From an uncultured Eubacterium sp. (GTDB lineage Bacteria > Bacillota > Clostridia > Peptostreptococcales > Anaerovoracaceae), in the NCBI GenBank assembly GCA_946555345.1, contig CAMNSS010000004.1, forward strand, positions 106,612-170,611: DNA of 64,000 bases. Reading direction: 5' to 3'. The position numbers and the translations under genes are program-made. The notes beneath the pieces are model-generated. The model made no database searches. It saw only the letters and a list, made by a program, of their open reading frames with translations, and was not told the DNA's origin. This document shows positions 1-64,000 of the stretch, in pieces (within the stretch, counting starts at the first letter, position 1; the number at the start of each line of letters is the position of its first letter).

Positions 1-204
1 TATGCAAAGGATATTACCGTATGGGGATTCGATGATTTGAAAGATGTAATCAACCCTGACCACATCGGTCTGGACGGATCACCGACAAAGGTAGTAACAT
101 CCTTCGGTAAGATGCCTAAGGGCGCAGGAACGAAACTGGACGTTACTCCTGATGAAGCAGTCGCTGCTATCATCGCCAAGATGGAAGAAAGACACATCAT
201 TTAA
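1..204 (+). CDS. etfB: Electron transfer flavoprotein beta subunit, C-terminal end (partial)
   Basis: The window opens inside a reading frame that runs 67 codons to a TAA at 202-204. The residues (start YAKDITVWGFDDLK, end AKMEERHII) match the C-terminal part of the small subunit of electron transfer flavoprotein, which binds AMP or FAD and passes electrons between acyl-CoA dehydrogenases or other flavoenzymes and their partners. The immediate downstream gene is the alpha subunit, 19 bases further on, the usual order etfB-etfA. Such pairs in Clostridia belong to acyl-CoA dehydrogenase or bifurcating complexes; which one cannot be decided because the upstream genes are outside the window. Confidence 0.9.
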   Translation, partial: YAKDITVWGFDDLKDVINPDHIGLDGSPTKVVTSFGKMPKGAGTKLDVTPDEAVAAIIAKMEERHII

Positions 205-223
205 TGGGAGGAGTTGTAAAGAA

Positions 224-1297
224 ATGAGTAAAGATATTTATGTAGTAGCAGAACAGAGAGATGGCAATATCGCTAAGGTTACTCTGGAACTGCTGGGTGA
301 AGCAACAAAATTAGCTGGAGAACTTGGCGAAAAGGTTTATGCTGTTCTCATGGGCGATAAGATTAAGGATAAGGCACAGTCCCTGATCGAAGCAGGCGCT
401 GACGGCGTAGTCGTAGTAGAAGACCCGATGCTGGCTGAATACGTGACAGAGCCTTATACGAAGGCGCTGACAGCTGTCATCAAGAATTACGACCCGAACA
501 TCGTGCTGTATGGCGCTACTTCTATCGGACGTGACCTCGCGCCAAGAGTGGCAGCAAGGGTACATACAGGACTGACTGCTGACTGCACGCGTCTCGATGT
601 AAACATGGACAATTACTTTGAATTTCTGAAAGCAACATCCAATGCAGACACCGAAGCAATCGGCAAGAGGCTGGGCATGGATGATATGAACCTGAAGATG
701 ACGAGACCTGCTTTCGGCGGTAACGTAATGGCTACGATCAGATGCGCAAACCACAGACCGCAGATGGCTACCGTAAGGCCTGGCGTAATGAAGAAATTAG
801 AGCCACAGGCAGGCAAGAAGGGAACCGTTGAAGAATTCAAGGTTGATTTCGTTCCGGAAGACATGAACGTAGTGATCAAGGAAGTTGTTCGGGAAACGAA
901 GAAAGCCGTTGATATTACAGAAGCAAAAGTTCTCGTATCGGGCGGCAGGGGAATCGGTTCTCCTGAATACTTCAAAGAGCTGCAGGTTGTCGCAGACCTT
1001 CTGGGCGGCGAAATTTCATCCTCTCGTGCAAATGTTGACGCTGGCTGGATCGCAAGGGACAGACAGGTTGGACAGACAGGAAAGACGGTTCGCCCGGATC
1101 TGTACATGGCTTGCGGTATTTCCGGCGCAATCCAGCACATCGCAGGTATGGAAAACTCGGAGTGCGTAATTGCGATCAACAAGAACGATACAGCAGCGAT
1201 CTTCGAAGTAGCTGACCTGGGTATTGTCGGCGACGTGAAAGTGATCATTCCGAAGCTGCAGGAAGCGCTGAAGAAGTACCAGGAAGAAAATAACTAG
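224..1297 (+). CDS. etfA: Electron transfer flavoprotein alpha subunit
   Basis: This encodes a 357-residue large subunit of electron transfer flavoprotein. The N-terminal half is the alpha/beta ETF domain and the C-terminal half carries the FAD domain, with VSGGRGIG near residue 230 and the family signature around residues 293-319 (LYMACGISGAIQHIAG). The open frame extends upstream to 152, but the ATG at 224 has a good ribosome binding site (GGGAGGAG at 206-213) and begins directly after etfB, so it is the better start. It is co-transcribed with etfB and ends before a hairpin terminator at 1343. The protein accepts electrons in the cytoplasm from acyl-CoA dehydrogenase-type enzymes. Confidence 0.95.
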   Translation: MSKDIYVVAEQRDGNIAKVTLELLGEATKLAGELGEKVYAVLMGDKIKDKAQSLIEAGADGVVVVEDPMLAEYVTEPYTKALTAVIKNYDPNIVLYGATSIGRDLAPRVAARVHTGLTADCTRLDVNMDNYFEFLKATSNADTEAIGKRLGMDDMNLKMTRPAFGGNVMATIRCANHRPQMATVRPGVMKKLEPQAGKKGTVEEFKVDFVPEDMNVVIKEVVRETKKAVDITEAKVLVSGGRGIGSPEYFKELQVVADLLGGEISSSRANVDAGWIARDRQVGQTGKTVRPDLYMACGISGAIQHIAGMENSECVIAINKNDTAAIFEVADLGIVGDVKVIIPKLQEALKKYQEENN

Positions 1298-1342
1298 TCC
1301 GATCGGTATTGATTGCGTAAGCATAAAATATTTTAGAAAATC

Positions 1343-1391
1343 AGAGGATGCACATAGGAGCTTTGGCGCTTCATCGTGCGTCCTCTTTTTC
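1343..1391 (+). terminator. Intrinsic terminator of the etf operon
   Basis: AGAGGATGCAC (1343-1353) pairs with GTGCGTCCTCT (1376-1386) with one G-U pair, and is followed by a run of T. Confidence 0.8.
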
Positions 1392-1675
1392 TGTTTACAA
1401 ACACTGCTGGCTGCGCCGGTGGAGCATAATTGCGGGCTGGAGCGGCTGTTGCGCGTATTGTCATTTTCTCAGTAGCGAATCGGAAGTTCAGGCGACGTGA
1501 AGCAATGCTGTGCTGACGGATTATTTTTTGACAGAATCATTGCGGAACGGTTGAAAGCGGGTGAAAAAGCAGGAATAAGTTAAAGAAGGGGTGAAAGTCC
1601 GCCCGGGGATGCTAAAAAGCTGCGCCCCATTTTCTGACTCTTTCGTTTATTCTAAAAGAAGAGGAGGAGAAAAAT

Positions 1676-1780
1676 ATGGAAAAAAGGAATTTATCGTCGA
1701 AAAAACGGAGTGGGCGCTGGGATTTGCAGGCATTGTGCTTTACGGAATTTGTGAAACTTTGGGAGGTAGCGGGCATATGA
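1676..1780 (+). CDS. Possible 34-residue leader ORF coupled to the Spo0A-like gene
   Basis: A short frame begins at the ATG at 1676, placed behind the strongest Shine-Dalgarno sequence in this region (GAGGAGGAG at 1661-1669). It encodes a basic, then hydrophobic peptide starting MEKRNLSSKKRSGRWD. Its TGA (1778-1780) overlaps the ATG of the next gene as ATGA, the arrangement expected for translational coupling. I do not recognise a family. It could be a regulatory leader peptide, or the ribosome binding site could be its only purpose; expression is not shown. Confidence 0.35.
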   Translation: MEKRNLSSKKRSGRWDLQALCFTEFVKLWEVAGI

Positions 1781-2169
1781 ATCAAGAATGTTTTCAACGG
1801 GTATCGCTCGTATTATCCGAACTAGGGTTCACGATTAATTATGCGGGTTTCAATTATGTGGCTTATGCTGTTTCGCTCTGCATGCAGGAGCCTGACCGCT
1901 TATTGCTTGTGACAAAATGGCTTTATCCCGATGTAGCCAGAAGATATCATACAAGCCCTGCGTGCGTGGAGAGAAACATCCGTACGATCTGCAAGCTTTC
2001 CTGGGAACGAAACCCGGCGCTTGTCCGTGAAATGGCAAGGCATCCATTGACCGAAAAACCATCGAATACAGAGCTGATCGCAATTTTGACGACGTACCTT
2101 TCTGCTGAAAATGATCCAGATGCAGAGCAGGGGCATCAGTTAAGCATGCCGTTGAAGGAGAATTGGTGA
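1777..2169 (+). CDS. Stand-alone Spo0A C-terminal (DNA-binding) domain protein
   Basis: The 130-residue product matches the C-terminal effector domain of the sporulation master regulator Spo0A over nearly its whole length. In Spo0A the corresponding blocks are the ITKVLYPDIAKKF-, RVERAIRHAIEVAW- and PTNSEFIAM-like segments; here they read VTKWLYPDVARRY, CVERNIRTICKLSW and PSNTELIAI. There is no receiver domain. An in-frame extension back to a GTG at 1591 is possible, but its sequence does not look like a receiver domain and the ATG at 1777 fits the domain boundary. It probably binds DNA sequences of the 0A-box type without phosphorylation control, or dimerises with or competes against full-length Spo0A. 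This last point is inference. Confidence 0.8.
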   Translation: MNQECFQRVSLVLSELGFTINYAGFNYVAYAVSLCMQEPDRLLLVTKWLYPDVARRYHTSPACVERNIRTICKLSWERNPALVREMARHPLTEKPSNTELIAILTTYLSAENDPDAEQGHQLSMPLKENW

Positions 2170-2375
2170 AGCTGCCTGACCGCTAGATATGCGGTTAAGG
2201 CATTGGGCGGAATTGCCAAGCAGCGGCTATCTGGCAAATCGAAACATTGTAAAATAAGAAATGGATTGGAGCGGGAGATGTTTGCCCAAAAAGTAAATAT
2301 CTCTTTTTCAATTTTTGTAGATATCTTTTCATAATAATGCTAGAATGGGAAGGACATATTGACAGGAGGAGAAAG

Positions 2376-2936
2376 ATGCGGGTTATAGCGGGAAAATATA
2401 AGGGCAGGCGGCTGGAAACCCCGGCGGATTACGCCATCAGGCCGACCACCGATAAGGTAAAGGAGGCTCTTTTTAGCATATTGACGGAAAAAATATGGGC
2501 AAGCAGGGTGCTGGACCTCTTTTCAGGGACGGGTGGCCTGGGACTCGAAGCGCTCAGCAGGGGTGCGCAAGCCTGCGTTTTTGGCGATCACTCCAAGGAA
2601 AGCCTGCGGCTGATCCGTGCGAATATCGCCCACTGCAAGGCGCAGGAAGGCGCGCAGGTCGTGCCGGGGGATTTTCGGAAGACGCTGGGAAGCCTTACGG
2701 GGCAGTTCGATATCATCCTGTTGGACCCTCCTTATGGGCGCAATTTTCTGTTGCCTGCCTTTGAGCTGATCAGGCGGCAGAAACTTTTGGCCGCTGACGG
2801 CGTGATCGTTGCCGAACACAGGAAAGAAGAGGCGCTCGCCGAGGCGCTTTGCGGATTTTGCAAGATAAAAGAACGAAAATACGGCATCATTAAGTTATCG
2901 ATATATCAGCAGGATATCGTTGAATCCGGCCTGTAA
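2376..2936 (+). CDS. rsmD: 16S rRNA (guanine(966)-N(2))-methyltransferase RsmD
   Basis: This 186-residue Rossmann-fold methyltransferase modifies G966 of 16S rRNA in the assembled 30S subunit. It shows the N-terminal MRVIAGKYKGRRL block typical of RsmD, the SAM-binding loop VLDLFSGTGGLGLEAL near residues 45-60, and the catalytic DPPY motif near residue 117 (LLDPPYG). The ATG at 2376 follows AGGAGGAG with good spacing; the longer frame from 2337 lacks one. The next gene is coaD, 39 bases on, a pairing that is conserved in Firmicutes. Confidence 0.95.
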   Translation: MRVIAGKYKGRRLETPADYAIRPTTDKVKEALFSILTEKIWASRVLDLFSGTGGLGLEALSRGAQACVFGDHSKESLRLIRANIAHCKAQEGAQVVPGDFRKTLGSLTGQFDIILLDPPYGRNFLLPAFELIRRQKLLAADGVIVAEHRKEEALAEALCGFCKIKERKYGIIKLSIYQQDIVESGL

Positions 2937-2975
2937 ACGTGATATACTGGACAAGTATCAGTGGAGGAATGACAA

Positions 2976-3458
2976 ATGCAGACCAAAGCCCTTTATACGG
3001 GTTCTTTTGATCCGTTGACCAATGGACACTTAAATATCATCGAACGGGCGGCTAAGCTATACGATGAATTGACGATCGGCATCATCGTAAATCCATCCAA
3101 AAAAGCCATGTTCTCCCTGGAGGAACGAAAGCGCATGATCGCAGAAACCCTGCGGCATTTGGATAACGTCCGGGTGGATTGCTTTTCGGGGCTTTTGGCG
3201 AATTATGTAAATGATAATGGATTTAATGTGGTGGTAAGGGGGCTTAGGGCAGCCATGGATTTTGAATATGAGATCCAGATGGCGCAGATGAATGCCCGTC
3301 TTTTTGATAAACAAGTGGAAACAGTATTCCTGATGACAGATCCAGGCTATTCCTTCATCAGCTCAAGCATGATCAAGGAAGTATATTCCCTGGGCGGTTC
3401 GATAGAAGGGCTGGTTCCTGAAACAATACGAAGCAATATGGACAGGCGCAAAGGATAG
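2976..3458 (+). CDS. coaD: Phosphopantetheine adenylyltransferase
   Basis: This 160-residue enzyme carries out the fourth step of coenzyme A synthesis, transferring AMP from ATP to 4'-phosphopantetheine to give dephospho-CoA. The nucleotidyltransferase signature TNGH lies at residues 15-18 and the second motif ISSSMIKE near residue 130. Length is normal for the family. The start has a GGAGG site at 2963. It sits between rsmD and a coiled-coil gene 16 bases downstream, probably in one transcript. Confidence 0.97.
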   Translation: MQTKALYTGSFDPLTNGHLNIIERAAKLYDELTIGIIVNPSKKAMFSLEERKRMIAETLRHLDNVRVDCFSGLLANYVNDNGFNVVVRGLRAAMDFEYEIQMAQMNARLFDKQVETVFLMTDPGYSFISSSMIKEVYSLGGSIEGLVPETIRSNMDRRKG

Positions 3459-3474
3459 ATAACAGGAGGTCGTT

Positions 3475-4044
3475 ATGAGGGTTTTAGAACTTTTGGAAGA
3501 AATTGAAGAAATTATTGATACTGCCGCAGGGTTTCCCCTTACCGGCAAAATCATGGTGGATTCCCAGGAACTTCTCGAAATCGTAAGGGAAATCAGGGCG
3601 GAGCTTCCGGATGAGATCCAGCAGGCACAGTGGATTAAGAATGAAAGGGAGCGGATTATTGCGGAGGCGAAAACGCAGTACGAGGCGGTGATCGACGATG
3701 CGCAGAAGCAAGCCGAGAACCTGGTCGAAAATAACGACATCACACATAAAGCCAAGGTCAGGGCGGATGAACTGATGAAGGTTACGGAGAACACGGCGAA
3801 GCAGCTTAAAATCGGTACATACGAATATTTGGACAGCATTCTCTACAGCTTCCAGGGCAAGATGGAACATCTGAGTTCCATTTATTTCGGGGAAATGTTC
3901 ACCAATATCGAGAAAGCGTTTGACGATATCAATTCAGCGCTTGCGGCCAACCGGGACGAACTCAAGGATATGGCTTACAGGACGCAGATGAACGCAGATG
4001 AAATGCCGGAGCCTTCCCCGCTGCCGGATAGCGAAAAGAAATAA
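3475..4044 (+). CDS. Coiled-coil protein of unknown function (V-type ATPase subunit H/F0-b-like)
   Basis: The 189-residue product is highly charged and has a long predicted helical, coiled-coil centre (roughly residues 45-110), without a signal peptide or membrane segment. Similar proteins occur beside coaD in many Clostridia and are often labelled ATPase or F0F1 subunit b-like because of the shared helical pattern, but there is no evidence that it is part of an ATP synthase. The start follows an AGGAGG site at 3464. The C-terminal tail after about residue 175 is rich in Pro, Glu and Ser and probably disordered. Confidence 0.7.
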   Translation: MRVLELLEEIEEIIDTAAGFPLTGKIMVDSQELLEIVREIRAELPDEIQQAQWIKNERERIIAEAKTQYEAVIDDAQKQAENLVENNDITHKAKVRADELMKVTENTAKQLKIGTYEYLDSILYSFQGKMEHLSSIYFGEMFTNIEKAFDDINSALAANRDELKDMAYRTQMNADEMPEPSPLPDSEKK

Positions 4045-4215
4045 CGCTTTGGGCATACCGCATACAGGGCGGGCGGCATATCGCATGGGCGGCACAAGCA
4101 TAAGCGGCATGCGGTGCAGGAAGCATACAGCGGCGCAGCGGGGCTGGCACAACAACGCACCTAGTATTAGCAGCGCAGGCGGCATCAGCGCATCTAGCGC
4201 CCGTGAACGAGATTA
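4045..4215 (+). repeat. Low-complexity spacer built of degenerate GGCGGCAT-like units
   Basis: Between the coiled-coil gene and the next hairpin, short motifs such as GGGCGGCAT, AGCGGCAT and GCGGCATCAGCG recur with small changes. Open frames exist on both strands but have low-complexity composition and no ribosome binding site, so I see no gene here. Confidence 0.5.
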
Positions 4216-4219
4216 TCAT

Positions 4220-4260
4220 ATATCCATGGTTTATGAATAAAATAGACCATGGATATTTTT
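4220..4260 (+). terminator. Terminator-like hairpin containing the ylbJ start codon
   Basis: Bases 4220-4234 (ATATCCATGGTTTAT) pair with 4242-4256, fifteen pairs including one G-U, loop of seven, followed by TTTTT. It would end the coaD transcript. The 3' arm holds the ATG of ylbJ at 4249-4251. Confidence 0.7.
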
Positions 4261-5169
4261 AGATTGGGAAAAAAGAAAATATTAGCGGCTGCTTTCCTGA
4301 CGCTTAGCTGTTGCTTGCTCATGGTCATATTTCCTACGACGGCGTTATATTCGGCCAGGAAAGGCATATCCCTCTGGCTTGGCAATGTACTCCCGGCATT
4401 GCTGCCCTTCTTTATATGCGCGAATTTTTTGCAAAACATAGGCGTGATACGTTTCCTGAAATCCGGGGTGTTCCCTTTCGCTATGAGCGTGCTTTCGGGT
4501 TATCCCATGGGAGCGAAAATCATCGGCGACCTAAAAAGGGGAGGGGAAATTTCCCTCAATGAAGCCAGGCGGCTGATGAGCTTTTGCAATACGTCCGGCC
4601 CTGCGTTCATGGTAGGGGCAGTCGGCGCTGGGATGCTGGGTTCCGGAACGCTGGGCGGCATTATCGCTATTGCCCATTACGCCGGGGCGCTGATCAACGG
4701 CATGGTATATGGCAGGATCATCGGGGCAGAAGGCGGTGTGCAGATGATGAAAGCCGCCCCGGCCGATAAAGGAATGCAGGAATCCTTTACAGAGGCTATC
4801 TTGATGTCCTTTAAGTCCCTGGGCATCGTCCTGGCATATATCGTGCTGTTCATGTTTGTCACGGATTTGTTGCATTTGAGCGGGGTGTTGTCCCTGTTTT
4901 CCGGCCAGGCGGTTCGTGCGCTCATCAAGGGTTTTTTTGAAATGACCGTGGGATGCGGCGCAGTAGCGGAATGCACGGCGCTCACGGGAAGCATGAAGTG
5001 CATCCTGTGCTCCTTTATCATGTCCTGGGGAGGTCTTTCGGTTATGGGGCAGACGATGAGTATGCTATCGGGGACAGGGGTTTCCATGGGCTATCTCTTT
5101 CTCAGCAAGCTGACGCATGCACTTTTTTCCGCCGCGACGGCTTTTGTCATCACGCTGTTTGTGTTATGA
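4249..5169 (+). CDS. ylbJ: Sporulation integral membrane protein YlbJ
   Basis: The 306-residue product is a polytopic membrane protein of the nucleoside-recognition/Gate domain type. It has hydrophobic segments from about residue 10 onward and conserved blocks SGYPMGAKIIGDL and CNTSGPAFMVGAVGAGMLG that are typical of YlbJ, a protein needed for spore cortex formation in Bacillus. The ATG at 4249 is inside the 3' arm of a stable hairpin and has no clear Shine-Dalgarno sequence; a TTG at 4264 in the same frame is an alternative start. tmcAL follows after only seven bases, as in related genomes where the two are neighbours. Confidence 0.88.
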   Translation: MDIFRLGKKKILAAAFLTLSCCLLMVIFPTTALYSARKGISLWLGNVLPALLPFFICANFLQNIGVIRFLKSGVFPFAMSVLSGYPMGAKIIGDLKRGGEISLNEARRLMSFCNTSGPAFMVGAVGAGMLGSGTLGGIIAIAHYAGALINGMVYGRIIGAEGGVQMMKAAPADKGMQESFTEAILMSFKSLGIVLAYIVLFMFVTDLLHLSGVLSLFSGQAVRALIKGFFEMTVGCGAVAECTALTGSMKCILCSFIMSWGGLSVMGQTMSMLSGTGVSMGYLFLSKLTHALFSAATAFVITLFVL

Positions 5170-5176
5170 TAGTGCC

Positions 5177-6400
5177 ATGAAGATATTGGGGATCATAGCG
5201 GAATATAATCCGTTTCACAATGGGCATAGATACCACATAGAAGAGTCCCGCAGGCGCACGGGCGCTGATTGCGTTGTTGCGGTGATGAGCGGAAGTTTTA
5301 CCCAGAGGGGGGAGCTTGCGGCTTTGGATAAGTGGGCGAGAAGCCGCCTCGCTGTGGAAAACGGCGTGGATCTGGTTCTGGAGCTGCCTTTCCTATTTGC
5401 GTGCAGCAGGGCGGAAACCTTCGCGGCAGGCGCAGTGGACATTCTTCGGGCGATGGGGGCGGACTGGATTTCCTTCGGCAGCGAAAGCGGCGACCTTGCA
5501 CAGCTTTCAGAGGTTGCGGCGGAGCTGGCACAGCACGGGCAAGAGCTTTCTGCAAAGCGCGGGGAGCTGATGCAGACAGGCTGTTCCTTTGCCAAGGCCA
5601 ACGAGCTGGCGGTGCAGGCGGCATTGGGGGCGGACAAGTCCCGCTTGTTGCTTGCGCCGAACAATATTCTGGCGCTGGAATACCTGAAACGGATTTTCTA
5701 TTGGCAGGAGCAGGGCAGTGCGCCTATGCCGGTGACCGTAAAACGCTATGGCTCCGGTTATCTGGAGGTGAATGAACGCATGGGATTTGCCGGGGCGTCC
5801 GCAATCCGCGCGATGAAGGCGCACAGCGAGTTTGCCGCCTATGTGCCGGAAAATGTGGCGGATGCGCTGGCGGAGGCTTTTGAACGTGGCTGGACGCCGG
5901 AGCATGCGCAGGAGCGGCTTTTCCAATTTTTGCGGGTGGAACTCGTCAGGAACGGGGCGGAGGAGCTTTCCCGCATTTACTGCATGGGGGAGGGGCTTGA
6001 AAACAAGCTGAAAAAGGAAATTGTCCATGCGGAAAGTTTTCAAGGGCTGCTATCGGCGGCCGTTTCGAGGCGGTACACGGAGGCTGCTGTGCGGCGGATT
6101 TTCGTCTATACGCTGTTGGCGTTAAAGGAGCGCGAGCCAAAGCGCAATCTCTATGCGCGGGTGCTGGCATTTAACGATGTGGGGCGAAAATGCCTGCGCT
6201 CCGTGAAAAAACGGGAAGAAAGGCAGATCCCGGTCATCACCAACATCAACAAGGATTACGATGCTTGTAAAGCGGCGGGGCGGACGCTGCATTACGATAT
6301 CCTGGCGGCAGATCTGTACAATATCCTCTACGACAGGGATTTATACCGCTTTTCCGATAAGGTTGTAAAGCCGTATGCAGGGCGTGGATGCCGCAGGTGA
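5177..6400 (+). CDS. tmcAL: tRNA(Met) cytidine acetate ligase TmcAL (YlbM)
   Basis: The 407-residue protein uses acetate and ATP to acetylate the wobble cytidine of elongator tRNA-Met. The N-terminus has the nucleotidyltransferase-type block IIAEYNPFHNGHRYH, with the HNGH motif at about residues 15-18, followed by AVMSGSFTQRGE, both diagnostic for YlbM/TmcAL. The reading frame is open further upstream to 5117, but the ATG at 5177 starts the conserved domain and lies just after the ylbJ stop, so the genes are probably co-translated. GC-rich codon use is similar to neighbours. Confidence 0.92.
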   Translation: MKILGIIAEYNPFHNGHRYHIEESRRRTGADCVVAVMSGSFTQRGELAALDKWARSRLAVENGVDLVLELPFLFACSRAETFAAGAVDILRAMGADWISFGSESGDLAQLSEVAAELAQHGQELSAKRGELMQTGCSFAKANELAVQAALGADKSRLLLAPNNILALEYLKRIFYWQEQGSAPMPVTVKRYGSGYLEVNERMGFAGASAIRAMKAHSEFAAYVPENVADALAEAFERGWTPEHAQERLFQFLRVELVRNGAEELSRIYCMGEGLENKLKKEIVHAESFQGLLSAAVSRRYTEAAVRRIFVYTLLALKEREPKRNLYARVLAFNDVGRKCLRSVKKREERQIPVITNINKDYDACKAAGRTLHYDILAADLYNILYDRDLYRFSDKVVKPYAGRGCRR

Positions 6401-6656
6401 CGGTGCATAAGATATGCATTTCGTTTGAAGAAGATATGCGGGACGGACGCCGCCCATGCTGCTGATGGCTCACAGGGTATGCGTTTCCTGGGAAGAAAAC
6501 GCACGAAAATGCGGGGGAACGCAGATGCGGGAATGCAATCGATGCAGCAGGCTTTCCCACGGGAACACCGCTGATGGAAATGCGGGGCGCAGAATGCAGA
6601 TTAGAATAAAAATTAAGGTTTTTCTGCTCCCATGGGCGATTTGAAATGTAAAGCCC
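6401..6656. other. Gene-free spacer before the ackA promoter
   Basis: This stretch of about 250 bases holds only short frames of low-complexity composition with no ribosome binding site. I see no RNA gene in it. Confidence 0.5.
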
Positions 6657-6685
6657 TTGAAAAAAAACGCTTGGAAGAGTATAAT
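6657..6685 (+). promoter_or_regulatory. SigA-type promoter of ackA
   Basis: A -35 box TTGAAA (6657-6662) and a perfect -10 box TATAAT (6680-6685) are separated by 17 bases. Transcription would start near 6692, leaving a leader of about 107 bases. Confidence 0.85.
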
Positions 6686-6798
6686 GAATGCTAGTGATTG
6701 TTACGGTACTGCCGTAATGAAACATTTCGGAAAGCCTGCTGCGGCAAGCTTGTTTATGATAACAGCACAGTTATATTTCAAATATGGAGGATTTGTAA

Positions 6799-7998
6799 AT
6801 GAAAGTTTTAGTAATTAACTGCGGTAGTTCATCCTTGAAGTATCAGGTTTTGGATATGACCAACGAAGTACTTCTCTGCAAAGGCCTTGTTGAAAGAATC
6901 GGCATGGAAGGCTCCGTCATCACGCACACCAAGATGGATTGTGAGAAATTCCAGCTGATCGTGCCGATGGAAGACCATAAGGATGCGATTTCACACGTCC
7001 TGATGGCGATCCAGGATGAAAACCACGGCGTAATCAAGAACATGAGCGAGCTCGGCGCGGTAGGGCATCGTGTTGTGCACGCAGGTGAAAAGTTTGCGCA
7101 TTCGGTTTTGATCGACGATGCGGTTGTTGCGGCTTTGGAAGAGTGTATCGATTTAGCGCCGCTTCATAACCCGCCAAACCTTCTCGGTATTGCAGCGTGC
7201 AAGGAGTTGATGCCGGACACGCCGATGGTAGGCGTATTCGATACGGCGTTCCACCAGACGATGCCGCCTGAATCCTACATTTATGCGCTTCCTTATGAGT
7301 ACTATGAAAAGTACGGCGTAAGAAGATACGGCTTCCACGGGACGAGCCATAAATACGTGGCGGAGCGGGCTTCCGACATCCTCAACGTAAACCTGGACGA
7401 CTTGAAACTGATCACGTGCCACCTGGGCAACGGCGCTTCCGTATCGGCCATTAAGCGCGGCAGGTGCATCGATACCTCCATGGGCTTCACGCCGCTTGAG
7501 GGATTGGTAATGGGAACGAGGAGCGGTGATATCGATCCGGCGATCGTAACATACATCAGGGAAAAAGAAGGGCTGGATCAGGGCGTTGCCAACGAAATCC
7601 TCAACAAGCAGTCCGGCGTTTTGGGAATTTCCGGCGTTTCCAGCGATTTCCGCGATCTGGAAGTTGCAGCAGAGGAAGGCAATGAAAGGGCGCTTTTGGC
7701 GCTGAAAGTATTTGCGCACAAGGTTCGGTTCTACATCGGCGCATACATTGCGGAAATGAACGGCGTGGATGCGATCGTGTTTACGGCGGGCGTCGGCGAA
7801 AACGACATTTCCATGCGTGATATCATCTGCAATGACCTCGGAAACCTCGGCATTAAGCTCGACTTGGTTAAGAACAAGGTAAGGGGCAAGGAAATGATCA
7901 TCTCCAGGGATGACTCCAAGGTGAAGATCATCCTGATTCCGACCAATGAAGAGCTGATGATCGCAAGGGATACTTATCGCATCGTTTCCGGCCGTTAA
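6799..7998 (+). CDS. ackA: Acetate kinase
   Basis: The 399-residue enzyme interconverts acetyl phosphate plus ADP and acetate plus ATP, the substrate-level phosphorylation step of acetate fermentation. It has the ASKHA-fold N-terminal motif [11 protein letters not shown], the second signature [11 protein letters not shown] near residue 177, and the C-terminal phosphate/adenosine residues in FTAGVGEND. No pta gene is adjacent; a PduL-type phosphotransacylase lies at 58458. In many Firmicutes a yceD (DUF177) gene separates ackA from rpmF; here only 132 bases do, so yceD is absent from this position. Confidence 0.97.
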
Positions 7999-8022
7999 AT
8001 TTTGCGTTTTACAAAATAGTGG

Positions 8023-8052
8023 TTGACAAATAACACCATGCGACGGTATACT
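8023..8052 (+). promoter_or_regulatory. SigA-type promoter of rpmF
   Basis: A consensus TTGACA (8023-8028) and TATACT (8047-8052) are separated by 18 bases, just after ackA. Confidence 0.85.
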
Positions 8053-8130
8053 TTAAGAGTTGCAAATTATTCGCAGGAAAACTCCTGCTGAACGGAACAT
8101 AGACACAAAGGAGCAAAAGGAGGTGTAAAT

Positions 8131-8313
8131 ATGGCAGTACCTAAGAGAAGAACGTCAAAAGCGAAGAGGGATATGCGAAGAGCGCAGAACATGAAGAAAA
8201 AAGCGCCTGGGCTTTCCATTTGCCCGCAGTGCCACGAGCCAAAGCTTCCGCACAGAGTTTGCCCGAACTGTAACTACTACAACGGAAAAGAAATCGTAGC
8301 TTCCGAGATGTAG
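8131..8313 (+). CDS. rpmF: 50S ribosomal protein L32
   Basis: The 60-residue protein starts with the typical [18 protein letters not shown] and has the zinc-ribbon pairs CPQC (31-34) and CPNC (44-47), so it is the zinc-binding form of L32. An AAAGGAGGTG ribosome binding site precedes the ATG. It is a short, separately transcribed unit with its own promoter and terminator. Confidence 0.97.
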
Positions 8314-8391
8314 GTTATGGGCTGAGGGAAAAAGCAAGTGCTTATGAGAGCAGCATCTTTTGGGATAGCTTTTGAAAAGATGGACGTTATC

Positions 8392-8422
8392 GGGGCAGGA
8401 CAATTCGTCCTGCTCCGTTTTT
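8392..8422 (+). terminator. Intrinsic terminator of rpmF
   Basis: GGGGCAGGAC (8392-8401) pairs with GTCCTGCTCC (8407-8416), followed by GTTTTT. Confidence 0.85.
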
Positions 8423-8526
8423 CATCCTTGCTTTGGCGGAACTGCTCAAAGCTTGCTTATCATTTTTGCGGGACTATCCGGTTAGGTCGCGCGAAACAGA
8501 AAACACATCGACAAGGGGGCGAGAAT

Positions 8527-8871
8527 ATGTTATTCATTGAATATCCGAAATGCTCGACATGCAAGAAGGCGAAGAAACACCTGGAATCGTTGGGCCTGGA
8601 CTTTGAGGACAGGCATATCGTAGAGCAAAACCCGACTGCTGATGAATTGAAGCAATGGATTGCACAGAGCGGCTATCCGGTCAAGAAATTCTTTAATACC
8701 AGCGGCGTGAAGTACAGGGAACTGGGACTTAAGGACAAACTGCCGGAGATGAGCGAAGCGGAGCAGATCGCATTGCTGGCTTCCGACGGGATGCTGGTAA
8801 AGCGGCCGATCCTGGTTGATGGCGATAGAATCCTGGTCGGATTTAAGGAAAAGGAATGGAGCTTTGGTTGA
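8527..8871 (+). CDS. Spx/ArsC-family (arsenate reductase-like) thioredoxin-fold protein
   Basis: The 114-residue product has the ArsC/Spx fold: an N-terminal CSTC redox motif at residues 9-12 (EYPKCSTCKKAKK), the FFNTSG segment in the middle and KRPILVDG with the conserved arginine-proline near residue 95. These features match the YffB/MgsR/ArsC-like group rather than true Spx, whose length is about 131. It may act as a glutaredoxin-like reductase or as an RNA-polymerase-binding stress regulator; sequence alone does not decide. The start codon follows AAGGGGGCGAG; the open frame upstream of 8527 has no support. Confidence 0.8.
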   Translation: MLFIEYPKCSTCKKAKKHLESLGLDFEDRHIVEQNPTADELKQWIAQSGYPVKKFFNTSGVKYRELGLKDKLPEMSEAEQIALLASDGMLVKRPILVDGDRILVGFKEKEWSFG

Positions 8872-8886
8872 TTTTGTTAAGTTTTA

Positions 8887-8915
8887 TTGACATTTCAACG
8901 AAATAGGAATATTAT
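8887..8915 (+). promoter_or_regulatory. Promoter of the riboswitch-controlled cation ATPase
   Basis: TTGACA (8887-8892) and TATTAT (8910-8915) are separated by 17 bases. The expected start site near 8921 coincides with the first stem of the riboswitch. Confidence 0.8.
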
Positions 8916-8921
8916 AGTACC

Positions 8922-9050
8922 AATAAAAGGGAGTAGCGGTGCAGGAATGCACGTACGGTATCGTCAGCGCGATGGCCAGCCATCCGGTCCGTAATGAAAC
9001 AGCGAGACTTTTATTGCATGTTTTATGCAATAAAAGTCTTTTTCTTTTTC
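8922..9050 (+). promoter_or_regulatory. yybP-ykoY (Mn2+) riboswitch with transcription-terminator platform
   Basis: The leader contains the class hallmark GGGAGTAGC (8929-8937), a central hairpin region, and a 3' part AATGAAAC...GCGAGAC that resembles the second conserved loop. Stem P1 is AATAAAAG (8922-8929) with CTTTTATT (9008-9015). The same 3' strand is also part of a perfect 15-bp terminator (9005-9019 with 9025-9039, loop GTTTT, then TTTTTCTTTTT). Closing P1 with bound Mn2+ therefore prevents the terminator, an ON switch as known for this class. Assignment rests on the conserved core seen by eye, not on a covariance search. Confidence 0.85.
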
Positions 9051-9121
9051 GGCTTTTTCAGCCAAAATTGCGTAAAAACATGGCGAGGGAAGATAATATA
9101 AGGATGAAAGGAAGTTTCAGC

Positions 9122-11782
9122 ATGAAAGAATTTTATCAGATGACCGCAGAACAGGCTAGAATGCAGGTCAATGGTTCGCTAGAGCCTTTAACGGAGGAAC
9201 AGGTAAAGGAAAATCGTGAAAAATATGGGCCAAATGCGTTGCTCGAAGGACGGAAGAAATCAGCAGTACGCATCTTTTTAGAGCAGTTTGCGGATTTTCT
9301 CGTCATCATCCTCATCATTGCGGCGATCGTGTCGGGGGCGCTGGGCGATGCGGAAAGCGCCATCGTTATCCTGGTCGTGATTACCATCAACGCCATCCTG
9401 GGTACGGTGCAGACGCTGAAAGCGGAACAGTCTTTAGACAGCCTGAAAAAAATGTCAGCGCCCGAAGCGAAGGTGTTGCGCGGCGGGCAGTTCGTTAAAA
9501 TTCCTGCGGCCGATATTACGGTAGGGGATCTGGTAAGCCTGGAGGCAGGCGATTTCGTTCCAGCGGATGGGCGGATTACGGCAAATGCAGGCATGAAGAT
9601 CGACGAAAGCGCATTGACGGGGGAAAGCCTGGGGGTGGAGAAGGAGCTTGCGGCAATCGAAGGAAAAGCGCCGCTTGGTGATCGGCGCAACATGGTGTAT
9701 TCCGGCAGTTTCGTCACGTATGGGCGCGGCGAATTCCTGGCAACCTCTATCGGGATGGAGACGGAAGTAGGGAAAATCGCATCGCTTTTGAAAAACACTT
9801 CCGAAAAGAAGACGCCGTTACAGGCCAACCTGGATAACTTCGGCAAGAAGCTTTCTATCCTGATCCTTATTTTCTGCGGGATTCTGTTCGCAATCAGCGT
9901 CTTCCGGGGAGAACCGGCGGCGGATGCGTTTATGTTTGCTGTCGCGCTGGCGGTGGCGGCAATCCCAGAAGCGTTAAGCTCGATCGTTACCATCGTGCTA
10001 TCCTTCGGCACGCAGAAAATGGCGAAGGAGCATGCGATCATCAGGAAGCTGCAAGCGGTTGAAGGCTTGGGCAGCGTATCCGTTATCTGTTCTGATAAAA
10101 CGGGGACTCTGACGCAGAACAAGATGACCGTAGCGGATTATTACGTTTGCGGCAGGAAGGCTGCAGTGGATCAGCTCGATTTAAGCCATGCGGAAGAATT
10201 GCAGCTTTTGCAGGCTAGCATGCTGTGCAATGACGCATCGAAATCATCCGGCAAGGATATCGGCGATCCGACGGAAACCGCCCTCATCGATGTCGGCGTG
10301 AGGCTGGAAAGGCCATATGAAACGGAGCGGGCGGAAAACGAGCGAATCGGTGAAATTCCATTTGATAGCGACAGGAAGCTCATGTCCACTTGCCATAAGA
10401 TGAAAGACGCTTACGGTCCGCGCATTGCAGCGGGCGGCACGGTGATGCTGACCAAGGGTGCAGTTGATGTTCTCTTGAAGCGGGTGACAGAAATACAGAC
10501 GGCGGAAGGAATCCGGGCAATCGGCCGGGAGGACAGGGAACAGATCGAAGCTTGTAACGAGGGATTTTCCCGAAATGGGCTGCGTGTGCTGGCCTTCGCA
10601 TATAAAGAGGTTGCGGAAGATTTTCAGCCGGATGTGGCGGATGAAAGCGGCATGGTCTTTTTAGGGCTGGTGTCGATGATGGACCCGCCGCGGGAGGAAT
10701 CAATGGAGGCAGTCGCAGAGTGCATCAGCGCTGGAATCAAGCCGGTCATGATTACGGGCGACCATAAGGTGACAGCGGCGGCTATCGCCGCAAAGATCGG
10801 CATTTTAAAGGATGAATCGGAGGCGGCAGAGGGAGCCGTGATAGATGATATGAGCGATGAGCAGCTGCGGGAATACGTGGAGGGTATTTCGGTCTATGCC
10901 AGGGTTTCGCCGGAGCATAAGATCAGGATCGTCCGAGCGTGGCAGGATAAAGGCAATATCGTCGCCATGACTGGGGACGGCGTCAACGATGCGCCTGCTT
11001 TGAAACAGGCGGATATCGGCGTAGCGATGGGCATTACGGGAAGTGAGGTTTCCAAAGATGCGGCGGCGATGGTATTGACCGATGATAATTTCGCTACCAT
11101 CGTCAAAGCGGTGGAAAACGGCAGGAACATTTACCAGAACATTAAAAATTCGATCTTATTCTTGCTTTCGGGCAATTTCGGCGCAATTTTGGCGGTGCTG
11201 TATGCGTCGGTGTTTGCATTGCCTGTGCCGTTTGCCCCGGTTCACCTGCTGTTCATCAACTTGCTGACTGACAGCCTGCCAGCGATCGCTTTGGGGCTTG
11301 AACCGCACAGCAAGGATTTGATGCGCGAAAAACCGCGCCCAGCGAATGAATCCATCTTAACGAAATCGTTTCTGGCGAAGATCGGCATCGGCGGGCTTTC
11401 GATCTGCACGATGACGGTGATCGCCTTCCTGATGGGGCTGAACGGCTGGTTTACGGCAGGCGCACTAGGCGGGGGCGCGCTTTCCGCCAGCACGATGGCG
11501 TTTGGCACGCTGTGCATGAGCCGCTTGTTTCACGGGTTTAACTGTAAGTCCGATAAGCCGGTCGTATTTACGAAAGCAGTGGCAAACAATAAGTGGCTGA
11601 TCGGCGCTTTCGTGCTGGGCATGGCGTTGATTACCTGCGCCTTGTGCATTCCTGCGCTGAGCAGCGTTTTTAAGGTCGTGCCGCTTGGCGTTTCACAGCT
11701 TCTGACCGTTTATGGGCTGGCGTTCCTCAACATCCCGGTGATCCAGTTTATAAGCTGGATGCGGACGAGGCGGGTGAAATAG
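9122..11782 (+). CDS. Cation-transporting P-type ATPase (Ca2+/Mn2+ type, P2A)
   Basis: The 886-residue protein has the full P2-type ATPase layout: N-terminal cation domain, membrane pairs from about residue 57, actuator TGES motif, membrane helix 4 with IPEALSS, the phosphorylated aspartate 325 in SDKTGTLT, the nucleotide domain, and the hinge MTGDGVNDAPALKQ, then six C-terminal membrane helices. Relatives are annotated as calcium-translocating PMCA-type ATPases. The Mn2+ riboswitch in front of it points to Mn2+ export, as shown for similarly controlled ATPases in streptococci. The ATG at 9122 has GGAAG eight bases upstream; the frame from 8939 would run through the riboswitch and is rejected. 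Confidence 0.93.
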   Translation: MKEFYQMTAEQARMQVNGSLEPLTEEQVKENREKYGPNALLEGRKKSAVRIFLEQFADFLVIILIIAAIVSGALGDAESAIVILVVITINAILGTVQTLKAEQSLDSLKKMSAPEAKVLRGGQFVKIPAADITVGDLVSLEAGDFVPADGRITANAGMKIDESALTGESLGVEKELAAIEGKAPLGDRRNMVYSGSFVTYGRGEFLATSIGMETEVGKIASLLKNTSEKKTPLQANLDNFGKKLSILILIFCGILFAISVFRGEPAADAFMFAVALAVAAIPEALSSIVTIVLSFGTQKMAKEHAIIRKLQAVEGLGSVSVICSDKTGTLTQNKMTVADYYVCGRKAAVDQLDLSHAEELQLLQASMLCNDASKSSGKDIGDPTETALIDVGVRLERPYETERAENERIGEIPFDSDRKLMSTCHKMKDAYGPRIAAGGTVMLTKGAVDVLLKRVTEIQTAEGIRAIGREDREQIEACNEGFSRNGLRVLAFAYKEVAEDFQPDVADESGMVFLGLVSMMDPPREESMEAVAECISAGIKPVMITGDHKVTAAAIAAKIGILKDESEAAEGAVIDDMSDEQLREYVEGISVYARVSPEHKIRIVRAWQDKGNIVAMTGDGVNDAPALKQADIGVAMGITGSEVSKDAAAMVLTDDNFATIVKAVENGRNIYQNIKNSILFLLSGNFGAILAVLYASVFALPVPFAPVHLLFINLLTDSLPAIALGLEPHSKDLMREKPRPANESILTKSFLAKIGIGGLSICTMTVIAFLMGLNGWFTAGALGGGALSASTMAFGTLCMSRLFHGFNCKSDKPVVFTKAVANNKWLIGAFVLGMALITCALCIPALSSVFKVVPLGVSQLLTVYGLAFLNIPVIQFISWMRTRRVK

Positions 11783-11973
11783 GCGAAAGCGGCTGCTTAG
11801 GTGATGCGGATGAAATGGATGGAATAGATTGGCCCGGCTTGGCAAGAGGAGCGGGGGCTGCGCACTAGCAAGGGGCAGGGTTTGCCATATGCGGGCAGCG
11901 GGAATGGATGTTACCGCATATCAGGGAGAAAATAGGCATTGCCTCATATATTGGCGGCGTGAAATGATTTTAT
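11783..11973. other. Gene-free spacer after the cation ATPase
   Basis: G-rich, low-complexity spacer with no frame that has a ribosome binding site. It leads into a large hairpin shared by the converging genes. Confidence 0.5.
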
Positions 11974-12043
11974 AACATGAAAAAACCTTCACGGCCTTTG
12001 TTTGGGAAACTGGCAAGAGCTGTGAAGGTTTTTTCATGTTTTT
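11974..12043. terminator. Bidirectional terminator between the cation ATPase and asd
   Basis: AACATGAAAAAACCTTCAC (11974-11992) is a perfect 19-bp inverted repeat with 12022-12040, with A- and T-tracts at the ends on both strands. It would stop the + ATPase transcript and the - asd transcript. Confidence 0.75.
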
Positions 12044-12050
12044 ATTATGC

Positions 12051-12104
12051 AACAAAGCCTGTCGCTGAAAAAGAATCGGTCAAGCTGGTTTTGTTCTTTT
12101 ACGG
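12051..12104. repeat. Dispersed structured repeat, copy 1
   Basis: ACAAAGCCTGTCGCTGAAAA and the following AGAAT recur almost identically at 19448 before cinA. The ends can pair (AACAAAGCC with GGTTTTGTT), suggesting a small hairpin-forming repeat family of about 50 bases. Confidence 0.6.
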
Positions 12105-12193
12105 CAATTTCAAATTCCGAAGATACGGGATTTCATCATCCAGCCGTTATGCGGGCGGGATGAATAGAGCCGGGCTAGCCAGGATGACTTCAT

Positions 12194-13201
12194 TTAGTCT
12201 GCCATTTCCTTTAACAGCTCTTCCGCGATCTGGACGGCGTTGGTTGCCGCGCCCTTGCGGATGTTATCGGCAACGACCCAGATATTGAGTCCGTTTTCAA
12301 CGGAAAAGTCCCTCCTGATCCGCCCGATGTACACTTCATCCGTTCCGGCCGCATCGATGGCGAGCGGGTAGACGTTGTTTTCTACATCGTCCTGCAATAT
12401 GATGCCGGGCGCATTCCGGAACAGTTCGAAGATGTCGGAAAGCTCAAATGGCTGGGCAAGCTCGATGTTGATGGACTCGCTGTGGGAGTCGAACACGGGA
12501 ACGCGGACTGTGGTGGCGGTGACGCGGATCTCGTCGTCGCCGAGGATCTTGTGCGTTTCGTTGATCATCTTCATCTCTTCTTTCGTATAGCCGTTTTCGG
12601 TGAATACGTCGATGTGCGGCAGGCAGTTGCCGGCAATCGGGTGCGCATAGGCCTGCAGCGGCTCGTCTTTTCCATCAAGTCCATTGCGCAAATCGTTGAT
12701 TCCTTTCACGCCAGAGCCGGAAACGGCCTGGTAAGTTGAATAAACGACCCGTTTGATTCCGTATTTGTCCTGTAAAGGCTTCAACGCAACCATCGCCTGG
12801 ATGGTCGAACAGTTCGGGTTGGCGATGATGCCTTTGTTCCATTTGATGTCCTGCGGGTTCACCTCGGGAACGACGAGGGGAACTTCCTTATCCATCCGCC
12901 ACTGGCTGCTGTTGTCAACGACGGTAACGCCGTGCGCCGCCGCAATCGGGGCGAACTTTGCACTTGTGCCGCCGCCCGCCGAAAAGAGCGCGATGTCGAT
13001 CGGCTTGTCAAAGGAATGCTCCGTCAGCTCTTCCACGGTATATTCCTTGCCCTTGAAGGGCAGTTTTTTCCCTGCTGATTTGGCTGATGCCATGAAATAG
13101 ATGTTTTCGAAGGGGAAGTCCCGTTCCGCTAACACCTTTAAAAATGTAGAACCTACAACTCCAGTAGCGCCTACCACTGCAATATTTGGTTTTCTGTTCA
13201 T
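12194..13201 (-). CDS. asd: Aspartate-semialdehyde dehydrogenase
   Basis: The 335-residue enzyme reduces beta-aspartyl phosphate to aspartate semialdehyde with NADPH, the branch point to lysine/diaminopimelate, threonine and methionine. It shows the N-terminal nucleotide motif GATGVVGSTF, the catalytic cysteine 131 in NPNCST, and the GSGVKGI loop. An AGGAGG site lies ten bases upstream of the ATG on the minus strand. It is a lone minus-strand gene, facing away from uppP, with its own promoter at 13289-13318. Confidence 0.96.
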   Translation of the reverse strand: MNRKPNIAVVGATGVVGSTFLKVLAERDFPFENIYFMASAKSAGKKLPFKGKEYTVEELTEHSFDKPIDIALFSAGGGTSAKFAPIAAAHGVTVVDNSSQWRMDKEVPLVVPEVNPQDIKWNKGIIANPNCSTIQAMVALKPLQDKYGIKRVVYSTYQAVSGSGVKGINDLRNGLDGKDEPLQAYAHPIAGNCLPHIDVFTENGYTKEEMKMINETHKILGDDEIRVTATTVRVPVFDSHSESINIELAQPFELSDIFELFRNAPGIILQDDVENNVYPLAIDAAGTDEVYIGRIRRDFSVENGLNIWVVADNIRKGAATNAVQIAEELLKEMAD

Positions 13202-13288
13202 CGATAACGACCTCCTGTCTGTTAATCCTTATAATATATTCGGCAAAGCAATATTTCTTTCCATCAATGTGAATGGCGCTTAAATTTT

Positions 13289-13318
13289 ATTATACTATCA
13301 GAGCCATGCAAAAGTAAA
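13289..13318 (-). promoter_or_regulatory. Promoter of asd
   Basis: On the minus strand TTTACT (13318-13313) and TATAAT (13294-13289) are 18 bases apart. Confidence 0.65.
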
Positions 13319-13450
13319 GGGCGGGAACGAATTTCATGAAAAAACCGTCACAAAGACCACACAAAGATATCGATACTTTGTTATACCATTTTGCGGTGAT
13401 TTATGGTACAATTTAGTACGTATGAATAAAAGGCAGGGAGGATTTTGGGT

Positions 13451-14287
13451 ATGTCTTATTTTGAATCGATCGTCTTAGGCTTGGCGCAGGGGCTTTCTGA
13501 ATTTTTGCCAATCAGCAGCTCCGGTCATTTGGCGTTGTTGCAATACTTTTTTGGCGTGAATGCGGAGCAGGTGCTGCCATTTGCAGTGCTTCTGCACCTG
13601 GGTACGCTGGTATCGGTCTTTATCGTTTACTGGAAGGACATCGTGGAGCTGGTCAAGGAGCTGGGCGCAGTTTTGAAGGATTTGTTCACGGGCAAAGGCT
13701 TGCGGGTCAATGCCAACCCGACGAGGCGGCTGGGGTTCATGATCATCGTGGCAACGATCCCGACGGCGATCATCGGGCTTCTTGGAAACGATATGTTCGC
13801 GGCGATGTACCTTTCGCTTCTGGCGATCGGGACGGGCCTTCTGATTACGGGTACGATTCTTTTTATCGCGGAGAGAATGGGGCGGAACAATAAGACCGTT
13901 AAGGAAATGAAGTTCCGGAATGCCCTCTTCGTCGGCATCATGCAGGGCGTGGCGATCTGTCCGGGAATTTCCCGTTCAGGCTCAACGCTGTTTGGTGGTT
14001 TGATTTCGGGATTGAATAAAGAGTTTGCTGTAAAATTCGCTTTTCTGATTTCGATTCCTTCGATCCTGGGTTCGGTGATCGTGGAAGCGCCGGATGCGTT
14101 TGAAGCGGGAATGGATGCGGCATTGATCGGTCCGGTCTTGGCGGGCGTAGTCGTATCGGCGCTGTCGGGGCTTTTTGCCATCAAGGCGATGATTAAGCTG
14201 GTATCCAATAAGCGTTTGATTGGATTTTCCATCTATACATGGCTGCTGGGCGCAGCGGTAATCGTGTATGCCCTTGTGGCAGCGTAG
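13451..14287 (+). CDS. uppP: Undecaprenyl-diphosphatase UppP (BacA)
   Basis: The 278-residue integral membrane phosphatase recycles undecaprenyl pyrophosphate, the lipid carrier for peptidoglycan, and its overproduction gives bacitracin resistance. The two family motifs are present: GLSEFLPISSSGH near residues 14-27 and PGISRSGSTL in the second half, with about eight hydrophobic helices. GGGAGG lies nine bases before the ATG at 13451; a TTG at 13445 is less well placed. It is followed 32 bases later by the ftsK/spoIIIE gene. Confidence 0.95.
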   Translation: MSYFESIVLGLAQGLSEFLPISSSGHLALLQYFFGVNAEQVLPFAVLLHLGTLVSVFIVYWKDIVELVKELGAVLKDLFTGKGLRVNANPTRRLGFMIIVATIPTAIIGLLGNDMFAAMYLSLLAIGTGLLITGTILFIAERMGRNNKTVKEMKFRNALFVGIMQGVAICPGISRSGSTLFGGLISGLNKEFAVKFAFLISIPSILGSVIVEAPDAFEAGMDAALIGPVLAGVVVSALSGLFAIKAMIKLVSNKRLIGFSIYTWLLGAAVIVYALVAA

Positions 14288-14319
14288 GAAGGAAGTTAGT
14301 ACGGAGATAGAGGTATATC

Positions 14320-17115
14320 ATGGCAGGGAGCAGGAGGACGCCTGCAAAGAAAGGCGGGCGTAAAACAAAAAATAGCGGTGCGGGGCGAAGCAGCGCGGCA
14401 CGGGGCGCAGGCGGAAGGACAGGGCGCAGCAAGGCGGCAACAAGTGCGGGTCAAGGCCGCAATGCAGGGACTGCAGGCCGCAGAGAACGCATGGCAGGCG
14501 AAGGCGTGAAGGATGAAATCATCGCCATCGTCGTGATTGCTGTCGGTATTTTCCTTGCCGTGGCGTTCCATACGTCGTTTGCCGGGGCGGTCGGCACGGG
14601 GCTTTCGCAGTTTTTTAAGGGATTGTTTGGCTTTGCGGCGTATCTGTTGCCGTATTACTTCATCGTATATGGTGTTTTGCTTTTTTTAAAAAAAACCATC
14701 CGCGCGGGACTCAAGTCGGCCATGCTGCTGGTAATCATCTTTTTAATGGCTTCCCTGCTCAATTCCGGCAGGTTTATTACGGATGCGGTGCTGGACGAGG
14801 GGATGCTCCGCATGGCGGTTCACTATAATAACGGCATGGTCCTCGATGACGGCGGCCTCTTTGGCATGGTGGTTGGCAAGCTGATCGTGAAGCTGATCGG
14901 CATTCCCGGCCTTTATATCTTCTCGATCGTCGTTATTGCGGTATGCCTGCTGTTATTGATTAATACGCCGGTGTCGCGATTTTTGGAAAGCGCGCGGGAA
15001 AAGAGGGAAAGCCGCGCGGCCGAAAAGGAAGCACGGCGGCAGGAAAAGCAACGGGCGGACGAGCAGCGGCGGCAGCAGATGGATATGCTGCGAATTGGCG
15101 GGATGCGGCAGAGGCAGATGGATCAGCCGCAGCCGGACGGCCCGGAGGACTTGACCGAAGGACAGAAAAAGATCTTGGACTATATGCAGGCGGACAGCTT
15201 TGCATCAGGGCGGGGTGCAAAAGGCAGGGATGCCTTTGGAAACGGCGCAGAGCCGCTCGGCTTTTCCTTGGGTGAAAATGCGGGGAAGATGGGTTTTTCT
15301 TTGGGAGAAGACGCAGGCAGGATGAACCTTTCCCTAGGAGGGGACGAACAGCCGCTGGATTTTTCATTAGGGGAAGATGCGCCGCCACTCGATTTTTCCT
15401 TGGGCGAAGAGCAGATGGAGAAGCCTAAACGTAAACGCAGGGAACGGGAAAAAGCGCAGCCAGACTCGAGCGCAAACCTGGCTTCTGATGCGGACATCAA
15501 TACCGCCGAGGCGGAATCCTTTGCGAGCAAGCCCGTGATTGCAGGCGGCTTTTCCCCGAAAGCGATGGAAGAAAAGCTGACCAAGGCGGAAGCGGAAAAA
15601 AGCACGTTAAAGAATGAGGATTTTAATATCACCATCACCTCCTCCGAGAGCTATCAATTCCCGCCGGTCGATCTTCTGAATAAAGCAAAGAGGGATTCCG
15701 GGAACAGGCTGGAGGATGAAAACAAGCTGCGGGCCAGGGCAGCCAAGCTGGAGGAAACGCTCAGCAGCTTTAATATTGCGGCCAATGTGACTAACGTCAC
15801 ACAGGGTCCGGCGGTAACCAGGTATGAGGTACATCCGCATAGCGGCGTCAAGGTAAAGAGCATCAAGAACTTGGCGGACGATATCGCATTAAACATGGAA
15901 GCGAAAAGCATCCGGATTGAAGCGCCGATTCCGGGAAAACCGGCAGTGGGAATCGAAATCGAAAACGACCGCATCAATATGGTGACGGTACGGGAGATCA
16001 TCGATTCGCCGGAGTTCCGAAAATCGGAGTCGAAGATTACCTTTGCCGTGGGAAAAGATATCGCGGGAAAGGCGATCGTGGCGGATTTGAAAACCATGCC
16101 GCATATGCTGATCGCGGGGTCTACCGGGTCGGGAAAGAGCGTGTGCATCAACAGCATCATCGCCAGCATTCTTTATAAAGCGAGGCCGGATGAGGTGAAG
16201 CTGGTTCTCATCGATCCGAAGGTGGTAGAGCTTGCGAATTACAGCGGCATTCCGCACCTTCTGATTCCTGTCGTGACAGAGCCTGCCAAGGCTGCCGCTG
16301 CGCTTAACTGGGCGGTCGCCGAAATGGACGAGCGGTACAGGAAATTCGCCGAGGAAGGCGTGAGGGAGCTGGCAAGCTACAACAAGACCATGCGGGAAAA
16401 AGGCGAGGAAGAAAGCGTGATGCCGCAGGTCGTAATCATCATCGATGAGCTGGCCGATTTGATGATGGCAGCGCCGTCACAGGTGGAGGAATCCATTTGC
16501 AGGCTGGCGCAGAAGGCAAGGGCCGCCGGGATGCATCTGATCGTAGCGACGCAGCGGCCGTCTGTCGATGTCATTACCGGTGTGATCAAGGCCAATATTC
16601 CATCGCGGATCGCATTTGCGGTATCCTCCCAGTTCGATTCCAGGACGATTCTCGACATGGCGGGCGCGGAAAAGCTGGTAGGCAAGGGCGATATGCTCTT
16701 TAACCCGCTGGGAAGCGGCAAGCCTGTACGGGTTCAGGGAACGTTCATATCGGATGACGAGGTGCATAAGATTATCGAATTTGTAAAATCGCAAGTGGAA
16801 GAAATCGAGTATGCGGAAAACGTCATGGATACCATCGAACGCGCGAACGTGCCGGATGCGGAAAAGGGCAACCGTGATTTAGGCGACGAGCTTTTGCCGG
16901 AGGCGATCGAGCTGGTGGTGCAGGCGCAGCAGGCATCTGTATCCATGTTGCAAAGGCGTTTCCGAATCGGCTATAACAGGGCCGCCCGCATCATCGATAT
17001 GATGGAGGATCGGCAGATCATCGGACCTTCCGAGGGAAGCAAGCCGCGGAATGTGCTTATTTCCGAAGATGAATTGGAATTTATGCAGGAAAGCACGGCG
17101 GATATAGAAGCGTGA
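14320..17115 (+). CDS. DNA translocase FtsK/SpoIIIE
   Basis: The 931-residue protein pumps DNA through the closing septum during division or into the forespore. Order of parts: a basic Ala/Gly/Arg-rich N-terminus (1-60), four or so membrane helices (about 65-215), a long charged linker (215-460), the motor with Walker [11 protein letters not shown] near residue 605 and Walker [14 protein letters not shown], and a C-terminal gamma winged-helix domain ([17 protein letters not shown]) that reads polarity sequences. The linker holds five degenerate copies of an FSLGE(D/N)A unit at residues 314-365. With one such gene in view, FtsK and SpoIIIE roles cannot be separated. Confidence 0.93.
15259..15414 (+). 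repeat. Tandem FSLGE repeats inside the ftsK/spoIIIE linker
   Basis: Five in-frame copies of a 9-13 codon unit ([48 protein letters not shown]) lie in the linker between membrane anchor and motor. Confidence 0.8.
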
Positions 17116-17170
17116 GCATACAGAAAAAGAGAAACCCGATAAGAACGCCGCATTGAAAAGGAATGACGAA

Positions 17171-17299
17171 ATGCGGACATGGAAGGATATGAAGAATGAG
17201 GTGCGGAAAGAGCGATCGCAGATGCGTGAAAGCGTGAAAACCGATAGGAATAAGGACATGGTGAAGTGCGGGAAGAACGAGGGCATAAAAGAGGAATGA
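17171..17299 (+). CDS. Possible 42-residue charged ORF coupled to rimO
   Basis: A short frame starting MRTWKDMKNEVRKERSQM runs from 17171 to a TGA that overlaps the rimO ATG as ATGA. An AAAAGG lies ten bases upstream. The product is almost entirely charged residues and matches no family I know. It may only serve to couple rimO translation, or may be non-coding spacer. Confidence 0.25.
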   Translation: MRTWKDMKNEVRKERSQMRESVKTDRNKDMVKCGKNEGIKEE

Positions 17300-18861
17300 A
17301 ACTATATATTGAAACGCTGGGCTGTCCGAAAAATTTCAATGATTCCGAAGGGATCGCAGGCATCTGGGAGCGGGCAGGGATGCAGGTGACGGATGATCCT
17401 GCAGCCGCTGATGCGATTTTAGTCAATACCTGCGGGTTTATCAACGATGCGAAAAAAGAATCCATCGATAAGATCTTTGAGATGGCGCAGTTCATCGAGG
17501 ATGCGGAAGATGCGGCGGGCGAAACGATGGGCAGAGCATCAGATAAGCCAGTTGGAGAGATGGAAGATACGGCGGGTGCGGCTGACGGAATGCCAAGCAG
17601 AGCATCAGCTTCGGAGAGCGGAGGAGCGGGCGAGGCGGCGGCTTCGGCGGGAACAGGGCCGGATGAACTGGCGGCGGCTTCGGCGCATGAGACAGTTTGC
17701 GTGACGGACGCAGGGTTGGCGGCGGAAGATGCCCCTGCAAAAGTGGCGGCGAAAAAGCTTTTGATCGTTTCCGGCTGCCTTTCACAGCGGTACGGCAAGG
17801 CGCTGTTCGATGAAATGCCGGAGGTGGACATCTTTCTCGGCGTCAACGACTACGAACGGCTGCCGCAGATCGTATCCCGGTTTCAGCGGGGAAAGCGGGA
17901 GAAGATCTTTAGCTGCCATCCTGACCGCTTCGAAGAATTTTCCGCCAGAAAGACGGCGGCCAACCCGTACTCGGCGACGCTGCGCATTGCGGAAGGGTGC
18001 GACAACTGTTGCGCCTATTGCGCGATTCCCCAGATCAGGGGCGGCTACCGGAGCAGGCCGATGGAACATATTTTGCGGGAGGCGGAGGAGCTTTCCGCAA
18101 AAGGCTGCAAGGAGCTGATTCTCATTGCACAGGATGTGACGGAGTACGGACGGGATCTTTACGGAAGATTGCGCCTTCCCGACCTGTTGCGCGCCCTTTG
18201 CAAAATAGATGGAATCCGCTGGATTAGGCTGATGTACTGCTACGAGGACAAGATAACGGATGAGCTGATCGAAGTGATGGCAGCAGAGGAAAAAATCTGT
18301 CCTTACATCGACATTCCCTTGCAGCATATTTCGGATGGTGTATTGCGACGCATGAACCGCCGCTCGACGAAAGCCAGCATCACGGATACGCTCGCAAGGC
18401 TTCGCAGCGCGATTCCGGGCATCCATATCAGGACGACGCTGATTGCGGGATTTCCCGGGGAAAGTGAAGCCGAGTTTGAAGAACTTTTGGACTTCGTGGA
18501 AAGCGCCAAATTTGAGCGGCTGGGCGTTTTTGCATATTCCCGGGAGGAAGGAACTCCTGCGGGCAGGATGGCGCATCAAATCGATGAAGATGAGAAGATT
18601 GCCAGGGTGGACGCGGTGATGAGAAGGCAGATCGATATTTCCCGTGCAATAAACGAGGCGAAGGTGGGAAATCTTCTGGAAGTGCTTGTGGACGGCATGG
18701 ATGAGGCGGGCGCATACATCGGAAGGACGGCATGTGATGCGCCGGAAATCGATAACACGGTCATTTTCAGCGCCGGCCGGGAATTATTGCCCGGCGATAT
18801 GGTTAAAGTAAGGATTGAGGATGCTTTCGACTACGACCTTGCTGGCAGAATGGAGGAGTGA
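17296..18861 (+). CDS. rimO: Ribosomal protein S12 methylthiotransferase RimO with a large N-domain insertion
   Basis: The 521-residue radical-SAM enzyme adds a methylthio group to an aspartate of ribosomal protein S12. Cysteines 10, 46 and 161 are the three iron-sulfur ligands of the MTTase domain, and the radical SAM cluster is in GCDNCCAYCAIP. A C-terminal TRAM domain follows. The family is normally about 440 long; here some 85 extra residues (about 68-153), rich in Ala, Glu, Gly and Ser, separate the second and third MTTase cysteines. The insertion is in frame and itself shows internal repetition (GRASDK / SRASASE). Start chosen at MKLYIETLGCPKN; the longer frame has no support. Confidence 0.93.
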   Translation: MKLYIETLGCPKNFNDSEGIAGIWERAGMQVTDDPAAADAILVNTCGFINDAKKESIDKIFEMAQFIEDAEDAAGETMGRASDKPVGEMEDTAGAADGMPSRASASESGGAGEAAASAGTGPDELAAASAHETVCVTDAGLAAEDAPAKVAAKKLLIVSGCLSQRYGKALFDEMPEVDIFLGVNDYERLPQIVSRFQRGKREKIFSCHPDRFEEFSARKTAANPYSATLRIAEGCDNCCAYCAIPQIRGGYRSRPMEHILREAEELSAKGCKELILIAQDVTEYGRDLYGRLRLPDLLRALCKIDGIRWIRLMYCYEDKITDELIEVMAAEEKICPYIDIPLQHISDGVLRRMNRRSTKASITDTLARLRSAIPGIHIRTTLIAGFPGESEAEFEELLDFVESAKFERLGVFAYSREEGTPAGRMAHQIDEDEKIARVDAVMRRQIDISRAINEAKVGNLLEVLVDGMDEAGAYIGRTACDAPEIDNTVIFSAGRELLPGDMVKVRIEDAFDYDLAGRMEE

Positions 18862-18862
18862 A

Positions 18863-19396
18863 ATGAATTTACCGAACAAATTGACGATGGGAAGAATCTT
18901 TGCCATTCCTGTATTTATCGTGGTATTTCTCTTTGATTACCGCTATGCGGCGGCCGTGATCTTTATTGTGGCGGCGCTGACGGATATGCTGGACGGGCAT
19001 ATTGCCCGCAAATACAACCTGGTGACGAATTTCGGAAAGCTGATGGACCCGCTGGCGGATAAGCTTTTGGTGATGTCGGCCTTGATTTGCCTGGCGCAGA
19101 CAGGCGACGTCGCAGGCTGGATGGTAATCGTGATTTTAGGCAGGGAGTTCATCATCACCGGGATGCGGCAGGTCGCAGCGGCGCAGGGCATCGTGATTGC
19201 GGCGGGAACGACGGGCAAGATCAAGACGATCACGCAGATGATCGCGATTCCTTTGTTGATTTTGGAAAACTGGCCGTTTTCTTTGCTGGCGGTAAATGTT
19301 CCGATGGACGTGATTTTCCTGTGGATTGCGCTAGTCATGACGATCGTTTCGGGGACGGAGTACATCGTGAAGAACAAGCAGTTGTTTTCGATGTAG
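18863..19396 (+). CDS. pgsA: CDP-diacylglycerol--glycerol-3-phosphate 3-phosphatidyltransferase
   Basis: The 177-residue membrane enzyme makes phosphatidylglycerol phosphate. The CDP-alcohol phosphotransferase motif D-x2-DG-x2-AR-x8-G-x3-D-x3-D is complete, beginning at Asp41 (DMLDGHIARKY then GKLMDPLADK). GGAGG within the end of rimO serves its ATG, which comes one base after the rimO stop, so the two genes are translationally linked. Gene order rimO-pgsA-cinA is widespread in Firmicutes, often followed by recA. Confidence 0.96.
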   Translation: MNLPNKLTMGRIFAIPVFIVVFLFDYRYAAAVIFIVAALTDMLDGHIARKYNLVTNFGKLMDPLADKLLVMSALICLAQTGDVAGWMVIVILGREFIITGMRQVAAAQGIVIAAGTTGKIKTITQMIAIPLLILENWPFSLLAVNVPMDVIFLWIALVMTIVSGTEYIVKNKQLFSM

Positions 19397-19447
19397 GCGA
19401 TATGTGAGCATACAGGCAATATCGCTGTAAACGATATGACGGAATGT

Positions 19448-19495
19448 AACAAAGCCTGTCGCTGAAAAAGAATTGGCGAAGACGACTTTGTTATC
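19448..19495. repeat. Dispersed structured repeat, copy 2
   Basis: ACAAAGCCTGTCGCTGAAAA plus AGAAT repeats the sequence at 12051. The ends AACAAAG and CTTTGTT pair, and GTCG can pair with CGAC inside. It sits in the pgsA-cinA gap. Confidence 0.6.
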
Positions 19496-19521
19496 TTTGG
19501 ATGCAGGAGGAGGGAGAGCTT

Positions 19522-20751
19522 ATGAAAGCGGCGATTTTGAGCGTAGGCACGGAATTGCTGTTCGGGCAGATTACGAATACGAACACCGTTTACCTGTCCC
19601 AGCAGCTCAATATGCTGGGCTACGATGTGATGTACCACTATACGGTAGGCGATAATGCAAAGCGCATGGCGGAAATGATCCGGCTGGCGTTCTCGGACTG
19701 CGACTTGGTTTTGACGACCGGGGGACTCGGGCCGACGCAGGACGACATGACGAAAGAAATCGCTTGCCAGGTCATGGGTGACGAGCTGGTTTTGATGGAT
19801 GATGTGCTGGCAGGGCTTTTGCAATATTTTGATAACCTGGGCGAAGAAATGACGGAAAACAATAAAAAACAGGCCGTCATGCCGTCGCGGGCAAAGGTCT
19901 TCGATAATGAGACGGGCAGTGCGCCGGGCTTTGCATTGGAGAAGGACGGCAAGTTTATCGTCTGCATGCCGGGACCTCCGGGGGAAATGAAGCCGATGTT
20001 TCAAAACCACGTCAGGCCTTTCCTGCAAGAAATGTCACGGGAGGTTATCTATTATCGGATGGTGCGGGTTTTCGGAATCGGCGAATCCCGCCTTGAAACG
20101 GAGCTTTTGGAGCTGATCGACGGGCAGAGCGACCCGACGCTGGCAACTTATGCCAAGGAGGGCGAGTGCGCTTTGCGGATTGCTTCGAAACGAAGGACTC
20201 TGGCGGAGGCGGAAAAGGCAGTCGATGAAATGCTGAAAAAGGTCATGGCTTTGGTCGGGGAATACGTCTACAGCTGCGATGATGAAGAGCTGGTGGAGGT
20301 TGTCTGCCGCAAGCTGATGGAAAAGAAGCTTACCATATCCTGCGCGGAATCCTGTACCGGCGGTAAGTTTGCCGCTGCCTTGACCGATATTCCGGGGATT
20401 TCTGCGTGCTTTCAGCGGGGATTTGTCACTTACAGCAACGAGGCGAAGATCGAGCAGTTAGGCGTAAGCCCTGAGACTTTGGAACGCTATGGCGCGGTAA
20501 GCGAGGAAATTGCCCGGGAAATGGCGGAAGGCCTTGCGCGGGTCAGCGGGAGCGATCTCTGCGTTTCGGTCACGGGCATCGCAGGCCCTGCGGGCGCGAC
20601 GGAGATAAAGCCTGTCGGCTTGATTTATGTGGGGCTTTGGTATCAGGGAAGGACGCAGTGCCGGAAGATCCAGACCGGGGATGACGACCGCAGCTGGAAC
20701 AGGCAGTATGCGATGCTCAGTATGCTGGATCTGGTTAACCGGAATATATAA
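19522..20751 (+). CDS. cinA: CinA family competence/damage-inducible protein
   Basis: The 409-residue protein has an N-terminal molybdopterin-binding-like domain (AILSVGTELLFGQITNTN, then TTGGLGPTQDDMTK) and a C-terminal CinA amidase domain (SCAESCTGGKFAAALTDIPG). Two-domain CinA proteins act as nicotinamide-nucleotide pyrophosphatase/deamidase in NAD recycling and are historically linked to competence and recA. GGAGGAGGGAGAG precedes the ATG at 19522. recA is 4.9 kb downstream rather than directly adjacent; terC, a broken acetyltransferase gene and an FtsA-like gene lie between. Confidence 0.95.
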   Translation: MKAAILSVGTELLFGQITNTNTVYLSQQLNMLGYDVMYHYTVGDNAKRMAEMIRLAFSDCDLVLTTGGLGPTQDDMTKEIACQVMGDELVLMDDVLAGLLQYFDNLGEEMTENNKKQAVMPSRAKVFDNETGSAPGFALEKDGKFIVCMPGPPGEMKPMFQNHVRPFLQEMSREVIYYRMVRVFGIGESRLETELLELIDGQSDPTLATYAKEGECALRIASKRRTLAEAEKAVDEMLKKVMALVGEYVYSCDDEELVEVVCRKLMEKKLTISCAESCTGGKFAAALTDIPGISACFQRGFVTYSNEAKIEQLGVSPETLERYGAVSEEIAREMAEGLARVSGSDLCVSVTGIAGPAGATEIKPVGLIYVGLWYQGRTQCRKIQTGDDDRSWNRQYAMLSMLDLVNRNI

Positions 20752-20802
20752 GTATGTATTTGAGCTGAGCGGCGTAAGATGGGAGGGAGGGGTGGAGGAT
20801 AA

Positions 20803-21642
20803 ATGAGTGAAATAAAACATGCGGTAAAATGGGTATGCTTTTGGATCGCAATGGCGGCAATCTGTTGCACTGCGATCTGGTTTTTTATGGGAAGCCAGAG
20901 CGGTTTGCAATTTGCGGCAGGCTATTTGATTGAGCTGAGCTTGAGCGTGGATAATCTGTTCGTGTTCATGTCGATCTTCCTGACGTTTGGGATCAAGGAA
21001 GAGGTGCAGCATAAGGTGCTGGGCTGGGGAATCGCCGGAGCGATCGTGTTGCGCTTCCTGTTTATCTTCTTCGGCCTGAAAATCGTCACGATGTTTAGCT
21101 GGATTCTCTATCTCTTCGGCGCGATCCTCATCGTAAACGGTGTTAAAATGATTATCGGCAAAGAAGAAGAACTGAAGCCGCAGGATAGCCGGATCATCAA
21201 AGCGGTGAGCAAGATCCTGCCGATGACCGACAGCTTCCAAGGCAAGCGTTTTATGGTGAAAATCAATGGACGGCATCTCTTTACGCCGCTGTTTGCCGTG
21301 CTTTGCCTCGTGGAATGTTCCGACATCATCTTTGCGATCGATTCCGTGCCTGCCGTGTTTTCCGTATCCACGAATCTTTTGATCGTATACACCTCGAATA
21401 TCTTCGCAATTCTGGGGCTTAGGCAGATGTATTTCGTGCTGGAGCATTTGCAGGAACGCTTCCAATATGTAAAATACGGCGTGGGGCTGATCCTGATTTT
21501 TACTGGGTTTAAGCTGGGCGCATTGATCTTCGATGTTCATATTTCTACGACTCTCTCTATCTGTATCATTTTTTTCGTCATCGTCTGGAGCGTCGTGCTG
21601 TCGATTATCATATCAGGCAGAAGGCGGGGAAAACAGGGCTGA
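20803..21642 (+). CDS. TerC family membrane protein (probable Mn2+ exporter)
   Basis: The 279-residue integral membrane protein shows the TerC hallmark blocks ELSLSVDNLFVFM in the second helix and VECSDIIFAIDSVPAV in the middle, whose acidic residues are thought to bind metal. TerC proteins export Mn2+, in part to load secreted metalloenzymes. GGAGG lies just before the ATG. The 51-base gap after cinA is too short for a Mn2+ riboswitch, unlike the P-type ATPase earlier in the window. Confidence 0.9.
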   Translation: MSEIKHAVKWVCFWIAMAAICCTAIWFFMGSQSGLQFAAGYLIELSLSVDNLFVFMSIFLTFGIKEEVQHKVLGWGIAGAIVLRFLFIFFGLKIVTMFSWILYLFGAILIVNGVKMIIGKEEELKPQDSRIIKAVSKILPMTDSFQGKRFMVKINGRHLFTPLFAVLCLVECSDIIFAIDSVPAVFSVSTNLLIVYTSNIFAILGLRQMYFVLEHLQERFQYVKYGVGLILIFTGFKLGALIFDVHISTTLSICIIFFVIVWSVVLSIIISGRRRGKQG

Positions 21643-21791
21643 TGCAGCGTCTTAGGCGGATGGGTGCGGTTCTTGGGCTGCATAAAAGGAATGGATGATT
21701 GGCTTGGTAAATTTGGCAACGCGCTGTTTTTATGCCTTCGGCTCTGCGCTATGCTGGAAAATAAAAAATTATGTTGAAGTTTAGAGGTTGC

Positions 21792-22235
21792 ATGAAAATT
21801 TTAGAGGCTGGGAAATTAACGCCATTGCTGGCAGAACAGTTAATCGAAGTATGGGAGAAATCCGTAAAGGCGACGCATTTGTTTTTATCGGCAGATGAAG
21901 TGGAAGAAATCAAAAAATATGTTCCGCAAGCCTTGTAAGGGATTGCCCATTTGGTCATTGCGGAGGGTGATGACAGCCGTCCCGTTGCGTTTATGGGGAT
22001 TGCGGGGCATAAACTTGAAATGCTTTTTATTGCGCCCGAAGAACGGGGAAAGGGGCTGGGAAAAGAGCTAATCCAGTATGGAATTAGCCGTTACTCGATT
22101 AACGAATTGGCTGTTAATGAGCAGAATCCGCTTGCAAAGGGTTTTTATGAGCATATGGGATTTTATGTTTACAAACGGACGGCTTGCGATGGACAGGGGA
22201 ATCCGTACCCGCTTTTATACATGAGATTGAAATGA
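21792..22235 (+). pseudogene. GNAT family N-acetyltransferase with in-frame stop
   Basis: A continuous 148-codon frame encodes a GNAT acetyltransferase of the YjaB/YiaC type: start MKILEAGKLTPLLAEQLIEV, acetyl-CoA loop IAPEERGKGLGKELI, and C-terminal FYEHMGFYVYKRT. Codon 49 is TAA (21936-21938), between KKYVPQAL and GIAHLVIAEG, with no shift of frame. A TTG at 21951 could start a shorter product, but it would lack the first helices. The stop is a point mutation or, less likely, a sequencing error. Confidence 0.75.
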
Positions 22236-22340
22236 TTTTGTAAGAAAAAAATTCCAGTTGGACTGGCCAATCGCTGAAGGCAACGGCGCTTTCGGTGTTC
22301 CCATCCGAAACCTGGCTGCTTGAAAACGTTGCTCCTTGAA

Positions 22341-22391
22341 AAGAGAAAAAGCAGGGCAGCCGTCGCCGTGATTCTTGCTGTCCCTGCTTTT
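22341..22391 (-). terminator. Intrinsic terminator of the FtsA-like gene
   Basis: AAAAGCAGGG-CAGC (22347-22360) pairs with GCTG-CCCTGCTTTT (22377-22391) with one bulged base. On the minus strand it is followed by TTTTCTCTT, 90 bases after the stop codon. Confidence 0.65.
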
Positions 22392-22480
22392 CGGCTGCGA
22401 TTTCCTGTCGATGCCGTCTATGGTTATTTCCTGTACGTCCGCTTATCTTGCCGCCTTATCAATTTTTGCCGCTCGCTTAT

Positions 22481-25111
22481 TTACTCGTCTTGCCTGATGA
22501 TAATCGAGTCATTTTCCTTCAGCTCCTGCTGGAATGTGCCGGGCAGTCCGTTTACCGCTAGAATGACAGGGGCTGTCAGGTTATCAAAGTCGAGCCCTGA
22601 ATGTTGCAGCATATCCAGGAGCAGGTAAGGCGCATTGCCGTCTTTAGGCGGGAATGTTACTGGCTTATCGTTTAATGTAAAGTGCCACGTGCTTCTGACC
22701 AGCGGTGCAACTGCGGCTTCGTATTCTTCTTGTGTAATATTGGAGAATGGATCTTCTGCATCTGTCCGATCTGATTCTTTCTTTTTAAATTTATTATCCG
22801 CAGGCTGCGCTGGTTTTGCAGGCGTGTTTTCCGCCCCTGGCGGACGATCCAGTATTGTCATCGGCCGTCTTTCCCTTCTTCTTGGCAGGGTGAATGGCGC
22901 AGGTTCTGCGGCAGGCGCTTGTTCCAGCTTTGCGGCCTGCCCTGTTGCGGGTTCTTGTTCTGGTTTCAGCGTTCGTTTAGCTGTGCGGGACAGGTCCGGT
23001 TCCGCCGTTTCTCCTGAACGGGAAAGGCTGGCTGGTTCTGTCAAAGTTCTTCGCGCGGGTATGCCTGCTGGCTCTGGCGTATGTCTTGCTTTGGCTGTTT
23101 GTCTTTCCTTTGATGTTTGTGGAAAAGCTGTTGCTTGTTTTTGGTTGGAAAACCTGTCTGGCCTGGCGGTATCTGGCCTTGCAGGCGCATCGGCAGCTTT
23201 TCTTTCCGCTGTTTGCGAAAATTTTGGCGGACGGCTTGTTTCAGAATCTTGTTTTGTTTGCAGTGTGCGGCTTGTTCTGGAATCCCGTTTTTTCTGTGGC
23301 GGGCGTCCTGTGCCAAACGCATCTGGCTCTGCTGTCTGCGGGATGCTTGCAGATGGTTTTGGTTCTTGTTCCCGCTCGTAGCCCGCTTCTTGCCCGGATG
23401 TTTGTCCGGGTTTTTCCTTTTCTTCTGCTTTTTCCCTCGGGACGTCCTGTGCCGTCTTGGCAAACGTATTCTGCGCTTCTTCGGCTTGTTTTTGCATTTC
23501 CTCAGGCGTTCCCGTTACGATTACATCGCCGCTGTTTAGAACCGTATCGAAATCGGCTAATTCCCCATTTACGGTAACCACCAGGTTTTCCGTATCCTGT
23601 GCGTCCTGCGGTACGACATCGGACACCTTGGCCTTTGCCGCTTCCCCAGCTTTTGCAGGAATGAATTCCAGCACATCCCCAGCTTTTACAAGCTCCGAAG
23701 GCGTTGCTGGGTTTCCGTTGAGCGTCAGCGTGCAATTCGTCGCAGGTTCGCCGTAAAGAACGCTTCGCTTTCCATTTATTGTAAGGATCATGCTGGAACC
23801 GGAACGCCCGAACAGATCCCTGTATTGATAGCCGTTCATGGCAAGCACGTTTAGAATATTCAGCGCCCCATTGCGGAAAAGGCGCGCGCGTTTTCCATTG
23901 AGCGTGAGGTGGTAGCTGTCGTTTATCATATTGAGGCCCGTGGAAACCGCGATTCCAAGCGGAGTTGCAAGCTCAGGGTTGTTCAGGTCGTATTCTTTGG
24001 AAAATGCAGTGGCTTTGAAATTATTTCCTGCAATGGCGATTCGCTTATCATCCATTTGAAGCGCATCCCTGACGCCTTCCAGGACGCCTTTTAGCTTGCT
24101 GCCGCCCCCGGCTAAAAATACGGCGGAAGGAGACCCGCCATTGACCTCGACGATGCCCTTTGCGATTTCCCCGGACAAAAGGGCGACGCTGTCGGCGATG
24201 CAATCCATGATATCCTCGGCGGCAACCGTCTGCTCAAAGCCCATGATATCGGTAAAGTAAATTTCTTTTTTAGATTCCAGATCCAGCTTGATCTGTTCTG
24301 CGGTATCGAAATCGATGAGGTATTCGCGCATGAGGGCTTCCGTCACCTCGTCGCCTGCGATGGTGCTCATGGTGTAGCCGGCGATGTTTCCGTCCTTGCA
24401 GACGGCGATATCGGAGGTGCCGGCGCCAATATCCGCAAACGCCAGGTTTAAAAGCCTGAGATTTGCAGGAATTGCAGCATTGATTGCCGCAATCGGCTCC
24501 AGGGTCATGCTTGCAACTTCCAGCCCTGCTTGTTCCATTGCGGCGTAAAGGCTGTCGATTACTTCGCTTGGAAGGAAGGTAGCCAGGATGTCGGCTTTTA
24601 TTTTAGAACCGTGGTGGCCGGAAAGGTCGGAAATCGGGTAATCATCCAGATAATACTGGACGGCGCTGTAGCCTACCAGATGGAAAAACCGGTAGGTGTC
24701 GCCGGCAGATTCATCGAGCATTTCTTCGATTTTTTGGATTGCGCCGGATTCCAGCTGGTTGATCAGATCGTCATCGATGGTCTTTCCTTCGGGAACATCG
24801 ATTTCGTGCGTCGTGCGCTCCGTTTTGAGGGCGCGGCCTGCTGCTGCAACGCAGACCCTGGTAAGCGCAGTGCCGAGCTTCGCTTCGATGCGCTCTTTCA
24901 CAGCTGTTGCCAATTTTGCGACGGAACTGATGTCTTCGATTTGCCCGTCGATCATGGCACGCTTGGTGTGATCGGCTGATTCGATGGCGATTACCTTGAG
25001 CTTTTCGTCTTCGACGATCCCCACAAGCCCGATGATGCTGCGGGTGCCGATATCAAGCACGAAAATCGTATCATCTGATTGAGTTGCGGTTTCAGGGTTT
25101 TTCATATCCAT
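22481..25111 (-). CDS. FtsA/PilM-like actin-fold protein with long C-terminal extension
   Basis: The 876-residue protein begins with an FtsA-type actin-like ATPase (about residues 15-385): phosphate-1 loop FVLDIGTRSIIGLVG, the inserted 1C subdomain, phosphate-2 FADIGAGTSDIAV and the adenosine motif VFLAGGGSKLKG. Next comes a region with several LTLNGK/LTINGK/VVTVNGE...SGDVI units resembling beta-grasp folds (390-540), then a Pro/Glu/Arg/Ser-rich low-complexity stretch (540-775), then a last folded part (780-876) with two more such units. FtsA itself is about 420 long. It is a lone minus-strand gene, not in a dcw cluster, so a role in division is not certain. GGAGG precedes the ATG. Confidence 0.8.
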   Translation of the reverse strand: MDMKNPETATQSDDTIFVLDIGTRSIIGLVGIVEDEKLKVIAIESADHTKRAMIDGQIEDISSVAKLATAVKERIEAKLGTALTRVCVAAAGRALKTERTTHEIDVPEGKTIDDDLINQLESGAIQKIEEMLDESAGDTYRFFHLVGYSAVQYYLDDYPISDLSGHHGSKIKADILATFLPSEVIDSLYAAMEQAGLEVASMTLEPIAAINAAIPANLRLLNLAFADIGAGTSDIAVCKDGNIAGYTMSTIAGDEVTEALMREYLIDFDTAEQIKLDLESKKEIYFTDIMGFEQTVAAEDIMDCIADSVALLSGEIAKGIVEVNGGSPSAVFLAGGGSKLKGVLEGVRDALQMDDKRIAIAGNNFKATAFSKEYDLNNPELATPLGIAVSTGLNMINDSYHLTLNGKRARLFRNGALNILNVLAMNGYQYRDLFGRSGSSMILTINGKRSVLYGEPATNCTLTLNGNPATPSELVKAGDVLEFIPAKAGEAAKAKVSDVVPQDAQDTENLVVTVNGELADFDTVLNSGDVIVTGTPEEMQKQAEEAQNTFAKTAQDVPREKAEEKEKPGQTSGQEAGYEREQEPKPSASIPQTAEPDAFGTGRPPQKKRDSRTSRTLQTKQDSETSRPPKFSQTAERKAADAPARPDTARPDRFSNQKQATAFPQTSKERQTAKARHTPEPAGIPARRTLTEPASLSRSGETAEPDLSRTAKRTLKPEQEPATGQAAKLEQAPAAEPAPFTLPRRRERRPMTILDRPPGAENTPAKPAQPADNKFKKKESDRTDAEDPFSNITQEEYEAAVAPLVRSTWHFTLNDKPVTFPPKDGNAPYLLLDMLQHSGLDFDNLTAPVILAVNGLPGTFQQELKENDSIIIRQDE

Positions 25112-25262
25112 AAATGTTGCCTCCGGTGTTTCTTTTTCGCTGCGCTTTGGTATGCGTTGTATTCATGTCTATTTTACTACAAAATGCCAAAGCCTGTAAA
25201 TAAATTTTGCTGCGGCAAAGGGAAAAGGGCTTAATGCTGGAAAAAGTGCAGGCAGAAAAGGC

Positions 25263-25291
25263 TTGACAATGAATGGAATTATATGTAAAAT
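25263..25291 (+). promoter_or_regulatory. Promoter for a candidate RNA upstream of recA
   Basis: Consensus TTGACA (25263-25268) and TAAAAT (25286-25291) are 17 bases apart, with no protein start downstream before the terminator at 25505. Confidence 0.6.
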
Positions 25292-25297
25292 ATAATA

Positions 25298-25511
25298 AAA
25301 ACAGGAATAGTCTTGTTCTAAGCGGCAGTTGCCTGCTCTCCTGCCGCAGGCGGCGGACAGCCTAGTGGACGTTTGGGCGCTATTTGGCGGTTGTTTGGGG
25401 CTGCGCCAGGATAGGACTCGGCCCAGCAATCCCGCGAATCCGCAAACTCGCAGCTCCGCATGGGTTATTTGGCGGATACGCAGGAATCCGCTTCGGCGCA
25501 GCTCCTTTTTT
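25298..25511 (+). ncRNA. Candidate structured RNA (about 210 nt) with own promoter and terminator
   Basis: The interval has no credible gene but strong pairing. GCGGCAG (25322-25328) pairs with CTGCCGC (25341-25347). GGGGCTGCGCC (25397-25407) pairs with GGCGCAGCTCC (25495-25505) just before TTTTTT. Inside, GCGAATCCGC (25434-25443) can pair with GCGGATACGC (25471-25480), while a second ATCCGC (25486-25491) competes for the same partner. It may be an independent small RNA or a leader of recA. I could not match it to a named RNA family. Confidence 0.45.
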
Positions 25512-25574
25512 AAAGACCGCAGATGCGTTATCAGGAAAAGCGGAAAAAGGGTGATAATTTATGGTAAAATCCAC

Positions 25575-25603
25575 TTGACCTGGAAAAAGAAATAAGGTAT
25601 CAT
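25575..25603 (+). promoter_or_regulatory. recA promoter
   Basis: TTGACC (25575-25580) and TATCAT (25598-25603) are separated by 17 bases; a LexA box covers the start site. Confidence 0.75.
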
Positions 25604-25607
25604 AAAA

Positions 25608-25619
25608 GAACAGATGTTC
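25608..25619 (+). promoter_or_regulatory. LexA (SOS) operator of recA
   Basis: GAACAGATGTTC is an exact GAAC-N4-GTTC palindrome, the Gram-positive LexA/DinR box, right at the predicted transcription start. It is followed by a second inverted repeat, GTTCACG-ATG-CGTGAAC (25616-25632). Confidence 0.8.
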
Positions 25620-25648
25620 ACGATGCGTGAACCGTGGAGGGAATGAAA

Positions 25649-26770
25649 ATGGCAGCGAACCAGAAACAGTCAAAGAAGATTGCAGATCCGGCGAAGGACC
25701 GAGAAGAAGCGCTTGCGGAAGCGTTAAAAAAGATACAGAAGGAATATGGCAAAGGCGCGATTATGAAGCTTGGTGATGAGAATGCCAGGATGAATATCGA
25801 AGCGATACCGACAGGCGCGATGAGCTTGGATTTAGCGACGGGTATTGGCGGCGTTCCACGGGGACGGATCGTGGAAGTGTTCGGTCCGGAATCATCGGGG
25901 AAAACGACATTGACTTTACATATTATTGCGGAATCCCAGAAAAAAGGCGGGCGGGCAGCGTTTATAGATGCAGAACATGCGCTCGATCCCGAATATGCGA
26001 AAAACCTGGGCGTGGATGTAGACGAGTTACTGGTTTCGCAGCCAGACTATGGGGAGCAGGCGCTGGAAATCGCGGAAATGCTCGTCCGGAGCGGAGCGAT
26101 CGATGTCGTGGTGGTGGACTCTGTCGCAGCGCTCGTCCCAAAACACGAGATCGATGGCGCGATGGGGGATGCGACGGTGGGCGCACAGGCAAGGCTCATG
26201 TCGCAGGCATTGCGAAAACTGGCGGGCGTGATCAATAAGACGAACACGACGATTATTTTCATTAACCAGCTTCGGGAAAAGATCGGGATCATGTTTGGAA
26301 ACCCGGAAACGACGACAGGCGGAAGGGCGCTCAAGTTCTTTGCGTCCATGCGCATCGATGTGAGGCGGGTTGACAGCATTAAGGCGGGCGATAAGGTGCT
26401 GGGGAACAGGACCAAGGCTAAAATCGTCAAGAATAAAGTCGCCCCGCCATTCAAGCAGGCGGAATTTGATATCATGTATGGGGAAGGGATTTCCAGAGTC
26501 GGGGATGTGCTGGATTGTGCAGTGGAAGCCAAGATTTTGGATAAAGCTGGTTCGTGGTACAGCTTTGAAGGCAACCGGATTGGGCAGGGCAGGGAAAACG
26601 TCAAAAAGTATTTCCTGGAAAACCCGGATATCATGCAGAAAGTCGAAGGGCTGCTGCTGGAGACGCTCAAGGCAGAAAAGGTTAAGGACGGAGAGCAAAA
26701 TGAGCCAGATAATTTAGAACTCGGCGACGGTGAGCTGATGATCGATGAAGATGGCGTAATCATCGAATAA
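25649..26770 (+). CDS. recA: Recombinase RecA
   Basis: The 373-residue protein forms filaments on single-stranded DNA, drives homologous recombination and stimulates LexA self-cleavage. It has the Walker [10 protein letters not shown], the L1/L2 DNA-binding loops ([18 protein letters not shown] and [15 protein letters not shown]) and a charged acidic C-terminal tail. GGAGGG (25636-25641) is seven bases from the ATG at 25649, which is preferred over the ATG at 25643 and the GTG at 25634. Length is slightly above the usual 345-355 through a longer N- and C-terminus. Control by LexA is shown by the operator in its promoter. Confidence 0.97.
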
Positions 26771-26782
26771 GAATTAAAAAAT

Positions 26783-26816
26783 GCCAGGCTTGCATTGCGT
26801 TCAGCCCTGGCGTTTC
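26783..26816 (+). terminator. Weak hairpin after recA
   Basis: GCCAGG and CCTGGC around 26783-26812 form a six-pair stem with a 17-base loop, followed by only GTTT. It may be a weak terminator. Confidence 0.4.
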
Positions 26817-26842
26817 AAATTGCGGGACGTTGAAAAATTTTC

Positions 26843-26871
26843 TTTACAAGCCTTGTGAGATGTAGTATTAT
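26843..26871 (+). promoter_or_regulatory. Promoter of the rplU operon
   Basis: TTTACA (26843-26848) and TATTAT (26866-26871) are 17 bases apart. Confidence 0.8.
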
Positions 26872-26878
26872 ATATGAA

Positions 26879-26972
26879 TGTAAGCCGCACGGAAAAGGTT
26901 TTGAAATTCAGCTTTATTTATGTTTTGCAAAGGCTGGTACCTGATAAGGCGAGACTGGATAGAGGAGGTAAA
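26879..26972 (+). promoter_or_regulatory. Probable ribosomal protein L21 leader
   Basis: The roughly 100-base leader contains AAGCCGCACGG and, before the ribosome binding site, GGCTGGTACCTGATAAGGCG followed by AGACTGG. This resembles the L21 leader found before rplU in Firmicutes, which is thought to bind L21 for feedback control. Identified by eye from the conserved 3' block only. Confidence 0.5.
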
Positions 26973-26980
26973 GATTTAAA

Positions 26981-27487
26981 ATGTACGCAGTTATTGAAAC
27001 AGGCGGAAAGCAGTACAGGGTACAAAATGGCGATCGGATCGCTGTAGAGAAATTAAACATTGAAGATGGCCAGCAGGTTGTATTCGACAAGGTATTGGTT
27101 GCCGGAGAAGGCGCTGATGCCAAGGTGGGGACTCCTTACTTGGACGGCGTTACCGTTGAAGGCAAGGTGATCGAATCCGGCAGGGGAAAGAAGGTTGTCA
27201 TCTTCAAGTACAAGGCGAAGAAGGACTATAGGAAGAAACAAGGGCATAGACAGCCGTATACGTTGGTAGAGATTACTGCTGTTGCTGGAAAGCAAGCGGA
27301 AACGAAGCCAGCAGAAGCAACGCCGGCGGAAGAAAAGCCAGCGGATGCTGCGCCTGTGAAGAAGCCGTCCTTGAAATCTATGAAGAAAGCACAGCTCATA
27401 GAATTTGCAAAGGAAAATAACATCGATATCGATGAGAAGGCTACGAATGCAGTGATGATTGAAACGATAGAAGCTGCCCTGAAATAA
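26981..27487 (+). CDS. rplU: 50S ribosomal protein L21 with C-terminal SAP/Rho-N-like extension
   Basis: Residues 1-103 are a standard L21 (start [33 protein letters not shown] in the RNA-binding loop). The gene then continues for about 65 residues: an Ala/Glu/Pro/Lys linker ([14 protein letters not shown]) and a small helical domain ([20 protein letters not shown]...[15 protein letters not shown]) that looks like a SAP, HeH or Rho N-terminal type nucleic-acid-binding helix-extended-loop-helix. GAGGAGG precedes the ATG. In most Firmicutes the prp protease gene separates rplU from rpmA; here rpmA follows after 58 bases. Confidence 0.95.
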
Positions 27488-27545
27488 GCAGATTGAAACA
27501 GAAAATCATAGTTTTAAATTGATATAGCGAGGAGGTGTCTGGTGC

Positions 27546-27806
27546 ATGGCAAGTAAAAAAGGTGTAGGTAGCTCGAAGAACGGCCGCGACAGTGAGTCGA
27601 AACGGTTAGGCATTAAGACAGGAAACGGTCAGTTCGTAAGCGCTGGAAGCATTTTGGTTAGACAGAGAGGGACGAAGTTCCACCCTGGCAATAATGTTGG
27701 AATCGGTGGAGACGATACGTTGTTTGCGATGATCGACGGAGCTGTTAAGTTTGAAAGATACGGCAAGAAGAGAAAAAAAGTAAGCGTATATCCAAAAGAA
27801 GCATAG
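27546..27806 (+). CDS. rpmA: 50S ribosomal protein L27 without the Firmicutes N-terminal leader
   Basis: The 86-residue L27 begins [16 protein letters not shown], directly at the mature N-terminus that reaches the peptidyl transferase centre. Firmicutes L27 normally carries an extra nine or so residues ending FF that the Prp protease removes. No in-frame start exists upstream before the ribosome binding site GAGGAGGTG (27529-27537), so the leader is truly absent. The gene ends before a strong hairpin. Confidence 0.96.
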
Positions 27807-27814
27807 CGTGATTG

Positions 27815-27845
27815 AGAGCCCCTAATTTCTTAGGGGCTCTACTTA
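27815..27845 (+). terminator. Hairpin terminator after rpmA
   Basis: AGAGCCCCTAA (27815-27825) pairs perfectly with 27830-27840 around TTTC. The T-run after it is weak (ACTTATAT), so some read-through into obgE is likely. Confidence 0.65.
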
Positions 27846-27919
27846 TATGGCCGGCGCACTGGGAGAATGCATTCATTTAGGATATTGGGAGAATGCATTG
27901 ATTGCACAGGCTGAGTTGA

Positions 27920-29275
<1,356 letters not shown>

Positions 29276-29355
29276 TCTGGGCAAATAACTCCATTTGCCG
29301 AAGAACCAGTTTCCCAGCCCAATCCTCGGTTCGAGGTGAGGCGAATGGAATAAGC

Positions 29356-29390
29356 AGGAGGCGTTGCGGGCGAAAACGCCTTCTTTTTTT
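29356..29390 (+). terminator. Intrinsic terminator of obgE
   Basis: AGGAGGCGTT (29356-29365) pairs with AACGCCTTCT (29375-29384, one G-U pair) and runs into seven T. Confidence 0.85.
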
Positions 29391-29429
29391 GCACCCTGGA
29401 GAATATAAATAGGATATAGGAGGTGCAAA

Positions 29430-29936
29430 ATGCGGGAAAAGTTATGGAAGCAGACGGGCATATGCGTGCTTGTGGTACTTGCTCTCTTGTTGTCCAAACA
29501 TTCAAATATCCCTGCGCTGGCAAATGGCGCAGATATGGTGATCGAGCATATGTCTGCCAGCTATACGGCAGATGATATCAAGGCGGCGGCAAAGAAGAGC
29601 ACGCAGGCCATGGCAAATGTTACAGGAAAAATGACCGATGCCGTGGACGTGATTACCGGAAAGCCCGTTTATGGCGATCCCATCGATGAAAAATATACGG
29701 GAAACAAGGCGGCAGTTTATGCGGTCGGCGGCGGGCAGGTAACTGCTGTCGGGGAAAACGAGGAGATCGGAAAATATGTGAAGATCACGCATGGCGACCA
29801 GGGGGAAAGCTTGTATGGAAATTTGAAGACGGTGAATGTCAGCGTGCCTTCCAACGTAAAGAAAGGGCAGATCATCGGGGTTTATGAAAAAAACGGCAAG
29901 GCGGATTTTTACTATTCTTTTCAAGAATTTCGTTAG
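29430..29936 (+). CDS. Degenerate M23/LytM-domain membrane protein, SpoIVFA-like
   Basis: The 168-residue product has one N-terminal membrane helix (about 10-30) and a C-terminal LytM-like beta domain (AVYAVGGGQVTAVG, KITHGDQGESLYGNL, VKKGQIIGVYEKNG). The zinc ligands of active M23 peptidases are missing: the final H-x-H is replaced by FYYSF and the Y-x-HL by YGNL. This pattern fits SpoIVFA, which anchors and controls the SpoIVFB protease in the outer forespore membrane. In Bacillus spoIVFA-spoIVFB lie just upstream of rplU, so the location supports the idea, but no spoIVFB is seen here. AGGAGGTG precedes the ATG. Confidence 0.65.
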   Translation: MREKLWKQTGICVLVVLALLLSKHSNIPALANGADMVIEHMSASYTADDIKAAAKKSTQAMANVTGKMTDAVDVITGKPVYGDPIDEKYTGNKAAVYAVGGGQVTAVGENEEIGKYVKITHGDQGESLYGNLKTVNVSVPSNVKKGQIIGVYEKNGKADFYYSFQEFR

Positions 29937-29941
29937 AAATG

Positions 29942-29950
29942 TGGTATAAT
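29942..29950 (+). promoter_or_regulatory. Extended -10 promoter for the HD/radical-SAM operon
   Basis: GTGGTATAAT has a perfect TATAAT (29945-29950) with the upstream TG of extended -10 promoters; no good -35 box is visible. Confidence 0.45.
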
Positions 29951-29984
29951 GAACGCACTGATTGATGCGGCGTTGCCGAGGAGA

Positions 29985-30034
29985 AGCGTTCACTGAAACA
30001 TGCCGCAACAAGCTTGCATGTTAGAATGAACGCT
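29985..30034 (+). repeat. Nested inverted repeat in the leader of the HD-domain gene
   Basis: AGCGTTCA (29985-29992) pairs with TGAACGCT (30027-30034), and within it AACATGC (29997-30003) pairs with GCATGTT (30016-30022). There is no T-run, so it is not a simple terminator. Confidence 0.5.
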
Positions 30035-30103
30035 GGACATTCCAACGGCGCAGCAGAGGCAGCGTTGCGGCAAGACAGCATTTTGCCGGGAAAGGACAGA
30101 CAG

Positions 30104-30637
30104 ATGGAACATCCTACACGAGAAGCGTGTGAAGAATTATTAAATGAATACCAGACGCCGGAGCATGTAAAGGGACATTGCAGGGCGGTTGCCCGGACAG
30201 CGTATGCCATCGCAGAAGCTTTGAACAAGAACGGTTTTATGCTCGATTTGCAGCTTATCTTTGCGGCGGGCATGCTCCACGATATCGCGCGGGTGGAGGA
30301 CAAGCATTGGAAGGCAGGCGCCAAATGGGTGAAAAAGCTTGGCTATAAAGAGGAAGCGCGCATCATCAAAGCGCACATGATGCACTCGTTTCCCGCTAAA
30401 TTAAAGAAGCTTAGCGAGACGGACATGGTGTGTCTCGGCGACAGGCTCGTCATGGAGGATCAATATGTGGGCTTGGACAGGAGAATTGAATACATTATCG
30501 ATAAAGCAGAGAGAAAAGGACACCCGGAGGCGAAACCGATTATTTTAAAAAACAAAGAAAAGACGCGCATTTTTATGGACAAGATAGAAGCGGTGATCGG
30601 CGGCACGATTGAAGAGTTGATGAGAGGAAACGAATGA
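30104..30637 (+). CDS. HD domain-containing phosphohydrolase
   Basis: The 177-residue protein has the HD metal-dependent phosphohydrolase pattern: HCRAVARTAYAIAE with the first histidine, GMLHDIAR with the HD pair near residue 68, and a later histidine in KAHMMH. Substrates of this family are nucleotides or phospho-compounds; the specific one is unknown. The conserved domain starts at the ATG at 30104; the longer frame from 30014 runs through the leader hairpin and is not supported. Its TGA overlaps the start of the radical-SAM gene as ATGA. Confidence 0.8.
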   Translation: MEHPTREACEELLNEYQTPEHVKGHCRAVARTAYAIAEALNKNGFMLDLQLIFAAGMLHDIARVEDKHWKAGAKWVKKLGYKEEARIIKAHMMHSFPAKLKKLSETDMVCLGDRLVMEDQYVGLDRRIEYIIDKAERKGHPEAKPIILKNKEKTRIFMDKIEAVIGGTIEELMRGNE

Positions 30638-32487
30638 GAATAGACAGAGAACTGGACAACCTGTTAAAAAAGGTGGAAAAGCCTGCCCGGTACACGGGCG
30701 GCGAAGTAAACAGCATCGAAAAAGATCCGGAAACGGTGGCTGTCAGGGTGGGATTCGCATTTCCCGATACGTATGAAATCGGGATGTCCTATATGGGCTT
30801 GCAGATCCTGTATCATATTTTAAATAAAAATGAGGATATTTATTGTGAACGCATCTTTGCGCCGGCCATGGACATGGAGGCGTTGTTGCGCCAGCATGGC
30901 AGGCCTCTTTTCACGCTGGAGACATTCACGCCCGTAAAAGAGCTGGACATCCTGGGTTTTACGCTGCAATACGAGTTGTCTTATACGAATGTATTGAATA
31001 TGCTGGATCTGGGCGGAATCCCGCTCAGGAGCTGTGAGCGGGGCGAAGAAGATCCTGTCGTGATTGCGGGCGGCCCGTGTGCGTTTAACCCCGAACCGCT
31101 GGCTGATTTTATCGATGCGTTTTTGATCGGGGACGGAGAAGAACTGTTAGAGCGTGTCTGCTTGGCGAGAAAAGAATGTGCGGGCAAGGAAGCCTTCTTG
31201 AAAACGATCAGCCGTTACGACGGCGTCTATGTGCCAGCGTTTTATGAGCCTGTCTACAAACAGGATGGGACGATACAAAGCTTTCAAAAGCTGTGGGAGG
31301 ATGCACCGGACCGGGTAAAGCGGGCTGTGATCAGCGATCTGGACAAAGCGGAATTTCCAGACAGCAATATCGTTCCCTTTATCGACACCGTTCACGACCG
31401 GGCTGTGGTAGAAACCTTCCGGGGCTGTACGAGAGGGTGCAGGTTCTGCCAGGCGGGGATGATATACAGGCCGGTAAGGGAGCGAAAGGCTGGAACCATC
31501 AAGAGCTTGGCGAAGCGGCAGCTTGCAAATACGGGCCATGACGAGCTTTCGTTGCTTTCGCTTTCCACGAGCGATTACTCCGAATTTGAAGGCCTGGCGG
31601 TGGACCTGATGCGAATGTGCAAAGCGCAGAACGTGGCGCTTTCCCTGCCGTCTTTGCGGCTCGATTCCTTTTCCTTCCGCGTCTTGGAAGAAATCCAAGG
31701 TTATCGGAAATCAGGGCTTACTTTTGCCCCGGAGGCGGGCAGCCAGCGGCTCCGCGATATTATCAACAAGAACATAACGGAAGCGGATATCTACGGTGCG
31801 GTCAAACAGGCGATCGAGCTTGGCTGGGAAACGATCAAGCTGTATTTTATGGTCGGGCTTCCGGGAGAAACATATGCGGATTTGGATGGAATCGGCGTCA
31901 TTGCGAAAAACATCATGGATCTTAATTTTAAGTTGCGGGGCAGGAAGGGCGGCCGTTTCCGCGTGACAGTCAGCGCTTCTAATTTTGTGCCGAAAGCGCA
32001 TACGCCGTTTCAATGGGAAGCGCAGGATACGCCGCAGCAATTCATCGAAAAGCACAACTATCTATCTGCACAGCTTCGCATCAAAGGCGTTACCTTCAAT
32101 TACCACGAGACGGAAACGAGCAAGCTGGAAGCCGTTTTCGCAAGAGGGGACAGGAAGGTTGGCAGGCTTTTGGAAAAGGCTCATGCGCTGGGCTGCAAAT
32201 TCGACGGGTGGACGGAGCATTACCGTGCCGATCTCTGGGAGAAGGCCTTTGCCGAGACGGGGCTTGACATCGCATTTTACAATTACCGCAAGCGTTCCTA
32301 TGACGAAATCCTTCCATGGGACATCATCGATCCGCTGATCGACAAGGCGTTTTTGATCGCAGAAAGCGAAAAGGCAAGAAAGGCTTGCGTGACGGCGGAT
32401 TGCCGGAAGGGGTGCGCAGGTTGTGGGATCAATCGTTATGCGCAGTGCTTTTGCGGCGTGAAGGATTTGGAGGTGGACGGTGTTTAA
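30634..32487 (+). CDS. TIGR03960-family B12-binding-type radical SAM protein
   Basis: The 617-residue protein has an N-terminal domain like those of B12-binding radical SAM enzymes (about 1-220) and a radical SAM core with the cluster motif CTRGCRFCQAGM. It belongs to the family paired with the TIGR03936/DUF2344 protein encoded next. The pair is usually found beside rng, rplU, rpmA and obgE in Firmicutes, as here (without rng). The function is not established; a link to ribosome or RNA modification has been suggested by context. The C-terminus carries more cysteines (CRKGCAGCGINRYAQCFCG). Confidence 0.88.
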   Translation: MRIDRELDNLLKKVEKPARYTGGEVNSIEKDPETVAVRVGFAFPDTYEIGMSYMGLQILYHILNKNEDIYCERIFAPAMDMEALLRQHGRPLFTLETFTPVKELDILGFTLQYELSYTNVLNMLDLGGIPLRSCERGEEDPVVIAGGPCAFNPEPLADFIDAFLIGDGEELLERVCLARKECAGKEAFLKTISRYDGVYVPAFYEPVYKQDGTIQSFQKLWEDAPDRVKRAVISDLDKAEFPDSNIVPFIDTVHDRAVVETFRGCTRGCRFCQAGMIYRPVRERKAGTIKSLAKRQLANTGHDELSLLSLSTSDYSEFEGLAVDLMRMCKAQNVALSLPSLRLDSFSFRVLEEIQGYRKSGLTFAPEAGSQRLRDIINKNITEADIYGAVKQAIELGWETIKLYFMVGLPGETYADLDGIGVIAKNIMDLNFKLRGRKGGRFRVTVSASNFVPKAHTPFQWEAQDTPQQFIEKHNYLSAQLRIKGVTFNYHETETSKLEAVFARGDRKVGRLLEKAHALGCKFDGWTEHYRADLWEKAFAETGLDIAFYNYRKRSYDEILPWDIIDPLIDKAFLIAESEKARKACVTADCRKGCAGCGINRYAQCFCGVKDLEVDGV

Positions 32488-33145
32488 ATATATTTTGACT
32501 TTTTCCAAAACGGGGGCGATCTGTTACATTTCCCATCTGGATATGATCAAGCTGTTCAAACGATGCTTCAAGCGTGCCGGAATCAGGCTGAGTTATTCGC
32601 AGGGCTTTCATCCCCATCCAAAAATGGGATTTGCACAGGCTTTATCCCTGGGGTACTGGGGCATGAACGAGCTTTTTGAATTTGAAACCGATGAGGAATA
32701 CGAGGGGGAAGCCCTGCGGCAGGCGTTGCAGGATATGATGCCGGAAGGCCTTAGCTTGCTCAGTTGCCAGAAGGCGGATGCCTCGAAAAAGACGCTGGCG
32801 GCGAGAACCGAGGCCGCCGAATACATCATCGCAATACCGCTTAAAGCGTCCCTTGGCATGACGGGGCAGGAAATAAAGGACCGCTACATGGGGCGGGAAA
32901 AAATCATTGCCTGGAAAAAGCAAAAGAAAAAGAAAGGATTAGCCGAAGTGGACATCAAGCCCATGATCCGGCAGATTGATTTTGTGCCGGAAGCGGAAGC
33001 CCTCTTTGTTACAACGCTGCTCGATACGGGAAGCGCATCGAATTTAAGCCCTGAGCTGGTAATCAGCACGCTGGCGGAATGCCTGGATCTGGATGTGGAA
33101 CGCAGTGCCGTCAGCGTCATGCGCCGGGAAATAATTTACAAATAA
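32480..33145 (+). CDS. TIGR03936-family radical SAM-associated protein (DUF2344)
   Basis: The 221-residue product starts at a GTG that overlaps the end of the radical SAM gene by eight bases. It shows the family blocks TKGAICYISHLDM-like (here KTGAICYISHLDMIKLFKR) and SYSQGFHPHPKMGFA. In many genomes it is fused to the preceding protein, which shows the two work as one unit. GGAGG at 32469 is well placed for the GTG. Reaction unknown. Confidence 0.9.
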   Translation: MFKYILTFSKTGAICYISHLDMIKLFKRCFKRAGIRLSYSQGFHPHPKMGFAQALSLGYWGMNELFEFETDEEYEGEALRQALQDMMPEGLSLLSCQKADASKKTLAARTEAAEYIIAIPLKASLGMTGQEIKDRYMGREKIIAWKKQKKKKGLAEVDIKPMIRQIDFVPEAEALFVTTLLDTGSASNLSPELVISTLAECLDLDVERSAVSVMRREIIYK

Positions 33146-33157
33146 TGGGAAAAGCAA

Positions 33158-33186
33158 TTGACAAATACTTCCATAAAAAGTAAAAT
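33158..33186 (+). promoter_or_regulatory. Promoter of comEA
   Basis: TTGACA (33158-33163) and TAAAAT (33181-33186) are 17 bases apart. Confidence 0.75.
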
Positions 33187-33209
33187 GATTACAAGAGGAG
33201 GTATTTGCG

Positions 33210-33851
33210 ATGAAGAAATTATTTGATTGGATTGGCAGAAACGAAAGGCTGAAAGGATTCCTGGCAGACAACCGGGATATGCTGATCAAGGTAGCGGCCG
33301 CAGGAATGCTCGTTGTCGCTGCGTTCGTGGCCTATGGCTTTTCCGGTGGCAGCGGGGAGGATGCGGGCACAGGGGAGGAAGCCGTTTCCGTGAAAGAATC
33401 AGAACCGCAGAAAGCCATTATCTGCGTGGATGTCGGCGGGGAGGTGAGAAACCCTGTCGTGGCGGAATTGGAGGAAGGCAGCCGTGTTGAAGATGCGATC
33501 AAGGCGGCAGGCGGGGTTACGGAGAATGCTGATTTGACGGACATCAACCGGGCGGCTTTCGTTGCAGACGGGGATAAGATCTTGGTTCCGCCGCTTGCCG
33601 TTTCTGAGGATGTATTCAGCGGGGAAGCGATGGGAGGCTCGGCGGCAAGCCCGGCGGATGGAAAGATCAACATCAATACGGCTGATTCCATCCAGCTGCA
33701 GGAGTTAAATGGCGTCGGGCCGGCTACGGCGGAAAAGATCATGGCTTACCGGGAAGAAAACGGCAGGTTTCAGGCGATTGAGGATATTAAAAACGTATCG
33801 GGCATCGGGGAAAAGACGTTTGAAAAGTTCAAAGACGACATTAAAATATAA
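33210..33851 (+). CDS. comEA: ComEA-type DNA-binding protein (SLBB + helix-hairpin-helix)
   Basis: The 213-residue protein has an N-terminal membrane anchor (about 27-46), an SLBB domain (ICVDVGGEVRNPVVAELEEG), and two helix-hairpin-helix motifs at the C-terminus (NINTADSIQLQELNGVGPATAEKI, read in two parts, and IKNVSGIGEKTFEKFKDD). In competent bacteria ComEA binds incoming DNA outside the membrane. No comEC or comEB lies next to it, so transformation cannot be inferred from this window alone. AGAGGAGG precedes the ATG. Confidence 0.92.
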   Translation: MKKLFDWIGRNERLKGFLADNRDMLIKVAAAGMLVVAAFVAYGFSGGSGEDAGTGEEAVSVKESEPQKAIICVDVGGEVRNPVVAELEEGSRVEDAIKAAGGVTENADLTDINRAAFVADGDKILVPPLAVSEDVFSGEAMGGSAASPADGKININTADSIQLQELNGVGPATAEKIMAYREENGRFQAIEDIKNVSGIGEKTFEKFKDDIKI

Positions 33852-34113
33852 CGCTCCGCATGAAGCGCCATGGAACAATAGGCCGTTATAAGGCATTGGA
33901 GCATCAGGGCGTTGCAACATTGGAGAATTGGCGCATTGCAGCATAAAGCATTATGCACTGCATCGGCAGTCAAACCATGCATGGGATCAATCGGGCTTTT
34001 CATCAGGCAGCTGGGCGCCACATGAGCCGGTATTTTTGCGCAAGGCGGTAACGGGGATTTGCATCAAAATAGAAAGCCCTGCGAACCAGTCAGAATGCCC
34101 GCAGAGCCGTTTA
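33852..34113. other. Low-complexity spacer between comEA and spoIIID
   Basis: Short units such as GCATTGGAGCAT, GCGTTGCAACATTGGAG and GCGCATTGCAGCAT recur with changes. Frames on both strands have no ribosome binding site; I see no gene. Confidence 0.45.
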
Positions 34114-34374
34114 TCAGTTTTTGTGGTTGATATGCAGGTATTTTTCTTTGGTAGCGAGACCGCCCCTGATGTGGCGTTCAGCTTTATTGTTGTCCAGGAC
34201 TTCTTTTACCTCGGCTGCAAGAGCAGGATTTAATTCCTGGAGCCGTTCCGTGATGTCCTTATGTACGGTTGATTTTGATACCCTGAACTTGGCGGCGGTG
34301 CTTCTTACCGTTGCGCCGGTTTCAATGATATGATGGGCTAGCTCTAAAACCCGCTCCTCTATATAATCTTTCAT
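34114..34374 (-). CDS. spoIIID: Sporulation transcriptional regulator SpoIIID
   Basis: The 86-residue protein matches SpoIIID, the mother-cell DNA-binding regulator that acts with SigE and prepares SigK expression. Conserved parts are the start MKDYIEERVLELAHHIIE, the recognition helix VSKSTVHKDITERL and RGGLATKEKY. A GTG further upstream (34392) would add six residues; the ATG at 34374 fits the family start and the GGTGGTG site. It is divergent from mbl, the same neighbour as in Bacillus. Confidence 0.96.
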   Translation of the reverse strand: MKDYIEERVLELAHHIIETGATVRSTAAKFRVSKSTVHKDITERLQELNPALAAEVKEVLDNNKAERHIRGGLATKEKYLHINHKN

Positions 34375-34409
34375 AATGTGACAGTTCACCACCTTATACT
34401 AAATTAACC

Positions 34410-34425
34410 TTGTCAGTTAAGACAA
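34410..34425. promoter_or_regulatory. Palindromic operator-like site between spoIIID and mbl
   Basis: TTGTC-AGTTAA-GACAA is a 5-bp perfect inverted repeat with a six-base spacer. Its minus strand TTGTCT can act as a -35 box with TAGTAT 18 bases later for spoIIID. The regulator is unknown. Confidence 0.4.
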
Positions 34426-34557
34426 TATATGTATTCATTCTGAAAAATATACTCTCTTTCAGTTTTCGGTGTAAATTTTTATTGTTCTGGTAAAACTAAT
34501 CAATAACTGATAAAATGAAAGGAGTATGCGGTAAAGCGTTTATCGCAGTCAGAAAGT

Positions 34558-35580
34558 ATGGGTTTTACCGAAGAAGTAGGCATTGACCTGGGGACAGCGA
34601 ATGTCCTGATATACGTAGACGGAAAGGGAATCGTGCTGCAAGAGCCGTCGGTGGTCGCTATCAATACGGATACCAAGGAGATTTTAGCCGTAGGGAGCGA
34701 AGCACAGCGCATGATCGGAAGGACCCCTGGCAATATAGCGGCCATAAGGCCGTTGCGCGACGGCGTGATCTCTGATTATGACGTGACGGAACGGATGTTG
34801 CAATATTTCATTAAAAAGACGTGCGGCGGAAGCAGGTTTTTGAAGCCTCGCCTGATCGTGTGCGTTCCAAGCGGCGTGACAGAGGTGGAAAAACGCGCAG
34901 TCAAAGAAGCGGCATTGCAGGCAGGCGGCAGATCGGTATACCTGATCGAAGAGCCTGTAGCGGCAGCCATCGGCGCAGGCATCGACATCACGGCGCCGGA
35001 AGGCATCATGGTGATCGATATCGGCGGCGGAACGACAGATATCGCCGTGATTTCCATGGGTGGGATCGTGACGAGCGCTTCCGTTAAAATTGCGGGCGAC
35101 AAGCTCGACGATTATATTGTGAAATATATGCGCAAGGCATACAATCTCTATATCGGGGAACGGATGGCAGAAAAGCTCAAGCGTGAAATCGGCGTTGCGT
35201 ATCCGGGCAAGGATATGTTGAAAACACTTTGCAAGGGAAGGGATTTGGTGACGGGCCTTCCGCGGACGGTGGAAGTGACTTCAGAGGAGATATTGGAAGC
35301 GTTGCAAGAGCCGCTGGATGTGATCTGTGAGGCGACCCACAGCGTGCTGGAAAAAACGCCGCCGGAGCTTGCTGCGGATGTAGGGGAAACAGGAATCATC
35401 ATCACGGGCGGCGGCGCATACCTCCGGGGACTGGACAGGCGGATTGAAGAGCGGACAGGCATCCGCACCAGGATTGCGGACGAAGCGGATTTTTGCGTGG
35501 CAAAGGGTACGGGAGAATCCTTGAAATATATCGATATCATCAGCAGGAACAGTTTAAACAGGAGAGAAACTTATATATGA
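34558..35580 (+). CDS. mbl: MreB/Mbl-family cell shape protein
   Basis: The 340-residue bacterial actin shows the phosphate-1 loop GIDLGTANVLIYV, the phosphate-2 motif VIDIGGGTTDIAV and the adenosine motif GIIITGGGAYLRGLD. It organises side-wall synthesis on the inner membrane face. The spoIIID neighbour identifies it as the Mbl-type copy, as in Bacillus, rather than the mreBCD copy. The ribosome binding site is weak (AAAGGAG is 40 bases upstream; nearer is CGCAGTCAGAAAGT). It overlaps the next gene as ATGA. Confidence 0.92.
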   Translation: MGFTEEVGIDLGTANVLIYVDGKGIVLQEPSVVAINTDTKEILAVGSEAQRMIGRTPGNIAAIRPLRDGVISDYDVTERMLQYFIKKTCGGSRFLKPRLIVCVPSGVTEVEKRAVKEAALQAGGRSVYLIEEPVAAAIGAGIDITAPEGIMVIDIGGGTTDIAVISMGGIVTSASVKIAGDKLDDYIVKYMRKAYNLYIGERMAEKLKREIGVAYPGKDMLKTLCKGRDLVTGLPRTVEVTSEEILEALQEPLDVICEATHSVLEKTPPELAADVGETGIIITGGGAYLRGLDRRIEERTGIRTRIADEADFCVAKGTGESLKYIDIISRNSLNRRETYI

Positions 35581-36749
35581 AATTGGAACTGATCGCAACG
35601 GCTACATTTGGACTTGAGGCAGTGGTAAGGCGGGAGATCGAGGCGCTCGGATATCCCGTCCAAAAGACGGAGGATGGCAAAGTGACGTACGTGGGGGACG
35701 AAAGAGCGATCGTGCGTTCAAATTTGTGGCTTAGGAGCGCGGACAGGGTTCTTTTGAAAATGGCGGAATTTGATGCATCGGATTTTGAAACGCTTTTTCA
35801 GATGACGAAGGCCTTGGCTTGGGAGGAATTGATCCCGCTGGACGGAAAATTTACCGTGACGGGAACGTCGGTAAAATCAAAGCTTCATAGCGTTCCTGCC
35901 TGCCAGAAAATCGTCAAAAAAGCGATCGTGGAAAGAATGAAGGATTTTTATGGGCTGGAGCGGTTTGAAGAAACCGGGGCGGCATATACGGTCAAGGCGA
36001 CGTTGTTAAAGGACCGGGTGACGTTGACGGTGGACACGAGCGGGGCTGGCCTTCATAAGAGGGGATACCGTGTGCGGGATGTAGCGGCGCCGATCAAGGA
36101 AACGCTGGCAGCCGCTATGGTGCAGCTTTCCTTCTGGCGGGAAAACAGGATTCTCGTAGATCCCTGCTGCGGATCGGGAACGATCCCAATCGAGGCGGCG
36201 ATGATCGGGCGGAATATTGCGCCCGGGCTGAACAGGGTGTTTGCCTGCCAGGAGTGGGAGTTTATCGGGCAGCGGCTGTGGAAAGAAGAAAAGCAAGCAG
36301 CCTATGCATCGATTGATTATGATACGGAATTGCAGATCTATGGATATGATATCGATAAAAAAGCCATATCAGCGGCGCAGGCAAATGCAGAGGCGGCAGG
36401 TGTTGATGACTGTATCGTCTTTGGCAGGCAGGATGTTTCTGGGTTAAAAGCGGCAGGCGTTAGCGGGATCGTAATCACCAACCCGCCTTACGGGGAACGG
36501 ATCGGCGAGGAGAAGGAAATCGTCCGGATTTATAAAAGCTTGACGCATTTTTTCCGTGAAAATCCCGATTGGTCGCTTTTCATGATTACTACCGACAAGG
36601 ATGCGGAGGAGAAAATCATGGGGCGCAAGGCGAACCGGCGCAGGAAGCTTTATAATGGCAGGCTCGAAACCTGTTACTACCAGTTTCACGGAGAAAAACC
36701 CCACGGGCAAAATCCGACGGAGAAAGAACGTGAAGATAACCATCGATAA
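35577..36749 (+). CDS. THUMP-domain class I SAM-dependent RNA methyltransferase (RlmL/YpsC-like)
   Basis: The 390-residue protein has an N-terminal ferredoxin-like/THUMP region (about 1-165) and a Rossmann methyltransferase with DPCCGSGTIPIEAAMIGRN and the catalytic NPPYGERIGEE. It matches YpsC, the Firmicutes relative of the RlmL N-terminal domain that methylates a guanine N2 of 23S rRNA. The ATG overlaps the mbl stop (ATGA), and its own end overlaps the next gene by 20 bases, so mbl, this gene and the MocR gene may share a transcript. Confidence 0.88.
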   Translation: MKLELIATATFGLEAVVRREIEALGYPVQKTEDGKVTYVGDERAIVRSNLWLRSADRVLLKMAEFDASDFETLFQMTKALAWEELIPLDGKFTVTGTSVKSKLHSVPACQKIVKKAIVERMKDFYGLERFEETGAAYTVKATLLKDRVTLTVDTSGAGLHKRGYRVRDVAAPIKETLAAAMVQLSFWRENRILVDPCCGSGTIPIEAAMIGRNIAPGLNRVFACQEWEFIGQRLWKEEKQAAYASIDYDTELQIYGYDIDKKAISAAQANAEAAGVDDCIVFGRQDVSGLKAAGVSGIVITNPPYGERIGEEKEIVRIYKSLTHFFRENPDWSLFMITTDKDAEEKIMGRKANRRRKLYNGRLETCYYQFHGEKPHGQNPTEKEREDNHR

Positions 36750-38202
36750 ACATGAAAAAACGCCCTTGTATCTCCAAATCGCCGAAAAAATCAAACGGAT
36801 GATCTTTAACGGCAGCCTCGTGGACGGCTATACGCTGCCTTCGGAAAGAAGCCTGGCGGAAAAACTGAACATACATAGAAACACCGTGGTGAGGGCTTAT
36901 TCGGAACTGAAGGACGAGGGCTTGATCACTTCTTATCAAGGACAGGGGTATCAGGTGCGGCATAGAAGCATCTTTTATGGGATGGTCAAAAAACCGGTCA
37001 ACTGGGATGCGCTGATTAAGGAGCAGTATCTGCACTTTGAAAGCGATTTCGACCATCTCTTCAAGAAATCATATGAATGCGGTATCATTTCTTTTGGGGG
37101 CGGCATGGCGGCAAGGGAACCGTATCCGCCAGGGGAAATCGCCTTGGCTTTTGAACGGATTTTGAAGCGCCATCACGACCAGGCATATTTTTATACACCG
37201 GATCAGGGTGATCTGGAACTGCGCCGGGAGATCACGGCCTTCATGAATACGAAAGGGATCATGACAAAGCCGGGGAACATACAGATTTTTTCCGAAAACA
37301 ACCAGTCCCTGGATTTTCTTATGGCGTTGATGCTTTCGCCGGGCGACAAGGTATTGACACAGGAAATTTTATCTCCTGATATTTACCGGACGATACAAGT
37401 GGCGGGCGGACAGCTCGTGACAGTTCCCATGGATGAAGAGGGCATGATGTGCGATGGCCTGGCGGCGTTGATCGAGAAGGAGAAGCCCCGGTTCATCTAT
37501 GTGGATTCCAGCTTTCATAATCCGACCGGCGCGATCCTTTCCGTGGAAAGAAGAAAAAAGCTGCTGGAACTATCCTATCAATACAGGATTCCGATCATTG
37601 AAGAAGATGAAGGCTCTGAACTTTATTACGATGTAGAGGAAGTCCCTTCGATAAAATCCATGGATACGGGGAATAATGTAATATATATGTATTCGTTTTC
37701 ACTCACCATGATGCCTGGAGCGGGGATCTCCTTCGTGGTGGCTGATTCAAATGTGATACAGCCGCTCAGCAAGCTGGTTTCCATGAAATTGGTATCGCTT
37801 GACTGGGTTCCGCAGATGCTTTTGCTCGAGTACATGAAGCAGGGGATATTTTCCAGGCGGCTTGATGATTTCAGGAGCATATGCAAGGAAAAGAGAGATT
37901 TGATGTGTCATCATATCGACCGCATATCATCGGAAACGGGGATTTCCTACCGCAAACCGGCGGGCGGCGTGTATCTGTGGGTGAAACTGCCTGCTGGCAT
38001 TCACGCTAGGGAGCTGCTTGCGGCGGCGCACCGGGAGGGCGTTACCTTTATCCCGGGATATGTTTTTTATCCGAAAAAACACGTTGGGAATAACTATATC
38101 AGGCTGAATTACTCTTATCCATCAAAGCCCCAAATCGAAACGGGGCTGGAAACGCTGGGAAAAGTGATCCGGCATATACAGCAGAAAATTCAGATAAAGT
38201 AA
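36730..38202 (+). CDS. MocR/GabR-type regulator whose aminotransferase domain lacks PLP residues
   Basis: The 490-residue product begins with a GntR winged helix (TLPSERSLAEKLNIHRNTVV) and continues with a fold-type-I aminotransferase domain (about 110-490; HNPTGAILS conserved). Family members bind PLP by a lysine in the motif SFSK; here it reads MYSFSLTMMPGAGIS, so the lysine is Leu, and the usual Arg-Ile-Gly is Gly-Ile-Ser. The aspartate/tyrosine motif EDDYDSE is EEDEGSE. PLP binding as an internal aldimine is therefore unlikely. The GTG start at 36730 has GGAG seven bases upstream. Just downstream is arcBAC, so control of arginine catabolism is the likely role. Confidence 0.85.
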   Translation: MKITIDKHEKTPLYLQIAEKIKRMIFNGSLVDGYTLPSERSLAEKLNIHRNTVVRAYSELKDEGLITSYQGQGYQVRHRSIFYGMVKKPVNWDALIKEQYLHFESDFDHLFKKSYECGIISFGGGMAAREPYPPGEIALAFERILKRHHDQAYFYTPDQGDLELRREITAFMNTKGIMTKPGNIQIFSENNQSLDFLMALMLSPGDKVLTQEILSPDIYRTIQVAGGQLVTVPMDEEGMMCDGLAALIEKEKPRFIYVDSSFHNPTGAILSVERRKKLLELSYQYRIPIIEEDEGSELYYDVEEVPSIKSMDTGNNVIYMYSFSLTMMPGAGISFVVADSNVIQPLSKLVSMKLVSLDWVPQMLLLEYMKQGIFSRRLDDFRSICKEKRDLMCHHIDRISSETGISYRKPAGGVYLWVKLPAGIHARELLAAAHREGVTFIPGYVFYPKKHVGNNYIRLNYSYPSKPQIETGLETLGKVIRHIQQKIQIK

Positions 38203-38236
38203 ATGGCGAATTATTAAAATGCTTGAAAATACAAAG

Positions 38237-38269
38237 CTGGTATCTCAAAAAAATATGGAACTGGTACTT
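38237..38269 (+). promoter_or_regulatory. CTGGTA direct repeats upstream of arcB
   Basis: CTGGTATCT (38237-38245) and CTGGTACTT (38261-38269) are spaced 24 bp, on one helical face. The reverse strand reads (A/G)TACCA, like the ATACCA repeats bound by GabR. The second copy overlaps a possible -35 box TTTAGT. Confidence 0.5.
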
Positions 38270-38296
38270 TAGTAATATTTGCCAATATAGTATCAT
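38268..38296 (+). promoter_or_regulatory. Probable arcBAC promoter
   Basis: TTTAGT (38268-38273) and TATCAT (38291-38296) are 17 bases apart, 63 bases before arcB. Confidence 0.45.
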
Positions 38297-38358
38297 GCAT
38301 ATAGAGGTGACACGGACAGTCAAACGGATCATAATTAGAAGAAAAGGAGAATAGAAAA

Positions 38359-39351
38359 ATGGCGGTAAATTTAAAGGGAAGAAGTTTTTTAACGCTGATG
38401 GACTTCACACCAGAGGAAATCAGGTATATGCTGGATCTGGCGCACGACTTAAAAGCGAAGAAGCGGGCTGGCATCCACAACGAAGTATTAAAGGGAAAGA
38501 ATATCGTTCTTTTGTTTGAGAAAACGTCCACGAGGACGAGATGCGCATTTGAGGTCGCATGCCTGGATGAAGGCGCGCACGTTACTTTCCTCGATTCCAA
38601 GAGTTCACAGATGGGCAAGAAGGAAAGCCTGAAAGATTCGGCAAAGGTTTTGGGCAGGTTTTTCGATGGCATTGAATACAGGGGATACGAACAGTCGGTC
38701 GTAGAGGACTTGGCGAAATATTCAGGCGTTCCCGTATGGAACGGCCTGACCGACGTCGATCATCCGACGCAGATCTTGGCGGACATGATGACGATCGAGG
38801 AGCATATCGATAAGCCGCTGCGAAATGTCAAAGTCGTATTCTGCGGGGATGTCAGGAACAACATGAGCTATGCATGGATGTACGGCTGTGCGAAAATGGG
38901 AATGCATTTTGTCGCTTACGGCCCTGAAGTTCTGGCAAAGCAGATCGATAAAGATATCCTGAAAAAAGTACAGGCTGTTGCAAAAGAAACTGGCGCGGTC
39001 ATCGAAATTTCCTCGAATCCTGACTGCTTGAAGGGCGCTGATGTGCTTTACACGGATATATGGGCTTCCATGGGCGAGGAGGCGGAAATTCAGGACAGGG
39101 TCAAGATTTTGACCCCATACAGGGTAACCATGGAAATGCTTGAACAGACGGAAAACCCTGACGTGATCTTCCTGCACTGCCTGCCTTCCTTCCACGATTT
39201 TGAAACGGAGATGGCGAAGAGCCAGAAGGAACTCGGCTACGATATCAGGGAAGTAACCGACGAGGTGTTTGCAAGCAGGCATTCTAAAGTATTTGACGAA
39301 GCAGAAAACAGAATGCATACGATAAAAGCTGTGATCGTGGCAACCTTGTAG
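38359..39351 (+). CDS. arcB: Ornithine carbamoyltransferase (catabolic)
   Basis: The 330-residue enzyme phosphorolyses citrulline to ornithine and carbamoyl phosphate in the arginine deiminase pathway. Carbamoyl-phosphate residues are in EKTSTRTRCAFE (about 54-65), the ornithine loop in FLHCLPSFHD. AAGGAG lies before the ATG. The catabolic role is inferred from linkage to arcA and arcC; the sequence alone does not separate it from an anabolic enzyme. Confidence 0.96.
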   Translation: MAVNLKGRSFLTLMDFTPEEIRYMLDLAHDLKAKKRAGIHNEVLKGKNIVLLFEKTSTRTRCAFEVACLDEGAHVTFLDSKSSQMGKKESLKDSAKVLGRFFDGIEYRGYEQSVVEDLAKYSGVPVWNGLTDVDHPTQILADMMTIEEHIDKPLRNVKVVFCGDVRNNMSYAWMYGCAKMGMHFVAYGPEVLAKQIDKDILKKVQAVAKETGAVIEISSNPDCLKGADVLYTDIWASMGEEAEIQDRVKILTPYRVTMEMLEQTENPDVIFLHCLPSFHDFETEMAKSQKELGYDIREVTDEVFASRHSKVFDEAENRMHTIKAVIVATL

Positions 39352-39397
39352 GCTGGCCGTTTCATGGCGTTATCTGAGAAAGAAAGGAGGGTTCATG

Positions 39398-40615
39398 ATG
39401 AAACCCGGAATTAACAATTACTCAGAAATAGGTAAGCTCAATAAAGTACTGCTCCACAGATTGGGGGATGAAATTGAAGGCTTGGTACCGGACAATTTTG
39501 AACGGCTGCTCTTCGATGATATCCCATATTTGAAGGTAGCGCAGCAGGAGCATGACCGATTTGCAGATTTGCTTCGGGAAAATGACGTAGAAGTCATTTA
39601 TTACGTGGATGAAACCGTCAAGGCATTGAAAAACCCGAAGGTAAGGAAAGAATTTGTCGGCAGGTTCATAAACGAAAGCGCGATCTATTCCGATGCGGTA
39701 AAAGAAGCGCTGGAAGAGTATTTGATGTCTATGACCGTAAAGGATATGGTCGAGAAGGTGATATCGGGCGTCAAAAAATCGGAGATTGCGGTGCAGTCCA
39801 ACTCTTTGGCGGATTATATCGCATCGGGTTATCCGTATTATACAGACCCGATGCCAAACCTGTATTTCACGAGAGACCCCGGAGCGTGCGTGGGCAATGG
39901 ATTGAATATCCATCATATGAGTACCGTAGCAAGGAGGAGAGAAGCGTTGCTGCTCCAATATATGTTCCTGCACAATAAGGAATTTGCACCGGAAGGCAGT
40001 AAACTTTGGTATGATTATGATCATGCTTATTCCATGGAAGGCGGAGACGTATTGGTCCTGTCGAAAGATATCGTTGCCATCGGCCTTTCCCAGAGGACGA
40101 CCGTTGCTGGAATTGAGCGTTTTGCGAAAAATCTGCTTGATAAATCGTCGTTTAAGAAGATCTTGGTGTTCGACATTCCAAAATGCAGGGCGTTCATGCA
40201 TCTGGATACGGTGTTTACGATGGTGGATTATGATAAGTTCACGATTCATCCTGAAATCGAAGGACCGCTCCAGTTGTTTGAAATCACGTTAAATAAGGAT
40301 GGAAGCCCGCATTTTGCGAGCATTCAGGATGAACTGGAAAATATTTTGAAAATCGAGCTGGGGCTTCCGGCCGTGGATCTCATCAGGTGCGGCGGCAATG
40401 ATGCGCAGGCTGCACAGCGGGAACAGTGGAACGATGGTTCTAATACGCTGGCAATCGCGCCAGGGACGGTTGTCACATACGAGAGAAATTATGTGACGAA
40501 TGACCTGCTCGATAAGAAGGGCGTTAAAGTGCTGACGATTCCAAGCTCTGAAATTTCCCGCGGCAGGGGCGGTCCTCGCTGCATGAGCTGTCCTGTCAAC
40601 CGGGATGATTTATAA
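39398..40615 (+). CDS. arcA: Arginine deiminase
   Basis: The 405-residue enzyme hydrolyses arginine to citrulline and ammonia. Guanidino-modifying residues are present: FTRDPG near residue 165, the EGGD motif (YSMEGGDVLVLS), H in HLDTVFTM, and the catalytic cysteine near the C-terminus in GRGGPRCMSCPVNRD. Two ATGs (39395 and 39398) follow AGGAGG; the second has the better spacing. Gene order is B-A-C and no arcD antiporter gene is in the cluster. Confidence 0.97.
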   Translation: MKPGINNYSEIGKLNKVLLHRLGDEIEGLVPDNFERLLFDDIPYLKVAQQEHDRFADLLRENDVEVIYYVDETVKALKNPKVRKEFVGRFINESAIYSDAVKEALEEYLMSMTVKDMVEKVISGVKKSEIAVQSNSLADYIASGYPYYTDPMPNLYFTRDPGACVGNGLNIHHMSTVARRREALLLQYMFLHNKEFAPEGSKLWYDYDHAYSMEGGDVLVLSKDIVAIGLSQRTTVAGIERFAKNLLDKSSFKKILVFDIPKCRAFMHLDTVFTMVDYDKFTIHPEIEGPLQLFEITLNKDGSPHFASIQDELENILKIELGLPAVDLIRCGGNDAQAAQREQWNDGSNTLAIAPGTVVTYERNYVTNDLLDKKGVKVLTIPSSEISRGRGGPRCMSCPVNRDDL

Positions 40616-40650
40616 AAATAGAATAATATGATAACTAGGAGATTGAAAAT

Positions 40651-41598
40651 ATGGGTGCAGAAAAAATCGTAATTGCGTTAGGCGGAAATGCTTTGCAGTC
40701 GGGGAAAGGCCCTGCGACGGCGGAAGCGCAGCTTGAGGTTGTGAAGAATACTTGCAGCCATATCGCGCAGATCAGCGGTATGGGATACGAAATCGCCGTG
40801 GTACACGGCAATGGCCCGCAGGTAGGCAGGATCGTCATGGCCTCGGAAGCGGCAAAGGATGTCACGCCTTCCATGCCGTTCGATGTGTGCGGCGCAATGT
40901 CGCAGGGATATATCGGATACCATATTCAGCAGTGCTTGAAATATGCGATCAACCGGTACAATACCAATATTCCTGTCGTTACGGTAGCGACGCAGGTGAT
41001 CGTGGATGAAAAAGATCCGGCCTTCCAGAATCCGACCAAGCCGATCGGCCCGTTTTATACGGAAGAGGAGGCAAAGAAGCTGGAAGCGGAACGAGGTTAT
41101 GTGATGAAGGAAGATGCGGGCAGGGGCTACAGGAGGGTTGTGGCTTCGCCGCTTCCGAAACGGATCGTGGAAATCGCAGCGGTAAAGCAGCTTTGGGATA
41201 AGTCCATCGTGATTACCTGCGGCGGCGGCGGGGTTCCTGTCGTGGAGAAGCCGAACGGCACGCTGGAAGGCGTGGCGGCGGTAATCGATAAGGATTTCGC
41301 AGCGGAGCTTTTGGCCGAGCAGGTGGAATCGGATCTTTTGATGATCCTGACGGAAGTGGAAAAGGTATCGATCAATTTCAACACGCCGCAGCAGACGGAT
41401 CTCTCCAGCATGACGCTGGAGGAGGCAGCCAAGTATGTGGAAGAAGGGCATTTCCCTGCAGGCAGTATGCTGCCTAAGGTCGAGGCGGCGATGAAGTTCG
41501 TGCGGACCTTCCCGAACAAAAAAGCGATCATCACTTCGCTGGATAAAGCGGTAGAAGCGCTGGAAGGAAAGACCGGAACGGTCATCACGTTTAACTGA
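40651..41598 (+). CDS. arcC: Carbamate kinase
   Basis: The 315-residue enzyme makes ATP from carbamoyl phosphate and ADP, the energy-yielding step of arginine fermentation. It has the amino-acid kinase pattern with IALGGNALQ near the start, HGNGPQVG, CGGGGVPV and the lysine-containing AVIDKDFAAELLA. AGGAG is upstream. It ends the operon ahead of a very strong terminator at 41704. Confidence 0.97.
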   Translation: MGAEKIVIALGGNALQSGKGPATAEAQLEVVKNTCSHIAQISGMGYEIAVVHGNGPQVGRIVMASEAAKDVTPSMPFDVCGAMSQGYIGYHIQQCLKYAINRYNTNIPVVTVATQVIVDEKDPAFQNPTKPIGPFYTEEEAKKLEAERGYVMKEDAGRGYRRVVASPLPKRIVEIAAVKQLWDKSIVITCGGGGVPVVEKPNGTLEGVAAVIDKDFAAELLAEQVESDLLMILTEVEKVSINFNTPQQTDLSSMTLEEAAKYVEEGHFPAGSMLPKVEAAMKFVRTFPNKKAIITSLDKAVEALEGKTGTVITFN

Positions 41599-41703
41599 TG
41601 GAGCCGGTTTAAAGCGGCGTCCGGATTGAGGCGGCGTGAATGCGCAAGCCGGAATGGGAAGGCTGCAATCAGAAAGCCAAAATGAGAAAATAAAATTGAA
41701 CTT

Positions 41704-41746
41704 GCCCCAACGCTGGGCGTCCGCCCAGCGTTGGGGCTGTTTTTTG
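41704..41746 (+). terminator. Terminator of the arcBAC operon
   Basis: GCCCCAACGCTGGGCG (41704-41719) pairs perfectly with 41722-41737 and is followed by TGTTTTTT. Confidence 0.95.
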
Positions 41747-41797
41747 CGGCAGGGGGCATAAAGGCCATTTGCGGAAATCTTTTGTCTTCCCCTTTTC

Positions 41798-41827
41798 TTG
41801 CCAATCGAGCGATACTTGTGATATCAT
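41798..41827 (+). promoter_or_regulatory. Promoter of the fructosamine kinase/regulator operon
   Basis: TTGCCA (41798-41803) and TATCAT (41822-41827) are 18 bases apart. The leader includes a hairpin TGCGGCG/CGCCGCA (41850-41875), and CTGGTATC (41921-41928) abuts the start codon. Confidence 0.55.
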
Positions 41828-41928
41828 AAAGCCTGTAGAAGTAGTTTTATGCGGCGCCGCCTTAAAAACGCCGCACCCTGCACCGTGACGAAGTGCGGCA
41901 AACGCACAGTTGAAAGGAATCTGGTATC

Positions 41929-42789
41929 ATGAAATTCATAGGAATCGGCGACAATGTAGTAGACCGTTATATCAATAAAAGGATCATGTTTCCCGGCGGG
42001 AATGCCGTCAATTTTGCCGTGTATGCGAAGCAATGCGGGGAGGAGGCAGCTTACCTGGGGCTGATCGCCGACGATGCGGAAGGAAAGCTCGTTTACGAAT
42101 CCTTGCGGCAGCTGGGCGTGGATCTTTCAGCGTCCCCATTGCGGGAAGGGCTTGCGACGGAACGATGCGACGTGGCCTTGGAAGAAGGCGACCGGGTGTT
42201 TATCGGCTGCGAATACGGAGAGCGGGGGGAGGAGGCATGGAAGCCTCTGGCGCTTGCGGAAACGCATCTACCGTATCTTAGGGGCTTTGATGTCATTCAT
42301 TGCGGCTGTTATGCGGCGATGGAGGATGAGATCTGTAAGCTAAAGGACCTGGCGGCGGTGAAGACGTATGATTTTTCTTCGGAGGAAGAGTACAGGACGG
42401 ATGCATATCTGCAAAAGGTATGCCCGTATATCGATATCGCGCTTTTTTCTGCGGCGGAGATGGACGACAGGCAGCGGCAGGCTGTGCGGGAAAAGGCCGC
42501 TTCCTTGGGAACGAAGATGATCCTGGTCACCGATGGCATTAAAGGGCAGAAGCTTTGGTATGGCGGCAAGGAATACCAAGGCATGGTCAAGGAAGTAGAG
42601 CCTGTGGATACGATGGGCGCAGGCGATTCTTTTTTTACCGCTTTCGTAGTGGCGGTCGTGAGGACCGGGTTTGGCAGAGGCAAGGCGCTTTCGGCGGAAG
42701 AAATCCAAAGAGCGTTCGCCTATGCGGCGGAGTTTTCCGCCAGAACGTGCCAGGCAGAGGGAGCGTTTGGCTTCGGGACGCAATACTGA
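41929..42789 (+). CDS. frlD: PfkB-family sugar kinase, fructoselysine 6-kinase-like (FrlD)
   Basis: The 286-residue ribokinase-family enzyme starts MKFIGIGDNVVDRYINKR and MFPGGNAVNFAVYAKQCG, close to the FrlD pattern, and has the catalytic DTMGAGDSFFTAF with the GAGD aspartate. FrlD phosphorylates the C6 of fructosyl-amines so that a deglycase can split them. A deglycase gene of the matching type lies at 44482, in the same cluster. The amine partner (lysine or another) cannot be read from the sequence. AAAGGAA precedes the ATG. Two GntR genes follow closely. Confidence 0.75.
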   Translation: MKFIGIGDNVVDRYINKRIMFPGGNAVNFAVYAKQCGEEAAYLGLIADDAEGKLVYESLRQLGVDLSASPLREGLATERCDVALEEGDRVFIGCEYGERGEEAWKPLALAETHLPYLRGFDVIHCGCYAAMEDEICKLKDLAAVKTYDFSSEEEYRTDAYLQKVCPYIDIALFSAAEMDDRQRQAVREKAASLGTKMILVTDGIKGQKLWYGGKEYQGMVKEVEPVDTMGAGDSFFTAFVVAVVRTGFGRGKALSAEEIQRAFAYAAEFSARTCQAEGAFGFGTQY

Positions 42790-42807
42790 TGCGGTGCGTG
42801 TGAAGCG

Positions 42808-43530
42808 ATGGCAAAGCGTGTTTTAACCTTGGATATCCTTCTTTCCAAGGAACTGGAATACCTGATCGAAATGGGGGATTTTGCGGAAGGCGACAGGCTG
42901 CCTTCGGAACGGAAGCTGGCGGAACGATTTGGCGTGCAGCGGGGGACGGTGCGCAGCGCCCTGCAGATCATGCTGGACAAAGGGCTGATCGTCAGTAAAG
43001 AAAGGGCGGGGCATTTTGTCGCCCCCAGGAGGATCGATTTTAACCTGGATGTTTATCGTTCGAGAAAAGCAGTGATCGAGCAGATGGGAAAACCAACTTA
43101 TGTTAAACTGCTCACGTTTGAAAAGGTTTATGCATCGGAAAGCATGGCGCAAAAGACCGGGCTTGCCGTTGACAGCCAGGTATACAGGATCATGCGCCTT
43201 CGCTATGCAAGCGGCAGTCCTGTGGGGCTGGAGCGGACACATATCAGGTGTGATCTCGTGCCCGGCCTTTCGGAATCCGATGTACATAATAAATCCATTT
43301 ACGAGACATTGCGGCGAAAACACCAGATCCATATTGCCCGTTCCGAGGGAAAGGTAACTGCGGTGTATGCCAACGGGCTGGAATCGGAGCTTTTGCATTT
43401 GAAGGTATCGAGGCCGCTCATGCGGTACGAGGCTTTGGTATATGACAGGAAGGACAGGCTGATCGAGTATTTTGACGATATCATTTTGAAGGACAAAGTG
43501 CAGTTTATCAGCGATGAGGTGAAGGCATGA
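42808..43530 (+). CDS. GntR family regulator, HutC/UTRA type (first)
   Basis: The 240-residue protein has a winged-helix domain (RLPSERKLAERFGVQRGTVRSAL, in two parts, about 28-65) and a UTRA ligand domain (VYRIMRLRYASGSPVGLERTHI). UTRA regulators usually sense phosphorylated sugars; FrlR of this type senses fructosyl-amine phosphate. It sits between the kinase and a second regulator, whose ATG overlaps its stop. The two share only the family pattern, so they are not a recent duplication. Confidence 0.9.
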   Translation: MAKRVLTLDILLSKELEYLIEMGDFAEGDRLPSERKLAERFGVQRGTVRSALQIMLDKGLIVSKERAGHFVAPRRIDFNLDVYRSRKAVIEQMGKPTYVKLLTFEKVYASESMAQKTGLAVDSQVYRIMRLRYASGSPVGLERTHIRCDLVPGLSESDVHNKSIYETLRRKHQIHIARSEGKVTAVYANGLESELLHLKVSRPLMRYEALVYDRKDRLIEYFDDIILKDKVQFISDEVKA

Positions 43531-44282
43531 AGGCGCAAACGGGCAGAAACCCGTCTAATGGGAAAAACCTGGAAGCGTTGCGCTTTCAGGAAACGATCGT
43601 GGAAAAAATCGAATCAGGCGATTTGCTGCCGGGTGAAAAGCTCCCCGGCGAACGGAGTTTATCCGCTATGTACGGCATATCCAGAAGGACGGTGCGGCGC
43701 GTGCTTGGCGAGCTGTCCGCCCAAGGGTACGTTTACAAGCGGAAGGGCGCAGGGACATTTGTGCGGCAGAAGGCGGCCGATAAGATGGATCTCAGTTACC
43801 TGTCCGAACTGGGCAATGCCGGGATTTCTGCCATCATGAAGAGTTACGGCGTTAAGGTTTCCGGCAAGGTACTGACGAAAGGCGTTACCACTGCCCGGTT
43901 TTTTTGTTATAAGCTGGGGCTTGCGGCGGGAGGGCGCGTCTATGTGCTGCACCGCATCCGCTATGGGAATGATGAGCCGATCGCAGTGGAATATACCTAT
44001 CTTCCGGCAGATCTGTTTTCCGGGATCGAAGCGCTGGATTTCAGCAGGGTTTCGCTGTATGATTATATGGATTCAAAAGGGCATATGCCGAGAAAATTCC
44101 GCCAGAAGCTGCAAATCGTTGAGATCAATGAGCGGGAGCGGGCCTGCCTCGATTTGCCGAAAAAAGCGCCGGTGTATTACCTGGAATTTACAGGATATGA
44201 TGCACATGGAACGATCGTGGAGTACACGGAAAGCTATGCCCGTTGCGATAAGTTTGAATTTCGCTTTGATAACCAGGCATAG
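43527..44282 (+). CDS. GntR family regulator, HutC/UTRA type (second)
   Basis: The 251-residue protein has the HTH block KLPGERSLSAMYGISRRTVR and a UTRA domain (VYVLHRIRYGNDEPIAVEY, then CLDLPKKAPVYYLEFTGY). It overlaps the first regulator as ATGA, so they are made together in similar amounts, and may form mixed dimers or control separate operators. The repeated site AAATTGGTATAGC downstream, ahead of the deglycase gene, is a likely target of one of them. Confidence 0.9.
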   Translation: MKAQTGRNPSNGKNLEALRFQETIVEKIESGDLLPGEKLPGERSLSAMYGISRRTVRRVLGELSAQGYVYKRKGAGTFVRQKAADKMDLSYLSELGNAGISAIMKSYGVKVSGKVLTKGVTTARFFCYKLGLAAGGRVYVLHRIRYGNDEPIAVEYTYLPADLFSGIEALDFSRVSLYDYMDSKGHMPRKFRQKLQIVEINERERACLDLPKKAPVYYLEFTGYDAHGTIVEYTESYARCDKFEFRFDNQA

Positions 44283-44293
44283 AAATTAATTTC

Positions 44294-44372
44294 AAATTGG
44301 TATAGCAAGGAAAACTATTGAAATTTACAAGTTTATGCCGGATTGAAAACAAATAAATAAAATTGGTATAGC
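44294..44372 (+). repeat. Two identical AAATTGGTATAGC boxes, with a third partial one at 44428
   Basis: The 13-base sequence occurs at 44294-44306 and 44360-44372. AAATTGGTAT recurs at 44428-44437 over the -10 region of the deglycase promoter. They look like regulator binding half-sites. Confidence 0.6.
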
Positions 44373-44401
44373 GAACCATAAGAATTGGTTCGCCTTTTTT
44401 T
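44371..44401 (+). terminator. Terminator of the kinase/regulator operon
   Basis: GCGAACCA (44371-44378) pairs with TGGTTCGC (44386-44393), followed by CTTTTTTT. Confidence 0.85.
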
Positions 44402-44412
44402 GCTTAAAACGA

Positions 44413-44440
44413 TTGAAAAATAACAAAAAATTGGTATTCT
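44413..44440 (+). promoter_or_regulatory. Promoter of the deglycase/transporter operon with overlapping operator box
   Basis: TTGAAA (44413-44418) and TATTCT (44435-44440) are 16 bases apart; AAATTGGTAT overlaps the -10 box. Confidence 0.6.
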
Positions 44441-44481
44441 ATAGGGGAAAGAATCGTAACATTATGAGGAGGGACATGCCA

Positions 44482-45492
44482 ATGCGAAATTTTGATGAAA
44501 AGAAGTATATGGAAGAAGCCAAGCTTGCTTACAGCAAAAGGGCTGAGATCGAGAAAATGGCAGACACGCTTACCGAGAGAGGTTATGACAACATCGTCAT
44601 CATCGGAATCGGCGGTACGTGGGCGGAATGGCATCCGGTGGTACACGTGATGCGGCATTATACGGATCTTCCAATTTATCTGGAAAATGCAGCTGAGCTG
44701 TGCATTAAAAAGGATAAGCGGTTTTTGACGAAGGATTCATTGGTATTGACAGCTTCCGCATCGGGGAATACGAAGGAAATCCTTGCCGCTGTGAAAATGT
44801 GCAGGGAAAAGGGTATCGAAGTTGCGGGGTTCACCAAGGATCATGAAACGGCCCTGGCAAAGGAGCTGGATTATATCGTCGCCAATCCGTGCGGGGATTG
44901 CGAGCATTCCTATGTGATGTATTTCCTGATGGCGCTGCGCCTTCTTTACAAGAGGGGCGAATATCCTGATTATGAAGAATTTGCATCCCAGATCGAATGC
45001 ATCTTTGAAAACCTCGTCAGGATCAGGGAAGAATTTGAACCGAAGGCTGCTGAAATCGCCAGGAATTACGCAAAAGAGCCATATAACATTTTCGTCGGAT
45101 CGGGAACGCTGTGGGGAGAGACATACCTGTTTTCGATGTGCATATTAGAGGAAATGCAGTGGGTGAGGACGAAGTCCGTGACGTCGGCTGATTTCTTCCA
45201 CGGTACTTTGGAGCTGGTGGAAAAGGATGTGCCGGTGTTCTTGTTCAAAGGCGTGGACGAGTACAGGGAGCTTGACAACAGGGTGCAGCGTTTCTGTGAA
45301 AAGGTTACGGATAAGCTGGTTGTCGTTGATATCGCTGACTATGACCTCAAGGGAATCGATGAGAAGTTCAAGGTGATCTGTTCACCGATGATCCTCACTG
45401 CGCTGGTTACGGAACGGCTCGCCGCGCATTATGAGCTGAATACGGGACACAGCCTCGATTTCCGTCGGTACTACAGGCAATTTGAATACTGA
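44482..45492 (+). CDS. frlB: SIS-domain fructosamine-6-phosphate deglycase (FrlB-like)
   Basis: The 336-residue protein has two sugar isomerase (SIS) domains: IGIGGTWAEWHPVVH with SASGNTKEILAA in the first, and GSGTLWGETYLF with SADFFHGTLELVEKD in the second. This arrangement matches FrlB and related deglycases that split fructosyl-amine 6-phosphate into glucose 6-phosphate and the free amine. GAGGAGGG is eight bases before the ATG at 44482, so the ATGs at 44476 and upstream are disfavoured. It leads an operon with a complete ABC transporter. Confidence 0.78.
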   Translation: MRNFDEKKYMEEAKLAYSKRAEIEKMADTLTERGYDNIVIIGIGGTWAEWHPVVHVMRHYTDLPIYLENAAELCIKKDKRFLTKDSLVLTASASGNTKEILAAVKMCREKGIEVAGFTKDHETALAKELDYIVANPCGDCEHSYVMYFLMALRLLYKRGEYPDYEEFASQIECIFENLVRIREEFEPKAAEIARNYAKEPYNIFVGSGTLWGETYLFSMCILEEMQWVRTKSVTSADFFHGTLELVEKDVPVFLFKGVDEYRELDNRVQRFCEKVTDKLVVVDIADYDLKGIDEKFKVICSPMILTALVTERLAAHYELNTGHSLDFRRYYRQFEY

Positions 45493-45519
45493 TGCCAATC
45501 ACAAGCAGGAGGTTTTATC

Positions 45520-46584
45520 ATGTCTGATCCTATTGTAACATTAAAAAACGTGAACAAATTTTTCGGTGATAACCACGTAATCAAGGATCTGAACCTGGAA
45601 ATCGAAGAAGGCGAATTCCTGACGCTGCTCGGTCCGTCCGGCTGCGGGAAAACCACGATTTTAAGGATGATTGCGGGTTTTGAAGATGCGACCAGCGGCA
45701 TCATAGAGGTGCAGGGCGAACGCGTGGAAGAGAAGGAAGCCTTTGAACGTGACGTCAATACGGTTTTCCAAAGCTATGCGCTTTTTCCGCACATGACGGT
45801 TTACGACAACATCGCTTATGGCCTTACGGTAAAAAAAGTGCCGAAGGATGAGATCAAAAAACGTGTCAAGGAAATGCTGGAATTGGTGCAGTTAATGGGG
45901 TTTGAAGGAAGAAAGCCCGACATGATGTCCGGCGGGCAGAAACAGCGGGTAGCCATTGCCAGGGCGCTGATCAACAACCCGAAGGTACTTCTTTTGGATG
46001 AACCGCTGGGTGCATTGGATTTGCAGCTCCGTAAACAGATGCAGATCGAACTCAAGCGTTTGCAGAAGCTGCTCAACATCACCTTCGTATACGTTACGCA
46101 TGACCAAGAAGAGGCGATGACGATGAGCGATCGTATTGCGGTCATGAACGCAGGCGTGATCGAGCATCTCGCCACGCCATCGGAAATATACAATAAGCCA
46201 AGGACCAGGTTCGTCGCCAATTTTATCGGGGAATCGGATCTGTTTACGGGCAAGATTACGGCGATCGAAGGGGGCGTCGCTTCCGTGGAAACGGAGCTGG
46301 GGATCTGCAAGATGAATGCGGAAGATTTCCAAGTGGGCGAAACGGCGCATCTCTGCATCCGTCCGGAGGTAATGCAGTATAGCAAAGAGCCGGTAGAAGG
46401 ATTTTCGATCAGCGGGCAGGTCAAGAACATGATCTTCGTCGGCGCGCAGTACCGCACCCTCGTGAGCATGGAGAATGGGTACGATGTGAAAATCAACCGC
46501 GTGAAAGCGGATGCTTCCTATCAAGAAGGCGATGCCCTGTATCTCCATTGGGATCTGGAAGACGTTACCGGAATCCGGGCGTAG
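45520..46584 (+). CDS. potA: ABC transporter ATP-binding protein, spermidine/putrescine type (PotA-like)
   Basis: The 354-residue ATPase has Walker A GPSGCGKTT, signature MSGGQKQRVAIARAL, Walker B VLLLDEPLGALD and a C-terminal TOBE domain (ITAIEGGVASVETE). This is the architecture of PotA/FbpC-type ATPases. AGGAGG precedes the ATG, 27 bases after the deglycase gene. The substrate named by the family is spermidine/putrescine, but its place behind a fructosamine deglycase suggests a glycated amine. Confidence 0.9.
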   Translation: MSDPIVTLKNVNKFFGDNHVIKDLNLEIEEGEFLTLLGPSGCGKTTILRMIAGFEDATSGIIEVQGERVEEKEAFERDVNTVFQSYALFPHMTVYDNIAYGLTVKKVPKDEIKKRVKEMLELVQLMGFEGRKPDMMSGGQKQRVAIARALINNPKVLLLDEPLGALDLQLRKQMQIELKRLQKLLNITFVYVTHDQEEAMTMSDRIAVMNAGVIEHLATPSEIYNKPRTRFVANFIGESDLFTGKITAIEGGVASVETELGICKMNAEDFQVGETAHLCIRPEVMQYSKEPVEGFSISGQVKNMIFVGAQYRTLVSMENGYDVKINRVKADASYQEGDALYLHWDLEDVTGIRA

Positions 46585-46595
46585 GAGGTAATGAT

Positions 46596-47495
46596 ATGAG
46601 TAATGGTTCAAAAAATGCGCTTGCCATGGGCGGAAGAAGAAGCGGGATTCGCGGCAAGCTGCCCGCATTTACGACGGCAGGTCCTGTGTCGATCTGGATG
46701 ATTATTTTCGTCATGCTGCCGCTGATCTACATATTGGTCATCAGTTTCATGACCAGGAATGTATACGGCGGGATTGAATATACGTTTACCCTGGATAATT
46801 ATAAGGAAATGCTGCAGCCCCTGTACATCAAGGTAATCTGGAAGTCGCTCAAGCTGGCGTTCATGACGACGGTGTTCTGTCTTTTGGTTGGCTATCCGCT
46901 GGCTTACTGGATCGCCAGCAAGCCGTCGAAGACAGCGGCTAAACTCTTGATGCTGGTTATGATTCCTTATTGGACCAGCTCGCTGGTAAGGCTCTACAGC
47001 CTGAACCTGATGGCGATGCCAAACGGTTTTCTCAATGTTTTCCTGATGAAGCTGCATATCATATCGGAGCCGCTGGATATTCTCTATAGCGATACGATGG
47101 TCGTTTTGGGGCTTTTGACGGCGATGCTGCCGTTTTCGGTGCTGCCGCTTTATTCCTCGATCGAAAAGCTGGATAAATCGCTATTGGAGGCATCAAAGGA
47201 CTTGGGCGCCAATTCGGTAACAACCTTCCGTAAGGTGACGATCCCGCAGACGATGCCGGGAATCGTCGGCTGCGTGCTTTTGGTATTCATCCCGTCCCTC
47301 GGCATGTACTATGTCCCGGAGATGCTCGGCGGCGGCAAGGTGATGCTGGTGGGCACGCTGGTGAAGAACCAGTTCCTGGTAACGAAAAACTGGCCGTTCG
47401 GCGCTTCCCTGGCGATCCTTTTGATTATGATAACGCTGGCGATGATGTGGATTTACACGAGGGTCGGCAAGCTGGATGATCTGGAGGTGTGCTAG
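46596..47495 (+). CDS. potB: ABC transporter permease, PotB-like
   Basis: The 299-residue permease has six hydrophobic helices and the EAA loop LLEASKDLGANSVTTFRKVTIP. It starts at the ATG at 46596 behind GGAGG, twelve bases after the ATPase gene; the longer open frame overlaps that gene and is not needed. With PotC it forms the channel of the importer. Confidence 0.9.
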   Translation: MSNGSKNALAMGGRRSGIRGKLPAFTTAGPVSIWMIIFVMLPLIYILVISFMTRNVYGGIEYTFTLDNYKEMLQPLYIKVIWKSLKLAFMTTVFCLLVGYPLAYWIASKPSKTAAKLLMLVMIPYWTSSLVRLYSLNLMAMPNGFLNVFLMKLHIISEPLDILYSDTMVVLGLLTAMLPFSVLPLYSSIEKLDKSLLEASKDLGANSVTTFRKVTIPQTMPGIVGCVLLVFIPSLGMYYVPEMLGGGKVMLVGTLVKNQFLVTKNWPFGASLAILLIMITLAMMWIYTRVGKLDDLEVC

Positions 47496-47496
47496 A

Positions 47497-48342
47497 ATGG
47501 AAGAGAAAAAAGGCCTTAGCAAGAGATTGAGGAGAAAACGCCTGGGAAGGCGTCTGGGCAACTGCTATGCGTTTCTGGTATTCGTGTTCATCTACATTCC
47601 GATTATCGTGATGATCGTATTTTCGTTCAACGACCAGAGAAACAATTACTATTGGAATGGATTTACCCTGAAATGGTATGAGGTGCTTTTTACCGAGTCG
47701 GATCTGTTGGGCTTCCTCGTCAATTCCCTGATCGTAGCGATTACGGCGACTGTGATATCCATCATAATCGGCGTGCTGGGGGCGATGGGGCTGATGCGCT
47801 TCGAGTTTAAGCTCAAACAGGCCATCAACAGTGCGCTTTACATACCGATCGTAATCCCGGAGGTCGTTCTGGGTATTTCCCTGCTGATGCTTTACGATCT
47901 GGCGAATTTTCCATTGGGGCTGATGTCGATGATTTTGGCGCACGCCACATTCTGTATCCCGTTTGTGGTGATTATCATGCGCGGCAGGATGTCGGGCATG
48001 GATCTGTCCGTGGAGGAAGCCTCGCAGGATTTGGGCGCAAACCGGGTCACGACTTTTTTCAGGATTACGCTGCCGATGCTGGTGCCTGGAATCCTTTCCA
48101 GCGCATTCATGTCGTTCACCTTATCCATAGACGACGTCATCATCAGCAATTTCGTTTCCGGACCGTATTCGACGACGCTGCCGGTGAAGATCCTGTCCAT
48201 GGTCAAGGTCGGCTTAAAGCCGGAGGTCAATGCGCTGACCTCCCTCATGGTATTGGTTCTGCTCCTTGGAATCATCTTAAACAACGTTGTTCAGGCCGTC
48301 TTGAAAAAGAGGGCTTCAACAAATATAAAGACGTATTTCTAA
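47497..48342 (+). CDS. potC: ABC transporter permease, PotC-like
   Basis: The 281-residue permease shows six helices and the EAA loop VEEASQDLGANRVTTFFRITLP. Start at 47497 (MEEKKGLSKRLRRK) with GGAGGTG upstream, one base after the potB-like stop. It is the second half of the channel. Confidence 0.9.
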   Translation: MEEKKGLSKRLRRKRLGRRLGNCYAFLVFVFIYIPIIVMIVFSFNDQRNNYYWNGFTLKWYEVLFTESDLLGFLVNSLIVAITATVISIIIGVLGAMGLMRFEFKLKQAINSALYIPIVIPEVVLGISLLMLYDLANFPLGLMSMILAHATFCIPFVVIIMRGRMSGMDLSVEEASQDLGANRVTTFFRITLPMLVPGILSSAFMSFTLSIDDVIISNFVSGPYSTTLPVKILSMVKVGLKPEVNALTSLMVLVLLLGIILNNVVQAVLKKRASTNIKTYF

Positions 48343-48364
48343 ATCGATAATGGAGGAAGAAAAG

Positions 48365-49450
48365 ATGAAACTGTTAAAGAAATTCATTTCCGTTGCCGTA
48401 ATCGGCATCATGGTTTTCTCCCTGGCTGCCTGTGGCGGCGGAGAAGACAACGCAGCAGAAGAACTCAACATCTATATGTGGTCGGACTATATGTCTCCTG
48501 ACCTGGTAGACAAGTTCACGGAAGAAACCGGGATCAAGGTAAACTTCTCCTATATGAGCACTTCGGAGGAAGCAGCCGCTAAGATCACCGGGGGCGGCGG
48601 GGACGAGTACGATCTGGTAATGCCGTGCGATGCTGATATGACGGCTCTCATCGAAGGCGGCTATCTGGAAGAAATCAACCTGGAAAATGTGCCGAACCTT
48701 GAAAATTTAGGGGACATCTACAAGTACAGGGAGTTTGACCCTGACAACAAATATGCGATCCCTTATCTGATGAACTACGTATACGTTGTATATAACCCTG
48801 AAACGTGCCCGGTTACGATCGATGAATATGCAGACCTGCTCGATCCGGCTTTGAAGGGGCAGATCGCATCCGTTACAGGCCCGAGAAACCTGTTCCCGAT
48901 CGCCCTGACTTCCTTGGGATATGATCCGAACAGCACGAACGATAATGAGATCGCCGAAGCGTATGAATGGCTGCAAAAATATGTGCCAAACGTTGCGGGA
49001 TTTGACTCTGACAGCGCAGAGACCATGCTGATCAACGGCGCTGCAAGCGTTGGCTTCCTCTTCGATGGCCAGGCTTCCAAGGCGTTCAGCGAAATGGGAG
49101 AAGATGCGCTGGTTGTGGCAGAGCTGAAGGATGCCGTGCAGCTGGGCGTAGACGAGCTGGTTATTCCGAAGGGTGCAAAGAACAAGGAAAATGCAGAAAA
49201 GTTCTTGAACTTCATGCTGGATGCGGACAATATGGCGATGAATTTGCAGAATATGATGGAAACAGATGGCCAGGCTTATGCATGCCCGAACGATGCAGCG
49301 GTAGCGCTCATGGGGGACGATTACCAGAACGCTCCTGCGCTGGCAATTCCTGAATCGGTAAAATCCAACTACTTCTTGCAGATGGATACTGGGGAAGCTG
49401 CAAAAACGTACGATAAGTATTGGACGATGCTGATGTCGGAAGAACAGTAG
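48365..49450 (+). CDS. potD: Polyamine-type substrate-binding lipoprotein, PotD-like
   Basis: The 361-residue protein has a lipoprotein signal with the lipobox LAAC (Cys23) and the PotD/PotF fold: NIYMWSDYMSPDLVDKF, DLVMPCDADMTALI, and AYEWLQKYVPNVAGFD. It would be anchored outside the membrane and set the specificity of the importer. Family members bind putrescine, spermidine, or other amines and even thiamine-like compounds; the bound ligand here is unknown. GGAGGAAG precedes the ATG at 48365. Confidence 0.9.
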   Translation: MKLLKKFISVAVIGIMVFSLAACGGGEDNAAEELNIYMWSDYMSPDLVDKFTEETGIKVNFSYMSTSEEAAAKITGGGGDEYDLVMPCDADMTALIEGGYLEEINLENVPNLENLGDIYKYREFDPDNKYAIPYLMNYVYVVYNPETCPVTIDEYADLLDPALKGQIASVTGPRNLFPIALTSLGYDPNSTNDNEIAEAYEWLQKYVPNVAGFDSDSAETMLINGAASVGFLFDGQASKAFSEMGEDALVVAELKDAVQLGVDELVIPKGAKNKENAEKFLNFMLDADNMAMNLQNMMETDGQAYACPNDAAVALMGDDYQNAPALAIPESVKSNYFLQMDTGEAAKTYDKYWTMLMSEEQ

Positions 49451-49520
49451 CGAAAACGCGCAAGCTGTTGGGACGCACAGTTTACTAGGTTACTTACACA
49501 GCTTACTATGAGTGAAAAGG

Positions 49521-49550
49521 GAAAAATGAATCCGCAAGGGTTCATTTTTC
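49521..49550 (+). terminator. Terminator of the deglycase/transporter operon
   Basis: GAAAAATGAATCC (49521-49533) pairs with GGGTTCATTTTTC (49538-49550) around a GCAA tetraloop. Confidence 0.8.
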
Positions 49551-49740
49551 TCTATGTGGCGGGGAGAACGGGGCTAAGCTTTCCTGCGGCAGTTTTCCCC
49601 GCAAATAAACGATTCTGGGCGGAAACGGGCGGATTTTCCTTATTTTTCCGCCGAAAGAGAGAAATTCAGGCAATTTGCTTGCTTTTGTGCGAATTAAGTG
49701 ATATTATCATCCACATGCAGTATTTATGGAGACGCAATAT

Positions 49741-50391
49741 ATGGAGATCGAATTAAAGTATAGGATACCTGCCCCTGAAATAGCTGATGAAATATGGAAG
49801 GACAAGCTGTTTTTCCATATGGAAGAGGACGAATCCAGGGAGGAGATCTGCTTGAATGCCAAGTATTATGACACGCAGGATGGCGATCTGGCGAAAAATG
49901 AAATTGCTTACCGGGTGCGAAAAGAAGGCTGCCGTTTTGCAGCGGCTTTAAAATGGAAAGGACATAGCGAAGGGGCGCTTCATATGCGGGAGGAAATAAA
50001 TGTTCCCGTGGCGGACGATAAACCGCTTCCCGAGGTTTTCCGGGAGAGCGGGATCGGCGGAAAGCTTCTGGAGCTGATCGGCGGAAAGCCCCTCTACTGT
50101 ATGCTGGAAACGAAGGTGCATAGGAAGCAGTTCCGCATCGATACCGGGAGCGGTATCTTTGAATTGTCGCTTGACCAGGGATGGATCATCACGCCTTACG
50201 GGGAGGATGTGATATCGGAAGTGGAGCTGGAGCTTTTTTCGGGCGAAACCGAAGAACTGGAGAAGCTGGGGCAAGCGCTCCGTGAGAAATACGGCTTGGA
50301 AAAAGAGGAGCGGAGCAAATATGCCAGGGGCATGGAAATCATCGCACGCAGCGGGAAACGGACGGATGCCTGCGGCGAATCATCCGTTTGA
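49741..50391 (+). CDS. CYTH domain-containing protein
   Basis: The 216-residue protein starts MEIELKYRI, the E-x-E-x-K signature of the CYTH triphosphate tunnel fold, and has the alternating basic strands expected (AYRVRKEG, AALKWKGHSEG). Such proteins hydrolyse inorganic triphosphate or thiamine triphosphate, or bind them. GGAG nine bases before the ATG at 49741 favours that start over the ATG at 49726. Confidence 0.85.
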   Translation: MEIELKYRIPAPEIADEIWKDKLFFHMEEDESREEICLNAKYYDTQDGDLAKNEIAYRVRKEGCRFAAALKWKGHSEGALHMREEINVPVADDKPLPEVFRESGIGGKLLELIGGKPLYCMLETKVHRKQFRIDTGSGIFELSLDQGWIITPYGEDVISEVELELFSGETEELEKLGQALREKYGLEKEERSKYARGMEIIARSGKRTDACGESSV

Positions 50392-50467
50392 TGCCATTGA
50401 TGGGATGCGGGCAAACGAACCGCACATCAAGCGCTTTGCGGAGCGCCGCCCCGGTGCGGGCGGCATA

Positions 50468-50508
50468 TGTGCAAAGGAATCTTCGATTTCGTCTTGCACA
50501 CTTTTTTT
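50468..50508 (+). terminator. Terminator after the CYTH gene
   Basis: TGTGCAA (50468-50474) pairs with TTGCACA (50494-50500), followed by CTTTTTTT, between converging genes. Confidence 0.7.
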
Positions 50509-51097
50509 ATCCTTTTTTCCTTGATTTTTTTGTGATCAGCAGGATTTCCGGCGGAAAGCCCGGCTGGTTGCTCATGCTGATATGAGCCGTGTGATAGAGG
50601 CGGGGATCTAGATTTTTGGCGAACAGGAGGAGTTCTTCTTTTTCTTCATAGCCCGCTGGGTGGCCGCTGTACATGGTGATGCAGGTCAGGCCGTCATCTT
50701 TTAACAGGTTCATTGCGCTGGCGGCTGCGGATATGGTGGAGGATGCGGCTGTCGTGAGATTCTTATCCCCGCCGGGCAAGTATCCCAGGTTGAATACGAT
50801 TGCATCGGCTTTTCCCGTTATGTATGAAGCCATGCGTTCATGGGAATCGCAGATCAGGCGTATCGTGCCGTCATCCAGCTTTTTCCCGAAGCCTTCGCAG
50901 ATGAGGCGGCTTTTGGTGGCGGATATCGCTTTCGGCTGGATATCGAAAGCATACAGCTTAGACGGCAAGGCCTTGGCAAGCCGCAAGGTATCATGTCCAT
51001 TGCCGCATGTGGCGTCGATGAGGACAGCGCCGGGCGGGATGTACCAAGAGGCGATGTACATGGCAAACTCCGTAGTGGTTTGGATGAGGTTTGGCAT
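50507..51097 (-). CDS. mnmM: tRNA 5-(aminomethyl)-2-thiouridine methyltransferase MnmM (YtqB)
   Basis: The 196-residue methyltransferase has DATCGNGHDTLRLA (SAM loop), AFDIQPKAI, and FNLGYLPGGDK, a block typical of the YtqB/MnmM family, which completes mnm5s2U34 in tRNAs of Gram-positives. AAAGGAA on the minus strand precedes the ATG at 51097; the open frame continues to 51259 but the extra 54 residues do not belong to the family and overlap the trigger-factor promoter. Confidence 0.88.
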   Translation of the reverse strand: MPNLIQTTTEFAMYIASWYIPPGAVLIDATCGNGHDTLRLAKALPSKLYAFDIQPKAISATKSRLICEGFGKKLDDGTIRLICDSHERMASYITGKADAIVFNLGYLPGGDKNLTTAASSTISAAASAMNLLKDDGLTCITMYSGHPAGYEEKEELLLFAKNLDPRLYHTAHISMSNQPGFPPEILLITKKSRKKG

Positions 51098-51221
51098 TTT
51101 CTGTTCCTTTCTTACATGGAGGTTCGTATCAAACGATCTGTTCTTTTTTCCAATTATGGTGACTTGTGCGAATTTTGTCAATAAATTCTCCCGTATATGG
51201 CAGGTTGTTTTTTCTTTAGCC

Positions 51222-51250
51222 TTTACTTTTTCGTACAAAAAAGGTATAAT
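51222..51250 (+). promoter_or_regulatory. Promoter of tig
   Basis: TTTACT (51222-51227) and TATAAT (51245-51250) are 17 bases apart. Confidence 0.8.
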
Positions 51251-51291
51251 AATATGCACTATGTGTTTATAATCGAGGAGGATATATATTC

Positions 51292-52575
51292 ATGAAATCA
51301 ACATTAATTTCAAAGGAAAACAATGAAGCAAAATTTACCATGGAGTTTTCGGCAGAGGAATTTGAAAACGCCATCATAGATGTCTATAAGGCGCAGAAGG
51401 GAAAATTTCTCATCGATGGATTCCGTAAGGGGAAAGCGCCGAGGAGCATTATCGAGAAAAAATACGGAGACGGAATTTTCTGGGACGATGCGATAAACAA
51501 CTTGGTTTCACGCAATTATGTCCTTGCCTTGGACGAACTGGATCTGGATGTGATCGACAGCCCAAGGAGCGAGTTCAGCCAGATTAAAAAAGGCGAAGGC
51601 TTTACGGTGACGATTTCCGTCGCATGCTACCCTGAGATCGAAGTGAAGGATTACGAAGGCGTTGAAATTGAAACGGTAACGCCGGAGGTAACGGATGAAA
51701 CGGTTGAAAAAGAGCTGGAAGCAAGAGCCAAGAGGAATGCGAGGATGGTAACGGTTGACCGTCCTGCGAAGGAAGGCGATACGGTATTGATCGATTATGA
51801 GGGCTGGTCGGACGGCGAGAAGTTTGACGGCGGCACTGCACAGCGCCAGCCTTTGAAGCTGGGTTCCGGCACGTTTATTCCAGGCTTTGAAGAACAACTG
51901 GTCGGGGCAAGCACAGGCGACGAGAAGGACGTTACCGTCACGTTCCCGGAAGAATACCACTCGGAGGCGCTGGCAGGAAAAGAAGCCGTATTCAAGTGTA
52001 CCGTACACGAGATAAAGGAAGAAGAGCTGCCTGAAATCAATGATGATTTCGTGAAGGATATCAGCGAGTTTGACACATTGGACGAGTTGAAAGCTGACAT
52101 CAGGGAAAACCTGTTGAAAGCTGCGGAGGCGAGCGCTGAAAACCAGATGAAAAACAGCGTGATCGAAAAGGTTTATGAGGCGAACGAGATCGATGTTCCC
52201 GATGTAATGGTCGAAAGCGAGATCGATAATATGATGTCTGAATTTGACCAGCAGTTGCGGGCGCAGGGCATGGATATCCAGTCCTATTTTAAATACCTCG
52301 GTAAAGAGCCTGCCGAATTTAGGGATGAGTTAAAGGAAGACGCTTATAAGAGGACGAAGACGAGGATGATCGTGACAGCGGTCGCAGACCAGGAAAAGTT
52401 TGAAGCGTCGGATGAAGACGTCGATGCCCAGATTGCAAGCATGGCGAAGCAGTATGGCCTGGAAGCCGATAAGGTAAAGGAAATGATGGGTGCGCAAGGC
52501 CTTGAGATGATCAAGGGTGACGTCAAGGTAAAGAAGGCTGTGGAGTTCATGTATGATCACGCAGTAAAAAAATAA
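51292..52575 (+). CDS. tig: Trigger factor
   Basis: The 427-residue ribosome-associated chaperone has the N-terminal ribosome-binding loop (GFRKGKAPRSIIEKKYG), the FKBP-type peptidyl-prolyl isomerase domain (GDTVLIDYEGWSDGEKFDGG, about 160-245) and the helical C-terminal arms. It heads the series tig-clpP-clpX-lon. AGGAGG precedes the ATG. Confidence 0.97.
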   Translation: MKSTLISKENNEAKFTMEFSAEEFENAIIDVYKAQKGKFLIDGFRKGKAPRSIIEKKYGDGIFWDDAINNLVSRNYVLALDELDLDVIDSPRSEFSQIKKGEGFTVTISVACYPEIEVKDYEGVEIETVTPEVTDETVEKELEARAKRNARMVTVDRPAKEGDTVLIDYEGWSDGEKFDGGTAQRQPLKLGSGTFIPGFEEQLVGASTGDEKDVTVTFPEEYHSEALAGKEAVFKCTVHEIKEEELPEINDDFVKDISEFDTLDELKADIRENLLKAAEASAENQMKNSVIEKVYEANEIDVPDVMVESEIDNMMSEFDQQLRAQGMDIQSYFKYLGKEPAEFRDELKEDAYKRTKTRMIVTAVADQEKFEASDEDVDAQIASMAKQYGLEADKVKEMMGAQGLEMIKGDVKVKKAVEFMYDHAVKK

Positions 52576-52612
52576 AGCATTGACATAAGCGAATCAAAAG
52601 GAGGTCCGGATT

Positions 52613-53194
52613 ATGGCATTAATTCCTTATGTAATTGAACAAACAGGCAGAGGAGAAAGGTCTTACGATATCTATTCAAGGCTTTTAAAAGACAGGATTA
52701 TTTTTTTAGGAGAGGCCATTGACGAACATATCGCCAGCCTTGTCGTTGCTCAGTTGCTCTTTTTGGAAGCAGAAGATTCGGATAAAGACATCAGCGTATA
52801 TATCAACAGCCCCGGCGGTTCCGTAACCGCCGGCATGGCTATTTATGACACCATGCAGTATATCAAGCCTGCGGTTTCCACGATCTGCGTGGGAATGGCG
52901 GCCAGCATGGGGGCGTTTTTGCTTTCCGCCGGCCAGAAGGGAAAGCGATATGCATTGCCCAATGCGGAGATCATGATTCATCAGCCCCTCGGTGGCGTGA
53001 AAGGGCAAGCAGAGGATATTAAGATCCATGCGGAATGGATTTTGAAAACAAGGGAAAAACTGAACAGGATTTTAAGTGCGAACACAGGGCAGTCCCTGGA
53101 GGTAATCGCACGGGATACCGATCGGGATAATTTCATGTCTGCGGATGAAGCCATGGAATACGGGCTTATAGACAAGGTGATCAAGGACAGGTAA
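52613..53194 (+). CDS. clpP: ATP-dependent Clp protease proteolytic subunit
   Basis: The 193-residue serine peptidase has the complete triad Ser98 (GMAASMGAF), His123 ([11 protein letters not shown]) and Asp172, and the usual short propeptide [10 protein letters not shown]. It forms the tetradecameric chamber that works with ClpX. AAAAGGAGG precedes the ATG. clpX follows after 13 bases. Confidence 0.98.
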
Positions 53195-53207
53195 GAGGGG
53201 GAAATTT

Positions 53208-54488
53208 ATGAATAAATATGATGAAAACAATGAGCTGAGATGCTCTTTTTGCGGCAAGCCGCAGAGCCAGGTCACGAGGCTCATCAGCGGATCGGGCGTA
53301 TATATTTGCAATGAATGCGTCGCCGTATGCCAGGATATTATTGCCTCGGAGGAGCGCAAGCTTGCAGATGGTGCGATCGTTACGGATGAATCGGAACGTT
53401 TGCCGAAGCCGAAGGAGATCTTTGATATCCTCTCGGAATATGTGATCGGGCAGGATGAGGCGAAAAAAGCCCTGGCCGTAGCCGTATATAACCATTACAA
53501 GCGGATCAACGGCGATGCCTCCGATGATGTTGAAATACAGAAGAGCAATATCATCATGGTAGGTCCTACTGGTTCGGGAAAAACGCTTCTGGCACAGACT
53601 TTGGCGAAAATTTTGAACGTGCCGTTTGCCATTGCGGACGCTACGGCGCTTACGGAGGCAGGATACGTAGGGGAGGATGTGGAAAACATCCTTCTCAAGC
53701 TGATTCAGGCAGCCGATTATGACATAGAAAAAGCGCAGCGCGGCATAATATATGTTGATGAGATCGATAAGATTTCCCGCAAATCTGAAAACCCGTCCAT
53801 CACCAGGGACGTCAGCGGGGAAGGCGTGCAGCAGGCGCTTTTGAAGATCTTGGAAGGGACGGTCGCTAACGTCCCGCCGCAGGGCGGGAGGAAGCATCCG
53901 CACCAGGATTTCCTTCAGTTTGACACGACCAATGTGCTGTTTATCTGCGGCGGCGCTTTCGACGGGCTGGATAAGGTAATCCAGCGCAGGATCGGCGAGA
54001 AGACCATTGGCTTCAATTCCGATGTGAAAAACAACAAACTGGAAAAGGATGAGCTGCTTAAGAACGTGCAGCCGGAGGATCTTCTGAAATACGGCCTCAT
54101 TCCTGAATTTGTGGGCAGGCTTCCCGTGCTGGTGAGCTTGGAGGAGCTTTCCCGGGAAGCGTTGATCGACATCATCACGAAACCGAAGAATGCGCTGATC
54201 AAGCAGTATAAGAAGCTTTTCGCCATGGATGATGTTGAGCTTGAGATCCGCGATGATGCGATAAAGGCTGTTGCGGAACAGGCGCTTGCAAGGAAGACCG
54301 GCGCCAGGGGCCTTAGGGGCATCATGGAAAAGATCATGACGAATATCATGTATGAGCTGCCGTCCAGGGATGACGTAGGCAAGTGCATCATTACAAGGGA
54401 AACTGTAGAAACGGAGAAGGATCCGGAATTGATATTGGCTGAACCAAAACGCATGATAGCGGAGGATACTACAGCAGAAACGGCGTGA
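53208..54488 (+). CDS. clpX: ATP-dependent Clp protease ATP-binding subunit ClpX
   Basis: The 426-residue unfoldase has the N-terminal zinc-binding pairs (CSFC and CNEC), Walker A GPTGSGKT, Walker [10 protein letters not shown], and the IGF loop (EKTIGFNSD) that docks on ClpP. The pore loop GYVGEDVEN is present. GAGGGGG lies before the ATG. Confidence 0.98.
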
Positions 54489-54498
54489 GCAAATGAAA

Positions 54499-54528
54499 GG
54501 GGCGGCTTGTGTAAGCCGCCCCGTTTTT
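54499..54528 (+). terminator. Terminator between clpX and lon
   Basis: GGGGCGGCTT (54499-54508) pairs with AAGCCGCCCC (54513-54522) around GTGT, followed by GTTTTT. lon begins 25 bases later, so lon depends on read-through or on a start within the clpX end. Confidence 0.85.
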
Positions 54529-54552
54529 ATCAATACGTTAAGGAGGCAATGT

Positions 54553-56961
54553 ATGGAAGACAATAAGAAACAGCCTGTTGATATTGAGATAGAGGATATC
54601 GGGAAGATAGAGGAGCTGGGCGGGATAGAAGAAGATGGGATGATCGAGCTGCCGATGATCCCGCTTCGGGGATTGACGGTATTTCCCAATATGGTGCTTC
54701 ATTTTGACATTGGAAGGGAAAAGTCCATCAATGCGCTTGAGAAGGCGATGATCACCGGGCAGCATATTTTCCTGGCATCACAGAAGGACGATAATACCGA
54801 CCTGCCGACGCCGGAGGATTTTTACCACATTGGAACGATCGGAAAAATCAAACAAATGCTGAAATTGCCGGGAGATTCCATCCGCGTTTTGGTGGAGGGC
54901 GTGTGCAGGGGGAGCATCGAAGAGATGGTGCTGGAAGTGCCATATTTCCGTTGCAAGGTGAAACGCATTGAAGACGATGAGGTCACGGAGGATGCGGAAG
55001 CGGAAGCTTTGATGCGGACGATCCTTTCTAATTTCGATGAATATATCGACATCAACCAAAACCTCGCCCCTGAGATTTTCGCTACGGTTGTGACGATCGA
55101 GTCGCCGGGCAGGATGGCGGATATGATCGCATCCCACATGGAGATTAAGCTTGAGGATAAGCAGTCCATCCTGGAAACGCTCGATCCAAAAGAACGCTTG
55201 GAAAAGCTGAACGAACTCTTGATCAAAGAGATTGAGATCCTCAACATCGAGCAGGATATCTCCACTAAGGTAAAATCGCAGATCAACAAGAACCAGCGGG
55301 AATACTATCTGCGGGAGCAGATGCGCGCGATCCAGGAGGAACTGGGTGTTTCCGAGGATATTGAAGATGAGATCGCAACATTCCAGGAAAAGCTGGAAGC
55401 GTTAAACCTGGAAGATAAGACGAGGGAAAAAGTCGAAAAGGAAATCAAGCGTTTTTCCAAGATGCAGTCGTCCTCTGCGGAGGCTACGGTGAGCCGCAAT
55501 TACATCGAGACGATCCTGGCGCTGCCGTGGAATACGGAAAGCGAAGACAATATCGACTTGAACAAGGCGGAGGAAATCTTAAATGAAGACCATTACGGCC
55601 TCGATAAGGTCAAGGAACGGGTGCTGGAATATTTGGCGGTGATCCAGCTTTCCGAAAGCCTGAAAGGCCCGATCCTTTGCCTCGTAGGACCTCCGGGCGT
55701 CGGCAAGACTTCCATCGCCAAAAGCGTGGCACGGTCCATCGGCCGGGAATTTGTACGGATGTCGCTCGGCGGCGTACGGGATGAAGCGGAGATCCGGGGC
55801 CACAGGCGGACGTATATCGGCGCAATTCCGGGCAGGATCATCAGCGCCATTAAGGACAGCGGGACGAAAAACCCGGTCTTTCTCTTCGACGAAGTGGATA
55901 AGATCGGGGCGGACTACAAGGGCGATCCGGCGTCTGCCCTGCTGGAAGTGTTAGATCCCGAGCAGAACAAGGATTTTACCGACCATTACCTGGAAGTGCC
56001 GTTTGACCTTTCAAAGGTCATGTTCATCACGACGGCCAATACGACCGATACGATTCCAAGGCCGCTCCTTGACAGGATGGAAGTCATCGAGGTCAGCGGG
56101 TATACGGAGGAAGAAAAGGTCAATATCGCAACCAAGTACCTCGTGCCGAAGCAGATCAAGGAGAACGGCCTATCGGCGAAGAATATTTCCTTTACCGAGC
56201 AGGGCGTACGGACGCTGATCAATTATTATACCAGGGAATCCGGCGTGAGAAACCTGGAGCGGGAAGTCGGCAACGTCTGCCGCAAGGTGGCCAGGAATGT
56301 GGTCTGTGGCAAAACGCAGAAGGTCAGCGTATCGGGCAAGAAGGTGCAGGAGTTTTTAGGGAAAAAGAAATACAGGTTTGACATCATCAAAGGAGAGACG
56401 GAAATCGGCGTCACGACAGGGCTGGCGTGGACAATCGTCGGCGGGGATACGCTCTTTATTGAAACTACCGCAGTCCCGGGAAGCGGCAAGCTCGTCCTCA
56501 CGGGACAGCTTGGCGATGTGATGCAGGAATCTGCGAAGGCTGGCATCAGTTATATCCGCTCCGTCGCCCATAAGCTGAAAATCGAAGAGGATTTCTATAA
56601 AAAGTATGACCTTCACATCCACATCCCGGAAGGCGCGACGCCGAAGGACGGCCCGTCTGCGGGCGTGACCATGTGTACGGCCATTATTTCCACGTTGACG
56701 AATACGCCTGTCCGCAAGGACGTAGCGATGACGGGGGAAATCACCCTGCGGGGCAAGGTGCTGCCGGTCGGAGGCATCCGGGAAAAGGTACTGGCTGCGC
56801 ACAGGGCAGGGATCAGGAAGGTGCTGCTCCCGAAGGAAAATGATGCGGACATCCAGGATATTCCGGAAGCGGTCCGGGAAGAGATGGAATTCGTGCTGAT
56901 CAAAAATGCGAACGATGCGCTGAAACACGTTCTCGTAAAGGATACAAAACATGCACATTAA
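54553..56961 (+). CDS. lon: ATP-dependent protease Lon
   Basis: The 802-residue protein has the N-terminal substrate domain, AAA+ motor with GPPGVGKTS, and the peptidase domain with the Ser702-Lys745 dyad ([20 protein letters not shown]), 43 residues apart as in other LonA enzymes. AGGAGG precedes the ATG at 54553; the open frame from 54493 covers the terminator and is not used. Its 3' end overlaps engB by eleven bases. Confidence 0.97.
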
Positions 56962-57538
56962 GAAATCAGATCTGGAAGCGATGGCGGTAAAGCCGCAGCA
57001 GTACCCGCCCGCAACGTTAAAGGAGATTGCATTTGCCGGCAGGTCCAATGTCGGCAAATCGTCCCTGCTCAATTTAATCACAGGGCGCAAGAAGCTGGCG
57101 CATGTCAGCGGAAACCCGGGCAAGACGAGGACGATCAACTTTTACATCATCAACGATGCGTTCCGGATCGTGGACCTGCCAGGGTATGGATATGCGAAGG
57201 TTTCCCGCTCTGTTTCGCAAGGGTGGGGCGAGATGATGGAACGCTACCTTGCACGCAGGGAAAACCTCATCAAGGTGGTTCAGCTTGTGGACATCCGCCA
57301 TGCGCCGTCGAAGCAGGATGTGGAGATGTACCAGTACCTCCGCCACTTTGGGCTTGATGGCATTGTTGTGGCGACCAAGGCAGACAAAATTTCAAAGAGC
57401 CAGGTTCAGAAGCAGGTAAAGCTCATCAGGCAGGCGCTGCGGCTTTCCGGGGAGGATATCGTCATCCCGGTATCGGCTTTAAAGAAAACGGGATATGAAG
57501 AATTGCTTGGCGTGATGGAAGAATTATTGGAGGAATAG
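56951..57538 (+). CDS. engB: Ribosome biogenesis GTP-binding protein EngB (YsxC)
   Basis: The 195-residue GTPase needed for 50S assembly shows G1 [10 protein letters not shown]3 [11 protein letters not shown] and G4 ATKADK. The lon-engB order is conserved in Firmicutes. The start overlaps the end of lon. It ends at the base before the next ATG. Confidence 0.97.
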
Positions 57539-57871
57539 ATGCAGTTTTTTGGGTTTCAAGTCATTATCAGAAGAATCAAGGCGATCCGTTTTATGATGGC
57601 CGATAAATCAGTGCCGAAACGAAAGAAGGCGTTGATCATATTCGGAATCTTATACATATTCTTTCCGATCGACCTGATCCCGCCGATCTTTTTCCCGTTT
57701 TCCCTGATCGACGATTTGTTGTTATGGATCTTTATCCTCTGGTATTTGTCCAGCGAACTCGATAAATACTGGACGGGAGGCAAGACAAAGGACTATTCAA
57801 AAAAATACCGTGGAAAAACCTTCGTGAATCATGTAGAATATGAAGTGCATGAGGAAGATAAGAAAAAATAA
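57539..57871 (+). CDS. DUF1232 (YkvA-like) membrane protein
   Basis: The 110-residue product has the DUF1232 core ALIIFGILYIFFPIDLIPP followed by LIDDLLLWIFILWYL, giving two membrane helices with a conserved D-x-I-P turn. The C-terminal third is basic and acidic, probably cytoplasmic. GGAGG lies just before the ATG, immediately after engB. Function unknown. Confidence 0.8.
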   Translation: MQFFGFQVIIRRIKAIRFMMADKSVPKRKKALIIFGILYIFFPIDLIPPIFFPFSLIDDLLLWIFILWYLSSELDKYWTGGKTKDYSKKYRGKTFVNHVEYEVHEEDKKK

Positions 57872-57906
57872 ACGCAGGAACAGGAAGAACAGAAGGAGAA
57901 CCATAG

Positions 57907-58434
57907 ATGGAGGATAAAACCATAGGAACTGTGATGATCACGCAGGAGCAGATCAGCAAACGGGCAGCAGAAATCGGCCGGCAGATCGAAGCGGACTACC
58001 GAGGCGAGTCCGTCGTGTTAATCGGTATTTTGCGGGGCGCTGTCCTCTGGATGGCGGACATCATGAAAAACGTCAATCTCGATATGCGGATCGATTTCAT
58101 GGCCGTGAGCAGCTACGGCGCTTCCACGAAATCATCAGGGATTGTGAAGATCAATAAGGATCTGGATACCGACATCGAGGGCAGGCACGTTATCATCGTG
58201 GAGGATATCGTCGATTCCGGGATCACGTTGAATTACCTGAAGGGGTATCTGGAAAACAGGGAAGCGAGAAGCGTTCGGATCTGCACGCTGCTGGATAAGC
58301 CGGAAGGCAGGCGCGTGGATATCGATGTTGATTACATAGGCTTTACCGTGGACGATAGGTTTATCGTGGGATACGGTCTTGACTATGATCAAAAATACAG
58401 GAATCTTCCTTACATATCGTATCTGGAAGAGTAG
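57907..58434 (+). CDS. hpt: Hypoxanthine phosphoribosyltransferase
   Basis: The 175-residue enzyme salvages hypoxanthine and guanine to IMP and GMP. It shows GILRGAVLWMADIM (PPi loop), the PRPP-binding VEDIVDSGITL and the C-terminal block FIVGYGLDYDQKYRNLPYI. AAGGAG precedes the ATG. Confidence 0.96.
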   Translation: MEDKTIGTVMITQEQISKRAAEIGRQIEADYRGESVVLIGILRGAVLWMADIMKNVNLDMRIDFMAVSSYGASTKSSGIVKINKDLDTDIEGRHVIIVEDIVDSGITLNYLKGYLENREARSVRICTLLDKPEGRRVDIDVDYIGFTVDDRFIVGYGLDYDQKYRNLPYISYLEE

Positions 58435-58457
58435 AGCAAACGATAAGGAGAAGAAAA

Positions 58458-59030
58458 ATGGGTTACAAAGTTCAAATCGGATTATCAAACAAGCACGTGC
58501 ATTTGCAGAAGGATCATATTGACATCCTGTTCGGAAAAGACCATGAATTGACGCCGACGAAGCCGTTGGTACAGCCGGGACAGTTCGCTTCCGAAGAAAA
58601 GGTGGATATCGTAGGACCGAAAACGACCCTTAAGGGCATCAGGGTTTTAGGACCTGCAAGGCCGGAAACGCAGGTTGAACTGGCAATGACCGACGCCAGG
58701 GCGCTGGGCATTAAAGCGCCGATCCGGGAATCCGGGAAGCTGGATGGAACGCCGGGCTGCAAGCTGGTCGGTCCTTGCGGGGAAGTGACGCTGGATCATG
58801 GCGTGATGGTCGCATTGAGGCATGTACACTTAAACCCGGAACAGGCAAAAGAAGCAGGCGTAAAGGATAAGGATGTCGTATGTATCAAGATCGACGGCGA
58901 AAGAGGCCTTATTTTCGATAATGTGCTGGTTCGTTCCGGCGATAAGCACGAACGTGAAGTCCACCTGGATACGGACGAAGGGAATGCGGCAGGCTGCGGG
59001 CCTGACGCTGTAGCGGAAATCATTAAATAA
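58458..59030 (+). CDS. pduL: Phosphate propanoyltransferase PduL (phosphotransacylase)
   Basis: The 190-residue enzyme carries the two PduL domains with zinc-binding histidines in LSNKHVHLQ (13 and 15) and LRHVHLN, and the FASEEKVDIVGP block. PduL converts acyl-CoA and phosphate to acyl phosphate. It lacks the N-terminal encapsulation peptide of microcompartment PduL, and no microcompartment genes are near, so it is most likely the cytosolic partner of acetate kinase at 6799. AAGGAG precedes the ATG. Confidence 0.93.
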   Translation: MGYKVQIGLSNKHVHLQKDHIDILFGKDHELTPTKPLVQPGQFASEEKVDIVGPKTTLKGIRVLGPARPETQVELAMTDARALGIKAPIRESGKLDGTPGCKLVGPCGEVTLDHGVMVALRHVHLNPEQAKEAGVKDKDVVCIKIDGERGLIFDNVLVRSGDKHEREVHLDTDEGNAAGCGPDAVAEIIK

Positions 59031-59158
59031 AGGACAACGCGATTTCCCAGCAGGAACAGCCGCAGGCAAGCTGTAGGCGCTAAATAGCTGGCTGCCAAGC
59101 CGAAACCCTGGCATTGCTGGCCGGTCTTTTGCATACACGAAGTGAAAAAGGATACAAT

Positions 59159-59196
59159 AAAAGTGCGGGCATATACATGAATTGACCGCACTTTTT
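59159..59196. terminator. Terminator between pduL and spoVT remnant
   Basis: AAAAGTGCGG (59159-59168) pairs with CCGCACTTTT (59186-59195). A- and T-tracts let it work on both strands. Confidence 0.75.
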
Positions 59197-59271
59197 CCAT
59201 ATAGGCGTGCTTTGTTTCTGCACGGCGTATTTTCGGGGCCGCTTTTGGGCGCGCCTTCCTTCCGCTGCGTG

Positions 59272-59679
59272 TTAGCTTTCCATCTGCTTTGCCAGAAAAC
59301 CTGCGCCGAGCTCGGCGGTTTTTATTTCCAGGTCAGACAGCTCTTGCCCTTCCGGCGGCAGAATGGTGACAGACCCGATGGGGTCTCCGTTTGAGAGAAT
59401 CGGAATCACGACCTTGGTGTTGTTCTTGTACTTGTTTTTATGCTGTATGATGTTATCAAGGTCTTCATCGATTTCCTTATTCATATAATCTTTTTGCTTC
59501 AAGCCTGAAACTGCCACAAATCGGTCCGTATCGGAAACCAGGACCGGCAGCCCTAAAATAGACGAGGCGGATTCCACGAAGGTTTCGGCAATCTGTCCAA
59601 GCTCGCTGATCGGCGAATACTTTTTCAGAATGACCTCTCCCGTAGTGCCGGTATAAATTTCAAGCGGGTCGCCTTCCCT
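59272..59679 (-). pseudogene. spoVT: Stage V sporulation protein T, 5'-truncated at a mobile-element boundary
   Basis: On the minus strand 136 codons match SpoVT from residue 29 on: REGDPLEIYTG, GEVILKKYSPISELG, then the GAF domain (LVSDTDRFVAVSGLKQKDY to ELGAGFLAKQME). The first 28 codons, which form the AbrB-like DNA-binding part (MKATGIVRRIDDLG...), are missing; a TGA (59682-59680) stands directly before the AGG codon at the break. SpoVT controls SigG-dependent genes in the forespore. An internal ATG at 59577 could only give a GAF domain. Toxin-antitoxin and partition genes start just beyond the break, so the gene appears cut by element insertion. Confidence 0.85.
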
Positions 59680-59703
59680 TCAAAATTCATAAGAGAAGAA
59701 ACC

Positions 59704-59715
59704 TTGAAATTTCAA
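59704..59715. repeat. Perfect palindrome next to the spoVT break
   Basis: TTGAAATTTCAA is a 12-bp perfect palindrome 25 bases from the point where spoVT similarity ends. Confidence 0.4.
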
Positions 59716-59822
59716 CGTGCTTCGACAATATCTGACTCCCTTTTTATAGAATTATAGAACAGGCGGATTAAATTGTCCAGAAGAAAAATTTAGCGGGAAT
59801 TTTTAGTTTGATGCATAAATCG

Positions 59823-59857
59823 TTGACGCCCTATTTCATGTACGCTATAATGTACGC
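59823..59857 (+). promoter_or_regulatory. Promoter and operator of the toxin-antitoxin pair
   Basis: TTGACG (59823-59828) and TATAAT (59846-59851) are 17 bases apart. TGTACGC occurs on both sides of the -10 box (59840-59846 and 59851-59857), resembling the TGTAC-containing operators of YefM-YoeB. Confidence 0.75.
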
Positions 59858-59874
59858 ATTAGGAGGAAAACCAT

Positions 59875-60135
59875 ATGATTAATGTCAATGTAACAAATTT
59901 GAGGAAAAACCTTTACGGGATACTGGAGCAGACCATAAAATACAACGAGCCTGTAAACATTTCAACAAAAAACGGCAATGCCATAATAATAAGTGAAGAG
60001 GATTATAAAGGTATTGTGGAAACCCTGTACCTGAGCTCCATTCCCGGAATGAAAGAAAAAATCATGGAAGGGATGGACACACCGCTGGATGAGTGCATTC
60101 CCGAAGCCGAGGTTGAGTGGCAATGCATGAAATAA
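59875..60135 (+). CDS. Antitoxin of the Phd/YefM family
   Basis: The 86-residue protein begins INVNVTNLRKNLYGILEQ, the DNA-binding Phd/YefM N-terminus, followed by VNISTKNGNAIIISEEDY and an acidic C-terminal tail that would wrap the toxin. AGGAGG precedes the ATG. It overlaps the toxin gene and should repress their shared promoter. Confidence 0.92.
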   Translation: MINVNVTNLRKNLYGILEQTIKYNEPVNISTKNGNAIIISEEDYKGIVETLYLSSIPGMKEKIMEGMDTPLDECIPEAEVEWQCMK

Positions 60136-60386
60136 AATATACCAAAAAGTCAGTCTCTGACATACAGAAGCTGAAAAGTGCCAAGCTGGATAAAAAAGCC
60201 AAGGCATTGATTGATGTTTTGCGCAATAACCCCTACCAGACGCCCGCTCCGTTCGAGAAACTACAGGGTGATCTGCATGGGGCGTATTCCCGCAGGATAA
60301 ACATCAAACACAGGCTTGTGTATTCCGTTGATGATGCGCAAAACACTGTAAAAATCATCAGCATATGGACGCACTATGAATTTTAA
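60123..60386 (+). CDS. Txe/YoeB family toxin (mRNA endonuclease)
   Basis: The 87-residue RelE-superfamily toxin has the YoeB blocks PAPFEKLQGDLHGAYSRRIN, HRLVYSVDD and a C-terminus ending THYEF, which supply the general base, arginine and terminal histidine-tyrosine used for ribosome-dependent mRNA cleavage. ATG at 60123 is taken; a GTG two codons earlier is possible. It overlaps the antitoxin gene by 13 bases. Confidence 0.92.
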   Translation: MHEIKYTKKSVSDIQKLKSAKLDKKAKALIDVLRNNPYQTPAPFEKLQGDLHGAYSRRINIKHRLVYSVDDAQNTVKIISIWTHYEF

Positions 60387-60467
60387 AATGCAGGCATGGC
60401 CGTCCCTGCGAAACGAGCAGAAAATCGGCTAAGTTATTAAAACAAGTTAAAAGTGTATATATCAAAG

Positions 60468-60507
60468 GCATACAGAAATGCTGGTACGCATAGCTGTATG
60501 CTTTTTT
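60468..60507 (+). terminator. Terminator after the toxin gene
   Basis: GCATACAG (60468-60475) pairs with CTGTATGC (60494-60501), followed by TTTTTT. Confidence 0.8.
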
Positions 60508-60579
60508 ATATAGATAAATGTTAAAGCAGAGAGGTCAAACAACGTAATGGAATTTAAAAAACCATAAGGAGGATGCAAT

Positions 60580-61377
60580 ATGTGCAAAGTAATAGCAATC
60601 GCCAACCAGAAAGGCGGAGTCGGAAAAACAACGACGGCAGTCGCCATGGGAGCGGCATTAACAGAGCTGGGGAAAAAGGTGCTATTGGTTGACGTCGATG
60701 ATTCCGGCAACCCATCCCTCACCAAAGCGATGATCGGGAACGTGGATGAAAGCATCACGGACCTGCTGGTGTACAGCCTTGTGGGGAAAACGAAAAACAT
60801 AAAAAAAGAACTGCCCGGCATCATATGCCACCATGGGGAAGGCATGGACATACTGCCCGCCGACGATAACTTGCCAGCGATTGCCGCAGGGATACATACC
60901 GTGCCAGAAGAAGAGCGGAAACGCCTGCTGCTCCGTGAGATCACCAGCATTGTGAAGCCGGATTATGACTACGTAATACTTGATGCCGCCCCGTCACTCA
61001 ACATGATGTCACTCAACATCCTGGCTGCGGCGGACGAAGCCATCATTGCGACACAGCCACAGGGAGCAGCGGAAAAAGGAGTGCGGGAACTGATCAAGGC
61101 GGCATGGCACATAACAGAGACCGCAAACCCTGCCCTCGTCATAAAAGGACTTTTGATCACGATGGTGGACAGCCGCACAAGCTACAACAAGAACATGGTC
61201 AGGGACATCACGGAAGGCTACACCGACATCGGCCTGAAAGTATACAGGACAACGATACCAAGGGCCGTGGCGGCTGAAAGCTGGGTGGAAAACAAAATGA
61301 GCATATTAAAGTCCGCCCCGTCAAGCAAGCCAGCGGCAGCATACAGGGCTTTCATTAAAGAGTACCTGGAATCATGA
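60580..61377 (+). CDS. parA: ParA family partition ATPase
   Basis: The 265-residue ATPase has the deviant Walker A KGGVGKTT (11-18), the A' motif VDVDDSGNPS in which the usual Q-G-N is S-G-N, and Walker B YVILDAAPSL. It has no N-terminal helix-turn-helix, so it is the small ParA/Soj type. AAGGAGG precedes the ATG and it overlaps parB as ATGA. On mobile elements such pairs keep the excised or plasmid form in daughter cells. Confidence 0.93.
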   Translation: MCKVIAIANQKGGVGKTTTAVAMGAALTELGKKVLLVDVDDSGNPSLTKAMIGNVDESITDLLVYSLVGKTKNIKKELPGIICHHGEGMDILPADDNLPAIAAGIHTVPEEERKRLLLREITSIVKPDYDYVILDAAPSLNMMSLNILAAADEAIIATQPQGAAEKGVRELIKAAWHITETANPALVIKGLLITMVDSRTSYNKNMVRDITEGYTDIGLKVYRTTIPRAVAAESWVENKMSILKSAPSSKPAAAYRAFIKEYLES

Positions 61378-62390
61378 CGGGGGACACAGCCATGGGAGAC
61401 ATGAAAAAAGAAATGATGCAGGAGCTGATGGGAAAAGGTCCGGCAAGCCTGTCAAAGGTGTTCGGGATAAACGAGGGGGATGGCACAAAAGAGCCTGCGG
61501 AGCAGATGATCCCAGCGGATAAAATACACCCGTCTGACAAGAACCCGTTCCGGGTGGAAATGAACGGGGAAATGATCGAGCTGATTGCGTCGATTAAAGA
61601 GAGGGGCATATTAGTCCCGCTCATACTGCGCCCCCACCCGGGTGTCGCTGGCGAATATGAAATCATTGCAGGACACAGGCGGTATTTTGCCGGATCACAC
61701 CTGAACTTGAAAGAATACCCCGCAACCACTAGAAACCTCACGGATGAGGAAGCGGACATCATCATGGTGGACAGCAACCTAAACCGTGAGAACATCAGCA
61801 TCAGCGAAAAGGCGTTTGCCTACAGGCTGAAATATGAAGCAATTAAAAGAACATCAGGCAGAAAATGCTGCGGGGAAGAAATGGGCAGGCGAAACTCCCC
61901 CATTAAAAAGAGTTCGGGAATCATTGCCGAACAGATGGGCGTCAGTGACAGGACCATTAAGGATTATGTCCGCCTTACATACCTTTCAAGGAAAATGCTG
62001 GATGTGGTGGACCAGAAGGAACTGCCGATAAAGGCTGCCGTCCAGCTTTCTTACCTACCGTTAAAGGCACAGGATTTTTTGCACAGCATCATGGAAGCGG
62101 AAAACTTGAAAATAGACCTTGATGCCGCAAAAATGCTGAAAGAGCAATTTGCGGAAGTGGAAAATGAAAGAATAAGCATGGATGACGTGTACGGATTCCT
62201 GAAATCAGCACAGATGCGCAAGCCTTTGGAATCCAAACCAAAGGCAGCCATAAAAATCAATAAATCCGCAAGGAAGCGGTTTTTCCCGCAAAGTTATGAC
62301 GATTACCAAATTCAGCAGGTCATCGAGGAATTGCTAGGTGCATGGGCAAGGGAACACAACCCGGAATTTGAAAATGGAGGCAGCAATTAA
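61374..62390 (+). CDS. parB: ParB/Spo0J-like partition protein
   Basis: The 338-residue protein has the ParB N-terminal CTPase-type block (IHPSDKNPFRVE, LVPLILRPH, YEIIAGHRRYFA), the NLNRENISISEKAFAY segment and a helix-turn-helix (IAEQMGVSDRTIKDYVRLTYLS). It is longer than chromosomal Spo0J and looks like the ParB proteins of Clostridial integrative elements. Its start overlaps parA. Confidence 0.92.
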   Translation: MTGDTAMGDMKKEMMQELMGKGPASLSKVFGINEGDGTKEPAEQMIPADKIHPSDKNPFRVEMNGEMIELIASIKERGILVPLILRPHPGVAGEYEIIAGHRRYFAGSHLNLKEYPATTRNLTDEEADIIMVDSNLNRENISISEKAFAYRLKYEAIKRTSGRKCCGEEMGRRNSPIKKSSGIIAEQMGVSDRTIKDYVRLTYLSRKMLDVVDQKELPIKAAVQLSYLPLKAQDFLHSIMEAENLKIDLDAAKMLKEQFAEVENERISMDDVYGFLKSAQMRKPLESKPKAAIKINKSARKRFFPQSYDDYQIQQVIEELLGAWAREHNPEFENGGSN

Positions 62391-62391
62391 T

Positions 62392-63279
62392 ATGGACAGA
62401 CATACGTTCAGGGATGGGGAAGGGCATACAATGAGACGGGTAATCAGGGTGTTCCCGCAATGGACTAGCTACACCCCGGACGATGCATATGCATTTGTCG
62501 GGATGCCGCCCATGAAACAGCTCATCCCTGCCCATGACGAGGTGCATATATCCTGTACGTTTACATGGGACAGGGATTATTGCCGGGACTTGCAATTCCA
62601 GTGGGAAGGGGCAACGGACAAGCCCGTGAGGCTGGGCGGGGCAGCGTTTGGGTCGCCGTCAGATAACTTTATCCCAGGGATGTACATTAAGCGCAATATT
62701 ATATTTACCACACGGGGCTGCAACAACGGCTGCCCGTGGTGCATCGTGCCAAAGCTGGAAGGCCGGCTAAAAGAGCTGCCAATCCATCCGGGGAACTGGA
62801 TACAGGACAACAATTTTTTGCAGGCATCCAGGCAGCACAAGGACAAGGTGTTTGCCATGCTGCGCACCCAGCAGGGCATATGCTTCAAGGGCGGCTTGGA
62901 GCCGAGTTTAATCGACGACCATTTCCTCCAAAACATTACCAGCCTGCGGATCAAGGAACTGTGGCTTGCCTGTGACACTGATGCAAGCGTGGCGGCATTG
63001 CAGAAGGCGTGCAGAAAGCTAGAAAAGGCAGGGTTTAACCGCAACAAAATACATTGCTATGCACTGTCTTATGGCAGGGACATGGAAGCGGACGAGGCAA
63101 GGCTCAGGGCGATCTACGAAGCAGGCGCAATGCCGTTCATGCAACTCTACAGGGATTACAGGGGCAAAAAAACGGAATACCCTAGGGAATGGAACAGGTT
63201 CGCCCGCCAGTGGCAGCGCCCCGCAGCAATAAAAGCGCACATGAAATGCGGGACAACTTGGGAAGATTATAAAACATAA
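62392..63279 (+). CDS. Radical SAM protein of a phage/element type
   Basis: The 295-residue product has the cluster motif GCNNGCPWC (C-x3-C-x2-C) about residue 110, followed by a partial TIM-barrel with LEPSLIDDHFL. The N-terminus (VIRVFPQWTSYTPDDAYAF) is not a SPASM or other known domain. It resembles uncharacterised radical SAM proteins encoded on phages and integrative elements next to DNA methylases. Starts at 62374, 62392 and 62431 are all possible; GGAGG at 62376 supports 62392. The substrate is unknown; nucleic acid modification is a guess from context. Confidence 0.75.
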   Translation: MDRHTFRDGEGHTMRRVIRVFPQWTSYTPDDAYAFVGMPPMKQLIPAHDEVHISCTFTWDRDYCRDLQFQWEGATDKPVRLGGAAFGSPSDNFIPGMYIKRNIIFTTRGCNNGCPWCIVPKLEGRLKELPIHPGNWIQDNNFLQASRQHKDKVFAMLRTQQGICFKGGLEPSLIDDHFLQNITSLRIKELWLACDTDASVAALQKACRKLEKAGFNRNKIHCYALSYGRDMEADEARLRAIYEAGAMPFMQLYRDYRGKKTEYPREWNRFARQWQRPAAIKAHMKCGTTWEDYKT

Positions 63280-63294
63280 ATTGGAGAATTAAAA

Positions 63295-63738
63295 ATGAAC
63301 ACCAGTGTAATGTTTAGCAACAAAACCGACCAATGGGAAACACCGCAAGGGCTATTTGATGCACTGAACCATGAGTTTACGTTTGAGGTTGATGTATGCG
63401 CACTCCCAGAGAATGCGAAGTGCAAGCAATACTATACGCCGGAAACTGACGGGCTGTCCCAAAACTGGGACAAAAGGTGCTGGTGCAATCCCCCGTATGG
63501 GCGGGAAATTGGAAAGTGGGTGAAAAAAGCAACGGAATCAGTGAATGATGGCTGCCCGCTGGTGGTGATGCTTCTCCCCGCAAGGACGGACACACGGTGG
63601 TTTCATGACTATATATATAAGAAGCATGAAACCAGGTTTTTAAGAGGGAGATTGAAATTTGGAAACAGCAAAAATGGCGCACCATTCCCAAACATGGTCG
63701 TGGTTATGAAAAAGAAGGAGGTGCAATATGGTCGTTGA
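63295..63738 (+). CDS. Phage-type DNA N-6-adenine methyltransferase
   Basis: The 147-residue protein matches the phage Dam family (PF05869): DQWETPQGLFDAL, FEVDVCALPENAKC, catalytic WCNPPYGREIG and LPARTDTRWFHDYI. It adds a methyl group to N6 of adenine in double-stranded DNA, often to guard element DNA from restriction. TTGGAGAA lies before the ATG. Length is typical of this compact family. Confidence 0.93.
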   Translation: MNTSVMFSNKTDQWETPQGLFDALNHEFTFEVDVCALPENAKCKQYYTPETDGLSQNWDKRCWCNPPYGREIGKWVKKATESVNDGCPLVVMLLPARTDTRWFHDYIYKKHETRFLRGRLKFGNSKNGAPFPNMVVVMKKKEVQYGR

Positions 63739-63802
63739 ATATTTAAAAGGAAAACGCAAGATGCCGAAAAAGTGCCAGATCGAATGCGGGGCGTGTCAAT
63801 GA
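63728..63802 (+). CDS. 24-residue cysteine motif ORF ending in UGA
   Basis: Behind a very strong AAGGAGGTG site, ATG at 63728 opens a frame ending at TGA 63800-63802. The peptide ends KKCQIECGACQ, with cysteines spaced C-x3-C-x2-C. The same frame stays open after the TGA to the end of the window and still looks coding (TCRQLGFNHPQKKG). It may be a real short peptide or a longer gene cut by a nonsense codon. Confidence 0.4.
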   Translation: MVVEYLKGKRKMPKKCQIECGACQ

Positions 63803-63877
63803 AACTTACATTACAACACATTTGAAATGACGTGCAGACAGCTTGGATTTAACCACCCGCAAAAGAAAGGAACACAA

Positions 63878-64000
63878 ATGATTGAATACATAAAACAGCT
63901 CAAGGAGCTTGAAGCGATGGAACTGGTTGACTGTGCCAAGCAGGGCAGGATCAAGCGGGCGAAAGAAATCATCGGGCAGGAAAATAATGATGCCCTGGCA
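63878..64000 (+). CDS. Hypothetical element protein (partial)
   Basis: An ATG behind AAAGGAACACAA opens a frame that leaves the window after 41 codons (MIEYIKQLKELEAMELVD...). It is charged and probably helical. No family recognised; it is in the same frame as the 24-residue ORF upstream. Confidence 0.5.
   Translation, partial: MIEYIKQLKELEAMELVDCAKQGRIKRAKEIIGQENNDALA

What the first reader, a model, noticed from the sequence alone, without database searches (positions are those of the whole stretch)
59272..59720. spoVT cut at codon 28/29 by the edge of a mobile element: possible sporulation-gene intervening element
Seen: SpoVT similarity begins exactly at REGDPLEI, the 5' 28 codons are absent, a stop stands at the break, and toxin-antitoxin, parAB, radical SAM and phage Dam genes begin within 200 bases. 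Known: elements such as skin (sigK) sit in sporulation genes and are excised by a recombinase in the mother cell to restore the gene. Inference: the missing 5' end of spoVT may lie at the far end of this element, so that excision rebuilds spoVT. SpoVT acts in the forespore, where excision would be inherited by the spore, so the logic would differ from skin.
Basis: partly seen in the sequence, partly recalled or inferred. Interest (0 to 1): 0.75.

Follow-up and report, generated by a model that had tools for sequence, protein, structure and literature searches.

The report
Mobile elements that split spoVT
The sporulation gene spoVT is cut here just before codon 29 by the edge of a phage-like element, and in other bacteria it is cut within a few bases of that spot and joined in frame to a DNA recombinase, so the spot is likely a shared landing site from which excision would be predicted to rebuild the gene.

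Summary
SpoVT residues 29-163 lie at window 59272-59679 (-). A TGA stands at the break, and a phd/yoeB-parA-parB-radical SAM-Dam segment follows. The contig ends at window base 64000, so the far end cannot be read. The 5' piece is absent from the assembly, but so are neighbouring genes (cls, mtaD, murJ, hup), so that absence does not test the idea.

Public proteins include an intact 163-aa SpoVT identical over all 135 residues; the broken form is listed for 16 contigs.

The main new result came from outside the window. At four other loci spoVT is cut within about 6 bp of the same place, with a large serine recombinase fused in frame to SpoVT. A protein search gave 1382 hits; the 120 listed are all such fusions and none keeps the AbrB N-terminus. 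One pair has identical SpoVT parts under recombinases 49% identical; another has recombinases 99.8% identical on SpoVT parts 65% identical, which points to repeated site-specific insertion. One carrier is a phage.

Insertion at a conserved attB in spoVT is therefore well supported. Excision during sporulation is predicted and untested; no 5' piece was seen at any element end.

The parts
59272..59679 (-). 3' part of spoVT: residues 29-163 (135 aa), C-terminal domain complete, the first 28 residues of the DNA-binding AbrB N-terminus absent
   Evidence: SpoVT_C; TIGR02851 positions 28-180; 100% identical to intact P0001 over 135 aa
59679..59680 (.). junction between spoVT codon 29 and foreign DNA (proposed att half-site)
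   Evidence: comparison with intact relatives and with fusion junctions
59680..59682 (-). in-frame TGA immediately upstream of codon 29
59655..59664 (+). left arm of a 10-bp perfect inverted repeat around the junction (inside spoVT)
   Evidence: 8 of 5000 shuffles and 5 of 3000 host positions reach it; found post hoc, centre 4 bp off the break
59703..59712 (+). right arm of the inverted repeat (inside the element); overlaps a 12-bp palindrome 59704-59715
59875..60135 (+). phd/yefM-type antitoxin gene
   Evidence: Pfam PhdYeFM_antitox 1.7e-12
60123..60386 (+). yoeB/relE-type toxin gene of the TA pair
   Evidence: Pfam YoeB_toxin 6.9e-13; phrog_1213
60580..61377 (+). parA
   Evidence: Pfam AAA_31 8.9e-41; phrog_164
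61374..62390 (+). parB
   Evidence: Pfam ParB_N 1.4e-15; phrog_4715
62392..63279 (+). phage-type radical SAM gene (six IMG/VR relatives, 62-65% identical)
   Evidence: phrog_9298 4.6e-24; Pfam Radical_SAM only below cut-off
63295..63738 (+). phage-type DNA N6-adenine methyltransferase (Dam)
   Evidence: Pfam Dam 2e-33; phrog_111 4.1e-59
59680..64000 (.). visible 4.3 kb of the element; runs off the contig end; tetranucleotide profile further from the host than any of 55 overlapping host windows

Best explanation
spoVT is cut just before codon 29 by the edge of a phage-like element, most likely because the element integrated site-specifically at a conserved attachment site inside spoVT that other large serine recombinase elements also use, and its excision would be predicted to rejoin the gene. 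Shown: the break; the foreign segment; intact alleles of the same protein; four other loci where a serine recombinase frame abuts spoVT within about 6 bp of the same position; protein pairs with the same SpoVT part under different recombinases, and the reverse. Inferred: that this element carries a site-specific recombinase near the unseen spoVT 5' piece (as in skin); that excision restores spoVT; that excision is tied to sporulation. In the related family the recombinase frame runs through the junction into spoVT, so integrated copies could encode a recombinase with a SpoVT tail.
For: Break and foreign DNA. Intact alleles: 80 of the 80 named-genome loci kept are continuous over codons 1-36; P0001 intact and 100% identical over 135 aa (1 contig), P0002 99% identical (83 contigs). 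Broken 101-aa form P0091 listed for 16 contigs, longest 170611 b = the length of this contig; the other 15 contigs were not seen. Same-site recurrence: L251/L271, MT836658.1 = L270, L272 and L273. Protein search: 1382 hits, 120 of the 120 listed carry SpoVT_C plus Recombinase plus zinc ribbon; SpoVT part begins at [GVC]DPLEI in 120 of 120, AbrB motif in 0 of 120, SpoVT part at least 140 aa in all 118 measured. Mobility: of 5778 pairs among 108 full-length fusions, 27 have SpoVT_C >=90% with recombinase <=65% (P0261/P0265: 100% and 49%), 28 have recombinase >=90% with SpoVT_C <=70% (P0321/P0342: 99.8% and 65%) (pairs share members and are not independent). Phage carrier L272 with overlapping contig L275: sheath, tail tube, sheath initiator, YqbQ-like. 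Contig L274 stops at ..AGTAGTGGTGA, the proposed core.
Against: No recombinase in the visible 4.3 kb, and no relative of the fusion-type recombinase at E<=1e-3 in the own-genome stretches searched (window, whole C32, 69 contig-end stretches of 4 kb, small loci). No 5' spoVT piece at any element end, here or in L270-L277. In the fusion family the recombinase lies on the spoVT 3' side, where this element has phd-yoeB-parAB, so this element is a different class or the opposite orientation. The inverted repeat centre is 4 bp off the break. The break here is up to about 6 bp from the main fusion break (codon 29 versus 30/31).
Confidence: 0.7

Rival explanations
1. Dead insertion: the element integrated (or integrated and then caused a deletion), spoVT is a permanent pseudogene, and the bacterium no longer needs it or no longer sporulates well.
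For: The genes next to spoVT in relatives (cls, mtaD, murJ, hup) are all missing from the assembly. 46 of 61 genomes searched, 33 of them same-genus, have no SpoVT match, so absence of sporulation genes is common in this genus, though many of these genomes are incomplete.
Against: HU (PF00216) is absent from the whole assembly although 9 of 14 control genomes ring, so an unassembled or mis-binned stretch is likelier than a deletion. SpoIVA is present. The 135-residue fragment is 100% identical to an intact allele, with no decay.
Confidence: 0.2
2. Assembly chimera: spoVT and phage DNA from different molecules were joined at 59679.
For: The contig ends 4.3 kb further on without an overlapping partner end, and composition changes at the junction.
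Against: The broken 101-aa protein is listed for 16 contigs (the junction was seen in this one only), and independent elements cut spoVT at nearly the same position.
Confidence: 0.05
3. For the wider family: the recombinase::SpoVT_C protein is an old, domesticated gene fusion with its own function, not a gene interrupted by a mobile element.
For: The in-frame fusion is kept in 120 of the 120 listed proteins, with a SpoVT part of at least 140 aa in all 118 measured. For the SpoVT type of most fusions I found no near intact relative in the collections I could still search: other records were 47% identical or less among phages and 44% or less among plasmids, and the nearest of the 80 intact loci was 61%.
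Against: Recombinase and SpoVT parts are exchanged independently. Fusions also occur with other SpoVT types (L272, L273), on a phage with tail genes, and the contig L274/L277, whose recombinase frame stops at the junction core, carries a MobC gene.
Confidence: 0.2

Closest known systems
skin (sigK-intervening element) of Bacillus subtilis and Clostridioides difficile
   Same: A prophage-like element inside a sporulation regulator gene with a serine recombinase; one related carrier here (L272/L275) has tail genes including a Pfam YQBQ-like protein; that yqbQ is a skin gene is from recall.
   Different: sigK acts in the mother cell, whose chromosome is discarded (PMC4191935 passages); spoVT belongs to the forespore line (SigF/SigG control in C. 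difficile, PMC3789822 passages). Excision is not shown here. In the spoVT family the recombinase is fused in frame to the 3' gene piece.
SPbeta in spsM, vfbin in spoVFB, vrin in spoVR (PMC4191935, passages)
   Same: Phage-like elements inside sporulation genes; excision rejoins spsM during sporulation.
   Different: Described there as mother-cell events or genes; I did not search that paper for spoVT.
gin in gerE of Bacillus cereus (PMC5595907, passages)
   Same: Insertion in a small sporulation transcription-factor gene; serine recombinases; no phage genes (compare L251/L271, where I saw no phage structural gene by eye).
   Different: GerE works in the mother cell; three recombinase genes; spoVT not mentioned (0 matches).
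yin in yabG of Clostridium botulinum (PMC10747680, passages)
   Same: Prophage-like, serine recombinase, integrated and circular forms coexist in a culture.
   Different: SigK-controlled gene; recombinase beside the 5' gene piece; spoVT not mentioned (0 matches).
Site-specific large serine recombinases catalogued by target gene (PMC10083194, passages)
   Same: Many diverged recombinases sharing one target gene is used there as the sign of site specificity.
   Different: 'spoV' and 'AbrB' have 0 matches in its main text; its supplements were not available to me.

Membership tests
sporulation-gene intervening element (skin-like) | Foreign element lies inside the coding region of a sporulation gene | tested here: met
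sporulation-gene intervening element (skin-like) | The two gene pieces flank the element, so precise excision restores the frame | tested here: inconclusive
   3' piece present; 5' piece not in the assembly, but the contig ends and neighbouring genes are missing too
sporulation-gene intervening element (skin-like) | Element encodes a site-specific recombinase | tested here: inconclusive
   none in the visible 4.3 kb; present and adjacent to spoVT in the related loci
sporulation-gene intervening element (skin-like) | Short direct repeat (core) at both ends | not testable with these tools
   only one end can be read
sporulation-gene intervening element (skin-like) | Excision during sporulation | not testable with these tools
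   needs cells; contig L274 stopping at the core is only a hint
sporulation-gene intervening element (skin-like) | Target gene is expressed in the mother cell (true of the described cases I saw) | tested here: not met
   from literature, not from this host: SpoVT belongs to the forespore line (PMC3789822); this bars the mother-cell logic but not a skin-like mechanism
large serine recombinase (fusion family, not the window) | Resolvase N-terminal, Recombinase and zinc beta ribbon domains | tested here: met
   all three in L270 and P0241; 120 of 120 listed proteins have Recombinase plus zinc ribbon, a few lack the Resolvase domain
prophage | Phage structural genes on the element | tested here: inconclusive
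   the visible 4.3 kb has phage-type radical SAM and Dam genes but no structural gene; structural genes are seen in the related L272/L275

The most novel reading that the evidence does not exclude
spoVT codons 29-31 are a widespread attachment site for a class of intervening elements in a forespore gene. The integrated recombinase reads through the site and gains a SpoVT_C tail, so the protein would sense that it is integrated, and perhaps the sporulation state, and excision in the forespore would restore SpoVT. Because that excision would be inherited, elements such as the one in the window would hold on as a circle through ParAB partition and the toxin-antitoxin pair.
Probability: 0.25. Interest if true: 0.88.

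Novelty: new variant of a known kind. Interest (0 to 1): 0.7.

Why it matters
The described elements that split and rebuild sporulation genes, as far as I saw, sit in mother-cell genes, where the rearranged chromosome is thrown away. A forespore regulator used again and again as a landing site asks how an element can survive when its excision would be inherited by the spore. In C. difficile a spoVT mutant gave no heat-resistant spores, while in B. subtilis the mutant is only reduced (PMC3789822 passages), so insertion there should harm or block spore formation unless it is undone. At least 120 recombinase::SpoVT_C proteins (those listed of 1382 hits), some named 'stage V sporulation protein T' by their sources, would be integrated elements, or a new kind of recombinase, rather than plain SpoVT. 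Either reading can be tested directly.

Tried and rejected
Reading the far end: not possible, the contig ends at window base 64000. I searched for the 5' piece in the own genome (besides the broken gene, an AbrB paralogue at C32:2583-2732, 62% identical to the SpoVT N-terminal query, an 80-aa ORF, and three weak matches with E from 0.01 to 0.5), looked at contig ends (nine end-to-end exact overlaps of 14-55 bases, none with C4's right end) and looked for the neighbour genes (none found). Second copy of the element in this genome: none, only a 72-base match of 77% on C12. DNA or protein relatives of the visible element in the phage, plasmid and IMG/VR collections: none close (best Dam 72%, radical SAM 65%, ParA 40%, ParB none); phage record MT837014.1, which matched up to the break, turned out to carry an intact spoVT. 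ParB: 82 of 394 genomes matched at E<=1e-20, nearest 41%; of 11 stretches fetched I read the genes of three, from two genomes; the nearest is an element with a MobL relaxase and a serine recombinase whose edge lies beside a DUF255 gene. In the protein collection ParB has one 82% relative, then 50%. Far end of contig L274/L277: begins next to a MobC gene, no spoVT. 5' spoVT fragments among phage-collection records: the 56 records were judged from the listing (SpoVT or AbrB-type genes) and not examined one by one. Relaxed selection on SpoVT in fusions (72 of 80 intact loci could be read): of 26 columns at least 95% conserved in intact proteins, 20 are at least 95% conserved in fusions; two differ almost completely (P, kept in 4% of fusions, and K, in none), which may be a clade trait, so I draw no conclusion. 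The inverted repeat at the junction is reported but not relied on, being post hoc and 4 bp off centre. Papers (one open library, ten searches): none holds spoVT with 'intervening element', with 'serine recombinase', or six phrases for insertion in spoVT; spoVT with 'attB' gave one paper and spoVT with 'prophage' and 'integrase' eleven, seen as listings only, none with a title about insertion in spoVT. Other listings. Only passages of PMC5595907, PMC4191935, PMC10747680, PMC3789822, PMC10083194 and PMC5553647 were seen.

Full report
What is in the window. The minus strand carries SpoVT from residue 29 to its end (REGDPLEI...FLAKQMES, 59679-59272), with TGA as the codon just before residue 29. 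Pfam SpoVT_C covers residues 26-134 and TIGR02851 aligns from model position 28. Left of it the gene order lon-engB-hpt-pduL matches relatives (these gene names, and cls, mtaD, murJ and hup below, are from recall of the sequences, not from a family search, except HU). Right of it the order is foreign: a Phd/YoeB toxin-antitoxin pair, ParA, ParB, a phage-type radical SAM protein and a phage-type Dam methylase. The 4.3 kb differ in tetranucleotide profile from the host more than any of 55 overlapping host windows do (0.284 against a maximum of 0.229).

What cannot be read. The window ends where contig C4 ends. In the six closest relatives read, cls, mtaD and murJ follow on one side of spoVT (in one with a small ORF between), and hup is listed further on in three (L034, L036, L115); the orientation of spoVT varies. 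In this assembly I found none of cls, mtaD, murJ; 10 kb of DNA from that side of one relative matched only the spoVT fragment; a joined query of four genes from that side, hup included, gave nothing; and Pfam HU gives no match although 9 of 14 control genomes ring. The first four searches have no positive control in this genome. HU is close to universal in such bacteria (from recall), so the simplest reading is that this chromosome stretch, and with it the other end of the element, was not assembled or was binned elsewhere. The absence of the 28 codons therefore says little.

Host and alleles. A SpoVT match and a SpoIVA match were each found in 15 of 61 genomes, 14 of them the same, this one included. 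Within the genus 4 of 37 have SpoVT and 5 of 37 SpoIVA, many of those genomes being incomplete, so the host is one of the minority that keep sporulation genes. SpoVT is intact over codons 1-36 in all 80 named-genome loci kept (80 of 565 confirmed). In the protein collection the nearest 120 of 4058 include 119 with the AbrB domain; P0001 is intact and identical over the 135 residues (one contig), P0002 is 99% identical and listed for 83 contigs, and the one exception, P0091, is the broken 101-aa form, listed for 16 contigs with the longest 170611 bases, the length of C4. So the broken form is recorded more than once and intact alleles exist; I did not see the other 15 contigs. The nearest names are Candidatus Allocopromorpha and Anaerovoracaceae; the species itself is not named.

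The same spot elsewhere. An IMG/VR scan with the SpoVT fragment gave five loci; three had the N-terminus, one matched from residue 11 of the N-terminal query, and one (L251) only from residue 28 on, directly after a serine recombinase in the same frame. A phage-collection record from human faeces, MT836658.1 (L270), also matched only from residue 28: a 700-aa frame holds a complete serine recombinase and then SpoVT from SEGDPLEI to its C-terminus; the two fusions are 51% identical over 670 residues. A protein search with the SpoVT end of that fusion returned 1382 proteins; the 120 listed all carry SpoVT_C with Recombinase and zinc ribbon. In all 120 the SpoVT part begins at the same residues (G, V or C followed by DPLEI); of the 118 with the plain motif, the residue two before it is S in 104, N in 9, R in 2, C in 2 and I in 1, and the SpoVT part is at least 140 aa in every one; no AbrB motif is present in any of the 120. 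The list is biased: it is ranked by likeness to one host clade, and by length and reading frame it can only show in-frame fusions. The 1262 hits not listed were not seen.

Why this looks like integration and not one old fusion. Among 108 full-length fusions (5778 pairs, not independent), 27 pairs have SpoVT parts at least 90% identical but recombinases at most 65% identical (P0261/P0265: 100% and 49%), and 28 pairs have recombinases at least 90% identical but SpoVT parts at most 70% identical (P0321/P0342: 99.8% and 65%). The same host gene thus meets different elements, and the same element meets different hosts, at one site. Carriers differ in kind: L272 and the overlapping contig L275 (whose recombinase runs off the contig before spoVT) have phage tail sheath, tail tube, sheath initiator and a YqbQ-like protein; L273 has a second serine recombinase and L274/L277 a MobC gene; L251/L271 carry what look like sugar-nucleotide genes (by eye). 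L272 and L273 sit in SpoVT types that keep KKYSP, unlike most listed fusions.

The junctions side by side. On the coding strand L272 and L273 read GTCAATGTTATCAGTAGTGGTGAYCC, L270 and L271 read variants of this, and the window reads AATTTTGAAGGGAAGGCGACCC. spoVT sequence is regained at codon 30 or 31 in the family and at codon 29 here, up to about 6 bp apart. Contig L274 stops at ..AGTAGTGGTGA, the point where integrated and circular forms would part; that is only a hint of both forms in one sample. A small ORF lies just before the recombinase in L272/L275, L273 and L274, with a weak match in L270 (26-39% identity) and no family match; by position it is a candidate directionality factor. No 5' spoVT piece was found in L270-L277.

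How it most likely works. Shown: foreign DNA at a repeatedly used place in spoVT. Inferred: a serine recombinase joins an element site to a short conserved stretch of spoVT around codons 29-31; excision would restore the full frame; in this window the recombinase would lie at the unseen 5' side, as in skin and yin (PMC10747680 passages), because the 3' side has none. Sporulation control is a prediction from the known elements (PMC4191935 and PMC5595907 passages). SpoVT works in the forespore (PMC3789822 passages), so excision there would be inherited; ParAB and the toxin-antitoxin pair could keep the circle, which is speculation.

Comparison and novelty. It works like a skin-type intervening element, but membership is not established for the window: one defining feature is met, two are inconclusive, two cannot be tested, and the mother-cell setting of the described cases is not met. 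I found no paper that names spoVT as such a target (one open library only). I rate it a new variant of a known kind.

Noticed in passing
   Followed up: partly
L272:6020-6337, L273:9635-9853, L274:9626-9886, L270:8888-9073: A conserved small ORF of unknown family just upstream of the spoVT-site recombinase: candidate recombination directionality factor (weak in L270).
   Followed up: partly
L274:11790 (contig IMGVR_UViG_3300029705_005362): The contig ends at the proposed attachment core, as expected if integrated and excised forms coexist in the sample.
   Followed up: partly
GenBank MT835517, MT835608, MT835633, MT836060, MT837014, MT837601, MT838513: Unverified 'Bacteriophage sp.' records from human faeces that match the full length of spoVT; MT837014.1, the one I read of these, looks like bacterial chromosome.
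   Followed up: partly
61 genomes: 33 of 36 other same-genus genomes have no SpoVT match and 32 no SpoIVA match: sporulation genes seem absent from much of this genus, though many of the genomes are incomplete.
   Followed up: no
G000 contig ends: Nine pairs of contig ends share exact overlaps (seven of 55 bases, one of 25, one of 14), as in an assembly graph with k=55; C4's right end has no partner.
   Followed up: yes
fusion proteins P0242-P0361: Two positions nearly invariant in intact SpoVT (P after KKYS, and a K near the C-terminus) are changed in almost all of the 108 full-length fusions.
   Followed up: partly
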